Translations under genes and position numbers: made by a program
In this document: in pieces, positions 1 through 64,000 of the stretch
How positions within the stretch are numbered: position 1 is the stretch's first letter
How the letters are laid out: each line of letters starts with the position of its first letter
The notes under the pieces: generated by a model
Seen by the model: the letters and a program-made list of their open reading frames with translations, nothing else
Database searches by the model: none
Told to the model about the DNA's origin: nothing
DNA from: Photobacterium indicum
GTDB lineage: Bacteria; Pseudomonadota; Gammaproteobacteria; Enterobacterales; Vibrionaceae
Direction: 5' to 3'
Assembly (NCBI RefSeq): GCF_003026215.1
Contig: NZ_PYOC01000001.1
Location: 1,116,001 to 1,180,000 of the forward strand
DNA: 64,000 nt

Positions 1-487
1 TGTTAGAGCCGCTGTATGTGTAGCCTTCACTCTTGTTACCACCCTTGGCAGCAAACTCCCATTCAGCTTCTGTTGGTAGGCGGTAATTTGCACCAGATAA
101 CGCATTTAATTTTGTAATAAAGTAGTTAGCCTGCTGCCAGCTAAGATTATTGACGGGCACGTTAGGCGCTTTGAAGTAGCTAAGTGATGATCCCATCACT
201 GATTCAAAAATCGCTTGGGTAACTTCAAATTTCGAGATGTAAAAGCTATCTACTGATACGTTGCGAGCAGGACCTTCAGGCTTTTTAGCCGAGGCTGAAT
301 TGGATCCCATTTCAAAGCTTCCACCTTCTACCAGGATCATATTGGCTTCAATCTGAAGCTCGATAGGATGTGCGGGGGAAAATACGTCGTTAGAGATCAG
401 CCAAAGTGCGCTGCCAACCCCTATTGCCGTTAATAGCAAACCCGAGATCTGCATAGTTGAAGAACGTTTGTAAAAGATGGAAAACAT
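1..487 (-). CDS. Formylglycine-generating enzyme (SUMF1)-like protein, C-terminus cut off by window edge
   Basis: The visible 162 residues begin with a short cytoplasmic stretch and one hydrophobic segment (about residues 14-31). The start of an FGE-sulfatase domain follows: a region resembling 'MxxVEGGxFxMGS', then a 'VSVDSFYISKFEVTQ' block, 'PVNNLSWQQA' and 'RLPTEAEWEFAAKGG'. These are hallmark blocks of the formylglycine-generating/ergothioneine-type fold. The start is the ATG whose complement lies at 485-487, preceded on the minus strand by GGAGG at good spacing. The catalytic cysteine pair of true aerobic sulfatase-activating enzymes lies in the C-terminal half, outside the window, so it cannot be checked. 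The gene is divergent from the radical-SAM maturase next door, which suggests sulfatase modification. Other SUMF1-fold roles, such as structural or regulatory ones, remain possible. Confidence 0.85.
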   Translation of the reverse strand, partial: MFSIFYKRSSTMQISGLLLTAIGVGSALWLISNDVFSPAHPIELQIEANMILVEGGSFEMGSNSASAKKPEGPARNVSVDSFYISKFEVTQAIFESVMGSSLSYFKAPNVPVNNLSWQQANYFITKLNALSGANYRLPTEAEWEFAAKGGNKSEGYTYSGSN

Positions 488-645
488 GATGAAGCCTCCG
501 CAAAGCTTGTAGGTTATCCGCAAAGAAGGGAGAGCCTATTGTAGAGAATATCTCCATATCTAAAGGTTATAAGGGGTATAACAAGCGCTTGGCTATTACC
601 CGTTTTAAAATCGGTCTACTTATTAAGTTCGAAAGTAGGTGCAAT

Positions 646-1968
646 ATGTTGATTACTCAAGGTCCGCAGTTTAATGGCAAGGTATCCAAGCGATTACATG
701 TGATGGCAAAACCGATTGGAGCAGCATGTAATATTGATTGCACTTACTGTTATTACCTGAGCAAGCAGGATCTGTTGGAGTATAAAAAGGGGTGCTCTCC
801 ACGAATGGATGAAGACACGCTGGAAACGTATATCCGTCAATATATTGAGGGACAAAATACCGCAGAAATTATCTTTTCTTGGCAAGGTGGCGAACCAACA
901 ATGCTAGGGCTCGACTATTTCAGAAAAATTGTTGAGCTTCAAAAAAAGTATAAGCCTGAAGGCATCATTATTTCCAATGATTTACAGACCAATGGCACGT
1001 TACTTAATGATGAGTGGTGTGTATTTCTAGCCGCCAATAATTTCCTTGTTGGATTGAGTATTGATGGCCCAGAAATGCTACACAATGCCTATCGTACTAA
1101 CCGTGCTGGTCGTGGAACATTTAAACAGGTAATGATGGCTGTTGAATTACTGCATAAGCACCAGGTTAAATTTGCCACTTTAACCTGTGTTAATAACTTA
1201 ACCAGCAAGAACCCACTAGATGTTTACCGTTTCTTGCGTGATGTGGTGAAGTCACCCCAGATGCAATTTATTCCGATAGTAGAACAAAAGACATTTCGAA
1301 CGACTGCTCCACAGAAGTGGAAGTCTCAAGAGCAGCTGCGCCAAGGGGATAAAAAACTTAACCCTTGGCATAAGAATTCGGTTGTTGAACCTTGGTGTGT
1401 ATCGGCTGATGCATGGGGTGATTTTCTGATCGCCGTGTTTGATGAGTGGATTAAACAAGATATTGGTAAAGTATTTGTGCAGTATTTTGAAGCCAGTGTC
1501 GAGACATGGATGGGGCGAAAAAACCCGCTTTGCACCTTAGGTGAAATATGTGGCAAAGGGTTGGCAATGGAGCCTAATGGCGATGTCTATACCTGTGATC
1601 ATTATGTCTACCCTGATTACCAAGTCGGTAATATCCATCACAAGAACATCGATGAAATGGCGTATTCCGAATCACAGAAAACATTCGGTTTTGCAAAGTC
1701 ACGAACATTAACTAGCCAATGTCAGCAGTGTGAGTACCAGTTTGCCTGTTATGGCGAATGTCCTAAAAATCGCTTTATTCGCACCAAAGAAGGCGAACCA
1801 GGATTAAATTATTTATGCGCAGGTTGGAAGAAATTTTTCAGCCACGCAGATAAGTCGTTGGCTTATGTGTTGCGTGCATCGGGCTACCCTGTTGCTCATG
1901 GTAAATATAGCGATGAGGTGATACGACAACAAGGTCAACGCTTCCCACAATTTCCAACTTGTTTTTAA
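646..1968 (+). CDS. Anaerobic sulfatase-maturating enzyme (radical SAM/SPASM)
   Basis: This 440-residue protein fits the anSME family, which oxidises a Cys or Ser of a sulfatase to formylglycine without oxygen. The radical SAM cluster motif CxxxCxxC is at Cys28, Cys32 and Cys35 (CNIDCTYC). The C-terminal third carries the SPASM cysteines that hold two auxiliary 4Fe-4S clusters, including the run CxxCx5CxxxC (CQQCEYQFACYGEC) and a later Cys in 'LNYLCAGW'. An in-frame TTG at 589 would add 19 residues. The ATG at 646 is preferred because family members start about here and AGTAGG lies just upstream. No sulfatase is visible in the window, so its substrate is presumably encoded outside. It is followed by a HEAT/TPR gene after only 15 bases, which suggests an operon. 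Confidence 0.9.
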   Translation: MLITQGPQFNGKVSKRLHVMAKPIGAACNIDCTYCYYLSKQDLLEYKKGCSPRMDEDTLETYIRQYIEGQNTAEIIFSWQGGEPTMLGLDYFRKIVELQKKYKPEGIIISNDLQTNGTLLNDEWCVFLAANNFLVGLSIDGPEMLHNAYRTNRAGRGTFKQVMMAVELLHKHQVKFATLTCVNNLTSKNPLDVYRFLRDVVKSPQMQFIPIVEQKTFRTTAPQKWKSQEQLRQGDKKLNPWHKNSVVEPWCVSADAWGDFLIAVFDEWIKQDIGKVFVQYFEASVETWMGRKNPLCTLGEICGKGLAMEPNGDVYTCDHYVYPDYQVGNIHHKNIDEMAYSESQKTFGFAKSRTLTSQCQQCEYQFACYGECPKNRFIRTKEGEPGLNYLCAGWKKFFSHADKSLAYVLRASGYPVAHGKYSDEVIRQQGQRFPQFPTCF

Positions 1969-1983
1969 GTGAGGGTAAAAATA

Positions 1984-3033
1984 ATGAAATTGACACTAGC
2001 AACATTAATTATGCTTGCGTCTTTTACTCTGCCTGTCGTTGGAAATGCTAGCACCACATTGAGTTCGGAACCGCTAGTTCAGCCAAGTATTGACCAACCA
2101 GCAACCAGTGAGCGCAGTGCAGCACCTAGCCAACAAAACAGTCAGGTCGAACAGTGGGTATATATCGCACAAGATCATCGACAGGATGATGCTGCACGGG
2201 CTGACGCACTCAGAAATCTTGCGCGTTTCCCCAGCCAGAACAGTTTAGTTGCCGTTGTTCGTGCTTTGCAAGACGAGAATATGCTGATTCGTGAGGCAGC
2301 GATAGTCGGAGCGGAACCTTATCAGTTTGCTCACCGCTGGCGAATGATTGCGCCATTGCTGAATGATAGTGAATGGCAGGTACGCATGGCTGCCACAACA
2401 AATCTCATCCGGGATTTTTCCAATATGTCTAGCGATCAGCAGCAGGTGATGACCCCACCGGTCGCTGAACTAAAAGCGTATTTGTTATCTCGTCAGGATC
2501 CATCATCGCAACTACTGTTAGCTGATGTCTACCGTTGGCACCAAGAATGGGATAAGGCTCAGGTGCTATATGAGCAGCGATTAAAAGTAGAGCAAGGTAA
2601 CTCACAAATCAGATTGAGTATGGCAGATAACTTACGTGCTCAGGGGTTGAATAAACAAGCTTTGGCTGTGTTGAACAATGGATTAGAACACCAGCCACAA
2701 GAGGCTAACTTGTATTATTCCCAGGCATTGACTCTGGTGAGATTGGAGCAAAGAAATGACGCGGCAGCAGCAATGCGCAAAGCGGCTGAATTAGCAAAGA
2801 CGAACAGCTATTTTTGGTATTTGAATGGCGTGCTTCAAGAGAACGTTGATTTAGCCGAATCGACAAAATCATTTGAGCAAGCTTATTTGATATCAGGTGC
2901 ACCTGAACAGCTCTATGCGGTATGTGATATCTACGTTCGTTACGCTAATGAAAAAGCAGGGGACTGTATTGATGAGTTAGCCAAGATTGCACCTTCAGAT
3001 GTTATTGAAGAACTCGAATCTAAGCGCAATTGA
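1984..3033 (+). CDS. Exported HEAT-repeat/TPR protein
   Basis: The 349-residue product starts with a Sec signal peptide (MKLTLATLIMLASFTLPVVGNAS, cleavage near residue 23), so it is probably periplasmic. Residues about 45-145 contain helical pairs of the HEAT type ('DDAARADALRNLARFP', 'NMLIREAAIVGAEPY', 'SEWQVRMAATTNLI'). Residues about 165-300 contain TPR-like helix pairs. GTG at 1969 is possible, but ATG at 1984 has GAGGG eight bases upstream and gives a clean signal peptide. It sits between the maturase and a FadL-type porin in the same direction. No enzymatic motif is visible. A scaffold or assembly role is inferred only from the repeats. Confidence 0.75.
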   Translation: MKLTLATLIMLASFTLPVVGNASTTLSSEPLVQPSIDQPATSERSAAPSQQNSQVEQWVYIAQDHRQDDAARADALRNLARFPSQNSLVAVVRALQDENMLIREAAIVGAEPYQFAHRWRMIAPLLNDSEWQVRMAATTNLIRDFSNMSSDQQQVMTPPVAELKAYLLSRQDPSSQLLLADVYRWHQEWDKAQVLYEQRLKVEQGNSQIRLSMADNLRAQGLNKQALAVLNNGLEHQPQEANLYYSQALTLVRLEQRNDAAAAMRKAAELAKTNSYFWYLNGVLQENVDLAESTKSFEQAYLISGAPEQLYAVCDIYVRYANEKAGDCIDELAKIAPSDVIEELESKRN

Positions 3034-3085
3034 ATATCTTACATAATCTAAATTCATTCACCCTAAGACATATTATTGAGGATAA

Positions 3086-4240
3086 ATGCGTTATCTTACT
3101 TCGACACTGATTGCTTCTGCTTTATCGTTGCCTGTACAAGCAAGTGGTATTTTTTTACAAGAGGCGACCACGGCAAATGCTGGTACTGCAGGGGCTGGGG
3201 ATGGTGTTTACACTGGTTCAGCTGCAGCAATGTGGACAAACCCTGCGACTATGAGTGGTATGGGAGAGAGCAAAACAACGATAAACCTACTAGGGTTTGA
3301 TCTCGCAATGAAATACCACGATGACACGGGTAATGGCGACGGAAAAGCAAGCTCTGTTCTTCCTTCATTTGGGATCTTCCACGCTTACCAGGTTACAGAT
3401 GATCTCCATGTGGGCCTGTCATTGGGTGCTGTTGGTGGTTCTAGCCTTTCTTATGGTACTGAATGGGCCGGTGCTGCAGCGCTTGATGAAATAACGTTGA
3501 CGGCTATGCAATTTAACCCAGCAGTTAGCTATCGGGTGAATGAGCAATGGGCTGTGGGGGCTGGCTTACAGCTAAGTTGGGGGGCATTAGAACAATCAAC
3601 CAAGTTGCTAACCGCAGAACAAGATTCTGACTGGGCTTTCGGGGTGAATGTTGGTGCAACCTATAAGCATGATGATCGCTTGAGTATTGGGGCGAGCTAT
3701 AGGAGTAAACTTGAGCATGAATTTGACACAAGTGTAACGGGACCAACCAGCTGTGGGCTAATTAATAGCTTGCAGACAGATATTATTGTTCCGGCTATTT
3801 TTGATGTTAGCGCCCGTTATGCTGCAACGCCTCAGCTCGACTTGTTAACGAGTGTTCAGTGGCACCGCTGGAGCGAGTGGGATACGACAGTACTTGATTT
3901 TGGATTGGGGGATGGAGTCGCGATTGATCGTGATTGGGATGATGTCTGGAAAATTGCGGTTGGCGCTGATTACCAGCTAAACAGTCAATGGCGATTGAAA
4001 ACAGGCATTTCCTATGAGTCGTCGCCGCAGGATGATTCGACTAAGCAATGGGTAGATGTCCCTGTTGGAGAGCAATACCGCTATTCGGTAGGTGCAGCCA
4101 CGCATTGGAAAGACATTACAGTCGACATGTTTTATGAATATGCAGACTTGGGTAGCGTAGAAATTGAGCGTGATAGACTTAACCTATCTGGCACTTTTGA
4201 TGGACGTATTCACTTTGTAGGTATGAGTTTCACTTATTAG
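3086..4240 (+). CDS. FadL/OmpP1-family outer-membrane transport protein
   Basis: The 384-residue protein has a signal peptide (MRYLTSTLIASALSLPVQA) followed by the typical FadL N-terminal plug sequence (SGIFLQEATTANAGTAGAG and 'AAAMWTNPATMSGM'). Alternating amphipathic beta strands run to a C-terminal aromatic residue (VGMSFTY), the outer-membrane insertion signal. FadL-family channels pass hydrophobic compounds such as long-chain fatty acids or aromatics. The length is slightly below that of E. coli FadL (about 420-450). It follows the HEAT/TPR gene by 52 bases and ends just before a strong terminator. The ligand cannot be told from sequence. Confidence 0.88.
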   Translation: MRYLTSTLIASALSLPVQASGIFLQEATTANAGTAGAGDGVYTGSAAAMWTNPATMSGMGESKTTINLLGFDLAMKYHDDTGNGDGKASSVLPSFGIFHAYQVTDDLHVGLSLGAVGGSSLSYGTEWAGAAALDEITLTAMQFNPAVSYRVNEQWAVGAGLQLSWGALEQSTKLLTAEQDSDWAFGVNVGATYKHDDRLSIGASYRSKLEHEFDTSVTGPTSCGLINSLQTDIIVPAIFDVSARYAATPQLDLLTSVQWHRWSEWDTTVLDFGLGDGVAIDRDWDDVWKIAVGADYQLNSQWRLKTGISYESSPQDDSTKQWVDVPVGEQYRYSVGAATHWKDITVDMFYEYADLGSVEIERDRLNLSGTFDGRIHFVGMSFTY

Positions 4241-4304
4241 CAAATATTACTAGTATCAGTTTTAAACGTTTTAAAAAATTTGCTGCTTTTACTAGCATTA
4301 CTCA

Positions 4305-4333
4305 GGCTCTACATCCAATGTAGAGCCTTTTTT
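4305..4333 (+). terminator. Rho-independent terminator after the FadL gene
   Basis: Ten-base-pair perfect stem (GGCTCTACAT / ATGTAGAGCC, loop cca) followed by a run of T at 4328-4333. It closes the maturase-HEAT/TPR-FadL transcription unit. Confidence 0.9.
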
Positions 4334-4334
4334 G

Positions 4335-4360
4335 TTAAAGCCCGGCGAACAGGGCTTTAA
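4335..4360 (-). terminator. Hairpin downstream of menB
   Basis: Perfect 9-bp inverted repeat TTAAAGCCC / GGGCTTTAA with an 8-base loop, 22 bases beyond the menB stop codon. On the minus strand the U-tract is poor (CAAAAAAGG follows), so it may be an mRNA 3'-end stabiliser rather than an intrinsic terminator. Confidence 0.5.
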
Positions 4361-4382
4361 CAATCAATCGTTCAGGCTGGTA

Positions 4383-5279
4383 TTAGTAATGCCAAGGAAA
4401 ACGGCTGAAGTCTTGATCTCGTTTTTCCAAAAAGGCATCACGGCCTTCTTGTGCTTCTTCGGTGCCATAGGCTAGACGAGTTGCTTCACCTGCAAATAGT
4501 TGCTGTCCGACTAAGCCATCGTCAGACATGTTGAAACCGTATTTAAGCATGCGCATCGCGGTTGGTGATTTGCTATTGATCTCTTTAGCCCAAACAAGTG
4601 CTTCATTTTCAAGCTCAACGTGTTCAACAACCTTATTGACCATACCCATGTCATAAGCTTCTTGTGCGCTGTAGTTAAAACCACAGAAGAAGATTTCACG
4701 AGCACGTTTCTGGCCAATCATCTTGGCAAGGTAAGCCGAACCGTAGCCTGAGTCAAATGATGCGACATCAGGATCTGTCTGCTTGAATACAGCGTGTTCT
4801 TTTGATGCAAGAGTTAAGTCACACACTACGTGTAAACTATGGCCACCACCTACTGCCCAGCCTGGTACGACAGCAATGACTACTTTTGGCATGAAACGAA
4901 TCATACGCTGAACTTCAAGGATATGCAGGCGACCCATGCGAGCAACATCCGCTTTGCCTGCTTCTTCACCTTCGTATTTGTATCCGTCTTTACCTCGGAT
5001 ACGCTGGTCTCCACCGGAAGAGAATGACCATTGGCCTTTTTTCGACGGACCATTACCGGTTAGCAGTACACAGCCAACATCAGACGTTTGGCGAGCATGG
5101 TCAAGGGCTGTGAAAAGTTCATCTACGGTTTTTGGGCGGAATGCATTCAAGCAATCAGGACGGCTGATTGCAATACGAACCGTACCGTGTGCTTTAGCGC
5201 GATGATAGGTGACGTCTTCAAAATCAAAGCCAGGGACTTCATCCCATAGTTCAGGATTAAAAATTTCTTTGCTGGTCAT
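4383..5279 (-). CDS. menB: 1,4-dihydroxy-2-naphthoyl-CoA synthase, type II (Asp-containing)
   Basis: The 298-residue crotonase-fold enzyme closes the second ring of menaquinone's naphthoquinone by converting o-succinylbenzoyl-CoA to DHNA-CoA. MenB hallmarks are present: 'SSGGDQRIRG', 'GWAVGGGHSLHVVCDLT', 'SFDSGYGSAYLA', 'SPTAMRMLKYG' and the C-terminal 'EGRDAFLEKRDQDFSRFP'. The segment 'KQTDPDVASFD' carries Asp where E. coli MenB has Gly (QTGPKVGSFD). From family knowledge this marks the bicarbonate-independent type II group typical of actinobacteria. The ATG at 5279 is chosen (GAGG upstream) over a 29-residue upstream extension that lacks homology. No other men gene is adjacent, so the rest of the pathway must be elsewhere. 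Confidence 0.92.
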   Translation of the reverse strand: MTSKEIFNPELWDEVPGFDFEDVTYHRAKAHGTVRIAISRPDCLNAFRPKTVDELFTALDHARQTSDVGCVLLTGNGPSKKGQWSFSSGGDQRIRGKDGYKYEGEEAGKADVARMGRLHILEVQRMIRFMPKVVIAVVPGWAVGGGHSLHVVCDLTLASKEHAVFKQTDPDVASFDSGYGSAYLAKMIGQKRAREIFFCGFNYSAQEAYDMGMVNKVVEHVELENEALVWAKEINSKSPTAMRMLKYGFNMSDDGLVGQQLFAGEATRLAYGTEEAQEGRDAFLEKRDQDFSRFPWHY

Positions 5280-5562
5280 GATTACGATTGCCTCATTGGT
5301 TAGATGAGACAAGGCTATGGCGTTTGCGCTAAATGTCAATGATTTATGAATAAATATGACAGTCATTATAAGGATTGTTTGGGGCTGGCTTATTATTCAA
5401 GCAGATCCATCCTGAACACTCCGTATTAAAATAATAAGGGTTTAGTTCGATCTATATGGAATGCATATAAATTATATCGCAGTAAATGACCTATGGTGAT
5501 TGGCTCCAGCTTGTTATCTTTTATACTGTAATCATACCCAGCCGAGCCAATGACATTCAAAC

Positions 5563-6171
5563 TTATCCCACAGGCCTTTCATCCTCAGGGCGAGAGTTGT
5601 AACTATCGACAAGTTTATTGAGGAAGTATTGACCTGCTGACGTTAAAATCAGATTGTTATGGTGGTTATAAAAAGCGATGTTTCTTTTTACCAGAAAGCT
5701 CAATGCATCCTCCCAATTTTCTAGCTTACATGCTTTTAGAATATCAAGTGATTCACTTTGTGCTTTTAAATAAATGAGATCGTTGTCATCAATCCCGTAT
5801 TGGATAGAGGATAGATGCTCAAGGTTAAATCCACGGCGGGTAAAGATGCTACCGAGAAGAATCAATGTTGCTTGTATTTTCAAAGCCGTTGCATCGGATT
5901 CGTCTTCATCTAAATCTAGACCGCGGATATAAAAAAAATCACCTTCAGGCTCAAAAACCAACTTAGATCCAATGTGGCTATATAAGGTTGTGTAGTGATC
6001 TAGATGGTTAAATAATGACTGATAAAGATGCGATTCTGTATAAGAGCCTGTGCCATTATTAAATAGAAATTTTGTGATGACCTTACCGGCTTGAAAGGCT
6101 TTGTATACATTTCGGCTATCCTTTGCGCTTACAAGGTCAAAACTACTGAAACGTTGATGTTCATTTGTCAT
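5563..6171 (-). CDS. Wadjet/Mks-like MukE-type subunit (JetB-like)
   Basis: The 202-residue acidic protein is the last gene of the four-gene SMC operon. It contains a segment typical of MukE/MksE/JetB winged-helix proteins: 'YTESHLYQSLFNHLDHY', 'IGSKLVFEPEGDFFYIRGL', then helices and a basic C-terminal winged-helix stretch. In condensin-like complexes this subunit binds the kleisin. The ATG at 6171 is preferred (GGGAGA at about -10) and overlaps the upstream stop by 11 bases, implying translational coupling. The identification rests on size, fold-like pattern and operon position. Sequence similarity to known JetB is weak by eye. Confidence 0.7.
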   Translation of the reverse strand: MTNEHQRFSSFDLVSAKDSRNVYKAFQAGKVITKFLFNNGTGSYTESHLYQSLFNHLDHYTTLYSHIGSKLVFEPEGDFFYIRGLDLDEDESDATALKIQATLILLGSIFTRRGFNLEHLSSIQYGIDDNDLIYLKAQSESLDILKACKLENWEDALSFLVKRNIAFYNHHNNLILTSAGQYFLNKLVDSYNSRPEDERPVG

Positions 6172-7579
6172 TATTGCTTTCTCCCTGAGATCCAAAACGT
6201 ACTACTTGGTAACGGTATGCTTGTTGTCCATCAGCAATTTTTCTGCGCTTTAATGTTGTAACAATGTTATTACGTGTCGTTTTGAAACGGTTGATAACTA
6301 ATAGCAGATCCGTGAGCTGGTAGGTTAAGTGATGGCTCGATAGCATGATACTCAGGCGAGGGTGAATATGGGCATGAAGATCAGGCGTATCAACTAATCG
6401 CATTTTATCTGCTATTTCTAGAATAAGGCTGTCACGTCTGAGACGATTGGTTTGTGTCCGGTTAATTGTTGCAGAATCGGCTTGCCCGATAGTAAATGAC
6501 ATCAATTTTGCATCATCAATACGCAGTTGTAGCTGACGCCAAAAACCATCAAGGTAGCTTTCTGTTGAAAATATATTTAGACGTTTTGGTTGATTTTTTG
6601 AATTGTTTTTAAGCCCAAGCACGAAATCATTATTTTTAACCCATGACGATGAATCTTGAATATAGAATCGATTGAGTCGTTTCGTTAATGTCTGTGAATA
6701 CTCTTCTTTTAGAGCGCGGTATGCTGCTTCCATCGCATTGTATTCTCTGACCGTTCGGTGGTTCTTTCTGAGAAAAGCCTGGACTTCACGATTACATTGT
6801 TCGATAGGTTGGTAACTTTGAAGTAGATTTAGCCCCAGCAGTAAAAGATCATTGGCATCTTCATAACGTTGGTGGCTTTCGAATTTTTCTCTAATGCTAT
6901 CGATGACTTGATGAAGGTTTCCTTTGTCTACGGTGTAATGCGGGTCAAGAAATTGAAGGGCCGGAGTAATGGAACGGAGCGATAGCTGGCTCGCTTCGCG
7001 AAACATTGTCAGCTTATTTTCGATGAAGTTTTGTTCAGACTGGGTGGTTTCTTTTGCAATCTGGCTTAATCGCTGGGATAGCTGTTTCATTTTTAGCTCA
7101 TTTGAACGTAGCTTACTGCGTATTTCGACGATATGCTCAAAGATGAACTGTCTGGTTTCTCGAAAATCATCATTTTGATCGCTAAATGATAAGTTATCTA
7201 ACGCGTTCCGAAGCTCCTTTAAGCGGCTTAACATCGCTTTAAACTCAATATCACTGAGCTCTTTTACCAGCTCACTGTTACATAGCCGTAATAAGGTGAT
7301 TAAAGAGGGCTGAAAAACCATGACGCCTTCGCCTAAGTGCAAGTCAGCAAGAAGATTTGCTTGCTGTAAGTTCTTTACACTGAAGGCAATATTCACTCTT
7401 CTTTTTTCTGATTCATCTTGATTCACATAGCGGCGGATATAATCGGCCAACATCAGTTCGTAGCGATGAATTAAGATATTGTTATGGCCACGGCTATCCA
7501 TCAACGTGATAATGCGGTCCATTAGCTGTACATGATCAAAAAGGATCTTGGTCGTTGTTAGGGTATCAAAGTGTTTCAT
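6161..7579 (-). CDS. Wadjet/Mks-like kleisin subunit (MukF/JetA-like)
   Basis: This 472-residue protein has a predicted helical N-terminal domain ('KILFDHVQLMDRIITLMDSRGHNNILIHRYELMLADYIRRYV'), a long central coiled region (about residues 160-210) and a basic C-terminal winged-helix-like part. That architecture matches MukF, MksF and JetA. It would bridge the heads of the SMC dimer. The start ATG at 7579 has AGAGG just upstream and overlaps the SMC gene's stop by 14 bases. A longer version from 7621 would add 14 residues lying wholly within the upstream gene. No catalytic motif is expected or seen. The operon context makes the assignment stronger than the sequence alone. Confidence 0.68.
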   Translation of the reverse strand: MKHFDTLTTTKILFDHVQLMDRIITLMDSRGHNNILIHRYELMLADYIRRYVNQDESEKRRVNIAFSVKNLQQANLLADLHLGEGVMVFQPSLITLLRLCNSELVKELSDIEFKAMLSRLKELRNALDNLSFSDQNDDFRETRQFIFEHIVEIRSKLRSNELKMKQLSQRLSQIAKETTQSEQNFIENKLTMFREASQLSLRSITPALQFLDPHYTVDKGNLHQVIDSIREKFESHQRYEDANDLLLLGLNLLQSYQPIEQCNREVQAFLRKNHRTVREYNAMEAAYRALKEEYSQTLTKRLNRFYIQDSSSWVKNNDFVLGLKNNSKNQPKRLNIFSTESYLDGFWRQLQLRIDDAKLMSFTIGQADSATINRTQTNRLRRDSLILEIADKMRLVDTPDLHAHIHPRLSIMLSSHHLTYQLTDLLLVINRFKTTRNNIVTTLKRRKIADGQQAYRYQVVRFGSQGESNNDK

Positions 7580-10565
7580 CGATGACCTCTGCGTGAGAGA
7601 TGTGTTCATCGAATTTCGCATCTTCAGTTAATTGCATTTCAGGATCATCTAAAGGGGCTAGTGACTCCAATGCGCCCCAATATACGATGCGCCGTTCCTG
7701 ACTAAAGAATTTGTCTGCTTGTATATCTCCAATATTGCAATGGTTTCCAACCGCAGCAATAACATCAACACCGACGGCCCGGGTTGAAGCGCAAAAGAGT
7801 GTAAAGCCTCTTGTTTCAGCTTCTTTTAAAACCGGAGGGATTTGGGGCGGATCGATAGTTGGCAGTTCATCCATAACATAGGGGATATGGTATTTAACGC
7901 CGGGCTTGAAGAGCCTTTGCATCAGATATTGAACTATCGCCAGCGTCGTCAGGCTGGTTGTACTATTGCTCTGTGGCTTATCTAGCCAACGTTCTGAACC
8001 GATAATTTTATAGCTGATATCAACATTCAGAATGATGTCTTCAAGTGTTAATGTCTGGCTTTCTCCTCGGGAGAAAAATTCTTGGCAGAAGTTAACCAAA
8101 CTGCGGTAGAAACTCTCTCCCAGTGATTTTTCCGCATAAAAGTCGACCGCCTGTATCTCCGAAACCAGTTTTTTGAACCGGTTATCGAGGCTGATGGAAA
8201 ATTTCAGACCAGATAAGTTATTGATATTGGTTTCGTTGAGCTCTTGATTGAGGTTTCGTTGGAAATGCTCAATTAATGTCACGTTATCAATCAGCGTTTG
8301 TGTTTTTGTATTGAGCAGGTGGTTATGTTCGGTATAGGCGTGCTTTAACGCCGTTTTCTTTTCTGGAAGCTCGCGATAAACCAGCTGTAGCGATTCCATG
8401 CCTTCTTTAACATGTTGCCCGCTTGGCGATTGGCTCATGGCAATACGATGTGGATCGTGAATAATTTGCTGTTCAAAGAATACCCGTAATCCATTCAGTA
8501 CGTTTTCTCTCAGTTTCCTTGCCTGTTCAATATCGTTTTCCAATGTCTCAACAAGCTCTTTCGTTGGTGAACATGGCGTCGCTAAGGCATGTTCTTCATA
8601 TAGCCGACCTTCCTGGTATTTTTGAAGATGAGCCAACGATGTCACAATGGCATTTATCTCATCAGATTGCTTCAATAAGAGTGTTTGAGCATTTTGATAT
8701 TTTTTGTGTGCAGCGTCAGTTTTTGTCACCTGACTTTGACCATCAATTATTTTTTGTTTTGCATCAGTAAATTGCTTTTCAGCTTCAATCAGGTGTTCTT
8801 TTTTATCGTGGAGATCTTGACGGGTTTGCTGAATGCCATTTAATAACCCTAAGTCATTTCTCGCTTCCGTAACTTCACGCTTCAGTTTATTCAGAACATT
8901 TGCGGGCTCAGACTGATACTGCTGTATATCAACGATTTGGTTGTTACAGTCTTGTAGTTTTCTTTCAAGAGAAGCAATGTTTTTTTGCAGTTGTTTTTTT
9001 GTGCTGAAGGGGTGTTTTTTCCAATATTGTTGGTGAAAGGAAATTTGTTCATTATCAACGTTAAACAATTCGCTAAAATGTTCAATTTTAGGTATCGCCA
9101 GGTGTAACTCCTCGTCAGACAATACTTCTATCAACATATCGGGAATTAATGTCGCGATAACGTCTTGGGCATGAGGTGTCAGGTGGCTGCCAAGCAGGCG
9201 GTTGATGTGCTCAATTTTCTCATTCTCTGCAAAAATCTTGTTTTTAAAATCTTCTCTGTTTTTTTGTAGTTCCAGCCTTCGATGTGCATTATTTACATTT
9301 TCTTGCAGAACGGAAAGGCGCTGCTCTCTCTCTTGCCGGTACTCTTCAAGGATCAGAATGACTTCTTTTATTTGTGTGCCGGGATACTGTGCGCAAATGG
9401 CGTTTACCTTATCAACGCGTGATCTGAATAATTGAATATCTCCTTTAATGCCTTTGCCGTTATTTGCCCGATCTCCGTTGTTACCTATGGTTATTTCTAG
9501 CTCTTTAGCTTGAGTACTTATTCGCGAGAGGTTTTGTTTCGCCTGTTCAAATGCTTCATTGCTGTGAAAGACCTTTTCTGCAAGTGGTTTGCTTTTTTCA
9601 TTCAGCGTTTGCGCTAGTTTTCGTGCTGAAAATAACAAGCTGTTCCAGCGAATATTGATATCATGCAGACGATTTAAGTTGTTGTATTGCTGAAGTACAA
9701 GATTATATTTATCTTCTAACCCCTCAACATTAGCAATATAAGCAGTATCTGATTCTAAGCGGCGGTGCTCTTCTTCGATAGCTTCAAGATCGAGTTCAAG
9801 GTTATCGGTTTCATCCCGCTTTGATGCTTCAATTAACGCTGCAATTGATTTTGCCAGCTGCTTTCCATCGGTCGTATCTTCAAACATCATATGGGTCATG
9901 GTGCGCAAAGCATTGAGTGTCGAATAATCTACTTTTTTGAGAGGCAACAGCGCGAAGCGTCCCGTTTCTGGATCTAAAGCACGTTCAGGGTAGAGAAGCT
10001 GACTCACCTGATCGCGATTTTGAGCATGTTCTGTTCCCGGATACTTTTTCTTTAGTTGTTCTCGCATCAATGTTGGTGAAAATTGTGCTTCGGGGCAACC
10101 ACAATCACCTAGAGATTTATTCCAGATAAAAGGCGAAATGGCATCTAATCGGGCGGGAACAAACAAGCGTTCATAACGGAGAGCGCCGCGTCCCACAAAC
10201 AGTATCTGGCAGTGATAACCAAAGGCATTCTCTACTTCTAAAATTAACATGGAGTTGGCGGCAGGAAAGTAGAACGAATGGCTTTGCTCACCGGAGTAGT
10301 AGCCAGATTTATGTGCAAACCGAAACTTTTTTTCGGCTTTTTTTAACGAGTCCTCAGGAAGCAGAAAGAGTTTTAGCGCCTGAAGTGCTGCGGATTTTCC
10401 TGTATTCCCTGGCGCAATGAGCAGCATATGTAAATCAAGGGGAAGTTCACAATAGCAATAACCAGCACTATCAATTAAAGCAATACGTACCGGTCCAAAG
10501 GCATCACCTTGCTCCCCTAAGCCATCAAGGCCTAATTGATCTTCACTGTGTATCAGAGTTGTCAT
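7566..10565 (-). CDS. SMC/MukB-like ATPase of a Wadjet-type system (JetC-like)
   Basis: The 999-residue protein has an ABC-type head split by long coiled coils. The Walker A is at about residues 51-58 (APGNTGKS). Coiled-coil stretches run from about 270 to 460 and 530 to 680, around a globular region that could be the hinge. The signature region is at about 860-872 (QSNSTTSLTT) and the Walker B at about 896-905 (YVMDELPTID). The signature lacks the usual paired glycines (LSGGQ), a notable divergence. It is shorter than MukB (about 1480) and within or below the usual size for JetC/MksB proteins. In Wadjet this motor extrudes DNA loops and licenses cleavage of small circular plasmids. The start overlaps the preceding toprim gene by 4 bases (ATGA). 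Confidence 0.82.
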   Translation of the reverse strand: MTTLIHSEDQLGLDGLGEQGDAFGPVRIALIDSAGYCYCELPLDLHMLLIAPGNTGKSAALQALKLFLLPEDSLKKAEKKFRFAHKSGYYSGEQSHSFYFPAANSMLILEVENAFGYHCQILFVGRGALRYERLFVPARLDAISPFIWNKSLGDCGCPEAQFSPTLMREQLKKKYPGTEHAQNRDQVSQLLYPERALDPETGRFALLPLKKVDYSTLNALRTMTHMMFEDTTDGKQLAKSIAALIEASKRDETDNLELDLEAIEEEHRRLESDTAYIANVEGLEDKYNLVLQQYNNLNRLHDINIRWNSLLFSARKLAQTLNEKSKPLAEKVFHSNEAFEQAKQNLSRISTQAKELEITIGNNGDRANNGKGIKGDIQLFRSRVDKVNAICAQYPGTQIKEVILILEEYRQEREQRLSVLQENVNNAHRRLELQKNREDFKNKIFAENEKIEHINRLLGSHLTPHAQDVIATLIPDMLIEVLSDEELHLAIPKIEHFSELFNVDNEQISFHQQYWKKHPFSTKKQLQKNIASLERKLQDCNNQIVDIQQYQSEPANVLNKLKREVTEARNDLGLLNGIQQTRQDLHDKKEHLIEAEKQFTDAKQKIIDGQSQVTKTDAAHKKYQNAQTLLLKQSDEINAIVTSLAHLQKYQEGRLYEEHALATPCSPTKELVETLENDIEQARKLRENVLNGLRVFFEQQIIHDPHRIAMSQSPSGQHVKEGMESLQLVYRELPEKKTALKHAYTEHNHLLNTKTQTLIDNVTLIEHFQRNLNQELNETNINNLSGLKFSISLDNRFKKLVSEIQAVDFYAEKSLGESFYRSLVNFCQEFFSRGESQTLTLEDIILNVDISYKIIGSERWLDKPQSNSTTSLTTLAIVQYLMQRLFKPGVKYHIPYVMDELPTIDPPQIPPVLKEAETRGFTLFCASTRAVGVDVIAAVGNHCNIGDIQADKFFSQERRIVYWGALESLAPLDDPEMQLTEDAKFDEHISHAEVIDETL

Positions 10566-11377
10566 TCATTATCTCCATGATTTAAGGTGAGCAGCATTTC
10601 TTGTTCCATAAACTGTTTTGTGTGTCGAAATAGCGTTACCAGAGGAAGGAAGTTATATTTTTCTGCGGTTTTAATTGCTGATGCCAGACGGTTATCGCTT
10701 TCAGGAGAAAGAAGAAAACACTCTTTAAGTAGTGCTGCGTTATCTGGCAATACGAAGTTTGTGTTAGGGCATTGGCGTTCTATACCTGAATAGGTAGTGA
10801 GTCCTCCAAGATCGTAATCGAGTAGAAAGGCACAGCGTTCATAGCGTTGATAAAATGGCATAAATAACTGATTTGCAGCGCCGTTGCCTTCTCCCATTGC
10901 GACATCCCAATCTTTGATATCCCAATGATCATTGGTCATATAGTTCAAGGCTTCGAACGTTTGTTGTAGTTGAAAAAAAAGTGCACGGTTTTCAATAACA
11001 AGTAACGAATTTACCTTGCCTGTTTTTTCTAGATTTTCAGTTTCATGCTGTTGGTCTTTACAAAAAACGACCGTGGTCAATTCACCATTATGAGCGGTAC
11101 GAAGAAGCAATGGCGCAAAATCGACCCGTACCAGATGGCTGTTTCCTCGTTTTGCTGCATCTACTCGACTGGTTGGTGCAACGGACTCCGCTTTTAATTG
11201 TTCATAAATTGACAGATTTTTGGGAGTCAGATGCCATTTGAACTTAGATACCTTTTCAATCGCAAAAAGGTCATGCAATCGATGTTGATATTGCTTAGGA
11301 AGGATCTGATGAAATGTATTGAGGTTAACAGGGGAGCCAGCATCAATCTTCTTAAGGTAAAGGTTTATTCGGCTCAT
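10562..11377 (-). CDS. Toprim-domain nuclease-like protein (JetD/MksG-like), first gene of the operon
   Basis: The 271-residue protein has a short N-terminal domain (about 1-115) and a C-terminal toprim-like fold. The toprim acidic residue is Glu129 in 'SLLVIENRALFF', a glycine-rich 'MGEGNGA' loop is at about 161-167, and the DxD motif is Asp187-Asp189 in 'FLLDYDLGG'. Such an E...DxD set is what JetD/MksG, topoisomerase VI A and related nucleases use to bind Mg2+ and cut DNA. It is shorter than the JetD proteins I know (about 350-420 residues). Here it leads the operon, whereas in described Wadjet operons it usually comes last. A clear Shine-Dalgarno is missing before its ATG. Confidence 0.75.
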   Translation of the reverse strand: MSRINLYLKKIDAGSPVNLNTFHQILPKQYQHRLHDLFAIEKVSKFKWHLTPKNLSIYEQLKAESVAPTSRVDAAKRGNSHLVRVDFAPLLLRTAHNGELTTVVFCKDQQHETENLEKTGKVNSLLVIENRALFFQLQQTFEALNYMTNDHWDIKDWDVAMGEGNGAANQLFMPFYQRYERCAFLLDYDLGGLTTYSGIERQCPNTNFVLPDNAALLKECFLLSPESDNRLASAIKTAEKYNFLPLVTLFRHTKQFMEQEMLLTLNHGDNE

Positions 11378-12030
11378 ATGTTATTCGAAACTTATGCTAA
11401 ATCACACATTGGTCAATTTAATATACACATTTCAGGCGTGAGCAGAAATGTACGGAGTTGTTTTAATCGACACATGTCTGATTTATAAATATTTTATTGT
11501 TTTTTCCAAGCCGTTGAGGTGATTATTAGTTCTATCTGTGTGATGGGTAAAGAGACGCTCGTAAATCATCAACAGAAAGCATGCGGACACTAGAGTTGAA
11601 TGCAACGTTATGGAATACCAATATTCAAAATTTGATTCGCTTGATGGATAAAAAACAAATTGCCATCACTCAAGAAACAATGGTTGCCAGATCGTTACCA
11701 CTAACAACCATCAGCATAAATTAAAACAGATAAGGCTGTAATTCGGCTAAATTCTCAATCACTAATTGCTGCTGATAGCGTGCAGAGACTCGTCTACAGT
11801 GCCTTGGTTTTGCCGTTAATTGGTCAGGCCTAATGAAGATGCCTTTGGGGATAACGAATACATTAATATCACTCCTGATGTTCAATATATTAAAAATCCT
11901 GCGTTATTGTCTGATTCAGATACTTAGTTAGTTGGCATTAGAGCAAGTATTGCGATCTAATGTTAGTTAGACATATGTAAGCCGTCGGTAGTATCATGAT
12001 TCAGTCCTTAAGGTTTCAATCGGTACAGAA
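11378..12030. other. 653-base non-coding region with gene debris upstream of the SMC operon
   Basis: The left part (about 11378-11520) is AT-rich and must hold the promoter of the minus-strand SMC operon. No convincing -35/-10 pair could be fixed. At 11581-11724 (+) a 47-codon open frame encodes a stretch resembling the first helices of an XRE-type HTH repressor ('NLIRLMDKKQI', 'LPLTTISIN') and then stops. On the minus strand, 11721-11885 is a 54-codon frame from a TTG with no recognised match, rich in Arg ('KPRHCRRVSARYQQLV'). Both look like truncated remnants. Calling them relics is an inference from their length and abrupt ends. Confidence 0.4.
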
Positions 12031-12597
12031 ATGAACTCAACGCTTCTTCTTGATATAACGACCCACGCTTTATTACACATTGAATTTTGTAACCTTGATA
12101 AAAAGCTAACCATTACAGAACGAAACATCAAACTAAATCAATTTTTAAAACGCGCTATTAAATCCAATCGTTACAAACGTATTAAAAAGAACATTAAGCA
12201 GTGGTTAACGATTGCCAAACTTAACGATGGACTGGAATTGTTACTCTTGTCTGAGCAGAAGAAACTTATCGAAAATTGTTCGAGTGATATGCATCGCTTT
12301 GTTGAACTGATCAGCATGATAGAATCTCAGCTAGCGACGAAAGTTCAGTTCGCTAATGCACGTGAACTTGATTTGCAGGCACGGTTTGGTCAAGTGCTTG
12401 TCTGTGTGATTGAGTCTGATTTACAAGCTATTTTTGACGAGGAAGGGTTGATGGTCAAAACAACTCAAATATTATTCGTCGGTTCACCAGAATATAAAGA
12501 TATATTTTCAGAGCAGATTGATAAAAGTGCTCACTTCCAATCAGTACTCGCATACGAAGACGAAACGCATTTACGAATTGAGCTTTGTAGGTTGTAA
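12031..12597 (+). CDS. Hypothetical protein next to the Wadjet-like operon
   Basis: I do not recognise this 188-residue protein. It is predicted mostly helical in its first 120 residues, with a lysine-rich stretch (about 30-60) and no signal peptide or membrane segment. The C-terminal 60 residues look alpha/beta. It has no cysteine cluster or nucleotide-binding motif. The start ATG lacks a strong Shine-Dalgarno (AAGG lies about 20 bases upstream). It stands alone between gene debris and a terminator, pointing away from the SMC operon. A functional link to defence is possible only by position. Confidence 0.55.
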   Translation: MNSTLLLDITTHALLHIEFCNLDKKLTITERNIKLNQFLKRAIKSNRYKRIKKNIKQWLTIAKLNDGLELLLLSEQKKLIENCSSDMHRFVELISMIESQLATKVQFANARELDLQARFGQVLVCVIESDLQAIFDEEGLMVKTTQILFVGSPEYKDIFSEQIDKSAHFQSVLAYEDETHLRIELCRL

Positions 12598-12720
12598 TCA
12601 TATCTTATTATCAAAACAGATACTTACTATTGCTTCTTCCATATTAAGACATATTTCAGGACCGAACACTTTAGTGTTTATAGTAAATGATGGTGTTTTA
12701 AAGAGTTTCTCTGATGTATA

Positions 12721-12767
12721 AACCCCACTAATTCTTACCACGCGTAAAAATTAGTGGGTTTAGTTTT
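12721..12767 (+). terminator. Intrinsic terminator
   Basis: Inverted repeat AACCC(c)ACTAATT / AATTAGTGGGTT with one bulged C, followed by a T-rich tail. It lies 124 bases after the hypothetical gene and just before the convergent MFS gene, so it probably serves the + strand unit. Confidence 0.75.
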
Positions 12768-12816
12768 GATTTCTATAGAGCTACGTTATTTAGCAATCAG
12801 TAATTAATGATTAACC

Positions 12817-14001
12817 TTAATTAAAGTCGGTTGCTAATTTACCTTGTGATTTTTCACTGCGATTTGCTTTAGCGATGAACAGTAAGCCAATTATTGGAAC
12901 AATGACTGCTGCGAAAGGGATCATGCCGGCGCCTAGTTGGCTATCAAGTACCATGCCGCCAAGGAATCCACCAAATGCATTGGCTAGGTTGAACGCTGAG
13001 ATATTGGCTGTAGCTGCAAGTTCCTGACCTTCACCACCATGATTCATCACTCGAAGCTGCATTGCTGGTACGTTTGCAAATGATGCAATACCGAATACAA
13101 ACGCGGTGACGATAAATAAAATCTTGTTATCAACAACTAGACCAACAGCAATCAATGAGATAATCATTGCTACAGCCCAGAACATAGATGCTTTGCTAAG
13201 ATTTTTGTCGGAAGAACGCCCACCCAATATGTTACCAATGATTAGACCTGCCCCTACAATAACGAGAATCCATGTAACGGCCTCTTCGCCGTAACCTGTC
13301 GTATGCATAGCGATGGGTGCAAGGTAGCCGTATAGCGTCATGAAACCTGACCATGATAAAGCGGTAATTGCTAAGCTAATTAATAGCATTGGATTTTTGA
13401 ATGCCATAAGCTGGGTTTTAATATTCTTCGCCTCACCATGACCCGTTGATTTGATAGACGTTAGAATTGAAATCATTGCAATGGCACCGAATGCGGCAAC
13501 AGTAAAGAATGTGGTGTGCCATCCGAACTGCAAGCTGATCCACGTGCCAGCAGGAACCCCCAGTACATTGGCAAGAGTCAGACCTGCGAACATCTGCCCA
13601 ACAGCACGGCCGGCCATTTTTTCTGATACTAAGTTGGTCGCAACAACAGCGCCAATACCATAAAATGGACCTTGTACAAGACCTGCAATAATACGGCTAA
13701 TTAGTAGTAAACTATAGTTTGGGGCCAGTGCTGACAGTACATTACCAATAATAAACAGTGCCATTAATCCGGTGAGTACAATCTTCTTATTAAAACGGGC
13801 TAAATAAATGGTTAAGATTGGACCGCCGATAACAATGGCTAGTGCGTAAGCACTGATTAAGTAACCAGCCTGACCTTCAGTAATAGAGAGTGACGTTGCT
13901 ATCTGAGGAAGAATTCCCGCAATAACAAACTCTGCAGTGCCGATGGCGAATGCCGCGAGTGTTAATATCCAGACCTGAAACGGCATTTTTTCTTTATTCA
14001 T
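12817..14001 (-). CDS. MFS transporter, DHA1 (AraJ/sugar-efflux/drug) type
   Basis: The 394-residue polytopic protein has about 12 hydrophobic segments. The DHA1 N-terminal signature is present ('TLAAFAIGTAEFVIAGILPQIA', 'GYLISAYALAIVIGGPIL', 'RIIAGLVQGPFYGIGAVVA'). Members export drugs, arabinose/IPTG-like sugars or purines by proton antiport. The start ATG at 14001 follows an AGAGATAA stretch. The SDR gene lies 86 bases upstream on the same strand, and the pair is divergent from a LysR gene that probably controls them. Substrate unknown. Confidence 0.9.
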   Translation of the reverse strand: MNKEKMPFQVWILTLAAFAIGTAEFVIAGILPQIATSLSITEGQAGYLISAYALAIVIGGPILTIYLARFNKKIVLTGLMALFIIGNVLSALAPNYSLLLISRIIAGLVQGPFYGIGAVVATNLVSEKMAGRAVGQMFAGLTLANVLGVPAGTWISLQFGWHTTFFTVAAFGAIAMISILTSIKSTGHGEAKNIKTQLMAFKNPMLLISLAITALSWSGFMTLYGYLAPIAMHTTGYGEEAVTWILVIVGAGLIIGNILGGRSSDKNLSKASMFWAVAMIISLIAVGLVVDNKILFIVTAFVFGIASFANVPAMQLRVMNHGGEGQELAATANISAFNLANAFGGFLGGMVLDSQLGAGMIPFAAVIVPIIGLLFIAKANRSEKSQGKLATDFN

Positions 14002-14086
14002 GATTGATTATCTCTACTTATTTTTCGGTATTGATGGGCGTATTCATGGGATTCGTTTTGTACGCCCATGCAGCATTTTTTATGTG

Positions 14087-14755
14087 TTAGTTGACTAAAG
14101 CGCCACCATCGACATCGATGATTGAGCCAGTCATGTATTGATTTGAGATTGCCATGATGTAAGCCATTGCAATATCTGACGCCTCGCCAACTTTACCTGC
14201 GGGTAAATTCTGTTTCGCGTTTTCATACATGGCTTCACGCGCTGTTTCATCCATGTTGTTATAGGCAGTGGTCATTGTGAGACCAGGGCTGACAGCGTTA
14301 ACGCGAATAGGCGATAGCTCTTTAGCAAGCACTTTTGTCACAGCTTCTAAAGCGGCATTAATGGCTGTTTTTGTGTAAGTGTTGGCAACCACTTTGCGTG
14401 AAAGCATTCCCGTCGTTAGCGTGATAGAGCCATTCGGTGTCATATAACGAGCCGCATGTTTCGCGACATTAATTGTTCCCCAGAATTTGGTATCAAATGC
14501 TTTTTTCGCATCATCAATGGCGACATCAGTCACCTTTCCGGCAGGAGCGAATGAGCCAGCGGTAATAACAAGGTGATCGAAAGGGCCAATCGATTCGAAG
14601 TAACGATGAACAGCTCTCTCGTCACTGATATCCAAGCCTGCTTTACGGCTTGCAACGTGGACAATGTTATTGCCATTATCGAAGTGTTTCGCGACGGCTT
14701 CCCCGATACCTGATGTGCCGCCAATGATGACGTACGTTGTTTTTTCCTGTTTCAT
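14087..14755 (-). CDS. Short-chain dehydrogenase/reductase family protein, atypical active site
   Basis: The 222-residue Rossmann protein has the cofactor loop 'YVIIGGTSGIGEAVA' at residues about 7-21, the 'ITAGSF' strand end, and the 'IRVNAVSPGLTMT' and 'GSIIDVDGGALVN' C-terminal blocks. The usual catalytic YxxxK is not in its expected place. The segment aligned with it reads 'TYTKTAINAALEAVTK', where an Asn takes the Lys position, as in a known subgroup of SDRs. The ATG at 14755 has AAGGAACGG upstream. A 50-residue upstream extension is rejected because it has no SDR character. It is likely co-transcribed with the MFS gene and under the divergent LysR regulator. Confidence 0.88.
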   Translation of the reverse strand: MKQEKTTYVIIGGTSGIGEAVAKHFDNGNNIVHVASRKAGLDISDERAVHRYFESIGPFDHLVITAGSFAPAGKVTDVAIDDAKKAFDTKFWGTINVAKHAARYMTPNGSITLTTGMLSRKVVANTYTKTAINAALEAVTKVLAKELSPIRVNAVSPGLTMTTAYNNMDETAREAMYENAKQNLPAGKVGEASDIAMAYIMAISNQYMTGSIIDVDGGALVN

Positions 14756-14880
14756 AATCCGTTCCTTTTCGTTGTTCTTGTTGATGATTGCCATTATATT
14801 TGTTCGTATTAATTTGATAATTGAGTAAAATGTGAAATCATTATTCGGATAAACTGAACAATAGGGGGGAGGGGTGAGAC

Positions 14881-15804
14881 GTGGACAAGTTTTCTGATAT
14901 GGCAATGTTCGTGAGCATAGTGAAGCATCAAGGGCTAGCGGCTGCAGGACGTGATCTTGGCCTTTCTCCTGCTACTATGACGGCGAGGCTTCAGGCACTT
15001 GAAGAAAGGTATGGTGTGAAGCTTCTTAATCGAAGTACAAGGCATGTATCACTTACAGACTCTGGTGAGCTCTACCATAAAGCCTGTATTGAGATATTAG
15101 ATAACGTCAGTGAAGCTGAGAACCTTATTCAGAATGGTGTTAAGGAAGTGAAAGGTTCACTAAAAATCGCCGCACCCAAAGATATTGGTAAACAATATAT
15201 CCTTCCTATATTGTCTGAGTTCTGTAAACAGTATCCAGATGTTGTGCCTTATCTATATTTGGACGATCACATCTCTAATATTGCTGAATCGGGTATGGAT
15301 ATCGTGATTCGATATGGAGAGCTTGCAGATAGCAGCTTGATATCACGGCGACTGTCTCCAAGCCGCCGAGTGCTATGTGCATCGCCTGAATATTTGGCAA
15401 AGCATGGAACACCACTAAAACCACAAGACTTAGTTAATCATGATTGCCTAGCAATGCTTCGCAGCAATGAAGAACTAAAGACATGGCATTTCCAAGAGCA
15501 AGACAAGAAGAACGCAATTACCGTTGTACCTAAGCGATTCTCAGATGATGGTGAAGTGATTAGATACTGGGCATTAGAAGGGGTCGGTATAGCGCTTAAA
15601 TCAGCTTTAGACGTGCAAGCTGATATTAATAACCTACGTCTTGTCACTGTGCTCAATGGCTATATGAAGAACTTTAATACATCAATGTCTGTATCAAGCG
15701 CAGACTTGAATGTTGTGTACATTAGTAAAAAGTATCAGCCTAAGCGCATTCGACTATTCTTAGATTTTCTGTTTGAACGATTCAGCATAATGGCTCAGAA
15801 ATGA
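14881..15804 (+). CDS. LysR-family transcriptional regulator
   Basis: The 307-residue protein has an N-terminal winged HTH ('DMAMFVSIVKHQGLAAAGRDLGLSPATMTARLQALEERYG', residues about 5-45, with 'LLNRSTRHVSLTDSG' after it) and a LysR effector-binding domain. It starts at GTG 14881 with a strong GGAGGGG upstream. It is divergent from the SDR-MFS pair, with 125 bases between starts, the standard arrangement for a LysR regulator and its target. The sequence resembles the AaeR/DmlR-like subgroup. The inducer is unknown. Confidence 0.9.
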   Translation: MDKFSDMAMFVSIVKHQGLAAAGRDLGLSPATMTARLQALEERYGVKLLNRSTRHVSLTDSGELYHKACIEILDNVSEAENLIQNGVKEVKGSLKIAAPKDIGKQYILPILSEFCKQYPDVVPYLYLDDHISNIAESGMDIVIRYGELADSSLISRRLSPSRRVLCASPEYLAKHGTPLKPQDLVNHDCLAMLRSNEELKTWHFQEQDKKNAITVVPKRFSDDGEVIRYWALEGVGIALKSALDVQADINNLRLVTVLNGYMKNFNTSMSVSSADLNVVYISKKYQPKRIRLFLDFLFERFSIMAQK

Positions 15805-15832
15805 GTGTACAATCCCTTCTTTGTTGAGCTAT

Positions 15833-16837
15833 TTAACTCGAGCAAGACTGCCTTATCATTAGCTTCGGTGGGAATATAAGGCTTTTAATCGGTTCCTCAT
15901 TGCCATTCATTCGAGCTAAAAGGATTTCACCAGCAGCTTTGCCTATTTCTTTTGCGCATACAGATATGGTCGTTAATGAAGGGAAGGTATCTGATGCCTC
16001 AGGAACATCATCAAATCCCACAACGGCAATATCTTTACCTACCGTCAAACCTCGATCTTTAATTGCCCGCATTACACCAAACGCAACAATATCCTGATAG
16101 CCAATAATCGCGGTAATCTGAGGGTGCTTTTCAAGCATTTTTCTTGTCTCAACAGCACCTTCAGATCGGCTAGCCCCACAGGTACTAATATATTTTTCAT
16201 TGAAGGGGATACCGTGTTCTATTAGTTTTGACATGTATCCACCTAAGCGATGAGAACGCGTTTTGGATCTTTCTTGCCCACCAATAAAGGCAATGTGCTT
16301 GTGGCCTAGTTGGATTAAATGCTCGGTAGCGACCTGCAGTCCTAAAAAATTATTGGTGCCAACAAAATCAAATTGTCCTTCCCCTACGGGACGAACAGCA
16401 AGCACAACAGGAAAACCTCGTCCTCTTACTGTTTTGAGGTAATCAACATTAGTATCAGTGGCTGGGCACATCACCATGCCGCCTGCATTTTGGCTAATTA
16501 GTGAGTCGATAAACTTATCTTGGCGCTCTACATTTTCTTCGGCGTTGGCTAAAAAAAGTAATGTATTTTGTTGTTCCAAATAATGGCTAAGTCCTGCAAT
16601 CATCTCGGAATAAAACGGGTTGGTGATATCAGGAATGACTAACCCAACAAGATTGCTCCGCTTATGGCGTAAATTGGCAGCCGCTTGATTATAAACATAT
16701 CCAAGCTCTTCAATTGCTTGCAGTACTTTACTGCGAGTGGCTTCTGATATTCGTCCTTTACTGGTTAAAACCATCGAAACTGTTGCGGTTGAAACTCCGC
16801 AATATTTTGCCACATCAGCAATGGTTGGTTTTGCCAT
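15833..16837 (-). CDS. LacI-family transcriptional repressor of the PTS operon
   Basis: The 334-residue protein starts with a LacI HTH ('TIADVAKYCGVSTATVSMVL', residues 5-24) and hinge helix ('YNQAAANLR'). A periplasmic-binding-protein-like effector domain follows ('LVGLVIPDITNPFYSEMIAGL', 'FIGGQERSKTRSHRLGGY', 'AVVGFDDVPEASDTFPSLTTI'). RBS AAGGACA precedes the ATG. It is divergent from the mannose-type PTS operon across a 208-base region holding two TTAA-based palindromes. It most likely represses that operon and senses a sugar or sugar phosphate. Confidence 0.92.
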   Translation of the reverse strand: MAKPTIADVAKYCGVSTATVSMVLTSKGRISEATRSKVLQAIEELGYVYNQAAANLRHKRSNLVGLVIPDITNPFYSEMIAGLSHYLEQQNTLLFLANAEENVERQDKFIDSLISQNAGGMVMCPATDTNVDYLKTVRGRGFPVVLAVRPVGEGQFDFVGTNNFLGLQVATEHLIQLGHKHIAFIGGQERSKTRSHRLGGYMSKLIEHGIPFNEKYISTCGASRSEGAVETRKMLEKHPQITAIIGYQDIVAFGVMRAIKDRGLTVGKDIAVVGFDDVPEASDTFPSLTTISVCAKEIGKAAGEILLARMNGNEEPIKSLIFPPKLMIRQSCSS

Positions 16838-16866
16838 AAATGTCCTTACATTTGGGTTAACTTTGC

Positions 16867-16882
16867 GATTAATCGTTTAACC
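16867..16882. promoter_or_regulatory. Candidate LacI-family operator 1
   Basis: GATTAATCGTTTAACC is an imperfect palindrome (GRTTAA-N4-TTAACC). It lies 30 bases upstream of the repressor start, so it could mediate autoregulation. It shares arms with the second site at 16967-16983. Confidence 0.5.
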
Positions 16883-16966
16883 TAATTTGAGCAAAAAAGT
16901 GGCGAATAACTGTGATCGATATCGATAAATTGGCATGTTTAAAGGGTTAATGAATGATAAATGATG

Positions 16967-16983
16967 GGTTAACCGCGTTAACC
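16967..16983. promoter_or_regulatory. Candidate LacI-family operator 2
   Basis: GGTTAACCGCGTTAACC has perfect 6-base arms (GGTTAA / TTAACC) around five bases. It lies 63 bases upstream of the PTS operon's first start codon. A further half-site, GATTAACC, lies at about 17029-17036. The size and central CG are typical of LacI-family operators. Confidence 0.6.
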
Positions 16984-17045
16984 TATTTGATGGAAAGCGT
17001 ACTTGCTGATTAATATATTACCAACAGATTAACCAAGGGTGATGT

Positions 17046-18806
17046 ATGAAGTATCTATCTGGCAACTCGAATTATGACAAATTTCCGCATGTGGAAATTA
17101 CAGGGTTTGGCAATCAAGCTTGGCAAGATTGGTCAACGATAGTTACAGAAGTTGAAGAACGAGTGAGTAATAACCAAAAGCATGTTTTGGTTATCGATAC
17201 GTACCACGGTGTTGATCATAATGAGCTACTAGAGCAGCTCATCACGCCATTAAACCCTAGTCACGTAGTATTTACAGATGAAGCTAAATATAGCGAAGAA
17301 CACATCTTCGAGATGCTAGAGCGCAATATTACCGATGATCGTGTGTTTGGGGTGATTGCGCCGCATAAATTAAATGAGTTTTTTGATGCTGAAAAACTCT
17401 CCGAGATCAAACATCAAATTGAAAGTGCAACAGATGGCTTAATTGTGGTGTATGGGCATGGGGCAAAATTATTTGCTGAAGGTGATACGTTCATCTACGC
17501 CGATCTTGCGCGATGGGAAATTCAGCAGCGTTTTCGTCGTGGAGAGTTGGGTAACTGGGGCGTTGAAAATACCGATGAAGATGTTTTACGCCGCTATAAA
17601 CGTGCATTTTTCATCGAATGGCGTGTTTTCGACCGTTATAAAACGAAATTACTCCCTCAAGCTGATTTTCTGTTGGATACAAACGTTGCACTAACGCCGA
17701 AAATGGTGACGGGTAAAGCATTTATGGCAGGTTTAGAACAAACCGTACAACAGCCATTTCGTCTAGTGCCATTCTTTGACCCTGGTGTTTGGGGCGGGCA
17801 GTGGATGAAGGAAGTCTGTGATTTAGATGAAACGAAGCCAAATTATGCTTGGTGTTTTGACTGCGTGCCTGAAGAAAATAGTCTTTTGCTAAAATACGAT
17901 GATGTGATTGTTGAAGTGCCTTCCCAAGACCTCGTATTACTCGAACCTAAGCGATTGCTCGGTGAAGAAGTGCATGCTCGTTTCGGGGCTGAATTTCCGA
18001 TCCGCTTTGATTTTCTCGATACCATGGAAGGTCAGCACCTTAGCCTTCAAGTACACCCGTTGACCGAATACATCCAACAAGAGTTTGGCATGCATTACAC
18101 TCAAGATGAAAGCTATTACATGCTTGACGTTGGTGATGATGCGAGTGTGTATTTAGGCACTAAAACGGGGACGAACCCCGACGAGATGATGGCAGATCTT
18201 GAAGCGGCACAGCGAGGAGAAAAGACCTTTGACGATGAACGTTTTATTAATCAATTTCCAGCCAAGAAACATGATCACTTTTTGATTCCTGCCGGTACTG
18301 TTCACTGTTCGGGTTCTAATTCGATGGTGTTAGAGATTAGCGCGACGCCGTATATCTTTACATTCAAACTCTGGGATTGGGACCGTTTAGGCTTAGACGG
18401 TCAGCCTCGTCCTGTGCACCTTGACCACGGTAAAGAAGTTATTCAATGGAATTGCAATACGGAATGGTGCGAAGAGCATTTGGTGAATGCCATTACTCCT
18501 ATTGCTGAAGGGAAAGGATGGCGAGAAGAGAAGACGGGACTCCATGAGCGAGAATTTATCGAAACGCGCCGTCATTGGTTCAGCCAACCTGTTAGTCACA
18601 ATACTGAGGGCAACGTCAATGTTCTGAACTTGGTGGAAGGCAAAGAGGCGCTGGTATTGAGCCCCGACAATTTATTTGTTCCATTTGTTGTTCATTATGC
18701 AGAAACCTTTGTTATTCCGGCTCAAGTAGGGGAATACATTATTCAGCCGCATGGGGCGAGTGAAGGGGCAGAAATTGCAACCATTAAAGCATACGTAAGA
18801 GGTTAA
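17046..18806 (+). CDS. Class I mannose-6-phosphate isomerase with an N-terminal kinase-like extension
   Basis: The 586-residue protein is about 200 residues longer than E. coli ManA. Residues about 235-586 are a type I PMI cupin: 'LSLQVHP' (metal-binding QxHP), 'DESYYMLD', 'FLIPAGTVHCSGSNSMVLEIS' and C-terminal cupin strands. It interconverts mannose-6-P and fructose-6-P. Residues 1-220 resemble the uridine-kinase/phosphoribulokinase fold ('VLVIDTYHGVDHNELLEQL', 'DLARWEIQQRFRRGELGNWG', 'RRYKRAFFIEWRVFDRYK') but have no Walker A loop, so this part is probably a sensing or structural domain. It is the first gene of the PTS operon, with AAGGGTGATGT upstream. It converts the product of a mannose-type PTS into glycolysis. 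Confidence 0.85.
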   Translation: MKYLSGNSNYDKFPHVEITGFGNQAWQDWSTIVTEVEERVSNNQKHVLVIDTYHGVDHNELLEQLITPLNPSHVVFTDEAKYSEEHIFEMLERNITDDRVFGVIAPHKLNEFFDAEKLSEIKHQIESATDGLIVVYGHGAKLFAEGDTFIYADLARWEIQQRFRRGELGNWGVENTDEDVLRRYKRAFFIEWRVFDRYKTKLLPQADFLLDTNVALTPKMVTGKAFMAGLEQTVQQPFRLVPFFDPGVWGGQWMKEVCDLDETKPNYAWCFDCVPEENSLLLKYDDVIVEVPSQDLVLLEPKRLLGEEVHARFGAEFPIRFDFLDTMEGQHLSLQVHPLTEYIQQEFGMHYTQDESYYMLDVGDDASVYLGTKTGTNPDEMMADLEAAQRGEKTFDDERFINQFPAKKHDHFLIPAGTVHCSGSNSMVLEISATPYIFTFKLWDWDRLGLDGQPRPVHLDHGKEVIQWNCNTEWCEEHLVNAITPIAEGKGWREEKTGLHEREFIETRRHWFSQPVSHNTEGNVNVLNLVEGKEALVLSPDNLFVPFVVHYAETFVIPAQVGEYIIQPHGASEGAEIATIKAYVRG

Positions 18807-18808
18807 TT

Positions 18809-19237
18809 ATGCTGCATTTTTTAATAGCAACTCATGGGCCACTGGCTAGTGCATTAGTTTCAAGCGCAAAAATGGTGTTTGGTGAACTTCAGAATACATC
18901 GTGTGTATCGCTTACCGAAGAGGGCGGTATAGAGCAATTCAAACAAGACTTTAATACTGAGATTCGAGATATAGCCGGCCAAGTCGAGGGCATTGTGGTG
19001 CTTTGTGATTTGGAATGCGGTACACCCTATAACATTGCCTGTACTTACGCATTTGATGGGAGTTTTCCTGTTCCTGTCGAAGTAGTCACGGGCATTAATT
19101 TTCCAACGTTGCTGATGACGGCTGATTTTGTGGAAGAGTCAGATCCAGCATCCGTTGCACAGACATTACAACAAGAAGCGCTTAACACGATCGTGGTTGC
19201 AAAACCGGTGAGTGTTGATCAAGACGACGATTTTTAA
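18809..19237 (+). CDS. PTS mannose-family EIIA component
   Basis: The 142-residue cytoplasmic phosphocarrier starts 'MLHFLIATHGPLASALVSSA'. His9 in 'ATHG' is the phosphoacceptor expected for the mannose/fructose/sorbose family. It receives phosphate from HPr and passes it to EIIB. Two bases separate it from the isomerase gene, and EIIB follows after 9 bases. The EIIA and EIIB domains are separate, unlike E. coli ManX. The exact sugar cannot be fixed from sequence. Confidence 0.92.
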   Translation: MLHFLIATHGPLASALVSSAKMVFGELQNTSCVSLTEEGGIEQFKQDFNTEIRDIAGQVEGIVVLCDLECGTPYNIACTYAFDGSFPVPVEVVTGINFPTLLMTADFVEESDPASVAQTLQQEALNTIVVAKPVSVDQDDDF

Positions 19238-19246
19238 GGAGCAAGC

Positions 19247-19744
19247 ATGACTATTTCATTTGTAAGAATCGACGACCGTGTGATTCACGGTCAGTTAATG
19301 ACTCGCTGGGCGAAAGAATTACCGTGTGATGGCATTGTTGCTATCGATGATGCAGTAGCGGCTGACCCACTACTTTCTCAGGTAATGAAAGGGGCGGTAA
19401 CCGATGTGAAAGTCTGGTTATTTGATGCAGATACAGCGATTAGTAAGCTGCCGAAAGTGATTGCGAGTGATAAGAAATATTTTGTTATTGCCAAATCACC
19501 AGTCACGCTGCAGAGAATCAGCGAAGCCGGTATCGATCTTTCTAATTTAAATGGAAAGATTAATGTAGGCCCAATGAGTGCACGAGAAGGAACAACAACA
19601 ATAGGAAATAATCAGAGCGTAAACCCAGATGAAGTTTCAGCTTTTGAATACCTATCTCAATTGGGGCATCAAATAGATTTCCGGCTTGTTCCGGATGCTA
19701 GCGCCTACAACTGGGATACCGCACAGAAAAAATTAAATAAATAA
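19247..19744 (+). CDS. PTS mannose-family EIIB component
   Basis: 165 residues. The conserved 'FVRIDDRVIHGQLMTRWA' contains the phosphorylated His14. The remainder keeps the family's blocks ('VAIDDAVAADPL', 'KINVGPMSAREG'). It transfers phosphate from EIIA to the incoming sugar at the EIIC/EIID complex. The RBS AAGGAG lies upstream of the ATG. It is followed by EIIC after 41 bases. Confidence 0.93.
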   Translation: MTISFVRIDDRVIHGQLMTRWAKELPCDGIVAIDDAVAADPLLSQVMKGAVTDVKVWLFDADTAISKLPKVIASDKKYFVIAKSPVTLQRISEAGIDLSNLNGKINVGPMSAREGTTTIGNNQSVNPDEVSAFEYLSQLGHQIDFRLVPDASAYNWDTAQKKLNK

Positions 19745-19785
19745 CAGCGGTCCAAATTTTTTGACGTGATTAGAAGGAACAGATT

Positions 19786-20589
19786 ATGTTTTTTGAAGCA
19801 GTTGTTATCGGGATACTGTGTTATCTCGGTGCGTTATCAACACCTTGGTTACTAGGTCTTACTGGTGGCTGGTACACATTAAGTCGACCACTGGTTTCTG
19901 GAATGTTGGTTGGCATTGTATTAGGTGATATTCAGACGGGAATAATGGTGGGTGTAGCTGTTCAGGCAGTCTATATTGCGATGGTGACACCGGGTGGTTC
20001 GATGCCAGCCGATCTTAACTTTGTCGCGTACCCTGCTGTTGCACTTGGTATTATGTCGGGACAGGGTGTCGAAGTAGCCGTTGCGATTGCGGCAACAATT
20101 GGTATTGCAGGAACCATTATTTTTAACTTTATGATGGTACTGAACTCTTATTGGAATCACCGTGCCGATTTGTCGGTAGATGATGGTGATGATAAGGGGG
20201 TATACATGAATACCGCTATTTATCCTCAGATCACCAACTTTTTGATGCGCTTCATTCCTACCTTTATCGCTGTTTATTTTGGCAATCAATATATCGAAGG
20301 CTTCATGGCAAGCTTGCCTGACTTGGTTATCAATACCATGACTGTGCTGGGTGGTATCTTGCCTGCCGTTGGTATCGCCATCTTGCTAAAACAAATAATC
20401 AAAGAAACGTCGATGCTGATTTATTTCCTTGTTGGTTTTGTCTGCATTGTCTTTTTGAACCTCAATATGGTTGGTCTTGTGATGATCGGTGCACTGTTTG
20501 CGCTACTGCATTACAACTACAAGCCAGATCCACAGCCTACGGCTGTAACACCAAATCAAGTAATGGACGACGATGAGGATGAATTCTAA
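19786..20589 (+). CDS. PTS mannose-family EIIC permease
   Basis: The 267-residue integral membrane protein has multiple hydrophobic segments and the family features 'GLTGGWYTLSRPLVSGMLVGIVLGDIQTGIMVGVAVQAVYIAMVTPGGSMPAD' (quoted in parts; positions about 24-80). It ends with an acidic cytoplasmic tail (DDDEDEF). With EIID it forms the translocation channel. Its stop overlaps the EIID start by one base. Confidence 0.93.
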   Translation: MFFEAVVIGILCYLGALSTPWLLGLTGGWYTLSRPLVSGMLVGIVLGDIQTGIMVGVAVQAVYIAMVTPGGSMPADLNFVAYPAVALGIMSGQGVEVAVAIAATIGIAGTIIFNFMMVLNSYWNHRADLSVDDGDDKGVYMNTAIYPQITNFLMRFIPTFIAVYFGNQYIEGFMASLPDLVINTMTVLGGILPAVGIAILLKQIIKETSMLIYFLVGFVCIVFLNLNMVGLVMIGALFALLHYNYKPDPQPTAVTPNQVMDDDEDEF

Positions 20590-21437
20590 TGACTACAAAA
20601 CATGATCAACTCAGCACTGATATTAATGCCAAGATCGCGTTAGATAAGAAAGACCTCATTAAATGTTGGCGTTCGTGGATGATGTACAACCTTTCATCAA
20701 TGAGTTTCGAGCGTTTGGCGTCATTCGGCTTTTGCCTTGGAATAATGCCAGCACTAAAGAAGCTATATCCCAACAAAGATAAGCGCCAAGAAGCAATGAA
20801 ACGCCATTCTTCTTTCTATAACACTGAGCCACAGCTTGGCGCCATCATCAGTGGCTTGGCGGTGGGTTTAGAAGAAAAGAAAGCCAATGGTGAGCCTATT
20901 GATGGCGAAACTATTAATACGTTGAAAGTAGGCTTGATGGGGCCGATTGCCGGTATTGGCGATTCTATGGTACCCGGTATGCTTGTTCCTATTCTTCTCA
21001 GTATCGGTATGGCTTTGGCTGCTGGTGGCAGTATGCTAGGACCACTGTTTTATATTATTGCATTTAATGCCATTGTCATTGTCGGTTCTTATACCTTGTT
21101 TATGAAGGGATATAAGATGGGTACGGGTTCAGTCGAAGTACTGGTTAGCCATAAATCGACCAAAATTCGAGAAGCGCTCTCGTTGCTGGGGGTCTTTGTG
21201 ATGGGGGGCGTGGCGGCGAGCTATGTCAATCTTGGTACGGGGCTTGAGTTTGTAACCAGTGATGGTGTAGATATCAATGTTCAGGCGATGCTTGATGGTA
21301 TTTTCCCTAAACTGATGCCATTAGTGATTGTGCTTGGAACTTGGTATGCAATGGCAAAGAAAAACCTAAGTCCAGTAAAAGCCATGTTGTCTTTGGTTGT
21401 CATCTCGGCCATTGGTGTAGCGATTGGCCTCTTTTAA
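20589..21437 (+). CDS. PTS mannose-family EIID permease subunit
   Basis: 282 residues. Characteristic EIID blocks are 'CWRSWMMYNLSSMSFERLASFGFCLGIMPAL' (residues about 25-56, quoted in outline), 'RHSSFYNTEPQLGAIISGLAVGLEE' and 'GLMGPIAGIGDSMVPG'. The C-terminal half carries three to four membrane spans. It pairs with EIIC. The start overlaps the EIIC stop, so translation is coupled. A weak GAGAG/CTCTC hairpin lies between this gene and the epimerase gene at about 21452-21472. Confidence 0.93.
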   Translation: MTTKHDQLSTDINAKIALDKKDLIKCWRSWMMYNLSSMSFERLASFGFCLGIMPALKKLYPNKDKRQEAMKRHSSFYNTEPQLGAIISGLAVGLEEKKANGEPIDGETINTLKVGLMGPIAGIGDSMVPGMLVPILLSIGMALAAGGSMLGPLFYIIAFNAIVIVGSYTLFMKGYKMGTGSVEVLVSHKSTKIREALSLLGVFVMGGVAASYVNLGTGLEFVTSDGVDINVQAMLDGIFPKLMPLVIVLGTWYAMAKKNLSPVKAMLSLVVISAIGVAIGLF

Positions 21438-21499
21438 GGTAAACAAGTAAAGAGAGGGTCATCGGCTCTCTCTACTCCTTCTTAAGTAGAGATATCATT

Positions 21500-22621
21500 A
21501 TGAATACCATTTCGCAGCAAGCGAAACGCTGTCAGGTATGGCTTTCTGAACTCGCACTTCCACGGTGGCAACACCATTTTGATAAAAAGACAGGCATTTT
21601 CCCCGAAGGCATTTATCAAGATGGTCGCGTATACCAAGAAAACGTTATCCGCTTTCGTGTTCAGCCTCGTCAATTATATGTTTATGCTCATGCTACCGAG
21701 CTCGGTCTTATTGATGCTTGTCAAGATATAGATCAAGCAATTCATGTTGGCTTCCCTCAATTTCAAACTGAGAAAGAGACATTTGCATTCTCAGTCGATG
21801 ATGAATTGAACATTAAAAATAGTGAAACCAATGCTTATGAACATGCTTTTGCGTTATTGGGTTATGCATGGCATTACCGATTGACGAGAGAACAAGCCAG
21901 CCTAGACAAAATGGAAGCCATCTATCTATGGTTTCAGTGTGAATTGGCAGATGCAGAAAATGGTGGATTTTACTCATCTACACACTGTTCTTCTCTACGC
22001 TGCCAGAACCCACATATGCACTTATTCGAAGCTTTAATGGTGTGCTATGAACATACCAATAATGCTCAATGGCTGGAACGCGCGAATAGTATTTTCACTC
22101 TATTCTCTGAACGTTTTATGCAGAAGGAGTATTTATGTGAGTTTTTTGATAGTCAGCTCGCCCCGAAACACCCGCTAAGTAATCTCGTCGACCCTGGACA
22201 CCATTATGAATGGATTTGGCTACTACATCATTATCAAAAGCTGACAAAAATCGATGTGTCAGTTTACATCGAGAGATTGAATTATTTTGCTTCTATGTAT
22301 GGGCATAACGATAATGGTTTGGTTAGAGATGAAGTAAAAAATAACGGGGTGGTATTTCGCTCAACATCTAGATTATGGTGCCAAACCGAATATCTTAAAG
22401 CTCAGATAGCACTATGGGAGCGCCATCCATCTCCTGAACGGGAACAACGTGTTTGCCAAGCTGTTGATGTGATTTTTAGTGCTTACTTGAATCCGGCTCA
22501 GAACGGTCTTTGGTTTGATCAACTGGATTGCGAAGGGCTGCCATTACAAAAGAACTCACCAGCGAGTACTTTTTATCACTTATTTCTAGCATTTTCAGAA
22601 CTGCTTAGAGTTGCAAAGTAA
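21500..22621 (+). CDS. AGE-family sugar epimerase/isomerase
   Basis: The 373-residue (alpha/alpha)6-barrel protein belongs to the N-acylglucosamine 2-epimerase family, which includes mannose isomerase (YihS-type) and cellobiose epimerase. Family blocks are 'RVQPRQLYVYAHATELG', 'NPHMHLFEALMVCYEHT' and 'LVDPGHHYEWIWLLHHY'; the His residues in the last two are the usual catalytic and ligand histidines. It acts on unphosphorylated sugar in the cytoplasm. Its place behind a mannose-type PTS and PMI suggests mannose/fructose/glucose interconversion. The exact substrate is inferred. Confidence 0.88.
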   Translation: MNTISQQAKRCQVWLSELALPRWQHHFDKKTGIFPEGIYQDGRVYQENVIRFRVQPRQLYVYAHATELGLIDACQDIDQAIHVGFPQFQTEKETFAFSVDDELNIKNSETNAYEHAFALLGYAWHYRLTREQASLDKMEAIYLWFQCELADAENGGFYSSTHCSSLRCQNPHMHLFEALMVCYEHTNNAQWLERANSIFTLFSERFMQKEYLCEFFDSQLAPKHPLSNLVDPGHHYEWIWLLHHYQKLTKIDVSVYIERLNYFASMYGHNDNGLVRDEVKNNGVVFRSTSRLWCQTEYLKAQIALWERHPSPEREQRVCQAVDVIFSAYLNPAQNGLWFDQLDCEGLPLQKNSPASTFYHLFLAFSELLRVAK

Positions 22622-22630
22622 GGACATTAT

Positions 22631-23185
22631 ATGAACGTATTAACACCTCCCAGTATTAACTATGTGACGGGTAAGATAAATGCGGGGAATCTTGTTGAAA
22701 AAGTAACGTTGTTATCATCACTTGATGGTGTTTTTGCCGATAAAGCTGCCTATGCTTCACTGCCTGATGATCGTGTTATATACAGTGTTGAAATGCTGCC
22801 AGCAGAATCTGCAGAAGGAGAGCTTAACTTTGGTGTATCACATATTGAAGCGGGTAGCGTTGGTGATGAATTTTTTATGACCCGAGGTCACTTTCACGAA
22901 CGTATCGAGCAAGCTGAATACTATTTTGGAAGTGCTGGTGAAGGCCTGCTTATCTTGCAAGCTCAAACAGGTGTAGTGAGCATTGAAAAAGTCTTTCCGG
23001 GGAGTATTCATCATATCGGTGGGTTCATCGCTCATCGGTTAGTTAATACGGGAAACTCGCGATTGTCGGCACTTGCTGTTTGGTCATCAATAGCAGGTCA
23101 TAACTATAGTGCACTTAAAGATAACGGTTTTAATGTTCGAGTATTAAAAGGAGGCGGTGGGTATAGAATTACAGAGTGCTTTTAA
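22631..23185 (+). CDS. Cupin-type glucose-6-phosphate isomerase
   Basis: The 184-residue cupin matches the archaeal-type phosphoglucose isomerase family. The metal ligands His87, His89 and Glu96 (RGHFHERIEQAEYYFG) and His135 (FIAHRLVNTG) fall at the spacing of the Pyrococcus enzyme (His88, His90, Glu97, His136). It interconverts glucose-6-P and fructose-6-P. It is unrelated in fold to E. coli Pgi, which the host presumably also has. It follows the epimerase gene by 9 bases with AAGGACAT as RBS and ends the PTS operon. Confidence 0.88.
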   Translation: MNVLTPPSINYVTGKINAGNLVEKVTLLSSLDGVFADKAAYASLPDDRVIYSVEMLPAESAEGELNFGVSHIEAGSVGDEFFMTRGHFHERIEQAEYYFGSAGEGLLILQAQTGVVSIEKVFPGSIHHIGGFIAHRLVNTGNSRLSALAVWSSIAGHNYSALKDNGFNVRVLKGGGGYRITECF

Positions 23186-23512
23186 TATCTAGGTTGATTA
23201 AGAAAGCGTATTTAATTTTTTATATTAAGTAGTTAGTGTTTTTACCGTTATCTTGTGGTTTATTGAGGTTGAAACACTAGAGCAATCTTATCTGGTGCTG
23301 AGTCTTGGTAGGCTCCATACACCGCTCAAGACTTCTATCAGGTTTGGCATGCATTTCCTGTTTTCCCCCCTATTGTATGAAGCTGTTGATAGGTCTCATT
23401 TATTACTAATCATTGTTTAGTAAAGGTCGTGATTGCTTCACACATTCAATCTTAAAAAGCTTTTTACAATACTCATAACTTAATCATAACGGTTTATAGG
23501 TAGTTATAAGTC
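23186..23512. other. 327-base intergenic region before the DUF5107 gene
   Basis: The gap separates the PTS operon from the next module and holds the ROK-type operator candidate at 23403-23423. A clear intrinsic terminator for the PTS operon is not visible. A GC-poor stretch follows the operator up to the start codon and presumably includes the promoter. Confidence 0.5.
23403..23423. promoter_or_regulatory. Candidate ROK-repressor operator upstream of the DUF5107 gene
   Basis: A perfect 7-base inverted repeat, TTACTAA and TTAGTAA, is separated by tcattgt. A near-copy that keeps the same spacer lies at 29663-29683 over the start of the ROK repressor gene. The 16-mer TAATCATTGTTTAGTA is identical at both places. 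The geometry resembles NagC/Mlc-type operators. Confidence 0.6.
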
Positions 23513-26500
23513 ATGAGTACGAATGCAAAAGCATGGGTTGAAGAGATTGTTCTTCCTACTTACCCAACAGGTAAGCTTGACCCTAATCCTCTTTTTTTAG
23601 AGAACCGTGTTTACCAAGGCTCTTCTGGTTCAGTGTACCCATACGGGGTGATTGATAGCATTTCCGACGTTAAAGTCGAGCAAACCTATCAAGCGGTTTA
23701 TATCGAAAATGATTATATAAAAATCATGCTGTTACCTGAGTTAGGAGGCAGGATTCATCGTGCATATGACAAAGTTAAAGGGCGTGATTTTGTTTATTAT
23801 AATGAGGTGGTGAAGCCTGCACTGGTGGGTTTATTGGGTCCGTGGATCTCTGGTGGTATTGAATTTAATTGGCCGCAACATCATCGACCAACTACTTATA
23901 TGCCAACGGACTTCACCATTGAACATCATGATGATGGCTCCGTCACAGTGTGGATGGGTGAAGTTGAGCACATGTATGGCCTACAGATCATGGCTGGCTT
24001 TAAGGTGTACCCAAATAAAGCGTTGATAGAAATCACTGGTAAGGTGTACAACGGAAATGAGACCCCTCGTCAGTTCTTATGGTGGTCGAATCCTGCGGTA
24101 AAAGGAGGAGACGATCATCAAAGTATTTTCCCACCGGACGTCACGGCTGTGTATGACCACGGTAAACGTGATGTATCTAATTTTCCTATTGCGACAGGTG
24201 AGTACTATAAGGTGGATTATTCACCGGGTACGGACATCTCGCGCTATAAGAACTTGCCAGTGCCGACGTCGTATATGGCAGATAAATCAGCATATGATTT
24301 TGTGGGTGCTTACAGCCATGATGAACAAGGTGGTTTGCTGCATGTTGCCAATCATCATGTCTCTCCGGGTAAAAAACAGTGGACGTGGGGCAATTGTGAT
24401 TTCGGTATTGCATGGGATCGCCAGCTCACAGATACCAATGGTCCGTACATTGAATTAATGACGGGTGTCTTTACTGATAATCAACCTGATTTTACTTGGA
24501 TTGAAAGTCACGAAGAAAAAATCTTTGTGCAACACTTCATGCCATATAGCAGCTTAGGCAATGTTCATAATGCGAATACTGAAGTGGTGATAAAGCTCGA
24601 GCGAACACAGGGTGCTATCCAATGGGCAGTATATGCGATTGCTGAAATCACTGATTATGCCTTGGTGATCAAAGACGCTGAAGACCCGTTGTTTGAATCT
24701 GCATTAACCTTGATGCCTGGTGAAACCCGTGAGGGACAATTTGACTATATCGGTAGTGATGCCTTGACAATGTCTGTGGTCTCGAAGGATGGGCACACTT
24801 GGTTGGAATACACCGAACATGATCATGTAAGAGATGAGCCTGCCCCTGAGTCTGCAACTGCGCCAGCCATGCCGCAGGATGTGGATAACGTCGAGGAACT
24901 GTTTTTCATAGGGCAACACTTACAGCAGTATCACCATGCGACGCGCAATTCGGTCGATTATTACCAAGAAGCGTTAACACGTGATCCGAACCATTACCAA
25001 AGCAATGTGGCGATGGCAGCTCTAGCTTATGAACGCGCTGATTATCATGCGACTATTGCTTACGCTGAGGCTGCATTAGTACGAGCTCATAAACTCAATA
25101 AGAACCCATTGTGTGGTAAAGCGAGTTATTTACGTGGTTGTGCCAACGAAAAGTTAGGGCGATTGGAGGAGGCGTTCAGTGATGTATTCAAGTCTACGTG
25201 GAGCGGCAATTGTCGTGACACGGGCTTTTATGCTGCCGCGCGTATAGCGACTAAGCAATCGAGATTGCGCGAAGCACTGGAATACGTTGATCGCACATTG
25301 CAGCTCAATGGCACGCATTACCAGGCGGCAACGTTAAAAGCCTATTTACTGACAGATCTCAATCGACATACTGAGGCTTTACAGTTTATAGATGATCAGA
25401 GCGGCAATCAGCCTCTTGGTTACGGATTGCTATTCCAGAAATATCAACTGACGCAGGCGGAAGGGGATTTACACGCTTTTAAAGCATTGATGAATGGGCG
25501 CGAAGCCAATGCGATTCACCTCGCGAATTTTTACCTATCGATAGGAGCAATAGAAAGCGCCAAAACACTTCTGATGTACTGCGGAAGCCAAGGGGCAATG
25601 ACGTATATTTATCAAGCATATTTGTCGGATAGCCATCAAGAGGTCAAAGATTTATTGAGTACTGCGTCAAAAATATTTGCCGATAATGTGTTATTCCCGA
25701 ATACGTTGACAGAAATCGCAGTACTTGAGGCATTCCCTGATAATGACTTTCCTCAATATTTATTAGGCTGTTTCTTCTATGCCAAGCGGGATTATACACG
25801 TGCAGTACGTCATTGGGAGAAGGTGCTGTATCTAAATCCAAACTATGCACCGGTACTACGAAACTTATCAGTACATGCGCACAACAAATGCCAAGATATA
25901 AATAAAGCGATCGAACTGATGTCATACGCGTTTGCATTAGCGCCTGATGATGCCCGTATTTTGTACGAGTTAGATTACCTCCATAAAGCGGCTGCCATTT
26001 CGCCAGCTGAGCGGTTACAGATTTTGAAACCACACCTGGATATAGTTGCTAAGCGTGATGATCTGACCGCCGAACTGTTAAATATATGTAATATCACTGG
26101 TGATCTTGATCGCGCCGCTGATTGTTTAGCTACTCGGCAGTTTCACCCGTGGGAAGGCGGTGAAGGGCGTATTACAGGCCAATTTGTGGTGAATAAGCTT
26201 CGGTTAGCGTTACGTCTGATACGTGAACAACGCTTCCAAGAGGCGATCGATTATTTGGAAGCTGCATTGCATTATCCGCATAACTTGGGTGAAGGGCGTT
26301 TAGTCGGTCAAACCGATAACGATCTGCATTATTATTTAGGATTTTGCCACCAGCAGCTTGATTTGCATGAACAGGCAACGGAGCATTTTAATTGTGCAAT
26401 ACAGGGAAAACAAGATATAGGCCAAAGTCGTTATTATAACGATCAACCTGCAGATTACTTGTTCTACCAAGCGGCAGCATTGCATCAATTGGGGCGTACC

Positions 26501-26842
26501 GATCAAGCGATAGCTATTTACGAAAACATGATTGTTTGGGCGGAAGCGGAATGCCATACGCCGGTTGAAGTCGATTTCTTCGCTGTTTCGTTACCAGCAT
26601 TGATAGTGTTTGATACGGATACGCAAGCCGAACATATACAGCACTGCTTGTTTGTAAAAGCAATGGGGCAGTTAGGGCTGGCGTTGGTTACACAATCGGT
26701 GTCGCCGGGTTCTGATAGCAAAAAGGATTTTGAACATATATTGCAGACGTTGCTAACGCAATCGCCAGCACACACAAAAGCTAATTTATTCAAAGAAGTT
26801 GCAAAACATAGCTACGCATTTGATCTATACGGTCAGGCGTAA
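23513..26842 (+). CDS. DUF5107 domain protein with C-terminal TPR repeats
   Basis: The 1109-residue soluble protein has no signal peptide, so it is probably cytoplasmic. Residues about 1-430 form the DUF5107 region, predicted beta-rich and resembling sugar-mutarotase-like sandwiches ('LLPELGGRIHRAYDKV', 'GPWISGGIEFNWPQHHRP', 'ITGKVYNGNETPRQFLWWSNPAV'). Residues about 450-1090 are TPR repeats ('NHYQSNVAMAALAYERADYHATIAYAEAAL' region and many more). The conserved Trp, His and Glu residues in the N-terminal part suggest carbohydrate binding or an unassigned glycoside-active enzyme. It is followed by a sugar importer and lies near an aldose epimerase. The biochemical function is not known to me. 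Confidence 0.85.
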   Translation: MSTNAKAWVEEIVLPTYPTGKLDPNPLFLENRVYQGSSGSVYPYGVIDSISDVKVEQTYQAVYIENDYIKIMLLPELGGRIHRAYDKVKGRDFVYYNEVVKPALVGLLGPWISGGIEFNWPQHHRPTTYMPTDFTIEHHDDGSVTVWMGEVEHMYGLQIMAGFKVYPNKALIEITGKVYNGNETPRQFLWWSNPAVKGGDDHQSIFPPDVTAVYDHGKRDVSNFPIATGEYYKVDYSPGTDISRYKNLPVPTSYMADKSAYDFVGAYSHDEQGGLLHVANHHVSPGKKQWTWGNCDFGIAWDRQLTDTNGPYIELMTGVFTDNQPDFTWIESHEEKIFVQHFMPYSSLGNVHNANTEVVIKLERTQGAIQWAVYAIAEITDYALVIKDAEDPLFESALTLMPGETREGQFDYIGSDALTMSVVSKDGHTWLEYTEHDHVRDEPAPESATAPAMPQDVDNVEELFFIGQHLQQYHHATRNSVDYYQEALTRDPNHYQSNVAMAALAYERADYHATIAYAEAALVRAHKLNKNPLCGKASYLRGCANEKLGRLEEAFSDVFKSTWSGNCRDTGFYAAARIATKQSRLREALEYVDRTLQLNGTHYQAATLKAYLLTDLNRHTEALQFIDDQSGNQPLGYGLLFQKYQLTQAEGDLHAFKALMNGREANAIHLANFYLSIGAIESAKTLLMYCGSQGAMTYIYQAYLSDSHQEVKDLLSTASKIFADNVLFPNTLTEIAVLEAFPDNDFPQYLLGCFFYAKRDYTRAVRHWEKVLYLNPNYAPVLRNLSVHAHNKCQDINKAIELMSYAFALAPDDARILYELDYLHKAAAISPAERLQILKPHLDIVAKRDDLTAELLNICNITGDLDRAADCLATRQFHPWEGGEGRITGQFVVNKLRLALRLIREQRFQEAIDYLEAALHYPHNLGEGRLVGQTDNDLHYYLGFCHQQLDLHEQATEHFNCAIQGKQDIGQSRYYNDQPADYLFYQAAALHQLGRTDQAIAIYENMIVWAEAECHTPVEVDFFAVSLPALIVFDTDTQAEHIQHCLFVKAMGQLGLALVTQSVSPGSDSKKDFEHILQTLLTQSPAHTKANLFKEVAKHSYAFDLYGQA

Positions 26843-26848
26843 TGGATA

Positions 26849-26890
26849 GGTCACCTCAGGGGTGAACTATCTCTATCTCCTGAGGTGACC
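26849..26890 (+). promoter_or_regulatory. Intercistronic hairpin between the DUF5107 and MFS genes
   Basis: Perfect 12-bp inverted repeat GGTCACCTCAGG / CCTGAGGTGACC with an 18-base loop. It starts 7 bases after the stop codon and ends 47 bases before the MFS start. No T-run follows, so it is not a standard terminator. mRNA processing or protection of the upstream message is likelier. Confidence 0.6.
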
Positions 26891-26937
26891 ACAACACACA
26901 ATAATTTAAATAAAGTGTACCTCTACAAGGATTGATT

Positions 26938-28365
26938 ATGAGTAAGACAAGCGATCAACTCAACATGAGAAATATATGGCTCATTAGCCTAGTTGCTGCA
27001 TGCGGTGGGTTGTTATTTGGTTACGACTGGGTAGTAATTGGTGGTGCAAAACCGTTTTACGAAGCGTACTTCAATATTACTAGCGCTTCGTTGTCAGGTT
27101 GGGCAATGAGTTCAGCACTATTAGGTTGTATGGCAGGTGCGCTTATTGCGGGCACTGTATCTGACAAATATGGTCGTAAACGTCCATTAATTTTAGCAGC
27201 ATTGTTGTTTGTGATTTCCGCATGGGGCACTGCGGCGGCTGATTCCTTTAATGCTTTTTTGCTGTTCCGTATTATTGGTGGTGTCGGTATTGGTTTGGCA
27301 TCAGCATTGTCACCAATGTACATTGCTGAAATTGCACCAGCAGAGAAGCGTGGTAAGTTTGTGGCAATCAACCAGCTAACTATTGTGATTGGTGTATTGG
27401 CGGCACAAATCATTAATCTTATGATTGCAGAGCCAGTGGCTGCGGGCGCAGCACAAGCGGATATACTCCAAACATGGAACGGTCAAATGGGATGGCGTTA
27501 TATGTTTGGCGCAGAGTTAGTACCAGCATTTGCTTTTTTACTATTGATGTTTGTAGTGCCTGAATCTCCACGTTGGTTGGTGAAGATGGGTATGGTGGGT
27601 CGTGCAAAAGACACACTACGACGTATTGGTAGTGACAGTTATGCAGAGCGTACGGTGGAAGAGATAGAAAGTACACTGTCGGCTGAAACACGTTCGTTAC
27701 CATTTAGTGCATTACTCAAGCCTGACGTTAAACCCATTTTGATTATTGGTATTGTATTGGCTGTGTTTCAGCAGTGGTGTGGGATTAACGTGATCTTTAA
27801 TTATGCACAAGAAATCTTTGCATCAGCAGGTTTTGATATTAATGATACGTTGAAGTCTATTGTGGCAACAGGTCTCATTAACTTGCTCTTTACGATTCTC
27901 GCAATTCCATTCGTTGATAAAATTGGTCGTCGCAAGCTGATGATTGTTGGTTCATTCGGTTTAACGGTGATTTATGGATTAATGTCAGCTGCGTATGCAT
28001 TTGGCGTGCTGGGCTTACCTGTTCTGTTATTGGTGCTAGTTGCTATCTCGATTTATGCATTGACTTTGGCGCCAGTGACATGGGTATTGTTGTCTGAAAT
28101 TTTTCCAAACAAAGTACGTGGTACTGCGATGTCAGTTTGTACCTTTTCCCTATGGGTTGCGTGTTTTGTACTGACTTACACTTTCCCATTATTAAATGCA
28201 GGATTAGGAGCATCTGGTAGTTTCTTACTTTATGGTGTGATCTGTGCCTGTGGGTTTGTTTTCATCTATCGTAGAGTACCTGAAACTAAAGGTCGTTCTT
28301 TAGAAGAATTAGAGAAAGAGCTGGTGGCACAAGCTGGAAATGTGGGTAAAAAAGTGAACGCGTAA
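26938..28365 (+). CDS. Sugar:proton symporter, MFS sugar-porter family
   Basis: The 475-residue, 12-span protein matches XylE/GalP-like porters. It has 'CGGLLFGYDWVVIGGAKPFYEAYF' at the first span (positions 22-45), 'DKYGRKRPLI' between TM2 and TM3, 'GGVGIGLASALSPMYIAEIAP', 'VPESPRWLV', 'QQWCGINVIFNYAQEIF' (sugar-binding QQxxGxN), and 'PETKGRSLEELE' at the C-terminus. The ATG at 26938 is chosen because AAGGATTG stands upstream; TTG at 26932 is an alternative. It lies between the DUF5107 gene and the ROK repressor, so it probably imports the sugar or oligosaccharide handled there. Confidence 0.92.
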   Translation: MSKTSDQLNMRNIWLISLVAACGGLLFGYDWVVIGGAKPFYEAYFNITSASLSGWAMSSALLGCMAGALIAGTVSDKYGRKRPLILAALLFVISAWGTAAADSFNAFLLFRIIGGVGIGLASALSPMYIAEIAPAEKRGKFVAINQLTIVIGVLAAQIINLMIAEPVAAGAAQADILQTWNGQMGWRYMFGAELVPAFAFLLLMFVVPESPRWLVKMGMVGRAKDTLRRIGSDSYAERTVEEIESTLSAETRSLPFSALLKPDVKPILIIGIVLAVFQQWCGINVIFNYAQEIFASAGFDINDTLKSIVATGLINLLFTILAIPFVDKIGRRKLMIVGSFGLTVIYGLMSAAYAFGVLGLPVLLLVLVAISIYALTLAPVTWVLLSEIFPNKVRGTAMSVCTFSLWVACFVLTYTFPLLNAGLGASGSFLLYGVICACGFVFIYRRVPETKGRSLEELEKELVAQAGNVGKKVNA

Positions 28366-28391
28366 TCAACTGCGTTAGTTTGTAATAATGA

Positions 28392-28420
28392 AAAAGGTCG
28401 CCAGTTTGGTGACCTTTTAG
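28392..28420. terminator. Bidirectional terminator between the MFS and ROK genes
   Basis: Stem AAAAGGTCgCC / GGtGACCTTTT with loop agttt. The A and T tracts on both sides fit termination of the two convergent genes. Confidence 0.8.
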
Positions 28421-28458
28421 GTATTTGTCTCTGCATTAAGCTGTTGTGTGTGAAGTGA

Positions 28459-29673
28459 TTATTGAAAGAGTTCATCTAGTTCTTGTTCTACCCATAAATA
28501 ACTCATACCCATTACCAACTCTACATTAGAAAGTGCACCATATGACACGAGTGTTTGGTCTTGTTTTCTAGCCGTTTTATCTTCGAATGGGTTATTCAGG
28601 GTTTGTTTAGTAATCGCTTTTAACCACTTATCTCCAAGTGCACATGTGTTGCCATATAATATTATTTTGTTGATGTCTAAGGTAATAAGAAAATTATACA
28701 ATGACTGACCAACGATGTTAGCTGCGTGATTAGCCACGTCCTGTGCAATGGCGTCTTGCCGATCGTAACGTGTTACAAAATCATCAAATGATATAGGTAC
28801 TGATTCTTGAGTGAGCTGTGATGTCTGCCGAAGATATTTATCACACAAAGCTTTTGAGGAGGCCTCGGTTTCTAAGCAGCCTTCACGCCCGCAGCCACAG
28901 GTGATGCCATTATCTGTGACTTTGGTGTGTCCGATTTGACCACTACCATACATCTTTCCACGGTAGATATTATTGTTAATTAGAAAAGAAGAACCAATTC
29001 CGTAATCGACATTCAGTACACAAAAATCTTGCCCGTCATGCCCATCTAACCATTTCTCAGCAAGCGCTATCATCACGCAGTCATTATCGACTAAAACGTC
29101 CACATTCAAACGTTGCTCTAAGATGTATTTTAGTTCGATATTTTCTGTCCACGGGGCTTGTGGCATGTGCATTGATGATCCAACGAGAGTATCAACTTGG
29201 CCATGTACTGCAATAGAGAGGCGATAGGGTGTTGCTCGGTTGACTTGTCGGCATGCGACGATCACTGACACTATTGCATCGATTAATTCGTCTGGTGTTG
29301 TTGGTGCAATAGCTTGGTTGATGAAATCAGAGCATGAGTTAATCTCGTTGTCTACCATTACAGCTTGAATGCAAGTGGGTGATACATTCAAGCAGATTGT
29401 ATCTGGTCGATTCCGTGATACGTTGTATAGCCCTTTGAAGTTGCCTTTTCTCACATGAACTGTGGTTGTGTTTTCAACGCGCCCTTGTTCGATAAGAGCA
29501 CCTATTATCTTACTGATAGCGGGAATGCTCAATTGTGTTGTTTGCGCCAATTGTGACTTACTCATCCCCTTATTTTTATACAACAAGGCCATGATCATAC
29601 GGCTGTTATATTGCCGCACTTGTTGGTTGTTCAATCCTTTATGGATAGAGCCTGCAAACGTATTAGTAATCAT
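28459..29673 (-). CDS. ROK-family transcriptional repressor (NagC/Mlc-like)
   Basis: The 404-residue protein has an N-terminal winged HTH ('NSRMIMALLYKNKGMSKSQLAQTTQLSIPAISKII', residues about 23-57) and a ROK domain with the zinc-site motif 'GITCGCGREGCLETEASSKAL'. No catalytic sugar-kinase role is expected. Its start codon lies inside a palindrome nearly identical to one upstream of the DUF5107 gene, suggesting it represses itself, the divergent aldose epimerase and the DUF5107-MFS unit until its sugar appears. Confidence 0.9.
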   Translation of the reverse strand: MITNTFAGSIHKGLNNQQVRQYNSRMIMALLYKNKGMSKSQLAQTTQLSIPAISKIIGALIEQGRVENTTTVHVRKGNFKGLYNVSRNRPDTICLNVSPTCIQAVMVDNEINSCSDFINQAIAPTTPDELIDAIVSVIVACRQVNRATPYRLSIAVHGQVDTLVGSSMHMPQAPWTENIELKYILEQRLNVDVLVDNDCVMIALAEKWLDGHDGQDFCVLNVDYGIGSSFLINNNIYRGKMYGSGQIGHTKVTDNGITCGCGREGCLETEASSKALCDKYLRQTSQLTQESVPISFDDFVTRYDRQDAIAQDVANHAANIVGQSLYNFLITLDINKIILYGNTCALGDKWLKAITKQTLNNPFEDKTARKQDQTLVSYGALSNVELVMGMSYLWVEQELDELFQ

Positions 29674-29683
29674 TGTTTAGTAT
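29663..29683. promoter_or_regulatory. Candidate ROK operator overlapping the repressor start codon
   Basis: TTAGTAA and TTAGTAT flank tcattgt; 19 of 21 bases match the site at 23403-23423. It overlaps the ROK ATG (complement at 29671-29673) and sits in the 95-base divergent region before the aldose epimerase. Confidence 0.55.
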
Positions 29684-29768
29684 TCGTTGTGACATTGATA
29701 TCGCTCAATGGTAAGCCCTGAATATACAGTAGTACATCAAGCTATCACAATTGGAAAAGGGTTTATCA

Positions 29769-30662
29769 ATGGCAATTCACACACTAGAAAATGGTAGGCT
29801 GAAAGTTGTAATTAATGAGATGGGAGGGGTGATAGATCTCTTTACATATGGAGATGAACACCCGTTTGATATCCTTCGTCCGCGCATTCATGATGGTACG
29901 AACTTCGCAGGGAACAGCAGTTTATTCCCGATGTTGCCTATGGTAAACCGTATTCGTGATAATCAGTTTGATTGGCAAGGACTACGTGTAGTTTTGCCTA
30001 TTAATGAGAGTGTTGATTCACATTTCTTTCTACATGGTAATGGTTGGCTAACACAGTGGCAATGTCAGGCTAATACTGAGTGTGAACATACGGTACTTAA
30101 GTTAGCGATGGCATCCAATATAGAAGGTGTATGCCACTACGAGGCAGAACAAACTTATAAGCTTGAAGAGGATCGTTTAACGATCACATTATGTCTCACT
30201 AACATTGATGATGAGGTATTTCCTTTCGGTATGGGGTTTCATCCCTTTTTCCATTGTTTACCCGATACCTTGATTAAATTTTCAGCACAAGGCATTTGGC
30301 TTGAAGATGTACATTATCTTCCGACTGATTTTATGGAACATATTCCAGATGTATTCAATTTTGGGCAGGGTAAAACGATACCAACAGTATGGATTAATAA
30401 TGGGTACTACCTTGCTGAAGATGGCGTGAATATTATTTTGAAGCATCCCAATAGGGTAGCTGTGGTGGTAACCAGCCCATGCCGTTACCTGCAGGTGTAT
30501 AAACCCACAGGGTACAGTGATTTTTTGTGTTTAGAGCCTCAAAGTCAGAGTGTCAACTCGCATAAGACCCTGTATTTAGATGATAGTTCTAACAGCTTAT
30601 CTATACTCGCACCGCATCATAGCATGCATATTGTAATGACGATAAAAGTACATGAGTGGTAA
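29769..30662 (+). CDS. Aldose 1-epimerase family protein
   Basis: The 297-residue protein has the galactose-mutarotase fold. 'NFAGNSSLFPMLPMVNRIRDNQF' corresponds to the substrate-binding Arg region, 'FFLHGNGWLTQWQ' to the first catalytic His motif, 'PFGMGFHPFFHC' to the second His, and 'LCLEPQSQSVNS' to the catalytic Glu. It interconverts sugar anomers. ATG 29769 is preferred to TTG 29751; AAAAGGG precedes it. It is divergent from the ROK repressor and probably co-regulated with the sugar importer. Confidence 0.88.
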   Translation: MAIHTLENGRLKVVINEMGGVIDLFTYGDEHPFDILRPRIHDGTNFAGNSSLFPMLPMVNRIRDNQFDWQGLRVVLPINESVDSHFFLHGNGWLTQWQCQANTECEHTVLKLAMASNIEGVCHYEAEQTYKLEEDRLTITLCLTNIDDEVFPFGMGFHPFFHCLPDTLIKFSAQGIWLEDVHYLPTDFMEHIPDVFNFGQGKTIPTVWINNGYYLAEDGVNIILKHPNRVAVVVTSPCRYLQVYKPTGYSDFLCLEPQSQSVNSHKTLYLDDSSNSLSILAPHHSMHIVMTIKVHEW

Positions 30663-30674
30663 ACGTTTTATTAT

Positions 30675-30863
30675 TTAGGGTATTGATTTAGTTTCTCTGT
30701 AGCAACGGCAAAATATTGAGTTGTAGGTTTGACTAGTGCTGTCCATGTCGTGAAACGCAGTGATCATAATAACGCGTGCATTAGGGCTAGCAGCTTTAAA
30801 TTCTGGTAGCCCCTCAATGCCTGACTTACCATCCTTACGGATACCTAAAATACGCTTACCATA
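30675..30863 (-). pseudogene. Remnant of a response-regulator receiver domain
   Basis: A 62-codon frame on the minus strand encodes 'LGIRKDGKSGIEGLPEFKAA' followed by 'SPNARVIMITAFHDMDSTSQ'. This is the central part of an NtrC-type receiver domain (the strand after the phospho-Asp through the conserved Thr/Ser 'MITAF' motif). The frame is bounded by a stop upstream, lacks the N-terminal beta1 strand and phospho-Asp segment, and degenerates at its C-terminus. There is no start codon or output domain, so it is a decayed fragment. Confidence 0.75.
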
Positions 30864-30876
30864 CTAAGCAAACTCT

Positions 30877-30913
30877 AAAAAACAGTACCTAACAGGACTG
30901 TTTTATTCGTTAG
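30877..30913. terminator. Hairpin with flanking A/T tracts
   Basis: AAAACAGTaCCT / AGGACTGTTTT forms an 11-bp stem with one bulge and a 3-base loop. It could terminate transcription from either side, although no intact gene borders it directly. Confidence 0.55.
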
Positions 30914-31104
30914 TACCTATGAGTTGCTGGCGATTACAGCTCCCAGCCTTTTTTCAAACTTCGTAATAGAACCCTCACGCGCGAAATAACCCGCATTGCT
31001 TATTAATTCAACTCTTCCTGCCATTAATTCTACGGTAATCACATAATCTGTACTTATTTTCTACAGCCTCTTTGGTTGTGAATTCAATCACAGAAAATGA
31101 CGCT

Positions 31105-31118
31105 GGTATAACAGCATA
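31105..31118. promoter_or_regulatory. Possible NanR-type operator upstream of nanA
   Basis: GGTATAACAGCATAC contains the hexamer GGTATA that E. coli NanR recognises as tandem repeats, plus an inverted GTAT/ATAC pair. It lies about 40 bases upstream of nanA. Only one hexamer copy is present, so support is limited. Confidence 0.3.
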
Positions 31119-31156
31119 CTAGGCACACCAAAACTTAGTCCTCTGTAATTGGAAGT

Positions 31157-32035
31157 ATGATGAATTTTTCAGGTTTATACGCAGCAACACTGACTCCTTT
31201 TAATCTCGATGAAACGATTAACCATGATGACTTGGCATCGTTAGTGAAATTCAACTGTGAGAGTGGCTTAGACGGTTTATACGTGGGCGGCTCTACAGCA
31301 GAAGCTTTTCTTTGTTCTACCGAAGAGCGGATTCAGACCCTTGAGCTAACAGCAGAAGCTGCGACTGCAGATATGACGTTAATCGCGCATGTAGGTGATA
31401 TCTCGACGAAGAAAAGTGAAATTTTGGCGCGCGCAGCAGGGGCGATGCCTTATCAAGCGATTTCAGCGGTCACGCCGTTTTACTACCCGGTGGCATTCAA
31501 TGAGCTGAAGAAGCATTACAGTGATGTGATTCAAGCTGCGGGTAAACCCATGATTGTTTATAACTTCCCAGCTTTCGCGGGTATGAATCTATCGGGTGAG
31601 CAAATTAATGAATTGTTGAATATTGATGGTGTTGTCGCTCTTAAGCAAACGTCTGCCAACTTATATCAAATGGAACAAGTTACTCGTCAAAACCCTGAGA
31701 AAACAGTATTTAACGGGTTTGATGAAATATTGGCTTCTGGCCTTGTTGCAGGTGCAAATGGTGGTATTGGTTCTACTTATAATATTCAAGCACAGCGAAT
31801 GATTGATATCCAAGCCGCAATTTTCACGAATAATGCGCAGCAAGCAACAGCCTTGCAACGTGAAGCGAATGTGCTGATTGATGCCTTAGTCGGTGCAGGT
31901 GTGATTCCTGGCTTGAAATATGTTTTGAAGCAAAAAGGCATTATTCAAAACGAGCATTGCCGCCGTCCATTGAATGTTGTGACTGATGAGCACAAAGCAA
32001 CGTTGAATGCACTGATTGAGGCGAATGTATGTTAA
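31157..32035 (+). CDS. nanA: N-acetylneuraminate lyase (DapA-fold aldolase)
   Basis: The 292-residue class I aldolase cleaves a nonulosonic acid to pyruvate and an aldose (ManNAc from Neu5Ac). Family residues are in place: the Schiff-base Lys at about 163 (VALKQTSANLYQMEQ), Tyr at about 135 (IVYNFPAFAGM), and the carboxylate-binding 'GGSTAEAF', which has Ala in place of the usual Gly of GGSTGEAF. The start could be either of two consecutive ATGs (31157 or 31160), both behind GGAAG. It overlaps the kinase gene by a few bases and heads an operon with SiaPQM, NanQ and NanR. Confidence 0.88.
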   Translation: MMNFSGLYAATLTPFNLDETINHDDLASLVKFNCESGLDGLYVGGSTAEAFLCSTEERIQTLELTAEAATADMTLIAHVGDISTKKSEILARAAGAMPYQAISAVTPFYYPVAFNELKKHYSDVIQAAGKPMIVYNFPAFAGMNLSGEQINELLNIDGVVALKQTSANLYQMEQVTRQNPEKTVFNGFDEILASGLVAGANGGIGSTYNIQAQRMIDIQAAIFTNNAQQATALQREANVLIDALVGAGVIPGLKYVLKQKGIIQNEHCRRPLNVVTDEHKATLNALIEANVC

Positions 32036-32940
32036 TTGGCCTAGACATAGGCGGAACCAAAATTGAAGGGGTCTGCCTTGACCCTTCAACGTACACCCTG
32101 ATCAATAAGGTCAGGGTAGCGACGCCAAAAGATAACTATGCTGCTTTTCTTGATGCGGTTGTATCAACCATTGAAGCGTTATCAAGCGATCAAGCACCTA
32201 TATCGGTGGGCATAGGTTGTTGCGGTTCGTTGAGTAAAGATACACAGCGTATGCAGGGCTCCAACTTGTTATATCTCAATGGTGAAGACTTCATTGGAGA
32301 CTTGAAAGAATACATCACCTTACCGATTGCGATTGCTAATGATGCAGATTGTTTAGCTATTTCTGAGTTTAAATCCGGTGCGGCAAAACATGCTGAAAAT
32401 TCTTGTATTGCCGTCATTATCGGTACGGGTTGTGGTTCTGGCATTATCATTAATGGTGACGTTGTAACTGGCCTAAATAACTTGGGGGGCGAGATGGGGC
32501 ACAACCCATTGCCCGGCTATACGCAAGAGCAAGATGGTGAAGCGGTTACTTGCTATTGCGGGTCAACAAATTGTATCGAGTCGTTTTGTTCTGGTACGGG
32601 CTTTGAGCGTACCTATGCTGCCAAGCATGTGCCGTTAAAAGCTAAAACTATTTTTGAACAAGCCGAACAAGGTGATGCAGACGCCTTGCAGCATATTGAT
32701 ACCTATACCGATCAACTAGCGCGTTCACTGGGTAGCATTGTGAATGTTATTGACCCAGAGGTTATTGTGCTGGGAGGTGGTATGTCTAACCAAGGCTGTA
32801 TTTATCCTTTGGTACAAGACAAATTGAGCCGTTACACCTTCAGTAAAGCGGTGGCCACCCAAGTGGTGAAAGCGGAACACGGTGATTCTAGTGGTGTGCG
32901 CGGTGCAGCAATACTCCCTCAGCTAAAAGGATTGGTCTAA
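32029..32940 (+). CDS. ROK-family sugar kinase (NanK/NagK-like)
   Basis: The 303-residue kinase has the N-terminal phosphate loop 'GLDIGGTKIEG', the catalytic Asp region 'IANDADCLAISEFKSGAA', and the ROK zinc motif 'CYCGSTNCIESFCSG' (CxCx4C). It probably phosphorylates the aldose released by the adjacent lyase, ManNAc or mannose. The ATG lies inside the end of nanA (ATGTTAA), so translation is coupled, and its stop overlaps the following start (TAATG). No NanE epimerase accompanies it, which leaves its true substrate open. Confidence 0.85.
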   Translation: MLIGLDIGGTKIEGVCLDPSTYTLINKVRVATPKDNYAAFLDAVVSTIEALSSDQAPISVGIGCCGSLSKDTQRMQGSNLLYLNGEDFIGDLKEYITLPIAIANDADCLAISEFKSGAAKHAENSCIAVIIGTGCGSGIIINGDVVTGLNNLGGEMGHNPLPGYTQEQDGEAVTCYCGSTNCIESFCSGTGFERTYAAKHVPLKAKTIFEQAEQGDADALQHIDTYTDQLARSLGSIVNVIDPEVIVLGGGMSNQGCIYPLVQDKLSRYTFSKAVATQVVKAEHGDSSGVRGAAILPQLKGLV

Positions 32941-34154
32941 TGGCGAAGATCGTCAATGTTCGTCCAGTATTATTGAGTGCGCCTTACGGGTTTGAAGGCT
33001 GTGCAGAGAATGCCTTGCATTTACCGAATGGTATTCGTGGATGCTCCATGGTCGAGATCACCCTGGATAATGGTGTAAAAGGGCTGGGAGAAGGGTATCT
33101 GGGTGTTTTTGCACCGGATGTATTTACCAGTATTGCACGCTTGGTTGGCACTGCTATTACGGGTGATGACATCAGTAATGGTTACGGTGCTGTGTTGGCA
33201 AAAGCCAAAACTGTTACAGCATATTGGTCGTTACAAGGTGCGGCGCAGCATGTTATTTCGGCAATCGAAATTGCATTGGTGGATGCCTTATCCCGTGTAC
33301 GTGAGATCCCAGCAGTAGAGCTGTTCGGTGGTAAAAAAGTAGAGTCAATTGCTATGTATGGCTCAGGAGGTGATTCGTTACATCCGCAATATATGGCGCA
33401 AGAGCTTGAACAGCTTGCACAACGTGGTATTCAAACGATCAAAATTCGCGCGCGTCATCATCAAGTGGCTAAAACTATTTGGACCATTGAAGCTGGTCGT
33501 CAATATGGTATTCGTGTTGCTGTTGATATGACACAGAATCTCTCGATTGAGGGGCAAACTGCCGAGCAAGTACAAGCTTTTTGCGACCTTATTCAGCGTG
33601 AAACTGGTGAAGAGTTGGTGTTTGTTGAAGAGTGCTTAGGTCTAGACAAACTGACCCAACTGCCTTTGTTAGCTTTACAAGAGGGCATAGCGGTTGCTGG
33701 TGGCGAAATTGTGACCACTAAAGAAGAGTTGTTCGACCGTATTGATACCAATTATTACAACGTGGTGCAACCCGACGCTTCTGTTTTAGGTGGGATTGGC
33801 GACACGATTGCTGTTTGTGAATACGCCCAGCAACGTAGCGTGAATCCTGTTGTGCACTCTTGGGGTGGGCCGGTTGCAATGATGGCGAATTATGTAGCGG
33901 CGTTTGCCACAGGATGCTCATTGATTGAATATCCGATGCCTCATTTTGAGCTGCGCAATGTCATGTGTAATCTTGAGTCTCGTATTCACGATGGCCACCT
34001 CCATTTAGGTGATGATATTGGCTTAGGTGTCACGTTAAGCGATGAGATTGAGGGGCAATTTCCTCATACCAACGATGCGCTGTACCACTGTTTTCCAATG
34101 GAAGACGGCTTACAACAATTAGAAGACAGTCATCGCCATTGGGTGAAAGCGTAA
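32940..34154 (+). CDS. Enolase-superfamily acid-sugar dehydratase (mandelate racemase subgroup)
   Basis: The 404-residue protein has an enolase N-terminal capping domain and a TIM barrel. Catalytic positions can be read off: Lys168-x-Arg170 (KIRAR), metal ligands Asp196, Glu230 and Glu256, and a His306-Asp279 dyad (HSWGGPVAM). The 27-residue spacing of the dyad matches mandelate racemase (Asp270-His297). This set usually dehydrates a sugar acid to a 2-keto-3-deoxy acid. It is not typical for sialate clusters. It is fused translationally to the kinase gene upstream. The substrate is unknown; D-mannonate dehydratase of the ManD type is unlikely by motif. Confidence 0.82.
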   Translation: MAKIVNVRPVLLSAPYGFEGCAENALHLPNGIRGCSMVEITLDNGVKGLGEGYLGVFAPDVFTSIARLVGTAITGDDISNGYGAVLAKAKTVTAYWSLQGAAQHVISAIEIALVDALSRVREIPAVELFGGKKVESIAMYGSGGDSLHPQYMAQELEQLAQRGIQTIKIRARHHQVAKTIWTIEAGRQYGIRVAVDMTQNLSIEGQTAEQVQAFCDLIQRETGEELVFVEECLGLDKLTQLPLLALQEGIAVAGGEIVTTKEELFDRIDTNYYNVVQPDASVLGGIGDTIAVCEYAQQRSVNPVVHSWGGPVAMMANYVAAFATGCSLIEYPMPHFELRNVMCNLESRIHDGHLHLGDDIGLGVTLSDEIEGQFPHTNDALYHCFPMEDGLQQLEDSHRHWVKA

Positions 34155-34211
34155 TTTAATCACTCAGTATAAATCTCCGTTATTGAATGAGCCGATTAAT
34201 CGAAGGGTCTT

Positions 34212-35150
34212 ATGAACATTTATATTCATCCTGTATTGAACGAACGTGAAGCTAACTATTTAACACAACAACTCCCAGCAGATGTGTCCTGTCACTTTAA
34301 TGATGGCAGCAACGTGTTTGAGGGGGCTAAAGATGCTGTTATTGCCATCGGTAATATTCCAACAGATTGGATCAATGACATGCCGTGCCTGACGACCATC
34401 TTATTGGATTCTGTCGGAACTGATAATTTTAATGGTTATGACTGGCCAGAAAACCGCAGTATCACAGTGTGTAACTTGCAGGGTTTCTTTTCCGCGTCTG
34501 TTGCAGAGGAAATTGTTGCGAATGTCTTGAGTATTTATCGTCAGCTCCCTGCATTGCAGATCGCTAAAGCGTCAAATGTGTGGGAAAAAGATGCTATTCG
34601 TTTTACCAAACGCCTTGTCGGTGAAGCTGATATTTTGATCTTAGGATACGGCAGTATTGGTAAACAAGCTGCCAAGCTGTTTGAAGCCTTTGGGGCGACC
34701 ATTCATTGCTTTGATACGACAGACATGAAAGTAAATGGTAAGGCTGGCTTGATTGAAGCGGTGGCGCACTGCGACATTTTAATATCAACCATTCCAGCCA
34801 CGGATACCACACATAATCTGTTGGACTGTGAAGTGTTCGACAAGATGCGTGCTGGTTCAATGGTAGTTAACGTGGGGCGGGGTCAAGTCGTGAATGAAGA
34901 TGACTTGGTAGAAAAAGCATTGGCAGACAGCACATTTACAGCTTGTTTAGATGTGACGAAGCAAGAACCTTTGCCAACTCATTCACCGTTATGGACAACA
35001 CCGAATATACATCTAACCCAACATACTGGTGGTGGGTGCGGCAATGAAAATACAAAGAAAATCGACGTGTATGTAAGACAAATTCACCGTTTGTTCAACG
35101 GCGAACCGTTACAAAACTGCGTGTCTTTCGAAAGAATTACTATGCAGTAA
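34212..35150 (+). CDS. D-2-hydroxyacid dehydrogenase family protein
   Basis: The 312-residue protein has the NAD-binding loop 'ILGYGSIGKQAAKLFEAFGA' (residues about 138-157) and the catalytic triad of the family: Arg in 'VNVGRGQVVN', Glu in 'VTKQEPLP' and His in 'HLTQHTGGG'. It oxidises or reduces a 2-hydroxy/2-keto acid in the cytoplasm. Its place between the dehydratase and the TRAP transporter suggests it acts on a sugar-derived keto or hydroxy acid of this pathway. It starts with RBS AAGGG, 57 bases after the dehydratase gene. Confidence 0.85.
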   Translation: MNIYIHPVLNEREANYLTQQLPADVSCHFNDGSNVFEGAKDAVIAIGNIPTDWINDMPCLTTILLDSVGTDNFNGYDWPENRSITVCNLQGFFSASVAEEIVANVLSIYRQLPALQIAKASNVWEKDAIRFTKRLVGEADILILGYGSIGKQAAKLFEAFGATIHCFDTTDMKVNGKAGLIEAVAHCDILISTIPATDTTHNLLDCEVFDKMRAGSMVVNVGRGQVVNEDDLVEKALADSTFTACLDVTKQEPLPTHSPLWTTPNIHLTQHTGGGCGNENTKKIDVYVRQIHRLFNGEPLQNCVSFERITMQ

Positions 35151-35210
35151 GAACAGCTCTACCTCTAAAACAATAATGAGAAACACTCTACACAAAAATA
35201 AGGACATAAC

Positions 35211-36176
35211 ATGAAAAAGCTCTTTACTCTAAGCATGGTTGCTACTGCGCTATTTGCTGCCAATGTGTCTGCTGAAACCCAACTGAAAGTGGGCTTTAAT
35301 GAGGCTTACAATAGCCCTATTTACCACGGTATGGTGACAGCAGCCGATGAACTGAAAAAGATTTCAGGCGGAGAGATGACGTTACGCCTTTATGAAGGTG
35401 GGCAACTTGGCAATGTTCATGAAATGCTAGAGCAAGTGTCATTGGGTGAATTAGATATGTCGATGCAAGTCTTTGGTGGCTATGCACAATACCTACCTCG
35501 TCTAGGTGCATTAGAAACGGCGTACCTTGTGCGTGATTATAAACATCTATCTGCAATATTCGACAGCCCGTGGGGCATGGAAGCACGTAAAGAGCTTGAA
35601 ACAGAGTTTGATCTTAAGCCTATTGATAGCTGGTTTTTTGGTGTGCGAGAAACGACCTCTAACCGTCCGATTAATTCCATTAATGACATGAAAGGCATGA
35701 AGCTGCGTACGCCGAACGCGAAAGCCTTGATCGATTATGCGAAAGGTGTTGGAGCAATCCCATCGCCAATTGCTTATGCAGAAGTGTACTTAGCGCTACA
35801 AACAAATGCCGTTGATGGTCAAGAGAACCCAATTTCATCTATTGAAGCGATGAAATTCTATGAAGTACAGCCTTACCTCGCAATGACTAACCACGTGGTG
35901 CAGGACCAGACAATCTCTATCTCGGGTGCACGTTGGAATAGCCTGTCTAAGCAAGAGCAAGATTGGTTAATGAAAGCGCTTGCGGTTGGAGGGGAGGAAG
36001 CAGAAAAATTAATTGTAGATGGTACAGAAAAAGACTTGGCGGCGTTTAAAGAAGCTGGTGTAACAGTCACTTACCCAGATTTAGCCCCATTCCGTGTAGC
36101 GATGAAGCCGTACTATGCGAAATTAGATAAGCAGTTTGGCGATAACTTCACGCAAACGCTGATTGATACACAATAA
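35211..36176 (+). CDS. siaP: SiaP-like TRAP substrate-binding protein
   Basis: The 321-residue exported protein (signal peptide to about Ala21) resembles Haemophilus SiaP closely. The sialate-binding residues Arg127, Arg147 and Asn187 of SiaP correspond to Arg146 (GVRETTSNR), Arg166 (MKLRTPNA) and Asn206 (VDGQENPIS) here, with identical 20- and 40-residue spacing. Long blocks such as 'EVYLALQTNAVDGQENP' and 'KFYEVQPYLAMTNH' are shared. It captures a nonulosonic acid in the periplasm for the QM subunits. RBS AAGGACATAAC. A strong hairpin follows the stop codon. Confidence 0.88.
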   Translation: MKKLFTLSMVATALFAANVSAETQLKVGFNEAYNSPIYHGMVTAADELKKISGGEMTLRLYEGGQLGNVHEMLEQVSLGELDMSMQVFGGYAQYLPRLGALETAYLVRDYKHLSAIFDSPWGMEARKELETEFDLKPIDSWFFGVRETTSNRPINSINDMKGMKLRTPNAKALIDYAKGVGAIPSPIAYAEVYLALQTNAVDGQENPISSIEAMKFYEVQPYLAMTNHVVQDQTISISGARWNSLSKQEQDWLMKALAVGGEEAEKLIVDGTEKDLAAFKEAGVTVTYPDLAPFRVAMKPYYAKLDKQFGDNFTQTLIDTQ

Positions 36177-36211
36177 CGCTGCTTGATACAGCTGCTCAAT
36201 AATACTGAGTA

Positions 36212-36239
36212 GGGTGGTAGCCTCATGATGCTGCCGCCC
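36212..36239 (+). promoter_or_regulatory. Intercistronic hairpin between siaP and siaQ
   Basis: GGGTGGTAGC pairs with GCTGCCGCCC (10 bp with two G-U pairs in RNA, loop ctcatgat). No T-tract follows. Such a stem probably protects the siaP message or lowers expression of the membrane subunits. Confidence 0.6.
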
Positions 36240-36257
36240 GTTTAATGGTGATGGAAA

Positions 36258-36779
36258 ATGAAAAATATTATAAGAAAAATGGAACTGATAGAGAAATACA
36301 TTTCAGTTTCACTGTTTATTGCAATGTTACTAGTATTGACGGTTCAGATCGTGAGCCGCTATTTTTTTTCAATTGCAATTCCCTGGACTGAAGAGTTATC
36401 TCGTTGGCTATATATCTACATTATTTTTGTAGGAGCCAGTGAAGCGGTATCCCGTCGAGATCATATCGCAATTGACATTGTTCCAAATCGTTTGAGTGAA
36501 TCAGCTAATTACGTGTTAGATATTATGATTCACTTGGTTTTTGCGGCTACCTCTGTTGTTATTATTTACCGTGGCTATTTATTTGCTCAACGTATGGATC
36601 GTTTAGGCTCTATCACAATGGATGTGCAAATGTCCGTCTTGTATATGGCTGTTCCACTGGGCTTCACCTTAATTCTGATAAAGTCCTTGTTGAATGTCGG
36701 TACCTCTTTCGCGGCATTACAGGATATGCGCGTGAACAAAAAACAACTTTCCCCATTAATGAAAACTGCGGATAAATAG
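36258..36779 (+). CDS. siaQ: TRAP transporter small membrane subunit (DctQ/SiaQ)
   Basis: The 173-residue protein has four predicted membrane helices with the DctQ family block 'IPWTEELSRWLYIYIIFVGASEAVSRRDHIAIDI' (residues about 46-80, read in parts). It is separate from SiaM, as in Vibrio cholerae and unlike the fused SiaQM of Haemophilus. RBS GGTGATGGAA. SiaM follows after 9 bases. Confidence 0.88.
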   Translation: MKNIIRKMELIEKYISVSLFIAMLLVLTVQIVSRYFFSIAIPWTEELSRWLYIYIIFVGASEAVSRRDHIAIDIVPNRLSESANYVLDIMIHLVFAATSVVIIYRGYLFAQRMDRLGSITMDVQMSVLYMAVPLGFTLILIKSLLNVGTSFAALQDMRVNKKQLSPLMKTADK

Positions 36780-36788
36780 GGATTTATT

Positions 36789-38054
36789 ATGTTAGGTATT
36801 TTTTCTGGCTGGGGAGCACTGTTAGCTGTCGGTATGCCCGTTGCTTTCACGCTGTATGTTGTCTCCATTGCTTATTTACTTTTGAATACGGGGATAGCAC
36901 TGTCTCCACAAAAAATCATTTCTGGCTTGAACTCATTTCCATTGTTGGCTGTGCCTTTTTTCATCTTCAGTGGCTTATTAATGAATTCGGCAGGTATTAC
37001 CGACAAGATGTTCAATTTTGCCCGTAACTTAACAGGTCACTTCACGGGATCGTTAGGGCACGTAAATATCTTGGCAAGTTTGTTGTTCTCGGGTATGTCA
37101 GGATCTGCCCACGCAGACGCAGGTGGTCTAGGGCAGCTTGAAATCAAAGCAATGCGTGATGAAGGTTACGACGATGGTTTTTCGGGTGCGATTACTGCCG
37201 CATCGAGCGTGATAGGTCCATTGATGCCACCGAGTATTCCAATGGTGATTTATGGGGTGATGTCTGGCGCGTCAGTCGGTGCCTTGTTCCTCGCGGGGAT
37301 TGTACCTGCACTATTATGTAGTGTCTCTTTGATGGTGATGGTCTATATCATTGCAAAAAAGAAGAACTATAAGGTTTACCCGCGTGCGTCGATGAAGATG
37401 ATTTGCTCTTCGTTTAAAGAAGCATCTTTGGCTTTACTAACACCAGTGATTATCATTGGCGGTATTTTCTCGGGTATTGTAACGCCAACAGAAGCCGCTG
37501 TTGTAGCATCATTGTATGCCATGTTTCTCGGCTTCTTTGTCTACAAAGAACTGACGTTGAGCACCTTGGTGCGTTTAATTCATGAAACAGTGAATACATC
37601 GGCTGTTATTGGATTCTTGATTGGTGGCGTGAGCTTATTTGGCTATCTGATCATCAAAGAAGATATTCCGATGAAAGCTGCCGAGTTGTTCTTACAAGTA
37701 ACTGATTCACCAATTGTGTTCTTGCTAATGGTTTCTGTGATGCTGTTTATTCTGGGGGCATTCATTGAAACTTTAGCACTACTGTTGATTCTGGTTCCGA
37801 TTCTACTGCCAATTACTGTGCAGCTGGGTATAGATCCTGTGCATTTCGGTGTAGTTGTAGTGCTGAACATGATGTTGGGAATTTTGACGCCACCTATGGG
37901 GGTATCACTCTTCGTAGTATCTAAGGTCGGTAATATTCCTTATGAAACCTTGGCGCGTTCAGTCATTGTGTTCTTAATCCCTCTGATTGTTGTCTTGCTA
38001 CTGATTATCTTCTTCCCGCAGCTTGTGTTGTTTTTGCCTAACATGTTGCTTTAA
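36789..38054 (+). CDS. siaM: TRAP transporter large membrane subunit (DctM/SiaM)
   Basis: The 421-residue protein has about 12 hydrophobic segments and DctM-family blocks: 'LNSFPLLAVPFFIFSGLLM', 'LLFSGMSGSAHADAGGLGQLEIKAM', 'SSVIGPLMPPSIPMVIYG', 'GIVTPTEAA', and 'LNMMLGILTPPMGVSLFV'. These line the Na+-coupled translocation path. It forms the membrane unit with SiaQ. It is followed by a 171-base gap containing a modest TCACCGTG/CACGGTGA hairpin (about 38115-38140). Confidence 0.92.
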   Translation: MLGIFSGWGALLAVGMPVAFTLYVVSIAYLLLNTGIALSPQKIISGLNSFPLLAVPFFIFSGLLMNSAGITDKMFNFARNLTGHFTGSLGHVNILASLLFSGMSGSAHADAGGLGQLEIKAMRDEGYDDGFSGAITAASSVIGPLMPPSIPMVIYGVMSGASVGALFLAGIVPALLCSVSLMVMVYIIAKKKNYKVYPRASMKMICSSFKEASLALLTPVIIIGGIFSGIVTPTEAAVVASLYAMFLGFFVYKELTLSTLVRLIHETVNTSAVIGFLIGGVSLFGYLIIKEDIPMKAAELFLQVTDSPIVFLLMVSVMLFILGAFIETLALLLILVPILLPITVQLGIDPVHFGVVVVLNMMLGILTPPMGVSLFVVSKVGNIPYETLARSVIVFLIPLIVVLLLIIFFPQLVLFLPNMLL

Positions 38055-38225
38055 AACAATATAACAGAATTACCTGTATTTGACTTATAAGGCGCAACCC
38101 CAAGTTCACCGTGTGTTTGTAACTGACGATGCACGGTGACGACTTGATAGAAATTTTCGATTCCAATATTCATTTAAAAATAATCCAAATGACAGTGAGG
38201 ATAGCAGTTAACCTGCTAAAACATC

Positions 38226-38690
38226 ATGATTTTAACTACGATTCCTACCATTACCGCCAACACCAGGCCTTCAGCGCTTGAGCGTATTATTCTCGATGTG
38301 ATGTCACGTGATCCTATGCAGTTTGCTACAGGTATCAATGCGATCGACGGCGAGAATGTTTTCGTTAATCGAATCAGTGGTACGACAAAGCAAGTGGATG
38401 ACGCATTATCAGAAATTCATAGCCGTTATATAGATGTCCATATTGTGCTAGCAGGGCATGAGCAGTACGCCGCGCCTCTCGCTACCGTAGATGTAGATAA
38501 TATACCGTATTTTAATATTGATAATGATGCTGCACTACAAGCGGATATTGCCAATGAGCAAGTGTTCACCTTGATGGAGCATCAATGTGTCACTTTTTTT
38601 CCTGGCGAATGGCATAGACCGATGCTTTGCGTTGAAACCCCCAGCTCCATTGAAAAAATCGTGATCAAAGTTAAGGCGGATTGGCTATGA
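38226..38690 (+). CDS. nanQ: YhcH/YjgK/YiaL family protein (NanQ-like sialate anomerase)
   Basis: The 154-residue cupin-like protein shows the family blocks 'SRYIDVHIVLAGHEQY' and 'VTFFPGEWHRPML', whose His and Glu residues bind the metal. E. coli NanQ (YhcH) speeds anomer conversion of sialic acid before aldolase attack. Its presence beside NanA, SiaPQM and NanR supports that role here. Its stop overlaps the next ATG (ATGA). Confidence 0.82.
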   Translation: MILTTIPTITANTRPSALERIILDVMSRDPMQFATGINAIDGENVFVNRISGTTKQVDDALSEIHSRYIDVHIVLAGHEQYAAPLATVDVDNIPYFNIDNDAALQADIANEQVFTLMEHQCVTFFPGEWHRPMLCVETPSSIEKIVIKVKADWL

Positions 38691-39610
38691 AGCTGAAGGA
38701 AAGCACAGTAACTATTAAAGGTAATTGGGCAACGTTATTGCTGCCAATAGAAAATGAAGCCATCAATTATATGTTGCTGGCAGAGCAGATCGATTATTTC
38801 ATTGCAGCTGGCGTGGATGGTATTTATTCCAATGGGACTGCTGGAGAGTTTTATACCCAAACTGAAGAAGAGTTCGAGCGTATCAGTGAGTTGCTTGCGA
38901 CGAAATGCAGTGCTGTTGGTATGCCGTTTCAAATTGGTGCATCTCATTGTCATCCACAAGATGCGGTGAGGCGTGCGCAATTTGCAGCAACTTTGCAGCC
39001 AACTGCTATTCAAGTGATCTTACCTAATTGGTTTCCGTGTAATACTCAAACTGCATTGATCTTCCTCCGAAAAGTGGAAAGTGTGTGTCAAGGTATCCCC
39101 ATTATTTTATACAATCCTCCTCATGCTAAAGTGTGTTTAACCGCGGAACAACTTCGTATTATGTTTGATGAGATTGATACCGTAGTTGGTTTTAAGCTGC
39201 CAAGAATTACTGATGAAATCGTTGCTACAGGATTACCGCAAAAGGCATCTATTTTTGTTGCTGGTCATTTTCTTGCGACCGATGCGTATGTTGGAGCAAA
39301 AGGTGCGTACTCAAATGTGTGTTGCTTAGGCCCGAAAGCAACACAAACATGGACTCAGCAGTGTTTGATGTTAGATCCACAAGCGCTTGAAACCGAACAA
39401 CGTATACAGCAATTCATGAACGAAGAAATTGCACCGTTTATACTTGAAGAAGGGTACTGTAATGCAGCTGTCGATAAGTTTATGGCTACGATGGGAACAT
39501 GGAGCGGCATTACACCAACTATGCGATTTCCATTCGAGAGTGTGCCAGTGGAATGTTTGAAAAAAGCGCGGCAAGCACAAAAAGCATTGATTCCTGGTTT
39601 TGACCAGTAA
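38687..39610 (+). CDS. Second DapA-family aldolase/lyase
   Basis: The 307-residue TIM-barrel protein belongs to the dihydrodipicolinate synthase/NAL superfamily: Schiff-base Lys in 'VVGFKLPRI', Tyr in 'IILYNPPHA', and carboxylate loop 'SNGTAGEFYTQ'. It differs clearly from the first lyase at 31157, so it should use another substrate, for instance a 2-keto-3-deoxy sugar acid made by the enolase-superfamily dehydratase. The ATG at 38687 overlaps the nanQ stop; the TTG at 38681 is rejected. Two aldolases in one operon are unusual for a plain sialate pathway. Confidence 0.82.
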   Translation: MKLKESTVTIKGNWATLLLPIENEAINYMLLAEQIDYFIAAGVDGIYSNGTAGEFYTQTEEEFERISELLATKCSAVGMPFQIGASHCHPQDAVRRAQFAATLQPTAIQVILPNWFPCNTQTALIFLRKVESVCQGIPIILYNPPHAKVCLTAEQLRIMFDEIDTVVGFKLPRITDEIVATGLPQKASIFVAGHFLATDAYVGAKGAYSNVCCLGPKATQTWTQQCLMLDPQALETEQRIQQFMNEEIAPFILEEGYCNAAVDKFMATMGTWSGITPTMRFPFESVPVECLKKARQAQKALIPGFDQ

Positions 39611-39662
39611 AGTTTTAAGATATTATGCACTTAACACAGCAATGTGCTAATAAGGATTGGTT

Positions 39663-40367
39663 ATGTCAACGCTTGACAATTTAACGCTGAAACCCCTAAA
39701 GAAGGTTAAGCTTTCGGATTTCGTGACCGATGAAATCGAAAAATTAATTTTAGATAATACGTTTAAAGAAGGGGATGTTCTACCTTCAGAAAGAGAGCTT
39801 ATGACTGCGTTTGGCGTGGGGCGTCCGTCTGTTCGTGAAGCCTTGCAAAAGCTGTCTCAAAAAGGCTTAGTTGAAATCAATAGTGGCGAAAAGACACGTG
39901 TTACTCGTCCTTGTACTCAAACGATCGTTAGTGGCCTATCAGGTATTGCTATTGGTCTATTGTCGCAAGATAAAGAGAAGATGCAGTTCGAACATCTCAG
40001 GCAATTGTTTGAAATCTCTGTGGTACGTGAAGCTGCTCGAGTCAGAACTGAAGAAGATGTTGAAAAGCTTTCTGCTGCGTTAGAAAACAACTTGGCACAA
40101 GTCGATAATTATGATCGTTTTATCGAAACGGATATCGCATTCCACCGTACGATTACTGAAATTTTGGGTAATCCAATGGTGACAACGATTTATGAATCCT
40201 TAGTGCAGTGGTTGATTCGCTCGCGTAACCCAGAAACGTTTGCCAAGCTGCATCAAATCAGTTGCGAGCATCATGTGGAAATCTTCAAAGCCATTCAGCA
40301 GGGTGACCCTGACCTTGCTGAACGTGAAATGCGTCATCACCTCGATAATGTGATGAATAACGCGTAA
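39663..40367 (+). CDS. nanR: FadR-subfamily GntR regulator, NanR-like
   Basis: The 234-residue regulator has a GntR winged HTH ('EKLILDNTFKEGDVLPSERELMTAFGVGRPSVREALQKL', residues about 24-62) and an FCD ligand domain with its metal-binding His residues ('ETDIAFHRTI', 'CEHHVEIFKAI', 'EMRHHLDNVM'). The block 'LPSERELM..F.VGRPSVREAL' plus 'GLVEINSGEKTRVTRP' matches E. coli NanR closely. It probably represses the operon until sialate binds. The start ATG at 39663 has AAGGATTGG upstream. A terminator follows the stop. Confidence 0.88.
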   Translation: MSTLDNLTLKPLKKVKLSDFVTDEIEKLILDNTFKEGDVLPSERELMTAFGVGRPSVREALQKLSQKGLVEINSGEKTRVTRPCTQTIVSGLSGIAIGLLSQDKEKMQFEHLRQLFEISVVREAARVRTEEDVEKLSAALENNLAQVDNYDRFIETDIAFHRTITEILGNPMVTTIYESLVQWLIRSRNPETFAKLHQISCEHHVEIFKAIQQGDPDLAEREMRHHLDNVMNNA

Positions 40368-40378
40368 TAGCACTCAAA

Positions 40379-40419
40379 AAAACACCAATACTGTTTTGAC
40401 GCATATTGGTGTTTTCCTT
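40379..40419 (+). terminator. Terminator after nanR
   Basis: Perfect 12-bp stem AAAACACCAATA / TATTGGTGTTTT with a 13-base loop, then a T-rich tail. It ends the nonulosonate operon. Confidence 0.88.
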
Positions 40420-40773
40420 TATTCCTAAAGGCTTTGTTACAACGTTATAGCAATATTACCTTCAAATACCTTGCGACCTCTTCTTAACTATCTACTTATA
40501 CCATCCTTGATGGAACCCTCATCAATGTATTTCCTTATCATTTGGATTGATTTTTTTTGCTCTATTTTATTGGTTTAATCAATGCCCGCCTTGCTATGCA
40601 TACGTCTTCTTAATGTCTTGATTTGGATCAATAATACAAATAATAATGATTTTCATTGCTGTATTTACATTTAGAAACATGTAGAATGCGAACTATTCTC
40701 GTTTGATGGATATAAAAAACGATTTAGGCATCAAGCTTGCTCAATGAGATGAAAAAAATAAAAAGGATAAAAC
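40420..40773. other. 354-base regulatory region of the iron cluster
   Basis: AT-rich region between the nanR terminator and the iron cluster. It holds the Fur-box candidate at 40642-40660 and the presumed promoter, plus AAAAGGATAA as RBS for the GTG start at 40774. No gene is seen here. Confidence 0.55.
40642..40660. promoter_or_regulatory. Fur box
   Basis: AATAATGATTTTCATTGCT matches about 14 of 19 bases of the consensus GATAATGATAATCATTATC, including the core AATGAT..TCATT. Its position 114 bases before the first gene suggests iron-dependent repression of the cluster. Confidence 0.75.
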
Positions 40774-42795
40774 GTGAAGAAATCAATTCTTAGTATCGCT
40801 ATTACTGCTGCAGTGTTTTCGTCAGCAGTGAGTGCTACAGCTCAAGTGAAAGTATTAGATAAAACCCATGAACCAGCAGGTAACTTTTTAGCCTATACCG
40901 AGTTTGAGCTTTCGGGTGAACCGTTAGCTGAATCTCTTGGTTTAGATTTGGATGTACTTGATCCAAATGTCGCTGATGATCCAACACCTTTTGATTTTGC
41001 TGCTGGTATCGAGAGTTATGAATACTCAGAAGAGGCGATGTACGCACTGAATTATCAGTCAACAATGGGGCCGCACCTAGTGAATGGGCCTGTTAACCGT
41101 GCTCGCGGCGGCAAGATGTCAGATCTTGGTAAGCGTGTTATCGAGATGGCAGCAGCTGTAGGTTTTCCTGCAAGTGAAATTCCTCAGAACATGTACCCGA
41201 TTTCTATTCCATATGTATCTGGCAGCCCTGAGTTTGCTCAAAAGCCTGATGTAACCACGGTAAATGGTGATGAAGTTGAGATAACTACTGCCAAAGGTAA
41301 CAGTAAAACAGTACAGACAGTGGTACCAGCTTATTTCCGTGATTATAAATCGTTAGCTTGGAATGAAGCGACATTTGATAAGTCATTTAGCCCTGCAGCA
41401 ACTGGCGGCATTCTTTTAAAAGAAGTGATGTGGGCACAAGATTTCTTAGGTGGTATGCACGTAACAACGACTGATGAAGAAGTTGAAGCTGAATCTGCAA
41501 AAATGGATTTAGACGGCAAGCATAGCTTGGGTGTTTCTGCTGCCGATGGCTTTAACGGCATGATGCTGACAGAAATTTCTATCGATAAACTATTGATTAT
41601 GCAGCAACAGCTTGGGTTCGATGGTAAAAAACTGGGTGTAGCATTCGGTCCTGACTATGATCCTGCAAAGGGACCAATTTGGTTTGCACATAAAGTGGCT
41701 GTTACAGAGGGTTCTGACAATGGCGTGAATTCTATTGCAAGCTTGAGAGTTACTGATGGCTCATCAACGCTGCGTGATACGTGGTCGGCATTGTGGCCTG
41801 TTTCTGAGTTCTTCGCTTTCAGTGATCAACGTACAGCGAACAGTGCGCAAAACCCTGCATTCTTAGCTGTGTTCGATGGTGCTCCTTTTGCTGCATCACC
41901 AGCTGTAAACACTGATTCGAATGATAAGAATGACGTAGTTGCGGATGATGCATTCTCGTTGGCAAACAACATTTCCAACTTACTCTTCAAGAACATTGCA
42001 GCATTGCATTACAACAAAGAGAAAGGCACCTTAGTTACAGAATACAAAGACGGTAAGCAAGGTAATAATGTAGATACTTACGACGCTGCATACTCGCTTG
42101 TTGCTCTGTCTATTTACCAACGCGCGAAAGATGCTTTACCGGTTGGTTACGCTTCAGCTGATTCAGGTAATGTCGATCTGAAAACAGATGCAGGCAAGCA
42201 AGCTCTTGCGATGATTAAAGGTCAGGCTGATTTCATTATTAATCAATTAGTTGATAAAGACGGCCTTGTGTTCGATGGCTTGACGTTAGGTAAAGCCAAT
42301 ACACACAGCAAAGATAAGTCACTTGATGCACAATTTGCTGCAATTCGTGGTCTTGTAGCCGCTTACCTTGCAACCGATGATGTGAAGTACAAGCAAGCAG
42401 CTCGTTCAATTTACCTTGCCGTTGATAAGAACATGTTTGATAAGGGTATCAATACATGGGCAACTGTGCCGGGTAAAGCGACAATTCATACGCCTTATAC
42501 CGAAGCTGCAATTTCAGGTGGTTTACGTGAAGCGATTCTTCACCTAAAAAATGAAGAAGGTGAAAATGAGCCAGCACTAGAACTAACAGCACTAACGGAT
42601 CGCTATGTTAGCTGGTTCCGCACTGTTATTAATGGCGGAATGCAAATGGCTGAGTGGATGGGCGATTCTGGTGAAAACCAAGTGAAAGGTAGCCAATCAA
42701 CTGATACCGATGAAGATGGTGTACCACAAATTATTGCCGCTGGCGGTAAATTTGGTACAGCAATGACAATGGCTAACAAGGCTAGCGTTGAGTAA
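40774..42795 (+). CDS. Exported protein of unknown function, first gene of the Fur-linked cluster
   Basis: The 673-residue protein starts at GTG with AAGGATAA upstream. It has a signal peptide (MKKSILSIAITAAVFSSAVSA) and is probably periplasmic or surface-exposed. It is acidic and has no cysteines in CxxCH form. The C-terminal half (about residues 400-650) is helical with repeated hairpins ('YDAAYSLVALSIYQRAKDAL', 'LDAQFAAIRGLVAAYLATDD', 'PYTEAAISGGLREAILHL') that suggest an alpha/alpha toroid. I do not recognise the family. Its Fur box and FTR1 neighbour suggest an iron-related role. A terminator-like hairpin separates it from the rest of the cluster. Confidence 0.75.
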   Translation: MKKSILSIAITAAVFSSAVSATAQVKVLDKTHEPAGNFLAYTEFELSGEPLAESLGLDLDVLDPNVADDPTPFDFAAGIESYEYSEEAMYALNYQSTMGPHLVNGPVNRARGGKMSDLGKRVIEMAAAVGFPASEIPQNMYPISIPYVSGSPEFAQKPDVTTVNGDEVEITTAKGNSKTVQTVVPAYFRDYKSLAWNEATFDKSFSPAATGGILLKEVMWAQDFLGGMHVTTTDEEVEAESAKMDLDGKHSLGVSAADGFNGMMLTEISIDKLLIMQQQLGFDGKKLGVAFGPDYDPAKGPIWFAHKVAVTEGSDNGVNSIASLRVTDGSSTLRDTWSALWPVSEFFAFSDQRTANSAQNPAFLAVFDGAPFAASPAVNTDSNDKNDVVADDAFSLANNISNLLFKNIAALHYNKEKGTLVTEYKDGKQGNNVDTYDAAYSLVALSIYQRAKDALPVGYASADSGNVDLKTDAGKQALAMIKGQADFIINQLVDKDGLVFDGLTLGKANTHSKDKSLDAQFAAIRGLVAAYLATDDVKYKQAARSIYLAVDKNMFDKGINTWATVPGKATIHTPYTEAAISGGLREAILHLKNEEGENEPALELTALTDRYVSWFRTVINGGMQMAEWMGDSGENQVKGSQSTDTDEDGVPQIIAAGGKFGTAMTMANKASVE

Positions 42796-42823
42796 TCAAT
42801 AAAGCGTGTTAGTTACCCATTTA

Positions 42824-42855
42824 GGCAGCGATCATAAATCGCTGCCTTTGTCGTT
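42824..42855 (+). terminator. Terminator or attenuator inside the iron cluster
   Basis: Perfect 9-bp stem GGCAGCGAT / ATCGCTGCC with loop cataa, followed by TTTGTCGTTTTT. It lies between the exported protein gene and the cytochrome b gene. It probably reduces read-through so that the first gene is expressed more than the rest. Confidence 0.8.
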
Positions 42856-42905
42856 TTTGTTCATTATCGCGCAATGCTCTGTATTGCAGTGAATGGGTTG
42901 TTGTT

Positions 42906-43391
42906 ATGTCGATATCTGTAATGTCAGATCATAAACCTACTATGAGCCGCCTTAGTCAGTGGTGGCAACATTTGGCTTATCACCATAAATGGGCTGAATC
43001 GTTACTTTATTTGATGTTTTTTAGTGGATTACTGCTGTGGGATACGATCAACACCAGTTGGCAAGTCGAACGTTGGACATTGTTATTTCACATGCTTGTT
43101 GGCGTTACTCTATTTTCGATTGTGGTAGGTGCTTTTTGGGCTGCCCACCGTCGACTAATACAATCCAGCAAAAAGCCATTCCTGCGTCAAACAGGTACTG
43201 CGATTGAGTGGTTACTCATTGCTTGCAGCCTTAGTGGTTTTTACTTGTTTTTCTATGGTACGCCGGGGAATACCTTGGGCGTGATTATTCAAAATGTACA
43301 CTTTTACTCATCTTGGCTGTTAGCACCATTAGTGTTTCGACATGCGATGCGTTGGAGTGTCATGAACGTTAAAAAATACTTAATACGATGA
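42906..43391 (+). CDS. Cytochrome b561-like membrane protein
   Basis: The 161-residue protein has four predicted membrane helices with histidines suited to bind two b-type haems ('LAYHHKWAESLLYLMFFSGLLLW', 'LLFHMLVGVTLF', 'IQNVHFYSSW', 'VFRHAMRW'). Related proteins carry electrons between periplasmic donors and the quinone pool. It is encoded directly before an FTR1 permease, so an electron-transfer role in ferrous iron oxidation is plausible but inferred. No strong Shine-Dalgarno is seen before the ATG. Confidence 0.78.
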   Translation: MSISVMSDHKPTMSRLSQWWQHLAYHHKWAESLLYLMFFSGLLLWDTINTSWQVERWTLLFHMLVGVTLFSIVVGAFWAAHRRLIQSSKKPFLRQTGTAIEWLLIACSLSGFYLFFYGTPGNTLGVIIQNVHFYSSWLLAPLVFRHAMRWSVMNVKKYLIR

Positions 43392-43439
43392 GAGCCGAAA
43401 AGGCCGAATTAAATCACATGTATTTATAGTGAGGAATTC

Positions 43440-44258
43440 ATGTTACCCAGTTTTTTAATTACCCTTCGCGAAGGGTTAGAGGCATTTCTATTAGTCGGTA
43501 TCGCTTTGTCGTACCTAGCAAAATTAAATGCACGACATTATAACAAGTACATTTATTTAGGGGCATTTGTTGGGCTACTGCTTTCTTTAGCTGTTGCTGT
43601 AGTGTTCCAAGTTGTTGTTGATCAGTTTAGTAACGAGCTATACCGTAACTATTTGATGGCTGGCATTTTGATTTTTGCCACCATCGTATTGACGTATATG
43701 GCGATTTGGATGCAGCGCCAAGCAAAAAATCAAGTTGCTCAAATGCAAAAAGAGCTAACAGATATGGTCAGTACCGGTAATTTATGGGGATTGATCTTAT
43801 TATCAACGTTAGCAGTATTGCGTGAAGGCTTTGAAACTATTCTATTTTTCTCTGCATTAATGTATTCAAGCATGGGAGAATTCAGCACTCAAGATGCACT
43901 TATCGGGGCTATTGCTGGGCTAGTGTGCGCATTGTTATTGGTATGGGTAATGCTAAAAGGTACCCGTAATGTACCGTTACGCTCGTTTTTCCGCTGGACA
44001 AGCTTATTCATCATTATCATTGCTGCAGGTCTATTGTCATCGGCGATCAACATGCTGCAAGCCGCTCATATACTTCCTATTCTTCACGCCCAGCTTTTTG
44101 ATATTTCACACATCTTAGATGACCGCGGTGTATTTGGTACTTTCTTACGAGCACTATTTGGCTATAACTCATCACCAGGGTTACTACAGCTAGTAGTGTG
44201 GGGCGGTTACATGTCCACTTTCACATTTTTCTGGCACCGAGGTTACAAACAAGCATGA
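43440..44258 (+). CDS. FTR1-family iron permease
   Basis: The 272-residue, about seven-span protein has both REGLE-type motifs that carry iron: 'LREGLEAFLLVG' at residues about 8-19 and 'LREGFETILFFSAL' at about 127-140. FTR1/EfeU permeases import Fe3+ made by a partner ferroxidase at the outer face. No EfeO/EfeB, P19 or multicopper oxidase is adjacent; instead there are haem proteins. RBS GAGGAATTC. The stop overlaps the next ATG (ATGA). Confidence 0.9.
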   Translation: MLPSFLITLREGLEAFLLVGIALSYLAKLNARHYNKYIYLGAFVGLLLSLAVAVVFQVVVDQFSNELYRNYLMAGILIFATIVLTYMAIWMQRQAKNQVAQMQKELTDMVSTGNLWGLILLSTLAVLREGFETILFFSALMYSSMGEFSTQDALIGAIAGLVCALLLVWVMLKGTRNVPLRSFFRWTSLFIIIIAAGLLSSAINMLQAAHILPILHAQLFDISHILDDRGVFGTFLRALFGYNSSPGLLQLVVWGGYMSTFTFFWHRGYKQA

Positions 44259-45676
44259 GTCATTTAGAAAAAAAGCATATTGCCGTACTCGGTGCAGGAC
44301 CAGCTGGTTTAATGGCTGCGTGGGAATTAGTGGAAGCAGGGTATCAAGTTACCATTCTTGATCGTGATGATCATGTTGGTGGAATGTGTGCGACTCAGAC
44401 ATTTAAGGGTGAGCATGGTGACTATCGCTTTGATTTCGGCGGACACCGCTTCATAACAAAGAATCCTAAATTGCTATCGTTTGTTGATGAACTAATGGGT
44501 GACGATTTACTTTTTGCACAACGTAAAAGTGTGATTCGTTACCGTGGACGCATTTACCAGTACCCGCTTGCCTTAGTTGATTTAATTAAAAATGCACCGT
44601 TACCTTTGTTGGTTGGCGGTGCTATTGATCTGGGCAAACAATTATTCAAACCGAAGCCACAAGACCAATCAACCGTTAGCTTTGCACAATGGATAGAAAG
44701 TCGCTTTGGTACTACGTTGTATAAAAACTTTTTTGAAAGCTATACCGCCAAGCTATGGGGGATCGATCCGGCGACGTTATCGGGTGACTGGGCATCTCAA
44801 CGAATCAGTCTAATGGATTTAAAAGATGTTGCTCGCCGTTTATTACCGGGGCGTCGTTCGTCGGTACGTACATATGCTCGCCAGTATCGTTACCCAAAAC
44901 TGGGATTTGGACAACTATATACACGCTTAGCAGAAGAGTTAGAGAAAAAAGGGGTTGAGATTGTTCTAAATAGCGATGTTTGTGGCGTAAAAGTGAATGC
45001 AGATAACCAGATAGAAGCCATTGAATATCAACATGAAGATACAGTGAAAACGCTGGCGTGTGATCAGGTTATATCGACACTGCCATTGTCGCTGATGTGT
45101 AAGCTAACAGGCTTCGACAGCGAGTTGACGTTCAGATCATTGCGCTTTCTTAATATGCCGATGGAGGTTGAAAATGTCTCTGATAATACATGGCAGTATT
45201 TGTCTGACCCAGAAATCTTGGGCACGCGACTACAAGAACCTAAACGTCGTTCATCTTTCATGTCTCCTGAAGGGCGTACTTCCGTCATGATCGAGATCCC
45301 ATGTGATAAAGGTGATGACGTGTGGAATATGCAGGGTGACCAGCTGCAGCAACGAGTATTGAAGGATCTTGAAACATTGGGTGTCGACCCTAAGCATGCA
45401 ACGAAGGAATATTTCACCTCTTATACCGAGCATGCCTATCCATTAATGGACATGACTTATCAAGCTAAACGCGAAAAGGCCATTACTCATTTGTCGCAGT
45501 TTGACAACCTGATCATGACTGGTCGTCAGGGAACGTTCCGCTATATCTTCACCGATACAGCAATGGAAATGGGCATGATGGCAGCAGAATCGATTATTGA
45601 TGGTGTTGATCGACGACGAGAAATTTTCGATTTTCGTAATGAAAAAACCGTGATTGAAGTGCAAAGCGTGGCTTAA
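44255..45676 (+). CDS. FAD-dependent oxidoreductase (amine-oxidase/UDP-galactopyranose-mutase-like)
   Basis: The 473-residue flavoprotein starts with a dinucleotide-binding loop 'IAVLGAGPAGLMAAWELVEAG' (residues about 8-28) and the FAD block 'DRDDHVGGMCATQTF', then 'FDFGGHRFITKNP'. The C-terminus contains the FAD-contacting 'RQGTFRYIFTDTAMEMGMMA'. The family includes protoporphyrinogen-oxidase-like and UGM-like proteins often linked to glycan synthesis. Start ATG 44255 overlaps the FTR1 stop; an earlier GTG-like start inside FTR1 is rejected. The reaction is unknown. Confidence 0.85.
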   Translation: MSHLEKKHIAVLGAGPAGLMAAWELVEAGYQVTILDRDDHVGGMCATQTFKGEHGDYRFDFGGHRFITKNPKLLSFVDELMGDDLLFAQRKSVIRYRGRIYQYPLALVDLIKNAPLPLLVGGAIDLGKQLFKPKPQDQSTVSFAQWIESRFGTTLYKNFFESYTAKLWGIDPATLSGDWASQRISLMDLKDVARRLLPGRRSSVRTYARQYRYPKLGFGQLYTRLAEELEKKGVEIVLNSDVCGVKVNADNQIEAIEYQHEDTVKTLACDQVISTLPLSLMCKLTGFDSELTFRSLRFLNMPMEVENVSDNTWQYLSDPEILGTRLQEPKRRSSFMSPEGRTSVMIEIPCDKGDDVWNMQGDQLQQRVLKDLETLGVDPKHATKEYFTSYTEHAYPLMDMTYQAKREKAITHLSQFDNLIMTGRQGTFRYIFTDTAMEMGMMAAESIIDGVDRRREIFDFRNEKTVIEVQSVA

Positions 45677-45704
45677 AGCCATGCCTTGGTACAAGGAGAA
45701 ATAG

Positions 45705-46295
45705 ATGAAACTAATCATATCTGCACGTGTATTACGCTTATGCTTCGTTGTTTGTGTTGGGCTGATGACCAGCACAGTAAGTCAGGCGTATTCCTACGCG
45801 GCTGCAGGGAAAGAACCTGTTATTGATGGGCGAGAAACCATCATGCAGGCACTGGCTAATAATGATTTCGCGACGGTTAAATCGACTGTTGATGGTTTGA
45901 AGGACGAATTTACTTATTTACTGAATGAACACAAAGTAGATTTGATGACTCCGATGACACAAGCTTTGGCTGAAAAAGATGCAGCTAAGGTGGAGTCGGT
46001 GATGGATCGTGCCGTATTTGAAGAGATCGTTCGTCGATTAGACGGAGCAGAAAATAACTTGGCTGATTATCAGGTAGCGAAAGTGCTAGTGGTGAAAAGT
46101 AAGTTGTTTCTTGATTTGCTGTTACCCAAGCTTGATGACACCCAACGACAGCAAGCTATGTCGGCAATTCAAGGGGTATTGAGCGCGATTGGTAACCCTG
46201 GAGTGTTCGGGGTTGGTCAAGCACCCGCTGATCCGGCGGTATTTAAACAGCAACGTGATTTGTTGATAAATGCAATTAACCCATTGAATGAGTGA
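45705..46295 (+). CDS. Small exported helical protein of the iron cluster
   Basis: The 196-residue protein has a signal peptide (to about residue 28, 'STVSQAYS') and an all-helical mature part with acidic residues ('EEIVRRLDGAENNLADYQVAKVLVVKS'). It resembles the periplasmic helical domains found N-terminal to some FTR1 proteins, but I cannot name a family. RBS AAGGAGAAATAG. It lies between the flavoprotein and the glycosyltransferase-like gene. An iron-delivery role is an inference from location. Confidence 0.7.
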   Translation: MKLIISARVLRLCFVVCVGLMTSTVSQAYSYAAAGKEPVIDGRETIMQALANNDFATVKSTVDGLKDEFTYLLNEHKVDLMTPMTQALAEKDAAKVESVMDRAVFEEIVRRLDGAENNLADYQVAKVLVVKSKLFLDLLLPKLDDTQRQQAMSAIQGVLSAIGNPGVFGVGQAPADPAVFKQQRDLLINAINPLNE

Positions 46296-46298
46296 TTG

Positions 46299-47744
46299 AT
46301 GTACCACTCATTATTAGCCACTAACAAGCTGAATACAACGCCATATAATCTTCGTTATTTGATTATTATGGCGTTGGCATATGTGCTGTGGTGGGGGTGG
46401 ATTCGCAGCTTTCCGATGGCGTTAACCAGTGATGACGCGTTGAATTTTTCACGGGGTGTTGTGCGTTTTTCGGTGTTGGAGTTTCGTCCTCATTTTCCTG
46501 GTTATCCGGCGTTTATCGGTTTTGCTCGAATAGCCGCGATTTGGGTTGATGCAATGATTGCTCCTATCTGGGTTTCATTATTGTCAGCGATGATGATCCC
46601 CGTACTTGTTGCTCGTTTAGTGTTAGTGCTTTGTGGTTCATGGGCGGCTGCAACTTTGGGGTGTTTGCTGGCATTGGGGCAGCCGCTGCTTGCGTCGATA
46701 GCACTCAGTGGGCTATCGGATTCAGCAGCAATCATGTTGTTTCTTATGGCTTTGATTGCAGCAATGCAACAGAAAAATGGGTGGGTTGGTTTGTGGCTAG
46801 GTTTAATGCTGGCGACGCGTCCTTCTTATATGCCGTTAGCCTTCGCAATGCTATTCGTACCATGCTTGGGTGATCGTACGAGTTCTACAATACGTGCATA
46901 TTTACAAGCTGGTGTTGTTATCGCTTTTATTGGCGTAAGTTGTTTGCTTTTTATTTGGGCGCACGATGGCGCTGCTTATTTCGAAGAAGGACGACGTTTT
47001 ACGTTAGGGCATTTTTCGATTTGGGGTAATACCGCAGAAGGGAATACAAACAGCCTTCATCAATGGTACGTATCTTTAAATACGGGCTTTGGTTGGGTTG
47101 GTGTCGGGTGTGCTGCTTTATCGTTGTATTACGCGATGTATAGCGGATTCTTATCAAAGTTTGGCTTGAAGGCTAGCCTGTCAGCATTGCAAGGAATAAA
47201 GCAAAAATTAGCGTTGATTGCAGCTATTGCTGGCATGTATTGGCTTTGGGTAACTGTGGGGCAAAACCCTGATAACTTAAGACACTGGGCACCTGTTCTA
47301 TTTGTGTTTTTAGTTGTCTTTTCGGTTCAATTAGCCTTATTAGCGCATAGCGATATTGCCAATAAAATGTTGATAAATCCAGCGTATATTTGTGCTGTTG
47401 GTGCTGTTTTGTATTGTTTATCGCTAGGTTATCCAACGTATTCATCGGTACAGCGGCAAGCACCGATTCAACAAGCGATAGTTTGGATTAAAGCGCACCC
47501 GCAAGTGAATGTTGTGGGCACCAACTACAGTGTAAACCTATTGCGTGATCAGCTGGCGAGCTATTCAATTTACGACATGTATTACCCCAGCAGTAAATGG
47601 GCATTACGAGCAGCGGCGAAACAGGCACCTAAGAGTGCCTGGCGATTATCAGGAACACGATTAGACCAGCAGACGTTGGTTACGCAGTTCCTCCCAAGAT
47701 TTATTGGTGAAAGACGTCTTTTTTTATATCAAATTAGTCAGTGA
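46299..47744 (+). CDS. ArnT/GT39-like integral membrane glycosyltransferase
   Basis: The 481-residue polytopic protein has about ten hydrophobic segments. The first periplasmic loop carries 'PMALTSDDALNFSRGVVRF', with the acidic pair that PMT/ArnT-type (GT-C fold) enzymes use for catalysis. The C-terminal soluble part (about residues 390-481) ends the protein. It would transfer a sugar from a lipid carrier onto a periplasmic acceptor. It overlaps the end of the previous gene's context closely and is co-directional with the iron genes. Acceptor and donor are unknown. Confidence 0.72.
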   Translation: MYHSLLATNKLNTTPYNLRYLIIMALAYVLWWGWIRSFPMALTSDDALNFSRGVVRFSVLEFRPHFPGYPAFIGFARIAAIWVDAMIAPIWVSLLSAMMIPVLVARLVLVLCGSWAAATLGCLLALGQPLLASIALSGLSDSAAIMLFLMALIAAMQQKNGWVGLWLGLMLATRPSYMPLAFAMLFVPCLGDRTSSTIRAYLQAGVVIAFIGVSCLLFIWAHDGAAYFEEGRRFTLGHFSIWGNTAEGNTNSLHQWYVSLNTGFGWVGVGCAALSLYYAMYSGFLSKFGLKASLSALQGIKQKLALIAAIAGMYWLWVTVGQNPDNLRHWAPVLFVFLVVFSVQLALLAHSDIANKMLINPAYICAVGAVLYCLSLGYPTYSSVQRQAPIQQAIVWIKAHPQVNVVGTNYSVNLLRDQLASYSIYDMYYPSSKWALRAAAKQAPKSAWRLSGTRLDQQTLVTQFLPRFIGERRLFLYQISQ

Positions 47745-47784
47745 CTCAGCTTACTGGCTTGAAGAAATGTGAGTGGATAGGCGA

Positions 47785-50706
47785 ATGATGTTAAGTAGTA
47801 AATATAAGCCTGCAAAGCAACTTTTTCTGTTGATGTTAGTGCTGTTGAGTCAATCGGTATTTGGCTCTGAGAAAAGCAGCTCAATGTTGTTTAGTCAGGA
47901 AAAAACACTAATTATTAGCGCTAATTTTGATGCCGGCAGTGTCAGCATTCTTGATCGAAAAACGGGTGCGCTGGTCAATGAATCAACCATTGGTCGAGAC
48001 ATTCGACGCATTGCGTTGACCAATGATGGCAAATTGTTATTGGCGACTGATTATTTAAATGATCAGGTTGTTCTTCTTGATGCTAAAACATTACAAACTA
48101 AACAAGTAACAGCTGTACCTTCCCGTCCTTTTGGGGTGGTATTTGATGCGTTGAACCAGCAATTTTATGTAACCAGTTTTGAACGCGATAAATTGTTAGT
48201 CATTAATCGACAGGGAGAGATCACGCAAACGCTTGAGACTGCATCAACACCTCGTGGCCTTGCTCTGACGGATGATGGTCGCCTGCTGGTGACGCATTCG
48301 CTGTCTGGTCAGGTTTCTATTTATGATATAACCAAGAAACAGCCTAAATTGACTAAAACGATTCAATTAGTGGATAGTGAGGCCGACTCGGTTAAAACAA
48401 ACCCTCAGGGCAAACCTCGTTTACTGGATAACATTGTAATTTCTCCTGACGGTACTCAGGCTTGGTTACCTCATGTCTTGTGGTCGTTCGGGCATGACTT
48501 TCAGTTTCAGTCGACAGTCTTTCCAACGATTTCTCTTTTAGACCTAACGTTTGGCGATGAGCATGAAATTATTGATGAGCGTAAGCAGTTATTTAAGCAA
48601 ATTAATATAATAGAAAGTGGCAACCGAGTACGTATTGTCTCTAACCCACATGATGGCGCCTTTACCGATGATGGTAAAAAGGCCATTTTCACCCTTGCTG
48701 GCTCAGAAGACCTGATGGTGTTTGATTTATCGCGCCAAGGTAAGAAGAACAAAAAACGTCACCGTCGGAAGAAGTTTCAAGGTGGGGTTAAAGCAACTCA
48801 AATATACCGTAATGTTCCCGGCAATAACCCAAGAGGTCTATTGATTAATGGACGAGAGCTTTATGTACAAAACGCGATGTCATTAGACATTGCTAAGTTT
48901 GATACTGGGGCGGTGGGCCCATTTGCCAAAGTGAAATTAACGCAAGCCAATTTTGCTGATTTGGTAAAGGCAGATCCACTACCGAAGCAACTGCGTGAAG
49001 GTAAAACATTATTTAACAGTGCCAATATTGCAGATTCTCCGAACTTCCCTATGGCGGGTGACTTTTGGATGAGCTGTAATTCTTGTCATTTGGATGGCTT
49101 TAATTTTACTAATCGCCAGTTAATGGAAGATGGTAAAAAAGATCGGTTTAGCAACGCGGTGACGGGTCACGTCGATGTCAGAAAGATGATTGCAGGTGAT
49201 GTCATTGGTGCATATATCGACATTATTCAAAAGACACAGGGCGGAATGGGCGGTGATCCAAGAGAGGATGCTTTACCTCTTATCAGCGTAGAAAGCCCGC
49301 CACTAGAAGCGGCGAAAATGATGTCTGCATTGAATGAGTATGTTCGGGCTCCTGAAAACTTACCTTATCTTTCAACATGGCTTCGACTTGATGATAAAAA
49401 ACGTTATACACACCCTGATGAATGGGTGAACTCGGCAGAGTGTGCTGATTGTCATACTACCATTTATGACCAGTGGGCAGATTCTAACCATGGTATGAAC
49501 ATGGATCATCCGTACTATCGGTTCCAAGAAGATGTTGCTGCACAAAGCGAAGGGGAAGAGTTTCGGGTACTTTGCCGAGGTTGCCATGCACCGCAAATGG
49601 TGATTAACAACGATACGAAAGCGTTGTCAGGTTTTGGCGATATGTACAGTAAAGGTGGACAAGATTTAAAAGAAGCATTCGCACATGGAAAATCTGTGAG
49701 TGAACGTGGAACAGGCTGTGTTTTCTGTCATCGGGTAACCAAAGCTGAAAATGCTGGTGGTAATACAGATATGACCGTTAACATTAAAGATCGCGAGAGT
49801 TATGTCTTTGAAGATGCAAAGAATAGCATGCTGAAATGGTTGTCTGAAAAACAGATTAATGCACTTCCAGCGAAGCATAAAGCATCGTATTCAAATCCTG
49901 ATTTGTACCAGAGTTCGTTATACTGCGCGACATGCCATAATGAATTTACAACAGGTCAGGGGGCAAATGTTAACGACAACTTTGGTGAGTGGCTGGCATC
50001 ACCTTTTAATGCACCCGATGATCCGAAGAAAAATAAAACCTGTATCGATTGCCACATGACCCAAGATGTAACTGATTTCGATAATCGCGTTGGTGGTCAA
50101 TCAACAAATGATGGACCAGTAAAATCGAACTTACGTTCACATCACCTAGTAGGAGGGAACTATTACTTCACTGGGATGCGCAATCCAGAACACAAGAAAA
50201 TGAGTATCGACATACTTAAAACGGCATTAACCCTTTCAGTAGACAAAGATGGTAATCAACTTGTCGCTAATGTCACCAATGTTAACTCTGGGCATGACAT
50301 GCCGGGTGGGGCAAGGCGACAGGTTTGGCTGGAAGTTATCGCGACTGATGTAAATGGCAAAATCGTATATACCAGTGGTGTGATGAAAGATGGCTATATA
50401 CCGAAAGATGCGCGTAAATTCATTAAAGTCGGTGTAGATAAAGACGGCAAACCTGTCGGCCTACGTTTTTGGCGCTATGTGAAAATTGGTAAAGATACGA
50501 GAATTAAGTCGGGTGAAACGCGTAGCGAGCGCTTTGAATTACCGCAAGACATTCAATATCCCATCACTGTGTCAACGCGTGTTCTTTATCAAGTCTTTGC
50601 AAAGGGGCTTACAGAGAAGGTGCGTAATGCATATCCAGATGAAAATATTCCTGATCCAGAAGTGATCGAGTTGGAAAAAGTTGTGAAAACGTATAATCAA
50701 AACTGA
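47785..50706 (+). CDS. Beta-propeller/hexahaem c-type cytochrome
   Basis: The 973-residue exported protein (signal peptide ending near 'SQSVFGS') has an N-terminal YVTN-like beta-propeller (about 45-350: 'VSILDRKTGALVNES', 'GRLLVTHSLSGQVSIYD', 'NIVISPDGTQAW'). Six CxxCH haem-binding motifs follow: CNSCH, CADCH, CRGCH, CVFCH, CATCH and CIDCH. The first lies in a MauG/cytochrome-peroxidase-like region and the other five in a cytochrome c554-like region. A beta-sandwich tail follows. It could accept electrons from Fe2+ in the periplasm for the FTR1 system. ATG 47785 is preferred (GGATAGGCGA upstream); GTG 47773 is possible. Confidence 0.82.
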   Translation: MMLSSKYKPAKQLFLLMLVLLSQSVFGSEKSSSMLFSQEKTLIISANFDAGSVSILDRKTGALVNESTIGRDIRRIALTNDGKLLLATDYLNDQVVLLDAKTLQTKQVTAVPSRPFGVVFDALNQQFYVTSFERDKLLVINRQGEITQTLETASTPRGLALTDDGRLLVTHSLSGQVSIYDITKKQPKLTKTIQLVDSEADSVKTNPQGKPRLLDNIVISPDGTQAWLPHVLWSFGHDFQFQSTVFPTISLLDLTFGDEHEIIDERKQLFKQINIIESGNRVRIVSNPHDGAFTDDGKKAIFTLAGSEDLMVFDLSRQGKKNKKRHRRKKFQGGVKATQIYRNVPGNNPRGLLINGRELYVQNAMSLDIAKFDTGAVGPFAKVKLTQANFADLVKADPLPKQLREGKTLFNSANIADSPNFPMAGDFWMSCNSCHLDGFNFTNRQLMEDGKKDRFSNAVTGHVDVRKMIAGDVIGAYIDIIQKTQGGMGGDPREDALPLISVESPPLEAAKMMSALNEYVRAPENLPYLSTWLRLDDKKRYTHPDEWVNSAECADCHTTIYDQWADSNHGMNMDHPYYRFQEDVAAQSEGEEFRVLCRGCHAPQMVINNDTKALSGFGDMYSKGGQDLKEAFAHGKSVSERGTGCVFCHRVTKAENAGGNTDMTVNIKDRESYVFEDAKNSMLKWLSEKQINALPAKHKASYSNPDLYQSSLYCATCHNEFTTGQGANVNDNFGEWLASPFNAPDDPKKNKTCIDCHMTQDVTDFDNRVGGQSTNDGPVKSNLRSHHLVGGNYYFTGMRNPEHKKMSIDILKTALTLSVDKDGNQLVANVTNVNSGHDMPGGARRQVWLEVIATDVNGKIVYTSGVMKDGYIPKDARKFIKVGVDKDGKPVGLRFWRYVKIGKDTRIKSGETRSERFELPQDIQYPITVSTRVLYQVFAKGLTEKVRNAYPDENIPDPEVIELEKVVKTYNQN

Positions 50707-51040
50707 TCAGTTAGGGATGATATGATCAGTTGAACGAACGTTGTTAATGTTAAAAGCCGAGTATATTCAATATACTCGGCTTTTTTATCACGTATGAACA
50801 AGTTATAGTCGATTGTATGACTCGACCAAGTCGAACAGCGCACGACCACGAGTGGACTTTCATCTCCAGCAAGCTTTTGTCCCATTGTGTTTCAATGTAA
50901 TTACTCAGTAGCAGGAGACGGAAGCCAGTTTGGTATACTATTTTTTATAGACAAGTACCTATCAATTTCAGGTATCACCAGAAATAATTAGCAGATAGAA
51001 CCAGAATTGGTTATTCAAAGTTAAAAAGGAAGTTTAATAA
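50707..51040. other. 334-base gap with terminator
   Basis: It contains a GATCAGTT direct repeat pair (about 50706-50731), the terminator described separately, and the presumed promoter and RBS (AAAAAGGAAG) of the phospholipase D-like gene. Nothing else is seen. Confidence 0.6.
50753..50786 (+). terminator. Terminator of the iron cluster
   Basis: Perfect 13-bp stem AAAGCCGAGTATA / TATACTCGGCTTT with loop ttcaa, followed by TTTT. It is a strong end for the multihaem cytochrome transcript. Confidence 0.92.
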
Positions 51041-52573
51041 ATGTCAGTGTTCCAACGTATTAATATAACGATGTTTTTAGTCGCTATTCTCACTGGCTGC
51101 GCATCACTACCCGAAGAGGTTAATCATCCTAATGAGCCTGTAGTCACGCCATTAACGAGTACATTGGCTGAGTTGAGTGACTCTTATCGGCTTCAACAGC
51201 CTACACAAGAAACGAGTGCGGTTCTGCTGCAAGATACAGGCTGGGACGCATTGGCTCAGCGGTTGGCATTAATCGAAACTGCCGAACATAGTATCGATAT
51301 TCAGTATTACATATGGAATTCGGATGCTTCGGGTCACTACCTAGCAAACCGTTTAATAGCGGCTGCAGATCGTGGTGTTAAAGTCCGAGTGATGCTGGAT
51401 GATATCAATCTTAATGAACGAGAAGATCTGCTTGTCACTCTTGATTCTCACCCTCAAATAGAGATCCGCATATTCAATCCGATTCCAACCCGTCGTGGCG
51501 TCACAAAGTGGCTAAATTTCTTAGGTGATTTTTCTCGTCTAAACCGCCGCATGCACAATAAATCATTTACCGTTGATGGTGCTTTTTCCATTGTTGGTGG
51601 GCGTAATATAGGTGATGAATATTTTGACCTTTCTGATGAAATCAATTTTCGTGACCGCGATGTATTGGTAATGGGCTCGGTAGTTACCGATATTCAAGTT
51701 AGTTTTGGAGAATACTGGGACAGCCGTTGGTCTTACCCAGTCGATTTACTGGGAGGTGAAGTCGCACCATATAAGCCAGTGTTAGATGCGATTTCCGCGC
51801 CTAGTTACAATAATTATCCCGCTTTGCCTGAAGGAAGTAAGACTGCCAATCGATTCTTAAAAGATTTAGTGGGTGAGATGACTTGGGTTCAAGCTCGTTT
51901 TGTTTCTGACCGACCAGTGCCTGTCGATGAAGATAACACCAGTGAACCGAAGGCGACGGCCAGAGTATTGGCTGAATTGGCTCGTGAATCTGAGCAAGAA
52001 ATATTATTGGAATCTGCATATCTCATATTTGATGATCGTCAATTAGAAGAGGTGCAGGAATTGACCAGCAACGGAGTGCAGATAAAAGCATTGACTAATT
52101 CAATGGTTTCGAATGACCTAGTTACTAACCACTCAGGCTACGCAGGTCGACGTCAGGACATGCTTGAACATGGCATACAGTTGTTTGAGTTGAAACCAGA
52201 CACGAGTTTATGCGAAGAGTCTACTCGAGACTTATCCAAATGCGCCCCGACCTTAGCTTATGGTCTTCATGCTAAGTCTGCTGTTTTTGATAGACGAGTG
52301 GCTAGCATCGGCTCTTTTAACTTCAACTTACGTTCAACCTACCTCAATACCGAGTCTATTCTAGTCATTGAAAACCAAAGTGTGGCTGAAAGTCTTGCTG
52401 ATGATATAGAGCAGGCGATGAACGAGGATAATAGCTGGCGTTTGAGGTTACAAGAAGGCGAAGTCCGTTGGTATTCCGGTCAAAAAAGTTGGGAAAGCGA
52501 ACCTGAGACAGGCCGATGGGAGCGATTTCAATCACGTTTTTTACAGTTATTGCCAATAGAGAAGTACCTGTGA
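51041..52573 (+). CDS. Phospholipase D-superfamily lipoprotein, ClsC-like cardiolipin synthase
   Basis: The 510-residue protein has a lipobox ('AILTGCASLP', Cys20) with Ala after the Cys, so it probably stays in the outer membrane inner leaflet. Two HKD motifs are clear: 'MHNKSFTVDGAFSIVGGRN' and 'LHAKSAVFDRRVASIGSFNFN'. ClsC-type enzymes make cardiolipin from phosphatidylglycerol and phosphatidylethanolamine. The blocks 'SIDIQYYIWNSDASGHYLANRL' and 'EILLESAYLIFDD' fit the family. A monocistronic unit with a good RBS. Confidence 0.87.
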   Translation: MSVFQRINITMFLVAILTGCASLPEEVNHPNEPVVTPLTSTLAELSDSYRLQQPTQETSAVLLQDTGWDALAQRLALIETAEHSIDIQYYIWNSDASGHYLANRLIAAADRGVKVRVMLDDINLNEREDLLVTLDSHPQIEIRIFNPIPTRRGVTKWLNFLGDFSRLNRRMHNKSFTVDGAFSIVGGRNIGDEYFDLSDEINFRDRDVLVMGSVVTDIQVSFGEYWDSRWSYPVDLLGGEVAPYKPVLDAISAPSYNNYPALPEGSKTANRFLKDLVGEMTWVQARFVSDRPVPVDEDNTSEPKATARVLAELARESEQEILLESAYLIFDDRQLEEVQELTSNGVQIKALTNSMVSNDLVTNHSGYAGRRQDMLEHGIQLFELKPDTSLCEESTRDLSKCAPTLAYGLHAKSAVFDRRVASIGSFNFNLRSTYLNTESILVIENQSVAESLADDIEQAMNEDNSWRLRLQEGEVRWYSGQKSWESEPETGRWERFQSRFLQLLPIEKYL

Positions 52574-52753
52574 AGTAAGCTAACTCGTAAAGGTACTGTC
52601 AATGCTAGGTACACAATTAAGCGGTTTTTTCATACCTGAAATAATTCATTCGTTGCTAATTGAGTAAAATCAGTAATACATTCAATTAGAGGGGGCTGTG
52701 TATGGCGATAAGCGATAACATACCCCTACCTCTTTTCGGGAATTAAAATATCA

Positions 52754-53845
52754 TTAATAGTTAATGTATTTTTTTGTTGGCGCCAGTTCGTCATATCTCT
52801 CGATATAAGCATCAGAGAAATCGTTCATTTCTGCATAAAAATTGGTTCTATCTTTGCCTGGCAGCATATAAAAACCATGAGAGTGCGCTTCATAAACATG
52901 TAAATCAGCGTGTGAGCCAGCATCACGGATTGCTCGGTGCAGTAATACGGTATCACTCAGCATTAAATCACGCGTTCCAGCAACCAAGATGCTTGGTGGA
53001 AAGCCTGTAAAGTCACCATAAATTGGTGAAAGGTAAGGGCTTGTTGGATCTAAGTCCCCCACATATTGCTCTACTGACGCTTCGATTAACCCATCCCAAG
53101 TCCCTAGCAAAGCATCAATCCCATCATTAACAAATCGGCTATCCGGTTTTTTTAAAACATCAGCTGCTGGTGTACCAATGAATAGCGCAGCTGGCATTGG
53201 CATGCCGAGATCTTTCATGCGTAATGTTGCAGCTGTGGTTAAGTTTCCTCCGGCAGATGTGCCGCCCATCATGATAGAGCCCGCCTGACGCTTATTAATA
53301 AGCGCATTCCAAACCGTGATAATATCATTGAGTGCGGCTGGTGCTGGATGAACAGGTGCTTTTCGGTAATTAACAGAGATTACAAGCATTTGTAACTTAT
53401 ACGCTATAACTGCCGCTTCACGAAGTAGTGCATCACCTCCACCATAAATCCATGCGCCACCATGAATATGAAGGAACAGATTATTCGCATTTTTCTCTGA
53501 TATTTTAAAAGGCGTTAGGGTATAAACTTCAACCCCATCAATCTTGTCCACTGTGTACTTTACATTTAAGTCTTTCGCAGCTTGACGGCCTTGCACTTCT
53601 GTAGGGTAATTAAATTTTGATATGTGTATTTCCCACTCTGCATCTGTGCTTGGTATCGTTATCGCTTTCACCGATTCACTGTTTAATGGTGCCGGTAAAA
53701 CAGTCAAAGTGTGCTGCACTGTTTGTGAAGCATGTACAGGAATTGGTAACGATTTTTCATTCACTTTTAATGGGTTTTGTGCGCTTGCCAATATCGATAA
53801 CGGAGTAAGTGCGATAAGTGCCAGGATTAGTTTTATCTTTTTCAT
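52754..53845 (-). CDS. Exported alpha/beta hydrolase (HSL/acetyl-esterase family)
   Basis: The 363-residue protein has a signal peptide (MKKIKLILALIALTPLSILASA). The hormone-sensitive-lipase oxyanion motif is 'LHIHGGAWIYGG', the nucleophile elbow 'MMGGTSAGGNL' (GTSAG), and the acid and His are in 'VAGTRDLMLSD' and 'EAHSHGFYML'. It should hydrolyse short acyl esters in the periplasm or outside. RBS AAAGGTG. A LysR regulator on the same strand lies upstream at 54025-54957, in front of its promoter. Confidence 0.88.
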   Translation of the reverse strand: MKKIKLILALIALTPLSILASAQNPLKVNEKSLPIPVHASQTVQHTLTVLPAPLNSESVKAITIPSTDAEWEIHISKFNYPTEVQGRQAAKDLNVKYTVDKIDGVEVYTLTPFKISEKNANNLFLHIHGGAWIYGGGDALLREAAVIAYKLQMLVISVNYRKAPVHPAPAALNDIITVWNALINKRQAGSIMMGGTSAGGNLTTAATLRMKDLGMPMPAALFIGTPAADVLKKPDSRFVNDGIDALLGTWDGLIEASVEQYVGDLDPTSPYLSPIYGDFTGFPPSILVAGTRDLMLSDTVLLHRAIRDAGSHADLHVYEAHSHGFYMLPGKDRTNFYAEMNDFSDAYIERYDELAPTKKYINY

Positions 53846-54024
53846 GTTTCACCTTTAATAGCTTACTTGGGTTGCGATTAGGGATAACGTGAATCACCTG
53901 CTATCGCGTCGATAGAGGCATTATGGTGAAACCATTAAGTTTTCATATGAATTGGAGAAATTCATATTTGCACTATCAACTCAATCAAGTTTGAGGCGCT
54001 GCTAAATATCCAGAATAGATGGAC

Positions 54025-54957
54025 TTACTGTTCTGGCTGAGTTAGGCCATCAAAAAATGTTTGCATAGTTTGATGTAACAGTTGGTTCAGTGCGAAGCCT
54101 CTCTTGGTTTGAAGGTAGCCCCCATTTACTTGAATACTACGCACTTCTTTCGGTAGTAGAGGAAGAGGGTAAGTTGCCACTTCAGCATCAAGAGTAGTCA
54201 TATAACTGCTACCAAATAAGATGGCATCTGAATGCTTTAACTGGTTCAGTAGAACTCTAGTGCTATGAGTAACCAGAGATAATGTTGCTTGATATCCTTT
54301 CGCAAGGTAGATCTCTTCAATCGGAGAACGCTTGGTGTTCACGCCATCGATGATCAGTCGTGCTAATGGTAAATGATAAATGTCTTCCCAATCACTGCTG
54401 TGAGAAAGCACCGGATGATCTTGCCTAGCAACAAGGCAGAGATCGATGTCTTGCAGTTTGTGTTGATAGATCTCTTGCGGAAGAGGGAATGCTGAAAAAT
54501 GGACCATATAATCAACATGGCCATTAAGCATCTCAGCCAAGGTTTCTCCTTGCCAGTAAATTAGCTTAAAATTGGCTTTTGGTAAGACGTCTTTAAGGGC
54601 AGAGTAAATCCCATCACCGTATAGTTCTAAAAAATAGATGTTCATTGCGATGGTAATTTCACCGTCAAACTGCAAAGGATTAAAGCTGTTGTAGGACTCC
54701 ATCACTTTCTTTACTGGATTGAGCATTTCATCGACTGCTTCAGCCAATTTTTCTGCTAATTCTGACGGCTCTACACCATGCGCCTTGCGAATAAAAAGCT
54801 GATCACCAAAGGTTTCACGCAACTTGGCTAATCCACGGCTGACACTGGTTTGTGAGATTCCCAATTTTTCTGCTGCGGCATGGGTATTGCCTGTTTCAAC
54901 GATGGCTTTGAGCACTCTCAACAAATTGAGATCCAGCTCGTTTAGGTTATTTTTCAT
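54025..54957 (-). CDS. LysR-family transcriptional regulator
   Basis: The 310-residue protein has the winged HTH 'NLLRVLKAIVETGNTHAAAEKLGISQTSVSRGLAKLRETFG' (residues about 10-50) and 'LFIRKAHGVEPSELA', then a LysR effector domain. ATG 54957 is chosen because AAGGATATCG precedes it; the 19-residue upstream extension is discarded. It is co-directional with the esterase gene, separated by 179 bases that could hold its target promoter. Confidence 0.88.
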   Translation of the reverse strand: MKNNLNELDLNLLRVLKAIVETGNTHAAAEKLGISQTSVSRGLAKLRETFGDQLFIRKAHGVEPSELAEKLAEAVDEMLNPVKKVMESYNSFNPLQFDGEITIAMNIYFLELYGDGIYSALKDVLPKANFKLIYWQGETLAEMLNGHVDYMVHFSAFPLPQEIYQHKLQDIDLCLVARQDHPVLSHSSDWEDIYHLPLARLIIDGVNTKRSPIEEIYLAKGYQATLSLVTHSTRVLLNQLKHSDAILFGSSYMTTLDAEVATYPLPLLPKEVRSIQVNGGYLQTKRGFALNQLLHQTMQTFFDGLTQPEQ

Positions 54958-55637
54958 CGATATCCTTATATAAAACTCCCTGTTTCTAAGATTCATTCTA
55001 CACAGATATTGCAAAAAGGACTTTCTCTAATTCATCGATTTTTGTCGGCGATACGAGTTTAATAAACGCAACAAGTGCACAGTCGCTTAACCGTTTCGTT
55101 TTCAATTTTATAGAAGGCCTTATTTTTGTTTAAACAAATTATGGGTGGCAGCTTATTACTTTCGACCGCGTTATTTGCGGTTACAGAGTAATATAATCTT
55201 TCGCTCAACTATGAGCCGCTCATGACTAATAATGGAGTAATAACGACGCTATCAGCGGCCAATGTTGATAAGGGCTAGGGCGTTGTGTATGGGGGGCTAG
55301 GCGCCTTTTCTAACAAACCAACGCGTTTATTTATGGTCATTTTAAAAAGGCGTCGAACGAAAGATTCATCGAATAGCCGCCTAGTATTCTTGAGGAAGAA
55401 GGTTTCTTCTAACCTCAAAGATTGAAGTTCTCCAATGGTCAAGACGAAGAAGTATACTTTCCTAGCTTTTTCCTAGAATTAGATTTTTTTTAGTAAAACG
55501 ACTTTTACCATACTTGAATAATTTTTCATGAGCGTAGAGCTGCCGTGTGTTTATACCAATCTAGACTGGTTTCTAATTATCCTTGCTGGTTTTTTATTAA
55601 TGAATAAGGATAATAGCGACTTCTGTTTGCTGTTTTA
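54958..55637. other. 680-base intergenic region with no recognised gene
   Basis: The longest gap in the window. It separates a LysR gene from the pseudouridine synthase gene; the two are divergent, so both promoters lie here. Only very short frames are present (for example 16 codons from the ATG at 55140). The sequence between 55240 and 55450 is less AT-rich than the rest, which could be decayed coding sequence, but no match was recognised. Confidence 0.5.
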
Positions 55638-56336
55638 ATGTTGTTTTTCATGCGTCTTGATAAATTTATTTGTAAAAGTACCGATCTAACCCGAACTGAA
55701 GCGATTCTGCTGATCAATGCGGGGAATGTCATTGTTAACAATGAAGTCGTTAGCAATGAGGCGACTCAGGTTCATGAAAACAATGACGTTCTGTTAGATG
55801 GGGAAAAGCTAATAGCACGTGCTTCACGTTATATTTTGATGCATAAACCCTTGAATACGATCTGTTCGAATATTGATGAGGTGTACCCGTCATTGTTTAA
55901 CTACATCGATGTGGAAAAAGCAGAAGATCTTCATATAGCAGGGCGTTTAGATGCAGACACCACAGGGTTAGTATTGATAACCGATGATGGTCGTTGGTCT
56001 TTTAATATTATTACGCCAAATAAACAATGCGAAAAAACGTACCGTGTTGGGTTGCGAAATCCAATTGCAGAAGATGCCGCCGAGAAGTTTGCACAGGGCG
56101 TGCAGTTACAAGGTGAGAAGCAACTTACATTCCCTGCGAAGCTCGATGTTGTTAGCTCTAACGAAGTGCTACTTACGATAACAGAGGGCAAGTTCCATCA
56201 AGTAAAGCGTATGTTTTCTACCATTGGTAATCGTGTTGTGACTTTACATAGAGAACAGATTGGCAATATCAAATTGGATGTTGACGTCGGGAAGTGGCGT
56301 TTCCTAACACCTGAAGAAATTGCTTATTTTAAGTAA
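55638..56336 (+). CDS. RsuA/RluB/RluE-type pseudouridine synthase
   Basis: The 232-residue protein has an S4 RNA-binding domain ('MRLDKFICKSTDLTRTEAILLINAGNVIVN', residues about 5-34) and a synthase domain with the catalytic Asp in 'IAGRLDADTTGLVLITDDG'. 'EGKFHQVKRMFSTIGNRVVTLHRE' completes the RsuA family signature. It isomerises a uridine in rRNA. A second in-frame ATG at 55650 gives the usual MRLDKF start and may be the real one. There is no clear RBS for either. Confidence 0.88.
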   Translation: MLFFMRLDKFICKSTDLTRTEAILLINAGNVIVNNEVVSNEATQVHENNDVLLDGEKLIARASRYILMHKPLNTICSNIDEVYPSLFNYIDVEKAEDLHIAGRLDADTTGLVLITDDGRWSFNIITPNKQCEKTYRVGLRNPIAEDAAEKFAQGVQLQGEKQLTFPAKLDVVSSNEVLLTITEGKFHQVKRMFSTIGNRVVTLHREQIGNIKLDVDVGKWRFLTPEEIAYFK

Positions 56337-56363
56337 GACGGAATGGGTATAAACGCAAGGCGA

Positions 56364-57488
56364 TTAAATTTGTACAAACGGCGGACAATTAAAAGCGGGC
56401 AAGCCAAAGCTTCGTAAGGCATCGATATAGCAATCGCGCTTTACTTTTCCTTCTGGAAATTCTGATGTTGATAGTTCGTCGTCAACCGCAATGTGATTAA
56501 AATAAATGGTTTGCGTTGCTGTATTATCTTGTAAACGACTCTGCCACTGTAAAACATCGAATAAAATATGAGAGCGGTGAACATGAATAGAAGCACTCAC
56601 CAGTGTTGCTGTTTGAATGTTGTATTTATTCAATAACGCTAAACTTAACCTGGCATTATCAATGGTGTTTGTCGCTTTATTTTCTTCGATAATTCTATCT
56701 TTATTCATTCCTTGTTCAACTAACCATGCTTTCATTGCAGAAGACTCTGTTCGTCCTGCCTTAGCTAACCCTCCTGTAACGATAATAAGAGCTTTCGGAT
56801 ATTTATTCGCCAGAGATAGCGTTAGTGTTAATCGCTTTAATAATGGTGCTGCGATTGATCCGTTGTCATTCAATAAATAACCCAAGGCGATAATGGCATG
56901 GTTAGACTGTGTCGTTTTATCTATCGCTTTTTTTGATGCTGTACATCGAGATAAACAATCCACTGGGTAACTTAGAATTACTTCTAATGTCGCGAGTAAT
57001 GTTTTTACTTGCAACGCGTGATGCGAATCTAACGCCTCGAGTTGACTCAGATAAGATGTCACTCTTTGATGCTCGTTTTGATGGTGCAGCCAAACAGAAA
57101 GGTAGGTTAAAGCCGTGACTTGATCTTGATGGTTTTGAGCCGTTAGCAAAACATGTTGGTAAGATTTTAGGGCAGAATGCATATCGCCACTAAACGTGTG
57201 CATGTTGGCTAAGGTGAAATGATGTTCAAAGCTAGAAGGTGACAGCGTGAGTGCTTCTTGTAGGTAAAAAACGACGGCTTCTAAGTTTGACACAAGCTGC
57301 CTATTTAAAGGGTATTGCAAGCGGTTTTTGCTATTAAACGCATCCAAAGCATACCGAGACAGTAAGTTAAGAGGAAGCTTCTCTGTTACATCCATTCTGA
57401 CCTTCCTTGTATTTTTCTTTTTAATCAAGAAGCTGCTACTGATAATGACTAGTGTGATGAGCTTGATGATGAATTGCAAGAAATCCAC
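56364..57488 (-). CDS. YdcF-like DUF218 membrane protein with TPR segment
   Basis: The 374-residue protein starts at GTG 57488 with AGGAG six bases upstream. A single N-terminal membrane helix (about residues 6-24) anchors it. Residues about 60-165 contain TPR-like helices. Residues about 195-350 form a DUF218/YdcF domain ('HAIIALGYLLNDNG', 'ALIIVTGGLAKAGRTESSAMKAWL', 'IIEENKATNTIDNARLSL', 'ATLVSASIHVHRSHILF'). Members are linked to envelope glycan biology. The exact reaction is not known to me. Confidence 0.8.
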   Translation of the reverse strand: MDFLQFIIKLITLVIISSSFLIKKKNTRKVRMDVTEKLPLNLLSRYALDAFNSKNRLQYPLNRQLVSNLEAVVFYLQEALTLSPSSFEHHFTLANMHTFSGDMHSALKSYQHVLLTAQNHQDQVTALTYLSVWLHHQNEHQRVTSYLSQLEALDSHHALQVKTLLATLEVILSYPVDCLSRCTASKKAIDKTTQSNHAIIALGYLLNDNGSIAAPLLKRLTLTLSLANKYPKALIIVTGGLAKAGRTESSAMKAWLVEQGMNKDRIIEENKATNTIDNARLSLALLNKYNIQTATLVSASIHVHRSHILFDVLQWQSRLQDNTATQTIYFNHIAVDDELSTSEFPEGKVKRDCYIDALRSFGLPAFNCPPFVQI

Positions 57489-57638
57489 ATCGCTACTCCT
57501 AAATTTCCTCAAGATAGTACAAAACCCTAAACAGGATATCAGGTGTGCTGCTTTGTCAGAATGAGCTATTTTTATAAGTAATCAGTATGAAATCATCTTT
57601 TACATTTTTAACATGTGCAATGCATAAAGGAGCGAACA

Positions 57639-58031
57639 ATGAATAATCAGTTTAAACAACATGGTGCGTTTAGCTGGTCTGAATTGATGGTTGATGAGCC
57701 AGAAAAAGCACTCGCATTTTACAAAGATGTGATTGGTTGGGATGTCGAGGAGATGTCGATGTCTACTGGTACCTATTATGTGCTTAAAGCTGATGGGCAA
57801 CCTGTTGGTGGGGTAATGGCAAAGCCTGAAGAAGCCAGTCATGTACCTAATCATTGGGGAGTGTATGTAACGGTTGATGATGTTGATGCCACATTGTCAC
57901 AAGTTGAATTAGCGGGTGGTAAAGCCGTTTTTGCACCCATGGATGTACCCGGTGTGGGGCGTTTATGTGCATTTATGGATAACTGCGGCTCAGTGTTGTC
58001 GATTATTAGCTACGAAGAAAAAGAATCATAG
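57639..58031 (+). CDS. VOC (glyoxalase/bleomycin-resistance fold) protein
   Basis: The 130-residue single-module VOC protein has the pattern 'GAFSWSELMVDEPEKALAFYKDVIGW' in its first half (residues 8-33) and 'GVYVTVDDVDATLSQVELAGGKAVFAPMDVPGVGRLCAFMDNCGSVLSI' in the second, read in parts. It resembles the hydroxylase-like 27-kDa antigen CFP30B group. ATG 57639 with AAAGGAG upstream is preferred to an earlier start. Substrate unknown. Confidence 0.85.
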   Translation: MNNQFKQHGAFSWSELMVDEPEKALAFYKDVIGWDVEEMSMSTGTYYVLKADGQPVGGVMAKPEEASHVPNHWGVYVTVDDVDATLSQVELAGGKAVFAPMDVPGVGRLCAFMDNCGSVLSIISYEEKES

Positions 58032-58220
58032 TCTGCGCGAATGGTTTATTCGGTTTTTATAGACGAGTAAAATTTTGCCTGTTATATTCAATAAAACGCT
58101 GAATCATTTAATTTCACTGAAAAATCAATCATAAAGCAGTAGAGCTATTTGGCGAGGCATATACAATAGACCCCTGACACCTCTTTTACCACCTTCGGTT
58201 TTTGTCAAGGAGATACGTAA

Positions 58221-59159
58221 ATGCCATATGATTCATTAATTACTATCGGTGTACTGATTGTTGTTGCAATCGCGTTCATTGCCTCTGGTGTAAAGATGGT
58301 GCCCCAAGGTAGCCATTGGACAGTAGAGCGCTTTGGGCGTTACACGAAAACACTTCAACCTGGTTTGAACTTAATTGTGCCATTTATTGATGGTATTGGT
58401 AATAAAATCAGTGTGATGGAAAGAGTACTCGATATTCCCGCGCAAGAAGTTATTTCTCGTGATAATGCGAGTGTGACTATCGATGCCGTGTGTTTTATTC
58501 AAGTCATTGATGCTGCGAAAGCTGCGTATGAAGTCAGTGATTTAGAACATGCGATTCGTAATTTAACGCTTACCAATATGCGTACAGTATTAGGCTCGAT
58601 GGAGCTTGATGAAATGCTATCTCAGCGAGATACCATCAATACCCGATTGCTGACCATTGTTGATCAGGCAACGAATTCTTGGGGTGTAAAGGTTACACGT
58701 ATTGAAATTCGCGATGTGCAGCCACCCGCAGATCTTATTGCTGCGATGAATGCGCAGATGAAAGCAGAGCGTAATAAGCGTGCCGATATTCTTGAAGCCG
58801 AAGGTGTTCGTCAAGCCGAGATCCTTAAAGCTGAAGGCCACAAGCAATCAGAAATATTACGTGCTGAAGGTGATAAGCAAGCGGTTATTCTTCAAGCAGA
58901 AGCTCGTGAGCGTGAAGCCGAAGCGGAAGCAAAAGCAACAAGCGTTGTATCAGAAGCAATAGCGAAAGGTGACGTTAAAGCTATTAATTACTTTATTGCA
59001 CAGGGTTATACCGATGCATTGAAAGCGATTGGTCAATCAGAAAATGGCAAAGTAATAATGCTGCCGCTTGAAGCTACGGGCTTGATGGGTTCTGTTGCGG
59101 GTATTGCAGAATTATTAAGTCAATCTAAATCAGATAATACGAAGGGTAGCAACGCATGA
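58221..59159 (+). CDS. qmcA: SPFH-domain membrane protein QmcA (stomatin-like)
   Basis: The 312-residue protein has one N-terminal membrane helix (about residues 7-25) followed by an SPFH/band-7 domain ('[31 protein letters not shown]', residues about 28-60). A long helical region of repeated '[17 protein letters not shown]' type units follows, typical of oligomerising stomatins. With NfeD it forms membrane microdomain assemblies. RBS AAGGAGAT. Its stop overlaps the NfeD start (ATGA). Confidence 0.92.
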
Positions 59160-59614
59160 TAGCCCTACTTGAACAGATGAACTTCTGGCATTGGGTTGCA
59201 TTTGGTTTAGCCTTGTTGCTGCTTGAATTACTCGGAACTGCTGGGTACTTGCTTTGGTTGGGTGTCTCTGCTGTTCTTGTTGGATTGCTCTTGTCGCTTC
59301 TACCATTGAGTTGGTCATTGCAATGGCTAACGTTTGCGGTTTTCTCGTTATTTACAACGTGGTTATGGTGGCGTTATCAAAGCAAGAAAGACCGAGTTGA
59401 AGATGAAGGGCGCACGCTCAATCAACGCTCAGAACAATTAATCGGGCAAGTCTCTGTGTTAGACGAGCCCTTAGCAGCAGGTACTGGGCGAATGAGGTTA
59501 GGCGATACTACATGGCTTGTACGAACAGATGTTGCTTTAGAAGCTGGTGTACTCGTAGAGGTTATTGATGTTGATGGCATCATGTTAATTATTCAGCCTA
59601 AAGCGCAAAAATAA
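59156..59614 (+). CDS. NfeD-family membrane protein (partner of QmcA)
   Basis: The 152-residue protein has two to three membrane helices in its first 80 residues and a C-terminal OB-fold domain ('[32 protein letters not shown]' about 98-130, '[14 protein letters not shown]'). This is the standard NfeD1b short form that accompanies SPFH proteins. It is translationally coupled to qmcA and followed by a perfect terminator. Confidence 0.9.
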
Positions 59615-59655
59615 TGGCTTAATACAGCTTTTATAATATTGTTCTTTATTAAATG

Positions 59656-59684
59656 CGACGCTCTATATAGAGCGTCGTTTTTTT
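59656..59684 (+). terminator. Terminator after the QmcA-NfeD operon
   Basis: A perfect 22-base palindrome with arms CGACGCTCTAT / ATAGAGCGTCG is followed by a run of T up to 59684. Confidence 0.92.
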
Positions 59685-59881
59685 ATGCTAGTAATATTTA
59701 CACGTTATCAATGACTTTATGCGCTTGCCTTATGAACGTATCACGGCCAAAATCCACTAGATTAAGTATTAACGCATAAAATGTATAAAAAAAGTAACCT
59801 TAAAAGCGAATGTTAGTTGAGACCTCGCGTTAAGTTTTGCACAATAACGAATAGAACGCATTTGCAGTAGAGGAAGAGAAT

Positions 59882-60331
59882 ATGATTTCAAAATGGGCAC
59901 AACGTTTTTTTCAAATGGCAGAGTTAGTTGGCTCTTGGAGTAAAGATCCTTCTACGCAGGTAGGTGCAGTTATTACAGAGCATAATCGTATTGTTTCTGT
60001 TGGGTTCAACGGCTACCCACACGGTATTTCAGACAGTGCAAATACCGACGATCGTGATATGAAGCTACTGAAAACACTTCACGCGGAAGAGAATGCAATT
60101 TTATTTGCGAAAAGGGATCTGTCAGGGTGTGAAATTTGGGTAACACACTTTCCTTGCCCCAATTGTGCTGCAAAAATTATCCAGACGGGTATATCAATGG
60201 TGCATTGCCCTGAGCAGAGTGAAGACTTTTTATCGCGTTGGGGTGATAAAATTAAAATCAGCCAAGGTATGTTTACGCAGGCAGGGGTTGATGTTGATTG
60301 GTTACCACTAGCCGATTTAGATAAAGAATAA
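59882..60331 (+). CDS. dCMP/deoxycytidylate deaminase-family protein
   Basis: The 149-residue zinc enzyme contains the cytidine-deaminase motifs 'HAEENAI' (zinc His and catalytic Glu) and 'PCPNCAAKI' (PCxxC zinc cysteines), plus 'DPSTQVGAVI' and 'GFNGYPHGI', typical of dCMP deaminases (ComEB-type). It deaminates a cytosine nucleotide to uracil. A single gene with GGAAGAG upstream. About 267 bases before it show no other feature after the NfeD terminator. Confidence 0.88.
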   Translation: MISKWAQRFFQMAELVGSWSKDPSTQVGAVITEHNRIVSVGFNGYPHGISDSANTDDRDMKLLKTLHAEENAILFAKRDLSGCEIWVTHFPCPNCAAKIIQTGISMVHCPEQSEDFLSRWGDKIKISQGMFTQAGVDVDWLPLADLDKE

Positions 60332-60498
60332 AATGTAATACCTTGAGGTAACTTGGGTATAACAGCCTTGATAGCATGTCTTGTTATAATGAAAGCTTGT
60401 TAGAACAAAAGCTTGTTTGAATAAAAAATATGGTATCGAGGCTTTCTATTTTCATTCAATCTACTTATACCCAGCTACAGTAATGCTTATATACACCA

Positions 60499-61374
60499 TT
60501 ATTGTTTCTTTATCAGATCGATAAACCACTGGTAGCGTTTAGGGAGTTGTCGAAACTTTTTCTTAATCAAAAAGTGTTCTTCATTCACAATTGTATCGCT
60601 TGGTAAAATGGCAATACTATCTTGTAATTCAAATTGTTCGATTGTTGTTCTAGGCAGTACAGTGTAGCCCAACCCCATAGATACTGGCAGTAAAATCTGA
60701 TTGAGTTGGTTGATGTAACTGATTTTTCTGATCTGCTTTATCGATTGATAATCATCTTTATAATTCGCACGTAATACTTGTTCGGCATATTGCTCACCAT
60801 TGGGGTGATTAATAAAACCTAACTGATTAAGTTCTACGAAAGTCATTTTTTGATTTTTATATTGATGAGGCACGACTAAACAAAGAGCCTCATGTCCGAG
60901 TGACTCTTGTTCGAGTTCTGTTGATATAACATGTTGCGTGATAATGCCTATATCAATATTGTTATTCAAAACTTCATTGATAATACGTTGGTCTGGTGCA
61001 GCCTCAATAGAGATATGAAGGTCGTGGTGCTTGCTTTGCCTTGATAAAAATTTAGGGTAGAGAAACATTGCCATAGAGCCTGAACACCCAAAACGACATT
61101 CACCTGAATAGGGATTGTCTGTTTTTAATGATATCAATAAGTCAGCTTCCTCGGTTGCGCGTAGCCTACCAAAATTATAAAGCGCTTCACCTGCTTGAGT
61201 TAACTCAAATTTCTTACCAATACGATGCAATAGCAGAGTACCCACTTGATCTTCTAGTTTCTTTATATGCTGGCTAACACCAGGTTGCGTCATAAAGAGT
61301 TTTTCTGACGTTTGAGTGAAGTGTCCTACATCGACCAGTGTAATAAATGTATTCAGCCATTGGTTATTCAGCAT
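60499..61374 (-). CDS. LysR-family transcriptional regulator divergent from pullulanase
   Basis: The 291-residue protein has the HTH 'WLNTFITLVDVGHFTQTSEKLFMTQPGVSQHIKKLEDQVG' (residues about 6-45) and a LysR effector domain ('GECRFGCSGSMAMFLYPKFLSR'). A perfect 12-bp inverted repeat at 61396-61424 lies just upstream of its start, a likely binding site. It is divergent from the pullulanase gene over 416 bases, but the distance makes a direct regulatory link uncertain. Confidence 0.88.
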   Translation of the reverse strand: MLNNQWLNTFITLVDVGHFTQTSEKLFMTQPGVSQHIKKLEDQVGTLLLHRIGKKFELTQAGEALYNFGRLRATEEADLLISLKTDNPYSGECRFGCSGSMAMFLYPKFLSRQSKHHDLHISIEAAPDQRIINEVLNNNIDIGIITQHVISTELEQESLGHEALCLVVPHQYKNQKMTFVELNQLGFINHPNGEQYAEQVLRANYKDDYQSIKQIRKISYINQLNQILLPVSMGLGYTVLPRTTIEQFELQDSIAILPSDTIVNEEHFLIKKKFRQLPKRYQWFIDLIKKQ

Positions 61375-61790
61375 AATATTTTCGAACGTTGAATGAAATA
61401 TGATAACAAAAGGTTATCATATTTATGGTATCTGATTATTTATATTTTTCCGAAGGACATTACCCGTAGTAATTCTTGAGCTTATTTTGTGCTTTTTGAG
61501 TGGTGATAGGAAGGGTTAATAATAATTATATTTGTATAAAAAGCTGTTCATTTGTTTTGACTGTTTAAAATATTGATGTGTCTATCATTTTGTACATTGC
61601 AGCTGATTAATTTGTATACCTACAATCTGTGATTAGCTGCCAATAAGCATAAAATTACTTATATTAATTACTAGTAAGTGTTTGAAATCACAGTTTGTAT
61701 AGACAGTTTTATCTTACTTTTCGCTCATAAAAATAAAACACTCTTATCTTCCCCAAGACCAATAAGAATGAATTATTCAAGGAAAGAAAC
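61375..61790. other. 416-base divergent promoter region
   Basis: Very AT-rich region between the LysR gene and the pullulanase gene. It holds the palindrome at 61396-61424. No clear MalT box (GGGGAT/GGATGA-type) is visible, although the downstream gene is a maltodextrin enzyme. AAGGAAAG lies just upstream of the pullulanase GTG. Confidence 0.5.
61396..61424. promoter_or_regulatory. Palindromic LysR-site candidate
   Basis: Arms AAATATGATAAC and GTTATCATATTT are perfect reverse complements separated by aaaag. It lies 22-50 bases upstream of the LysR start, the usual place for an autoregulatory LysR site. It has no T-tract that would make it a terminator. Confidence 0.6.
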
Positions 61791-64000
61791 GTGAATTTTA
61801 AATTGTCTACGATAGCAAAATTAACACTACCTCTTTTATCGGCTGTTACCCTCGTTGGTTGTAATAGCTCATCTTCAGATAACGCGATTGATGAATCGGG
61901 GAAATTCACACCGATTAATAAAGATCAGGCGGCTATCTATTTTAAATTAGACCCTGCGCAAGCGAAGGCGGCGGGAAGTTATGATGGGTATACATTACAT
62001 ATCTGGAATGATGATACTTGTGGTAGCTATGCAAATGCCGATTCAGAATGGGATACTGGCGTTCCTTTTTCTGGGGTTGACGAGACTTATGGCGCATATT
62101 GGGTTATCGATTTAAAAGAAGATGCGACTCAGTGTGTCAACTTTATTCCGCGAGATGCTAATCGAGATAAGCCGTTAGGTGAATTTAACGGTAAGTTAGA
62201 TTTAGAACAGGTGCATAAAGAAGGTAACTATGTATTTACGCAAGAAGGGATTTCAGCAGTATTCCCTGAATATATTCCACCGTTACCTGAAAAAACCGCT
62301 CGCGTATTCCTGAATATGGAAGATGATACGGCGGCATCGAATGTGAAGTTGCATGTGTGGAATGATGATACATGTGCTGCCTATGCAGGAAGTGATACGT
62401 CTTGGGATGCAGGTTTACCTATAACTGGAAATAGTGAAACATACGGTGATTATTGGGATATTGCGCTGAAAGATGATGCGAGCAATTGCGTTAACTTTAT
62501 TCCTCATGATGGTGATGAAAAGTCGTTATTAGAAAACACGCAGCTCGATCTTGAACAAGCCGCTAAGATTGGCAATGTTGCATTTACCTTTGAAGGATCA
62601 TCAACGGTTTATTATCAACCGATGGCTAAATTGCCTTCAGCGACGCTAAGTGGAGCATCTGCACATTGGTTAACGGCTGATATTCTAGCGCTTGAATCAG
62701 GTGCTGCTCGTGTTGAATTACTGTATGCATCAAAAGCGGGCATTGAGTACAACAACCAAACGCAGACCTTTTCAGGAGTAGAGAAAACAGTTACATCTAG
62801 CAAAACAACGAATGGTTCATGGTCAGAGAAATTCCCACATCTAGAAGCACTAGAAAGTTGGCAGCTCGATTTTGAATCAGTGAAAGCAGATCCTAAAGCA
62901 TTATTAAAAGGTCAGTTAATTGCTGTTTCTTACGATTCAGCTGGTAAGGTACTTCTCGCAACTCAAGTTCAGCCTTCTGGTGCACTTGATATGATCTATA
63001 CAGGCAATGCTGGTACGGGTGATAACTTGAGTTACGGTGCAATTATTAGTAGTACTGACGTGCAGTTCACACTGTGGGCACCGACGGCTCAATCTGTCAG
63101 TGTCGTGAAGTACTCTGCGGATAAAAAATCAACGGCTGAACTACCGATGACATTTGATGCCAACAGCGGAGCATGGACGTTAACAACTGATAAACTGCAA
63201 ACTGAAGATTATTACCGCTACCACGTAAAAGTTTACCACCCATTAACGAAAGTGATGATGGATTATGAAGTCACCGACCCATACTCTTTAAGCCTTTCAA
63301 TGAATTCTGAATTCAGCCAAGTAATTGATCTTAATGATGCAGATCTTAAGCCAGCAGGTTGGGATGAGCTGCAACGCCCAATGAAACAAGACAACCCATC
63401 TCAGTTTGTGATTTATGAATCACATGTGCGTGATTTTTCTGCTCAAGATGTATCAACGCCTGCTGACATGCGTGGTAAATTTGATGCGTTTAGCGAGATA
63501 GACTCAGTACCTGTTGAACACCTTAAATCCTTACAAGAAAAGGGTGTGACTCACCTGCAATTACTGCCAATCTTTGATATCGCGACCATTAATGAAGATC
63601 CAAACAAAGTTGCGGATATCGATGAGCTTTTCAGCAAGTTATGCAAAGTAAACTCAGATGTGAAAACGTCATCGTTTAAGAATGACTGTTCATCAGGTTT
63701 AACTATCGCTGAAGTACTTAAGCGTGAGCAGGGTAACGACACAACAGCCAATCCATCTGTTCAAGAACTTAACCGTTTAGTGTCTGCTACTGATAGCTTC
63801 AACTGGGGGTATGATCCACTCCATTATACTGTTCCTGAAGGGTCTTACTCGAGCAACCCTGATGGCACTACACGTATTTTAGAAATGCGTGAAATGGTGA
63901 AGTCGATTAAAACAGATATTGGCATGAACGTTGTTATGGATGTTGTATACAACCACACGAACTCGGCAGGTCCAGAGTCTGCAACATCAGTACTTGATAA
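61791..64000 (+). CDS. pulA: Pullulanase-type alpha-1,6-glucosidase lipoprotein, C-terminus beyond window
   Basis: Open from GTG 61791 (AAGGAAAG upstream) to the window end, 736 codons. A lipobox 'TLVGCNSS' with Cys24 marks a lipoprotein. Two consecutive CBM41-like starch-binding modules follow (about residues 45-165 and 175-280), each with the 'LHIWNDDTC' / 'LHVWNDDTC' motif. Then come an N2-type domain, a CBM48 ('VQFTLWAPTAQSVSVVKY') and the GH13 start ('YESHVRDFSA', 'YDPLHYTVPEGSYS', 'MNVVMDVVYNHTN'). It debranches pullulan, amylopectin or glycogen at the cell surface. The catalytic Asp/Glu/Asp residues lie outside the window. Confidence 0.92.
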   Translation, partial: MNFKLSTIAKLTLPLLSAVTLVGCNSSSSDNAIDESGKFTPINKDQAAIYFKLDPAQAKAAGSYDGYTLHIWNDDTCGSYANADSEWDTGVPFSGVDETYGAYWVIDLKEDATQCVNFIPRDANRDKPLGEFNGKLDLEQVHKEGNYVFTQEGISAVFPEYIPPLPEKTARVFLNMEDDTAASNVKLHVWNDDTCAAYAGSDTSWDAGLPITGNSETYGDYWDIALKDDASNCVNFIPHDGDEKSLLENTQLDLEQAAKIGNVAFTFEGSSTVYYQPMAKLPSATLSGASAHWLTADILALESGAARVELLYASKAGIEYNNQTQTFSGVEKTVTSSKTTNGSWSEKFPHLEALESWQLDFESVKADPKALLKGQLIAVSYDSAGKVLLATQVQPSGALDMIYTGNAGTGDNLSYGAIISSTDVQFTLWAPTAQSVSVVKYSADKKSTAELPMTFDANSGAWTLTTDKLQTEDYYRYHVKVYHPLTKVMMDYEVTDPYSLSLSMNSEFSQVIDLNDADLKPAGWDELQRPMKQDNPSQFVIYESHVRDFSAQDVSTPADMRGKFDAFSEIDSVPVEHLKSLQEKGVTHLQLLPIFDIATINEDPNKVADIDELFSKLCKVNSDVKTSSFKNDCSSGLTIAEVLKREQGNDTTANPSVQELNRLVSATDSFNWGYDPLHYTVPEGSYSSNPDGTTRILEMREMVKSIKTDIGMNVVMDVVYNHTNSAGPESATSVLD

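What the first reader, a model, noticed from the sequence alone, without database searches (positions are those of the whole stretch)
5563..11377. Wadjet/MksBEFG-like operon with gene order D-C-A-B
Four overlapping genes encode a toprim protein, an SMC-like ATPase, a MukF-like and a MukE-like subunit, in that order of transcription. Described Wadjet (JetABCD) and Mks operons usually place the kleisin and MukE-like genes first and the toprim nuclease last. All junctions overlap by 4-14 bases, so the four subunits are coupled. The small toprim subunit and order suggest a variant class of plasmid-restricting SMC system.
Basis: partly seen in the sequence, partly recalled or inferred. Interest (0 to 1): 0.75.

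Follow-up and report, generated by a model that had tools for sequence, protein, structure and literature searches.

The report
Flipped-order plasmid-cutting SMC operon
This is a four-gene bacterial machine of the Wadjet/Mks kind, probably a plasmid-destroying DNA motor with its own DNA cutter, from a little-described branch whose complete operons keep an unusual gene order and which can trade places in genomes with other machines of the same kind.

Summary
Window 5563-11377 (minus strand) holds four intact, overlapping genes in the order JetD-like toprim (D), SMC ATPase (C), MukF-like kleisin (A), MksE-like KITE (B). The order is a lineage trait: 48 of 53 related loci hold all four genes and all 48 are D-C-A-B (36 distinct), as are 2 later ones. 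In two short MAG contigs no D lies upstream of C. ATPase-head trees give one clade (99/97) apart from type I Wadjet and Mks operons, in which D follows C wherever I could tell. D keeps the MksG/JetD metal site and EQE motif, C its Walker motifs, and A models as MukF. PADLOC and NCBIfam do not call the system. Short D is not special. Beyond the finding: the cassette trades places with other SMC cassettes. In the window it took the place of a C-B-A-D operon, of whose nuclease gene a remnant stays; in four Vibrionaceae loci it sits between the same WYL regulator and type I restriction gene as an Mks cassette does elsewhere. Plasmid restriction is inferred, not shown. Wadjet type III order could not be checked. 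New variant of a known kind.

The parts
10562..11377 (-). D: JetD/MksG-like toprim nuclease, 271 aa
   Evidence: AlphaFold model pLDDT 91.4; best PDB matches C. glutamicum MksG 8b7f Z 13.7, 153 aligned, 3.3 A, and TopoVI-A; E129, N130, E258, Q259, E260 in 29 of 29 and D187 in 28 of 29 rows
7566..10565 (-). C: SMC/MukB-like ATPase, 999 aa
   Evidence: Walker A N54, G56, K57 in 23 of 23 rows, position 58 S in 6 and T in 17, Walker B D899-E900 in 23 of 23; profile match to Mks ATPases 99.7%, to type I JetC 98.3% over the C-terminal part
6161..7579 (-). A: MukF-like kleisin, 472 aa from the ATG at 7579 (longest frame starts at 7621)
   Evidence: AlphaFold model pLDDT 76.8; top PDB match MukF 1t98 Z 14.6, 158 aligned, 2.9 A; junction
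5563..6171 (-). B: MksE-like KITE subunit, 202 aa from the ATG at 6171 (longest frame from TTG at 6195)
   Evidence: Pfam MksE E=2.8e-15; junction
11525..11721 (+). Remnant of another SMC operon: pieces of the toprim gene of a C-B-A-D system (its residues 123-142 and 244-293 of 293)
   Evidence: tblastn of L200 D: residues 244-293 at 92% identity (E 1e-23), residues 123-142 at 70% (E 1e-4)
5450..11927 (.). Interval missing from G085, where 36 bp lie between the same flanks
   Evidence: window 5449 aligns to L205:12533 and window 11928 to L205:12496
4383..5366 (-). Left flank: enoyl-CoA hydratase gene (not part of the system)
   Evidence: Pfam ECH_1 4e-48
12031..12597 (+). Right flank: DUF2913 gene (not part of the system)
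   Evidence: Pfam DUF2913 9.3e-37

Best explanation
A Wadjet/Mks-group SMC nuclease of a separate D-C-A-B clade. C (ATPase), A (kleisin) and B (KITE) most likely form a MukBEF-like motor that loads on DNA and extrudes it; D dimerises through its toprim domain and cuts once the motor has run round a small closed circle, so that small and medium plasmids are destroyed and the chromosome and very large plasmids are spared. Shown here: the four intact genes, conserved catalytic motifs, predicted folds of D and A, the order, one clade, defence genes near relatives, and cassette exchange with other SMC operons. Inferred from work on type I Wadjet and MksG (PMC10586767, PMC10123090): loop extrusion, circle sensing, cleavage. 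In the window the operon is an acquired cassette that took the place of a C-B-A-D operon. That D-first order tunes the dose of the nuclease, and that the WYL protein found beside many relatives represses the cassette, are guesses; the window copy has no WYL gene.
For: Fold of D matches MksG, TopoVI-A and JetD; profile match of D to type I JetD pairs E129-N130 with its invariant E-N and D187/D189 with its invariant D/D, and both end in an invariant EQE. A matches MukF, B is MksE, C is an Mks-like ATPase. Order D-C-A-B in all 48 loci with four genes, of 53, plus 2 of 2. One clade, 97/96 and 99/97. The host also has MukB, 1488 aa frame, so this is not its housekeeping condensin. Flanks of relatives: 82 chosen proteins match 262 PADLOC families at 1e-10, among them BrxL, PglZ, GajA and type I/III/IV restriction enzymes, against 2 families for 36 other window proteins. 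Exchange with an Mks cassette between the same WYL and HsdR genes. The two plasmid-borne copies found lie on plasmids of 320 and 599 kb, above the ~100 kb limit reported for Wadjet (PMC10586767, passage).
Against: No activity data. A gives no profile match to type I (0.5%) or Mks (0.4%) kleisins; B matches type I JetB only at 9%. D hits Pfam JetD_C below its cut-off. D is shorter at the N-terminus than type I JetD, so control must differ. In L049 and L078 no D was found upstream of C; the neighbours there are a histidine kinase and a cytochrome c gene and the downstream ends run off the contigs, so D is lacking or elsewhere in some relatives. The window copy has no defence gene among the neighbours scanned beyond two weak PADLOC matches and no WYL trace, and its nearest ATPase is 36% identical over the head columns. 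Two plasmids are too few to argue from size.
Confidence: 0.75

Rival explanations
1. The same machine works mainly against phages or other mobile DNA rather than small plasmids.
For: Flanks of relatives include BrxL, PglZ, GajA and restriction enzymes; in several Vibrionaceae loci a type I restriction hsdR gene is the neighbour.
Against: The JetD/MksG systems described in the passages read act on plasmids (PMC10586767, PMC10123090); D and A have the folds of that kind.
Confidence: 0.15
2. It is an accessory condensin that organises the chromosome, as MksBEF does in P. aeruginosa, and D is incidental.
For: C is closest to Mks ATPases; P. aeruginosa MksBEF takes part in chromosome packing and segregation (PMC7485682, passages); L049 and L078 show no D upstream of C.
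Against: D is present in 50 of the 53 loci plus 2 of 2 (absent or unseen in L044, L049, L078) and its active site is kept; patchy spread, 15 other full-length hits among 247 family genomes; MukB is present; cassette exchange with other SMC-nuclease operons.
Confidence: 0.08
3. It is only a reshuffled member of a named type (Wadjet III or plain MksBEFG) and the order is trivial.
For: Operon organisation is known to differ among Wadjet types (PMC12647877, passage); C-B-A-D shows that orders vary.
Against: The order is kept across one well supported clade; C is about 980 aa against 1472-1473-position JetC3 models, and type III is described as tending to longer coiled coils, with exceptions (PMC12647877, passage); Mks operons form their own clade at 100/100.
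Confidence: 0.15
4. The window copy is a decaying, silent relic.
For: No WYL gene, promoter-like sites at chance level; long branch in the trees; the C-B-A-D remnant shows decay at this site.
Against: All four frames are intact with overlapping starts and the catalytic residues counted are present.
Confidence: 0.1

Closest known systems
MksBEFG-type operons with a ~930-aa ATPase (Vibrionaceae and a Polaromonas plasmid here)
   Same: Long profile match of the ATPase (99.7%), MksE-like KITE, short toprim D, and in several Vibrionaceae the same divergent WYL regulator; HsdR neighbour in L040
   Different: D after C in 17 of 17 loci; A-B before C in the 12 loci listed, A there judged by size and place; kleisins give no profile match; separate clades
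Wadjet type I (JetABCD; C. glutamicum MksBEFG, P. aeruginosa PA14, E. coli GF4-3)
   Same: Four subunits of the same kinds; D toprim fold and E/D/EQE residues
   Different: Order; D open frames about 380-490 aa with a longer N-terminal part; complete ATPase frames 1107-1223 aa; no detectable kleisin similarity
Wadjet type II (TIGR02680/DUF2398/DUF2399)
   Same: Subunit kinds; the A model also matches a chain of the N. vireti Wadjet-II JetABC entry, Z 9.3, rmsd 30 A
   Different: In the one locus seen DUF2398 gene, ATPase (1392 aa) and DUF2399 gene follow in that order, with a 519-aa frame before them, presumably A
C-B-A-D operons (DUF3584 ATPase, MksE-like, kleisin-sized protein, DUF7281 toprim)
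   Same: SMC plus KITE plus short toprim; occupies the window's site in G099
   Different: Order C-B-A-D in 16 of 16 checked, A judged by size, and in L200; own clade at 100/100; ATPase 1220-1272 aa
MukBEF
   Same: A models as MukF
   Different: MukBEF lacks the nuclease (PMC7617805, passage); the host has a separate MukB

Membership tests
Wadjet/Mks group (JetABCD sensu lato) | SMC ATPase with Walker A and B, MukB-like | tested here: met
Wadjet/Mks group (JetABCD sensu lato) | MukF-like kleisin | tested here: met
   By predicted fold only; not by sequence profile
Wadjet/Mks group (JetABCD sensu lato) | MukE-like KITE subunit | tested here: met
   Pfam MksE 2.8e-15
Wadjet/Mks group (JetABCD sensu lato) | Toprim nuclease of JetD/MksG fold with metal site | tested here: met
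Wadjet/Mks group (JetABCD sensu lato) | Cleaves circular DNA / restricts plasmids | not testable with these tools
   Needs bench work
Wadjet type I | Gene order A-B-C-D | tested here: not met
   D-C-A-B
Wadjet type I | ATPase groups with type I in a head tree | tested here: not met
   DCAB clade 99/97 apart from 15 rows that I labelled type I from profile scores
Wadjet type II | TIGR02680 ATPase and DUF2399 nuclease | tested here: not met
   No such hits for C or D at E up to 1
Wadjet type III | JetC3/JetD3 model match and type III operon order | tested here: inconclusive
   Only weak PADLOC hits (JetC3 1e-3 over residues 490-772, JetD3 4e-3); no type III locus found (rang nowhere)
MksBEFG with ~930-aa ATPase | Order mksFEBG | tested here: not met
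MksBEFG with ~930-aa ATPase | ATPase homology over most of the length | tested here: met
   99.7% profile-profile, 824 columns

The most novel reading that the evidence does not exclude
D-C-A-B is a fourth, unnamed Wadjet-group architecture, and SMC plasmid-defence systems of different architecture are interchangeable cassettes: one swaps for another as a unit, sometimes under the same WYL regulator beside the same restriction enzyme, sometimes leaving a scar of the ousted nuclease. This would predict that plasmids evolve type-specific escape and that hosts turn over whole motors in answer.
Probability: 0.5. Interest if true: 0.7.

Novelty: new variant of a known kind. Interest (0 to 1): 0.52.

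Why it matters
The defence and annotation models tried here miss this clade: PADLOC and NCBIfam give only weak or partial hits, and both plasmid records name the genes hypothetical. It adds a divergent, compact version (median ATPase 979 aa, nuclease 264 aa) on which the need for the longer JetD N-terminal part and for long coiled coils in circle sensing can be tested. The cassette exchanges offer natural pairs in which one motor was traded for another at a fixed site.

Tried and rejected
Rejected: small D as the hallmark (also in Mks and C-B-A-D groups). Rejected: a one-off rearrangement. Searches that led nowhere: PDB by sequence profile for all four subunits, only coiled-coil, P-loop or chance hits; phages, no match, and viral contigs, 78 pattern hits but no relative; JetC3 family scan of 249 genomes, swamped by coiled-coil-like matches; JetD3 scan, no hit in 249 genomes or in the controls; promoter and terminator counts at chance level; repeats at the insertion borders, nothing convincing.

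Results against my reading or dropped from counts: of the 53 loci, five lack one or more genes. L044 starts within 26 bases of C; L058 and L068 run off the contig after A and within C. But L049 and L078 have 1.7 and 9.9 kb of sequence before C and no D there (of L078 the last 2.6 kb were scanned); the preceding genes look like a histidine kinase and a cytochrome c. Their operons are cut at the other end, so D may be last or missing. They were not in the trees. I found this only on re-checking; it makes 'always D first' too strong but changes none of my odds. The 48 include L037, whose D is split in two frames, L051, whose B is cut, and L021, with two small genes between C and A. Twelve pairs among the 48 are the same gene fetched twice, hence 36 distinct. 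The genome-contig scan rests on two short peptide patterns, so the list of hosts is a lower bound. In the class scan with the kleisin model 5 of 303 genomes matched; two (G622, G727) are short matches and were discounted. In the JetD_C survey I inspected 32 of the 44 listed places; 5 of the 32 had no ATPase in the stretch (L146, L148, L154, L166, L168), and one of the 12 left out (G697) is itself a D-C-A-B locus. The sisterhood of D-C-A-B and Mks is weak (85/69) and long branches meet in both trees. G085 may be a deletion rather than a never-filled site: its 36 bp resemble sequence downstream of the C-B-A-D operon (my reading). The flank survey used 82 of 184 listed flank ORFs, chosen by me, from a mechanical list that holds some spurious frames, so the contrast with the 36 control proteins is descriptive. 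In one search the Mks ATPase profile seed wrongly included an HsdR fragment (L042:2-2779), and the profiles had absorbed Mks members; neither was used for the trees. L064 was dropped from the first tree (no Walker A regex match) and added to the second; type II row L172 was left out of the second.
Full report
WHAT IS THERE. Four intact genes lie on the minus strand of window 5563-11377: D (271 aa), C (999 aa), A (472 aa from the ATG at 7579) and B (202 aa from the ATG at 6171). The junctions overlap by 4, 14 and 11 bases, with Shine-Dalgarno-like sequence before C, A and B (my reading).

SUBUNITS. Database models barely see the system: Pfam JetD_C hits D at E=0.0036, below its cut-off, MksE hits B at 2.8e-15, and A and C have no informative Pfam hit. 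The best PADLOC hit is 1e-3, and in NCBIfam the head of C hits the Mks ATPase model at 2e-7 and B the MksE model at 0.015. Sequence profiles find no relative in the PDB, only coiled-coil, P-loop or chance matches. Structure settles it. The D model (pLDDT 91.4) matches C. glutamicum MksG (8b7f, Z 13.7, 153 aligned, 3.3 A), topoisomerase VI-A (Z about 12) and P. aeruginosa JetD (Z 10.3), mostly over residues 85-268. The A model (pLDDT 76.8) has MukF as its best match (1t98, Z 14.6, 158 aligned, 2.9 A); ranks 1-8 are all MukF, MukEF or MukBEF entries, and a Wadjet-II JetABC entry follows at Z 9.3. Helical bundles give high Z easily, so the run of eight MukF-type entries at the top, rather than the Z itself, carries the argument. 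Profile comparison of D with 13 type I JetD proteins (probability 94%) pairs E129-N130 and D187/D189 with their invariant E-N and D/D, and both families have an invariant EQE near the end. In the D alignment E129, E258 and E260 are present in 29 of 29 rows, D187 in 28 of 29, and position 189 is D in 22 and E in 7. In MksG, mutation of E236 or D279 impairs cutting and E349/E351 are named as alternative nucleophiles (PMC10123090, passages); that E258/E260 answer to E349/E351 is my inference from spacing and motif. In C the Walker A lysine and Walker B D-E are present in 23 of 23 rows.

A LINEAGE WITH A KEPT ORDER. A search of 247 genomes of the family found 34 with a match to C; 16, the window's own among them, match over nearly the whole length (the other 15 at 25-27% identity), 16 match the head only and 2 a coiled-coil stretch. 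All 15 others carry D-C-A-B, one with D split. A scan of the genome-contig collection with two short peptide patterns found 36 loci, by record title Photobacterium, Vibrio, Aliivibrio, Enterovibrio, Halomonas, Billgrantia, Marinobacter, Marinobacterium, Nitrincola, Pseudomonas, Sessilibacter, Thioalkalivibrio, Oleiphilaceae, Thiotrichaceae and two MAGs named only as Gammaproteobacteria. Two plasmid records carry it, of 598,737 bp (Photobacterium damselae) and 320,197 bp (Methylophaga thalassica). Over these 53 loci, 48 hold all four genes, and all 48 are D-C-A-B on one strand (36 distinct ATPases). Of the other five, three are cut by a contig end on the side of the missing gene (L044, L058, L068), but in two MAG contigs, L049 and L078, enough sequence lies before C and no D is there; the genes before C look like a histidine kinase and a cytochrome c. 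Both contigs end inside the operon, so D may be last or missing. Two further members from a class-wide sample of 303 genomes are D-C-A-B.

BASELINE. Among 32 of 44 places found through JetD_C in 274 genomes of the class, plus one locus from the TIGR02680 set, D follows C in all 25 where profiles found both on one strand; in three more (L169-L171) the JetD_C-hit frame also follows C; five had no ATPase in the stretch. One of the places I left out, G697, proved to be D-C-A-B. The one clear type II locus has DUF2398, ATPase and DUF2399 genes in that order. Mks loci with a ~930-aa ATPase have D after C in 17 of 17. A third arrangement, C-B-A-D with a DUF3584 ATPase and DUF7281 toprim, holds in 16 of 16 Vibrionaceae loci checked, A being judged by size, in L200, and by gene sizes on an Azospira and an Acinetobacter plasmid. 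Trees of ATPase heads give one clade each for D-C-A-B (19 rows, 97/96; 20 rows with MukB added, 99/97), Mks (100/100) and C-B-A-D (100/100), apart from type I. Nearness to Mks is suggested (85/69) and fits the long profile match (99.7%), but the kleisins of the two groups give no profile match (0.4%).

CASSETTE EXCHANGE. The window operon stands between an enoyl-CoA hydratase gene and a DUF2913 gene. In the relative G085 only 36 bp lie between the same flanks (L205), and G085 has a D-C-A-B operon elsewhere. In G129 a PTS transporter gene is there (named from its sequence by me). In G099 the site holds a complete C-B-A-D operon (L200), and the window keeps the last 50 codons of that operon's toprim gene at 92% identity plus a 20-codon piece (11525-11721, plus strand). 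So a D-C-A-B cassette has taken the place of a C-B-A-D one. A second case is cleaner. In L028 (the same operon as Vibrio ezurae L054) the D-C-A-B cassette lies between a divergent WYL-domain gene and a type I restriction hsdR gene; in G211 (L040) an Mks cassette lies between the same two genes. The flanks align at 81% and 79% DNA identity and nothing between them aligns at E 1e-10. L031, L033 and L077 show the same two-sided match to L040; L026 matches on both sides but only over 155 bases on one; L032 matches on the hsdR side and L029 on the WYL side only. The WYL proteins of D-C-A-B and Mks loci are up to 91% identical, so one regulator seems to serve either motor.

COMPANY. A WYL gene of this family lies near 11 of 30 D-C-A-B loci surveyed. 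Of 82 flank proteins scanned, PADLOC matches at 1e-10 include WYL, type I, III and IV restriction enzymes, BrxL, PglZ, GajA and AriA (262 families in all, 25 listed); 36 other genes of the window match 2 families. The window copy itself has no WYL trace nearby.

HOW IT PROBABLY WORKS. By analogy with type I Wadjet and MksG (PMC10586767, PMC10123090, passages read), C-A-B loads on DNA and extrudes it in an ATP-driven cycle, and D, held inactive until extrusion of a closed circle is complete, makes the double-strand cut. What is particular here is inferred: D has only about 85 residues before the part that aligns with MksG from residue 216 on, so much of the N-terminal region in which autoinhibition of type I JetD is placed is missing, and control must come from the complex or from expression. 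The host's own MukB (1488-aa frame) covers chromosome duty. The plasmid-borne copies sit on replicons far above the roughly 100 kb limit reported for Wadjet (PMC10586767, passage), as the model expects, but there are only two.

WHAT IS KNOWN. Wadjet has three described types that differ in sequence and operon organisation (PMC10586767, PMC12647877, passages), and the mksFEBG order is reported as conserved (PMC10123090, passage). A 2025 survey of the Wadjet group asked for co-directional MksB, MksF and MksE hits with an optional flanking MksG hit (PMC7617805, methods passage); D-C-A-B operons would fit its size limits, so its supplementary list, which I could not read, may contain them. My searches of the held library listed no paper whose title or abstract start describes a D-C-A-B order; no paper was read beyond the passages found. 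Doron 2018, Deep 2022 and Petrushenko 2011 are not held.

VERDICT. Real, kept across a clade and under-annotated; a new variant of a known kind rather than a new kind. The gene order alone is of modest interest; the separate compact clade and the whole-cassette exchange between SMC systems are the better finding.

Noticed in passing
L200:5543-12053 (G099) and L226-L240, L243: A C-B-A-D operon family (DUF3584 ATPase, MksE-like, kleisin-sized protein, DUF7281 toprim), another Wadjet-like architecture that PADLOC sees only weakly; a DUF7281 scan matched 41 of 247 family genomes, among them also Mks toprims.
   Followed up: partly
L246 (NZ_CP026423.1, Acinetobacter sp.): A C-B-A-D-sized operon sits on a 40,249-bp plasmid, well under the size that Wadjet is reported to spare; self-immunity or a different target range would be worth testing.
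   Followed up: no
L049:1-1736 and L078:7500-9977: Two relatives of C with no D gene upstream; a histidine kinase and a cytochrome c gene stand there instead.
   Followed up: partly
NCBIfam NF040857 and NF040859 against L023 and L040: The model named MksB (412 aa) hits the kleisin-position gene and the model named MksF (926 aa) hits the ATPase, the reverse of the names used in papers.
   Followed up: no
L028, L031, L033, L077, L032 and L040: A divergent WYL regulator, an SMC cassette and type I restriction genes form a shared island in which the SMC cassette type varies (L032 matched on the hsdR side only).
   Followed up: partly
L037:10873-11633 (G053) and L043:6932-9549 (G113): Broken copies: D split in two frames in L037, the Mks ATPase split into two frames in L043.
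   Followed up: no
L021:10926-11700: A DUF5406 gene and a small unknown gene are inserted between C and A of the plasmid-borne operon.
   Followed up: no
L022:12896-16996: A 1366-aa protein with PIN-related domains follows the Methylophaga plasmid operon.
   Followed up: no
window 589-1968: A radical SAM/SPASM protein with a weak viperin-model match, probably unrelated.
   Followed up: no
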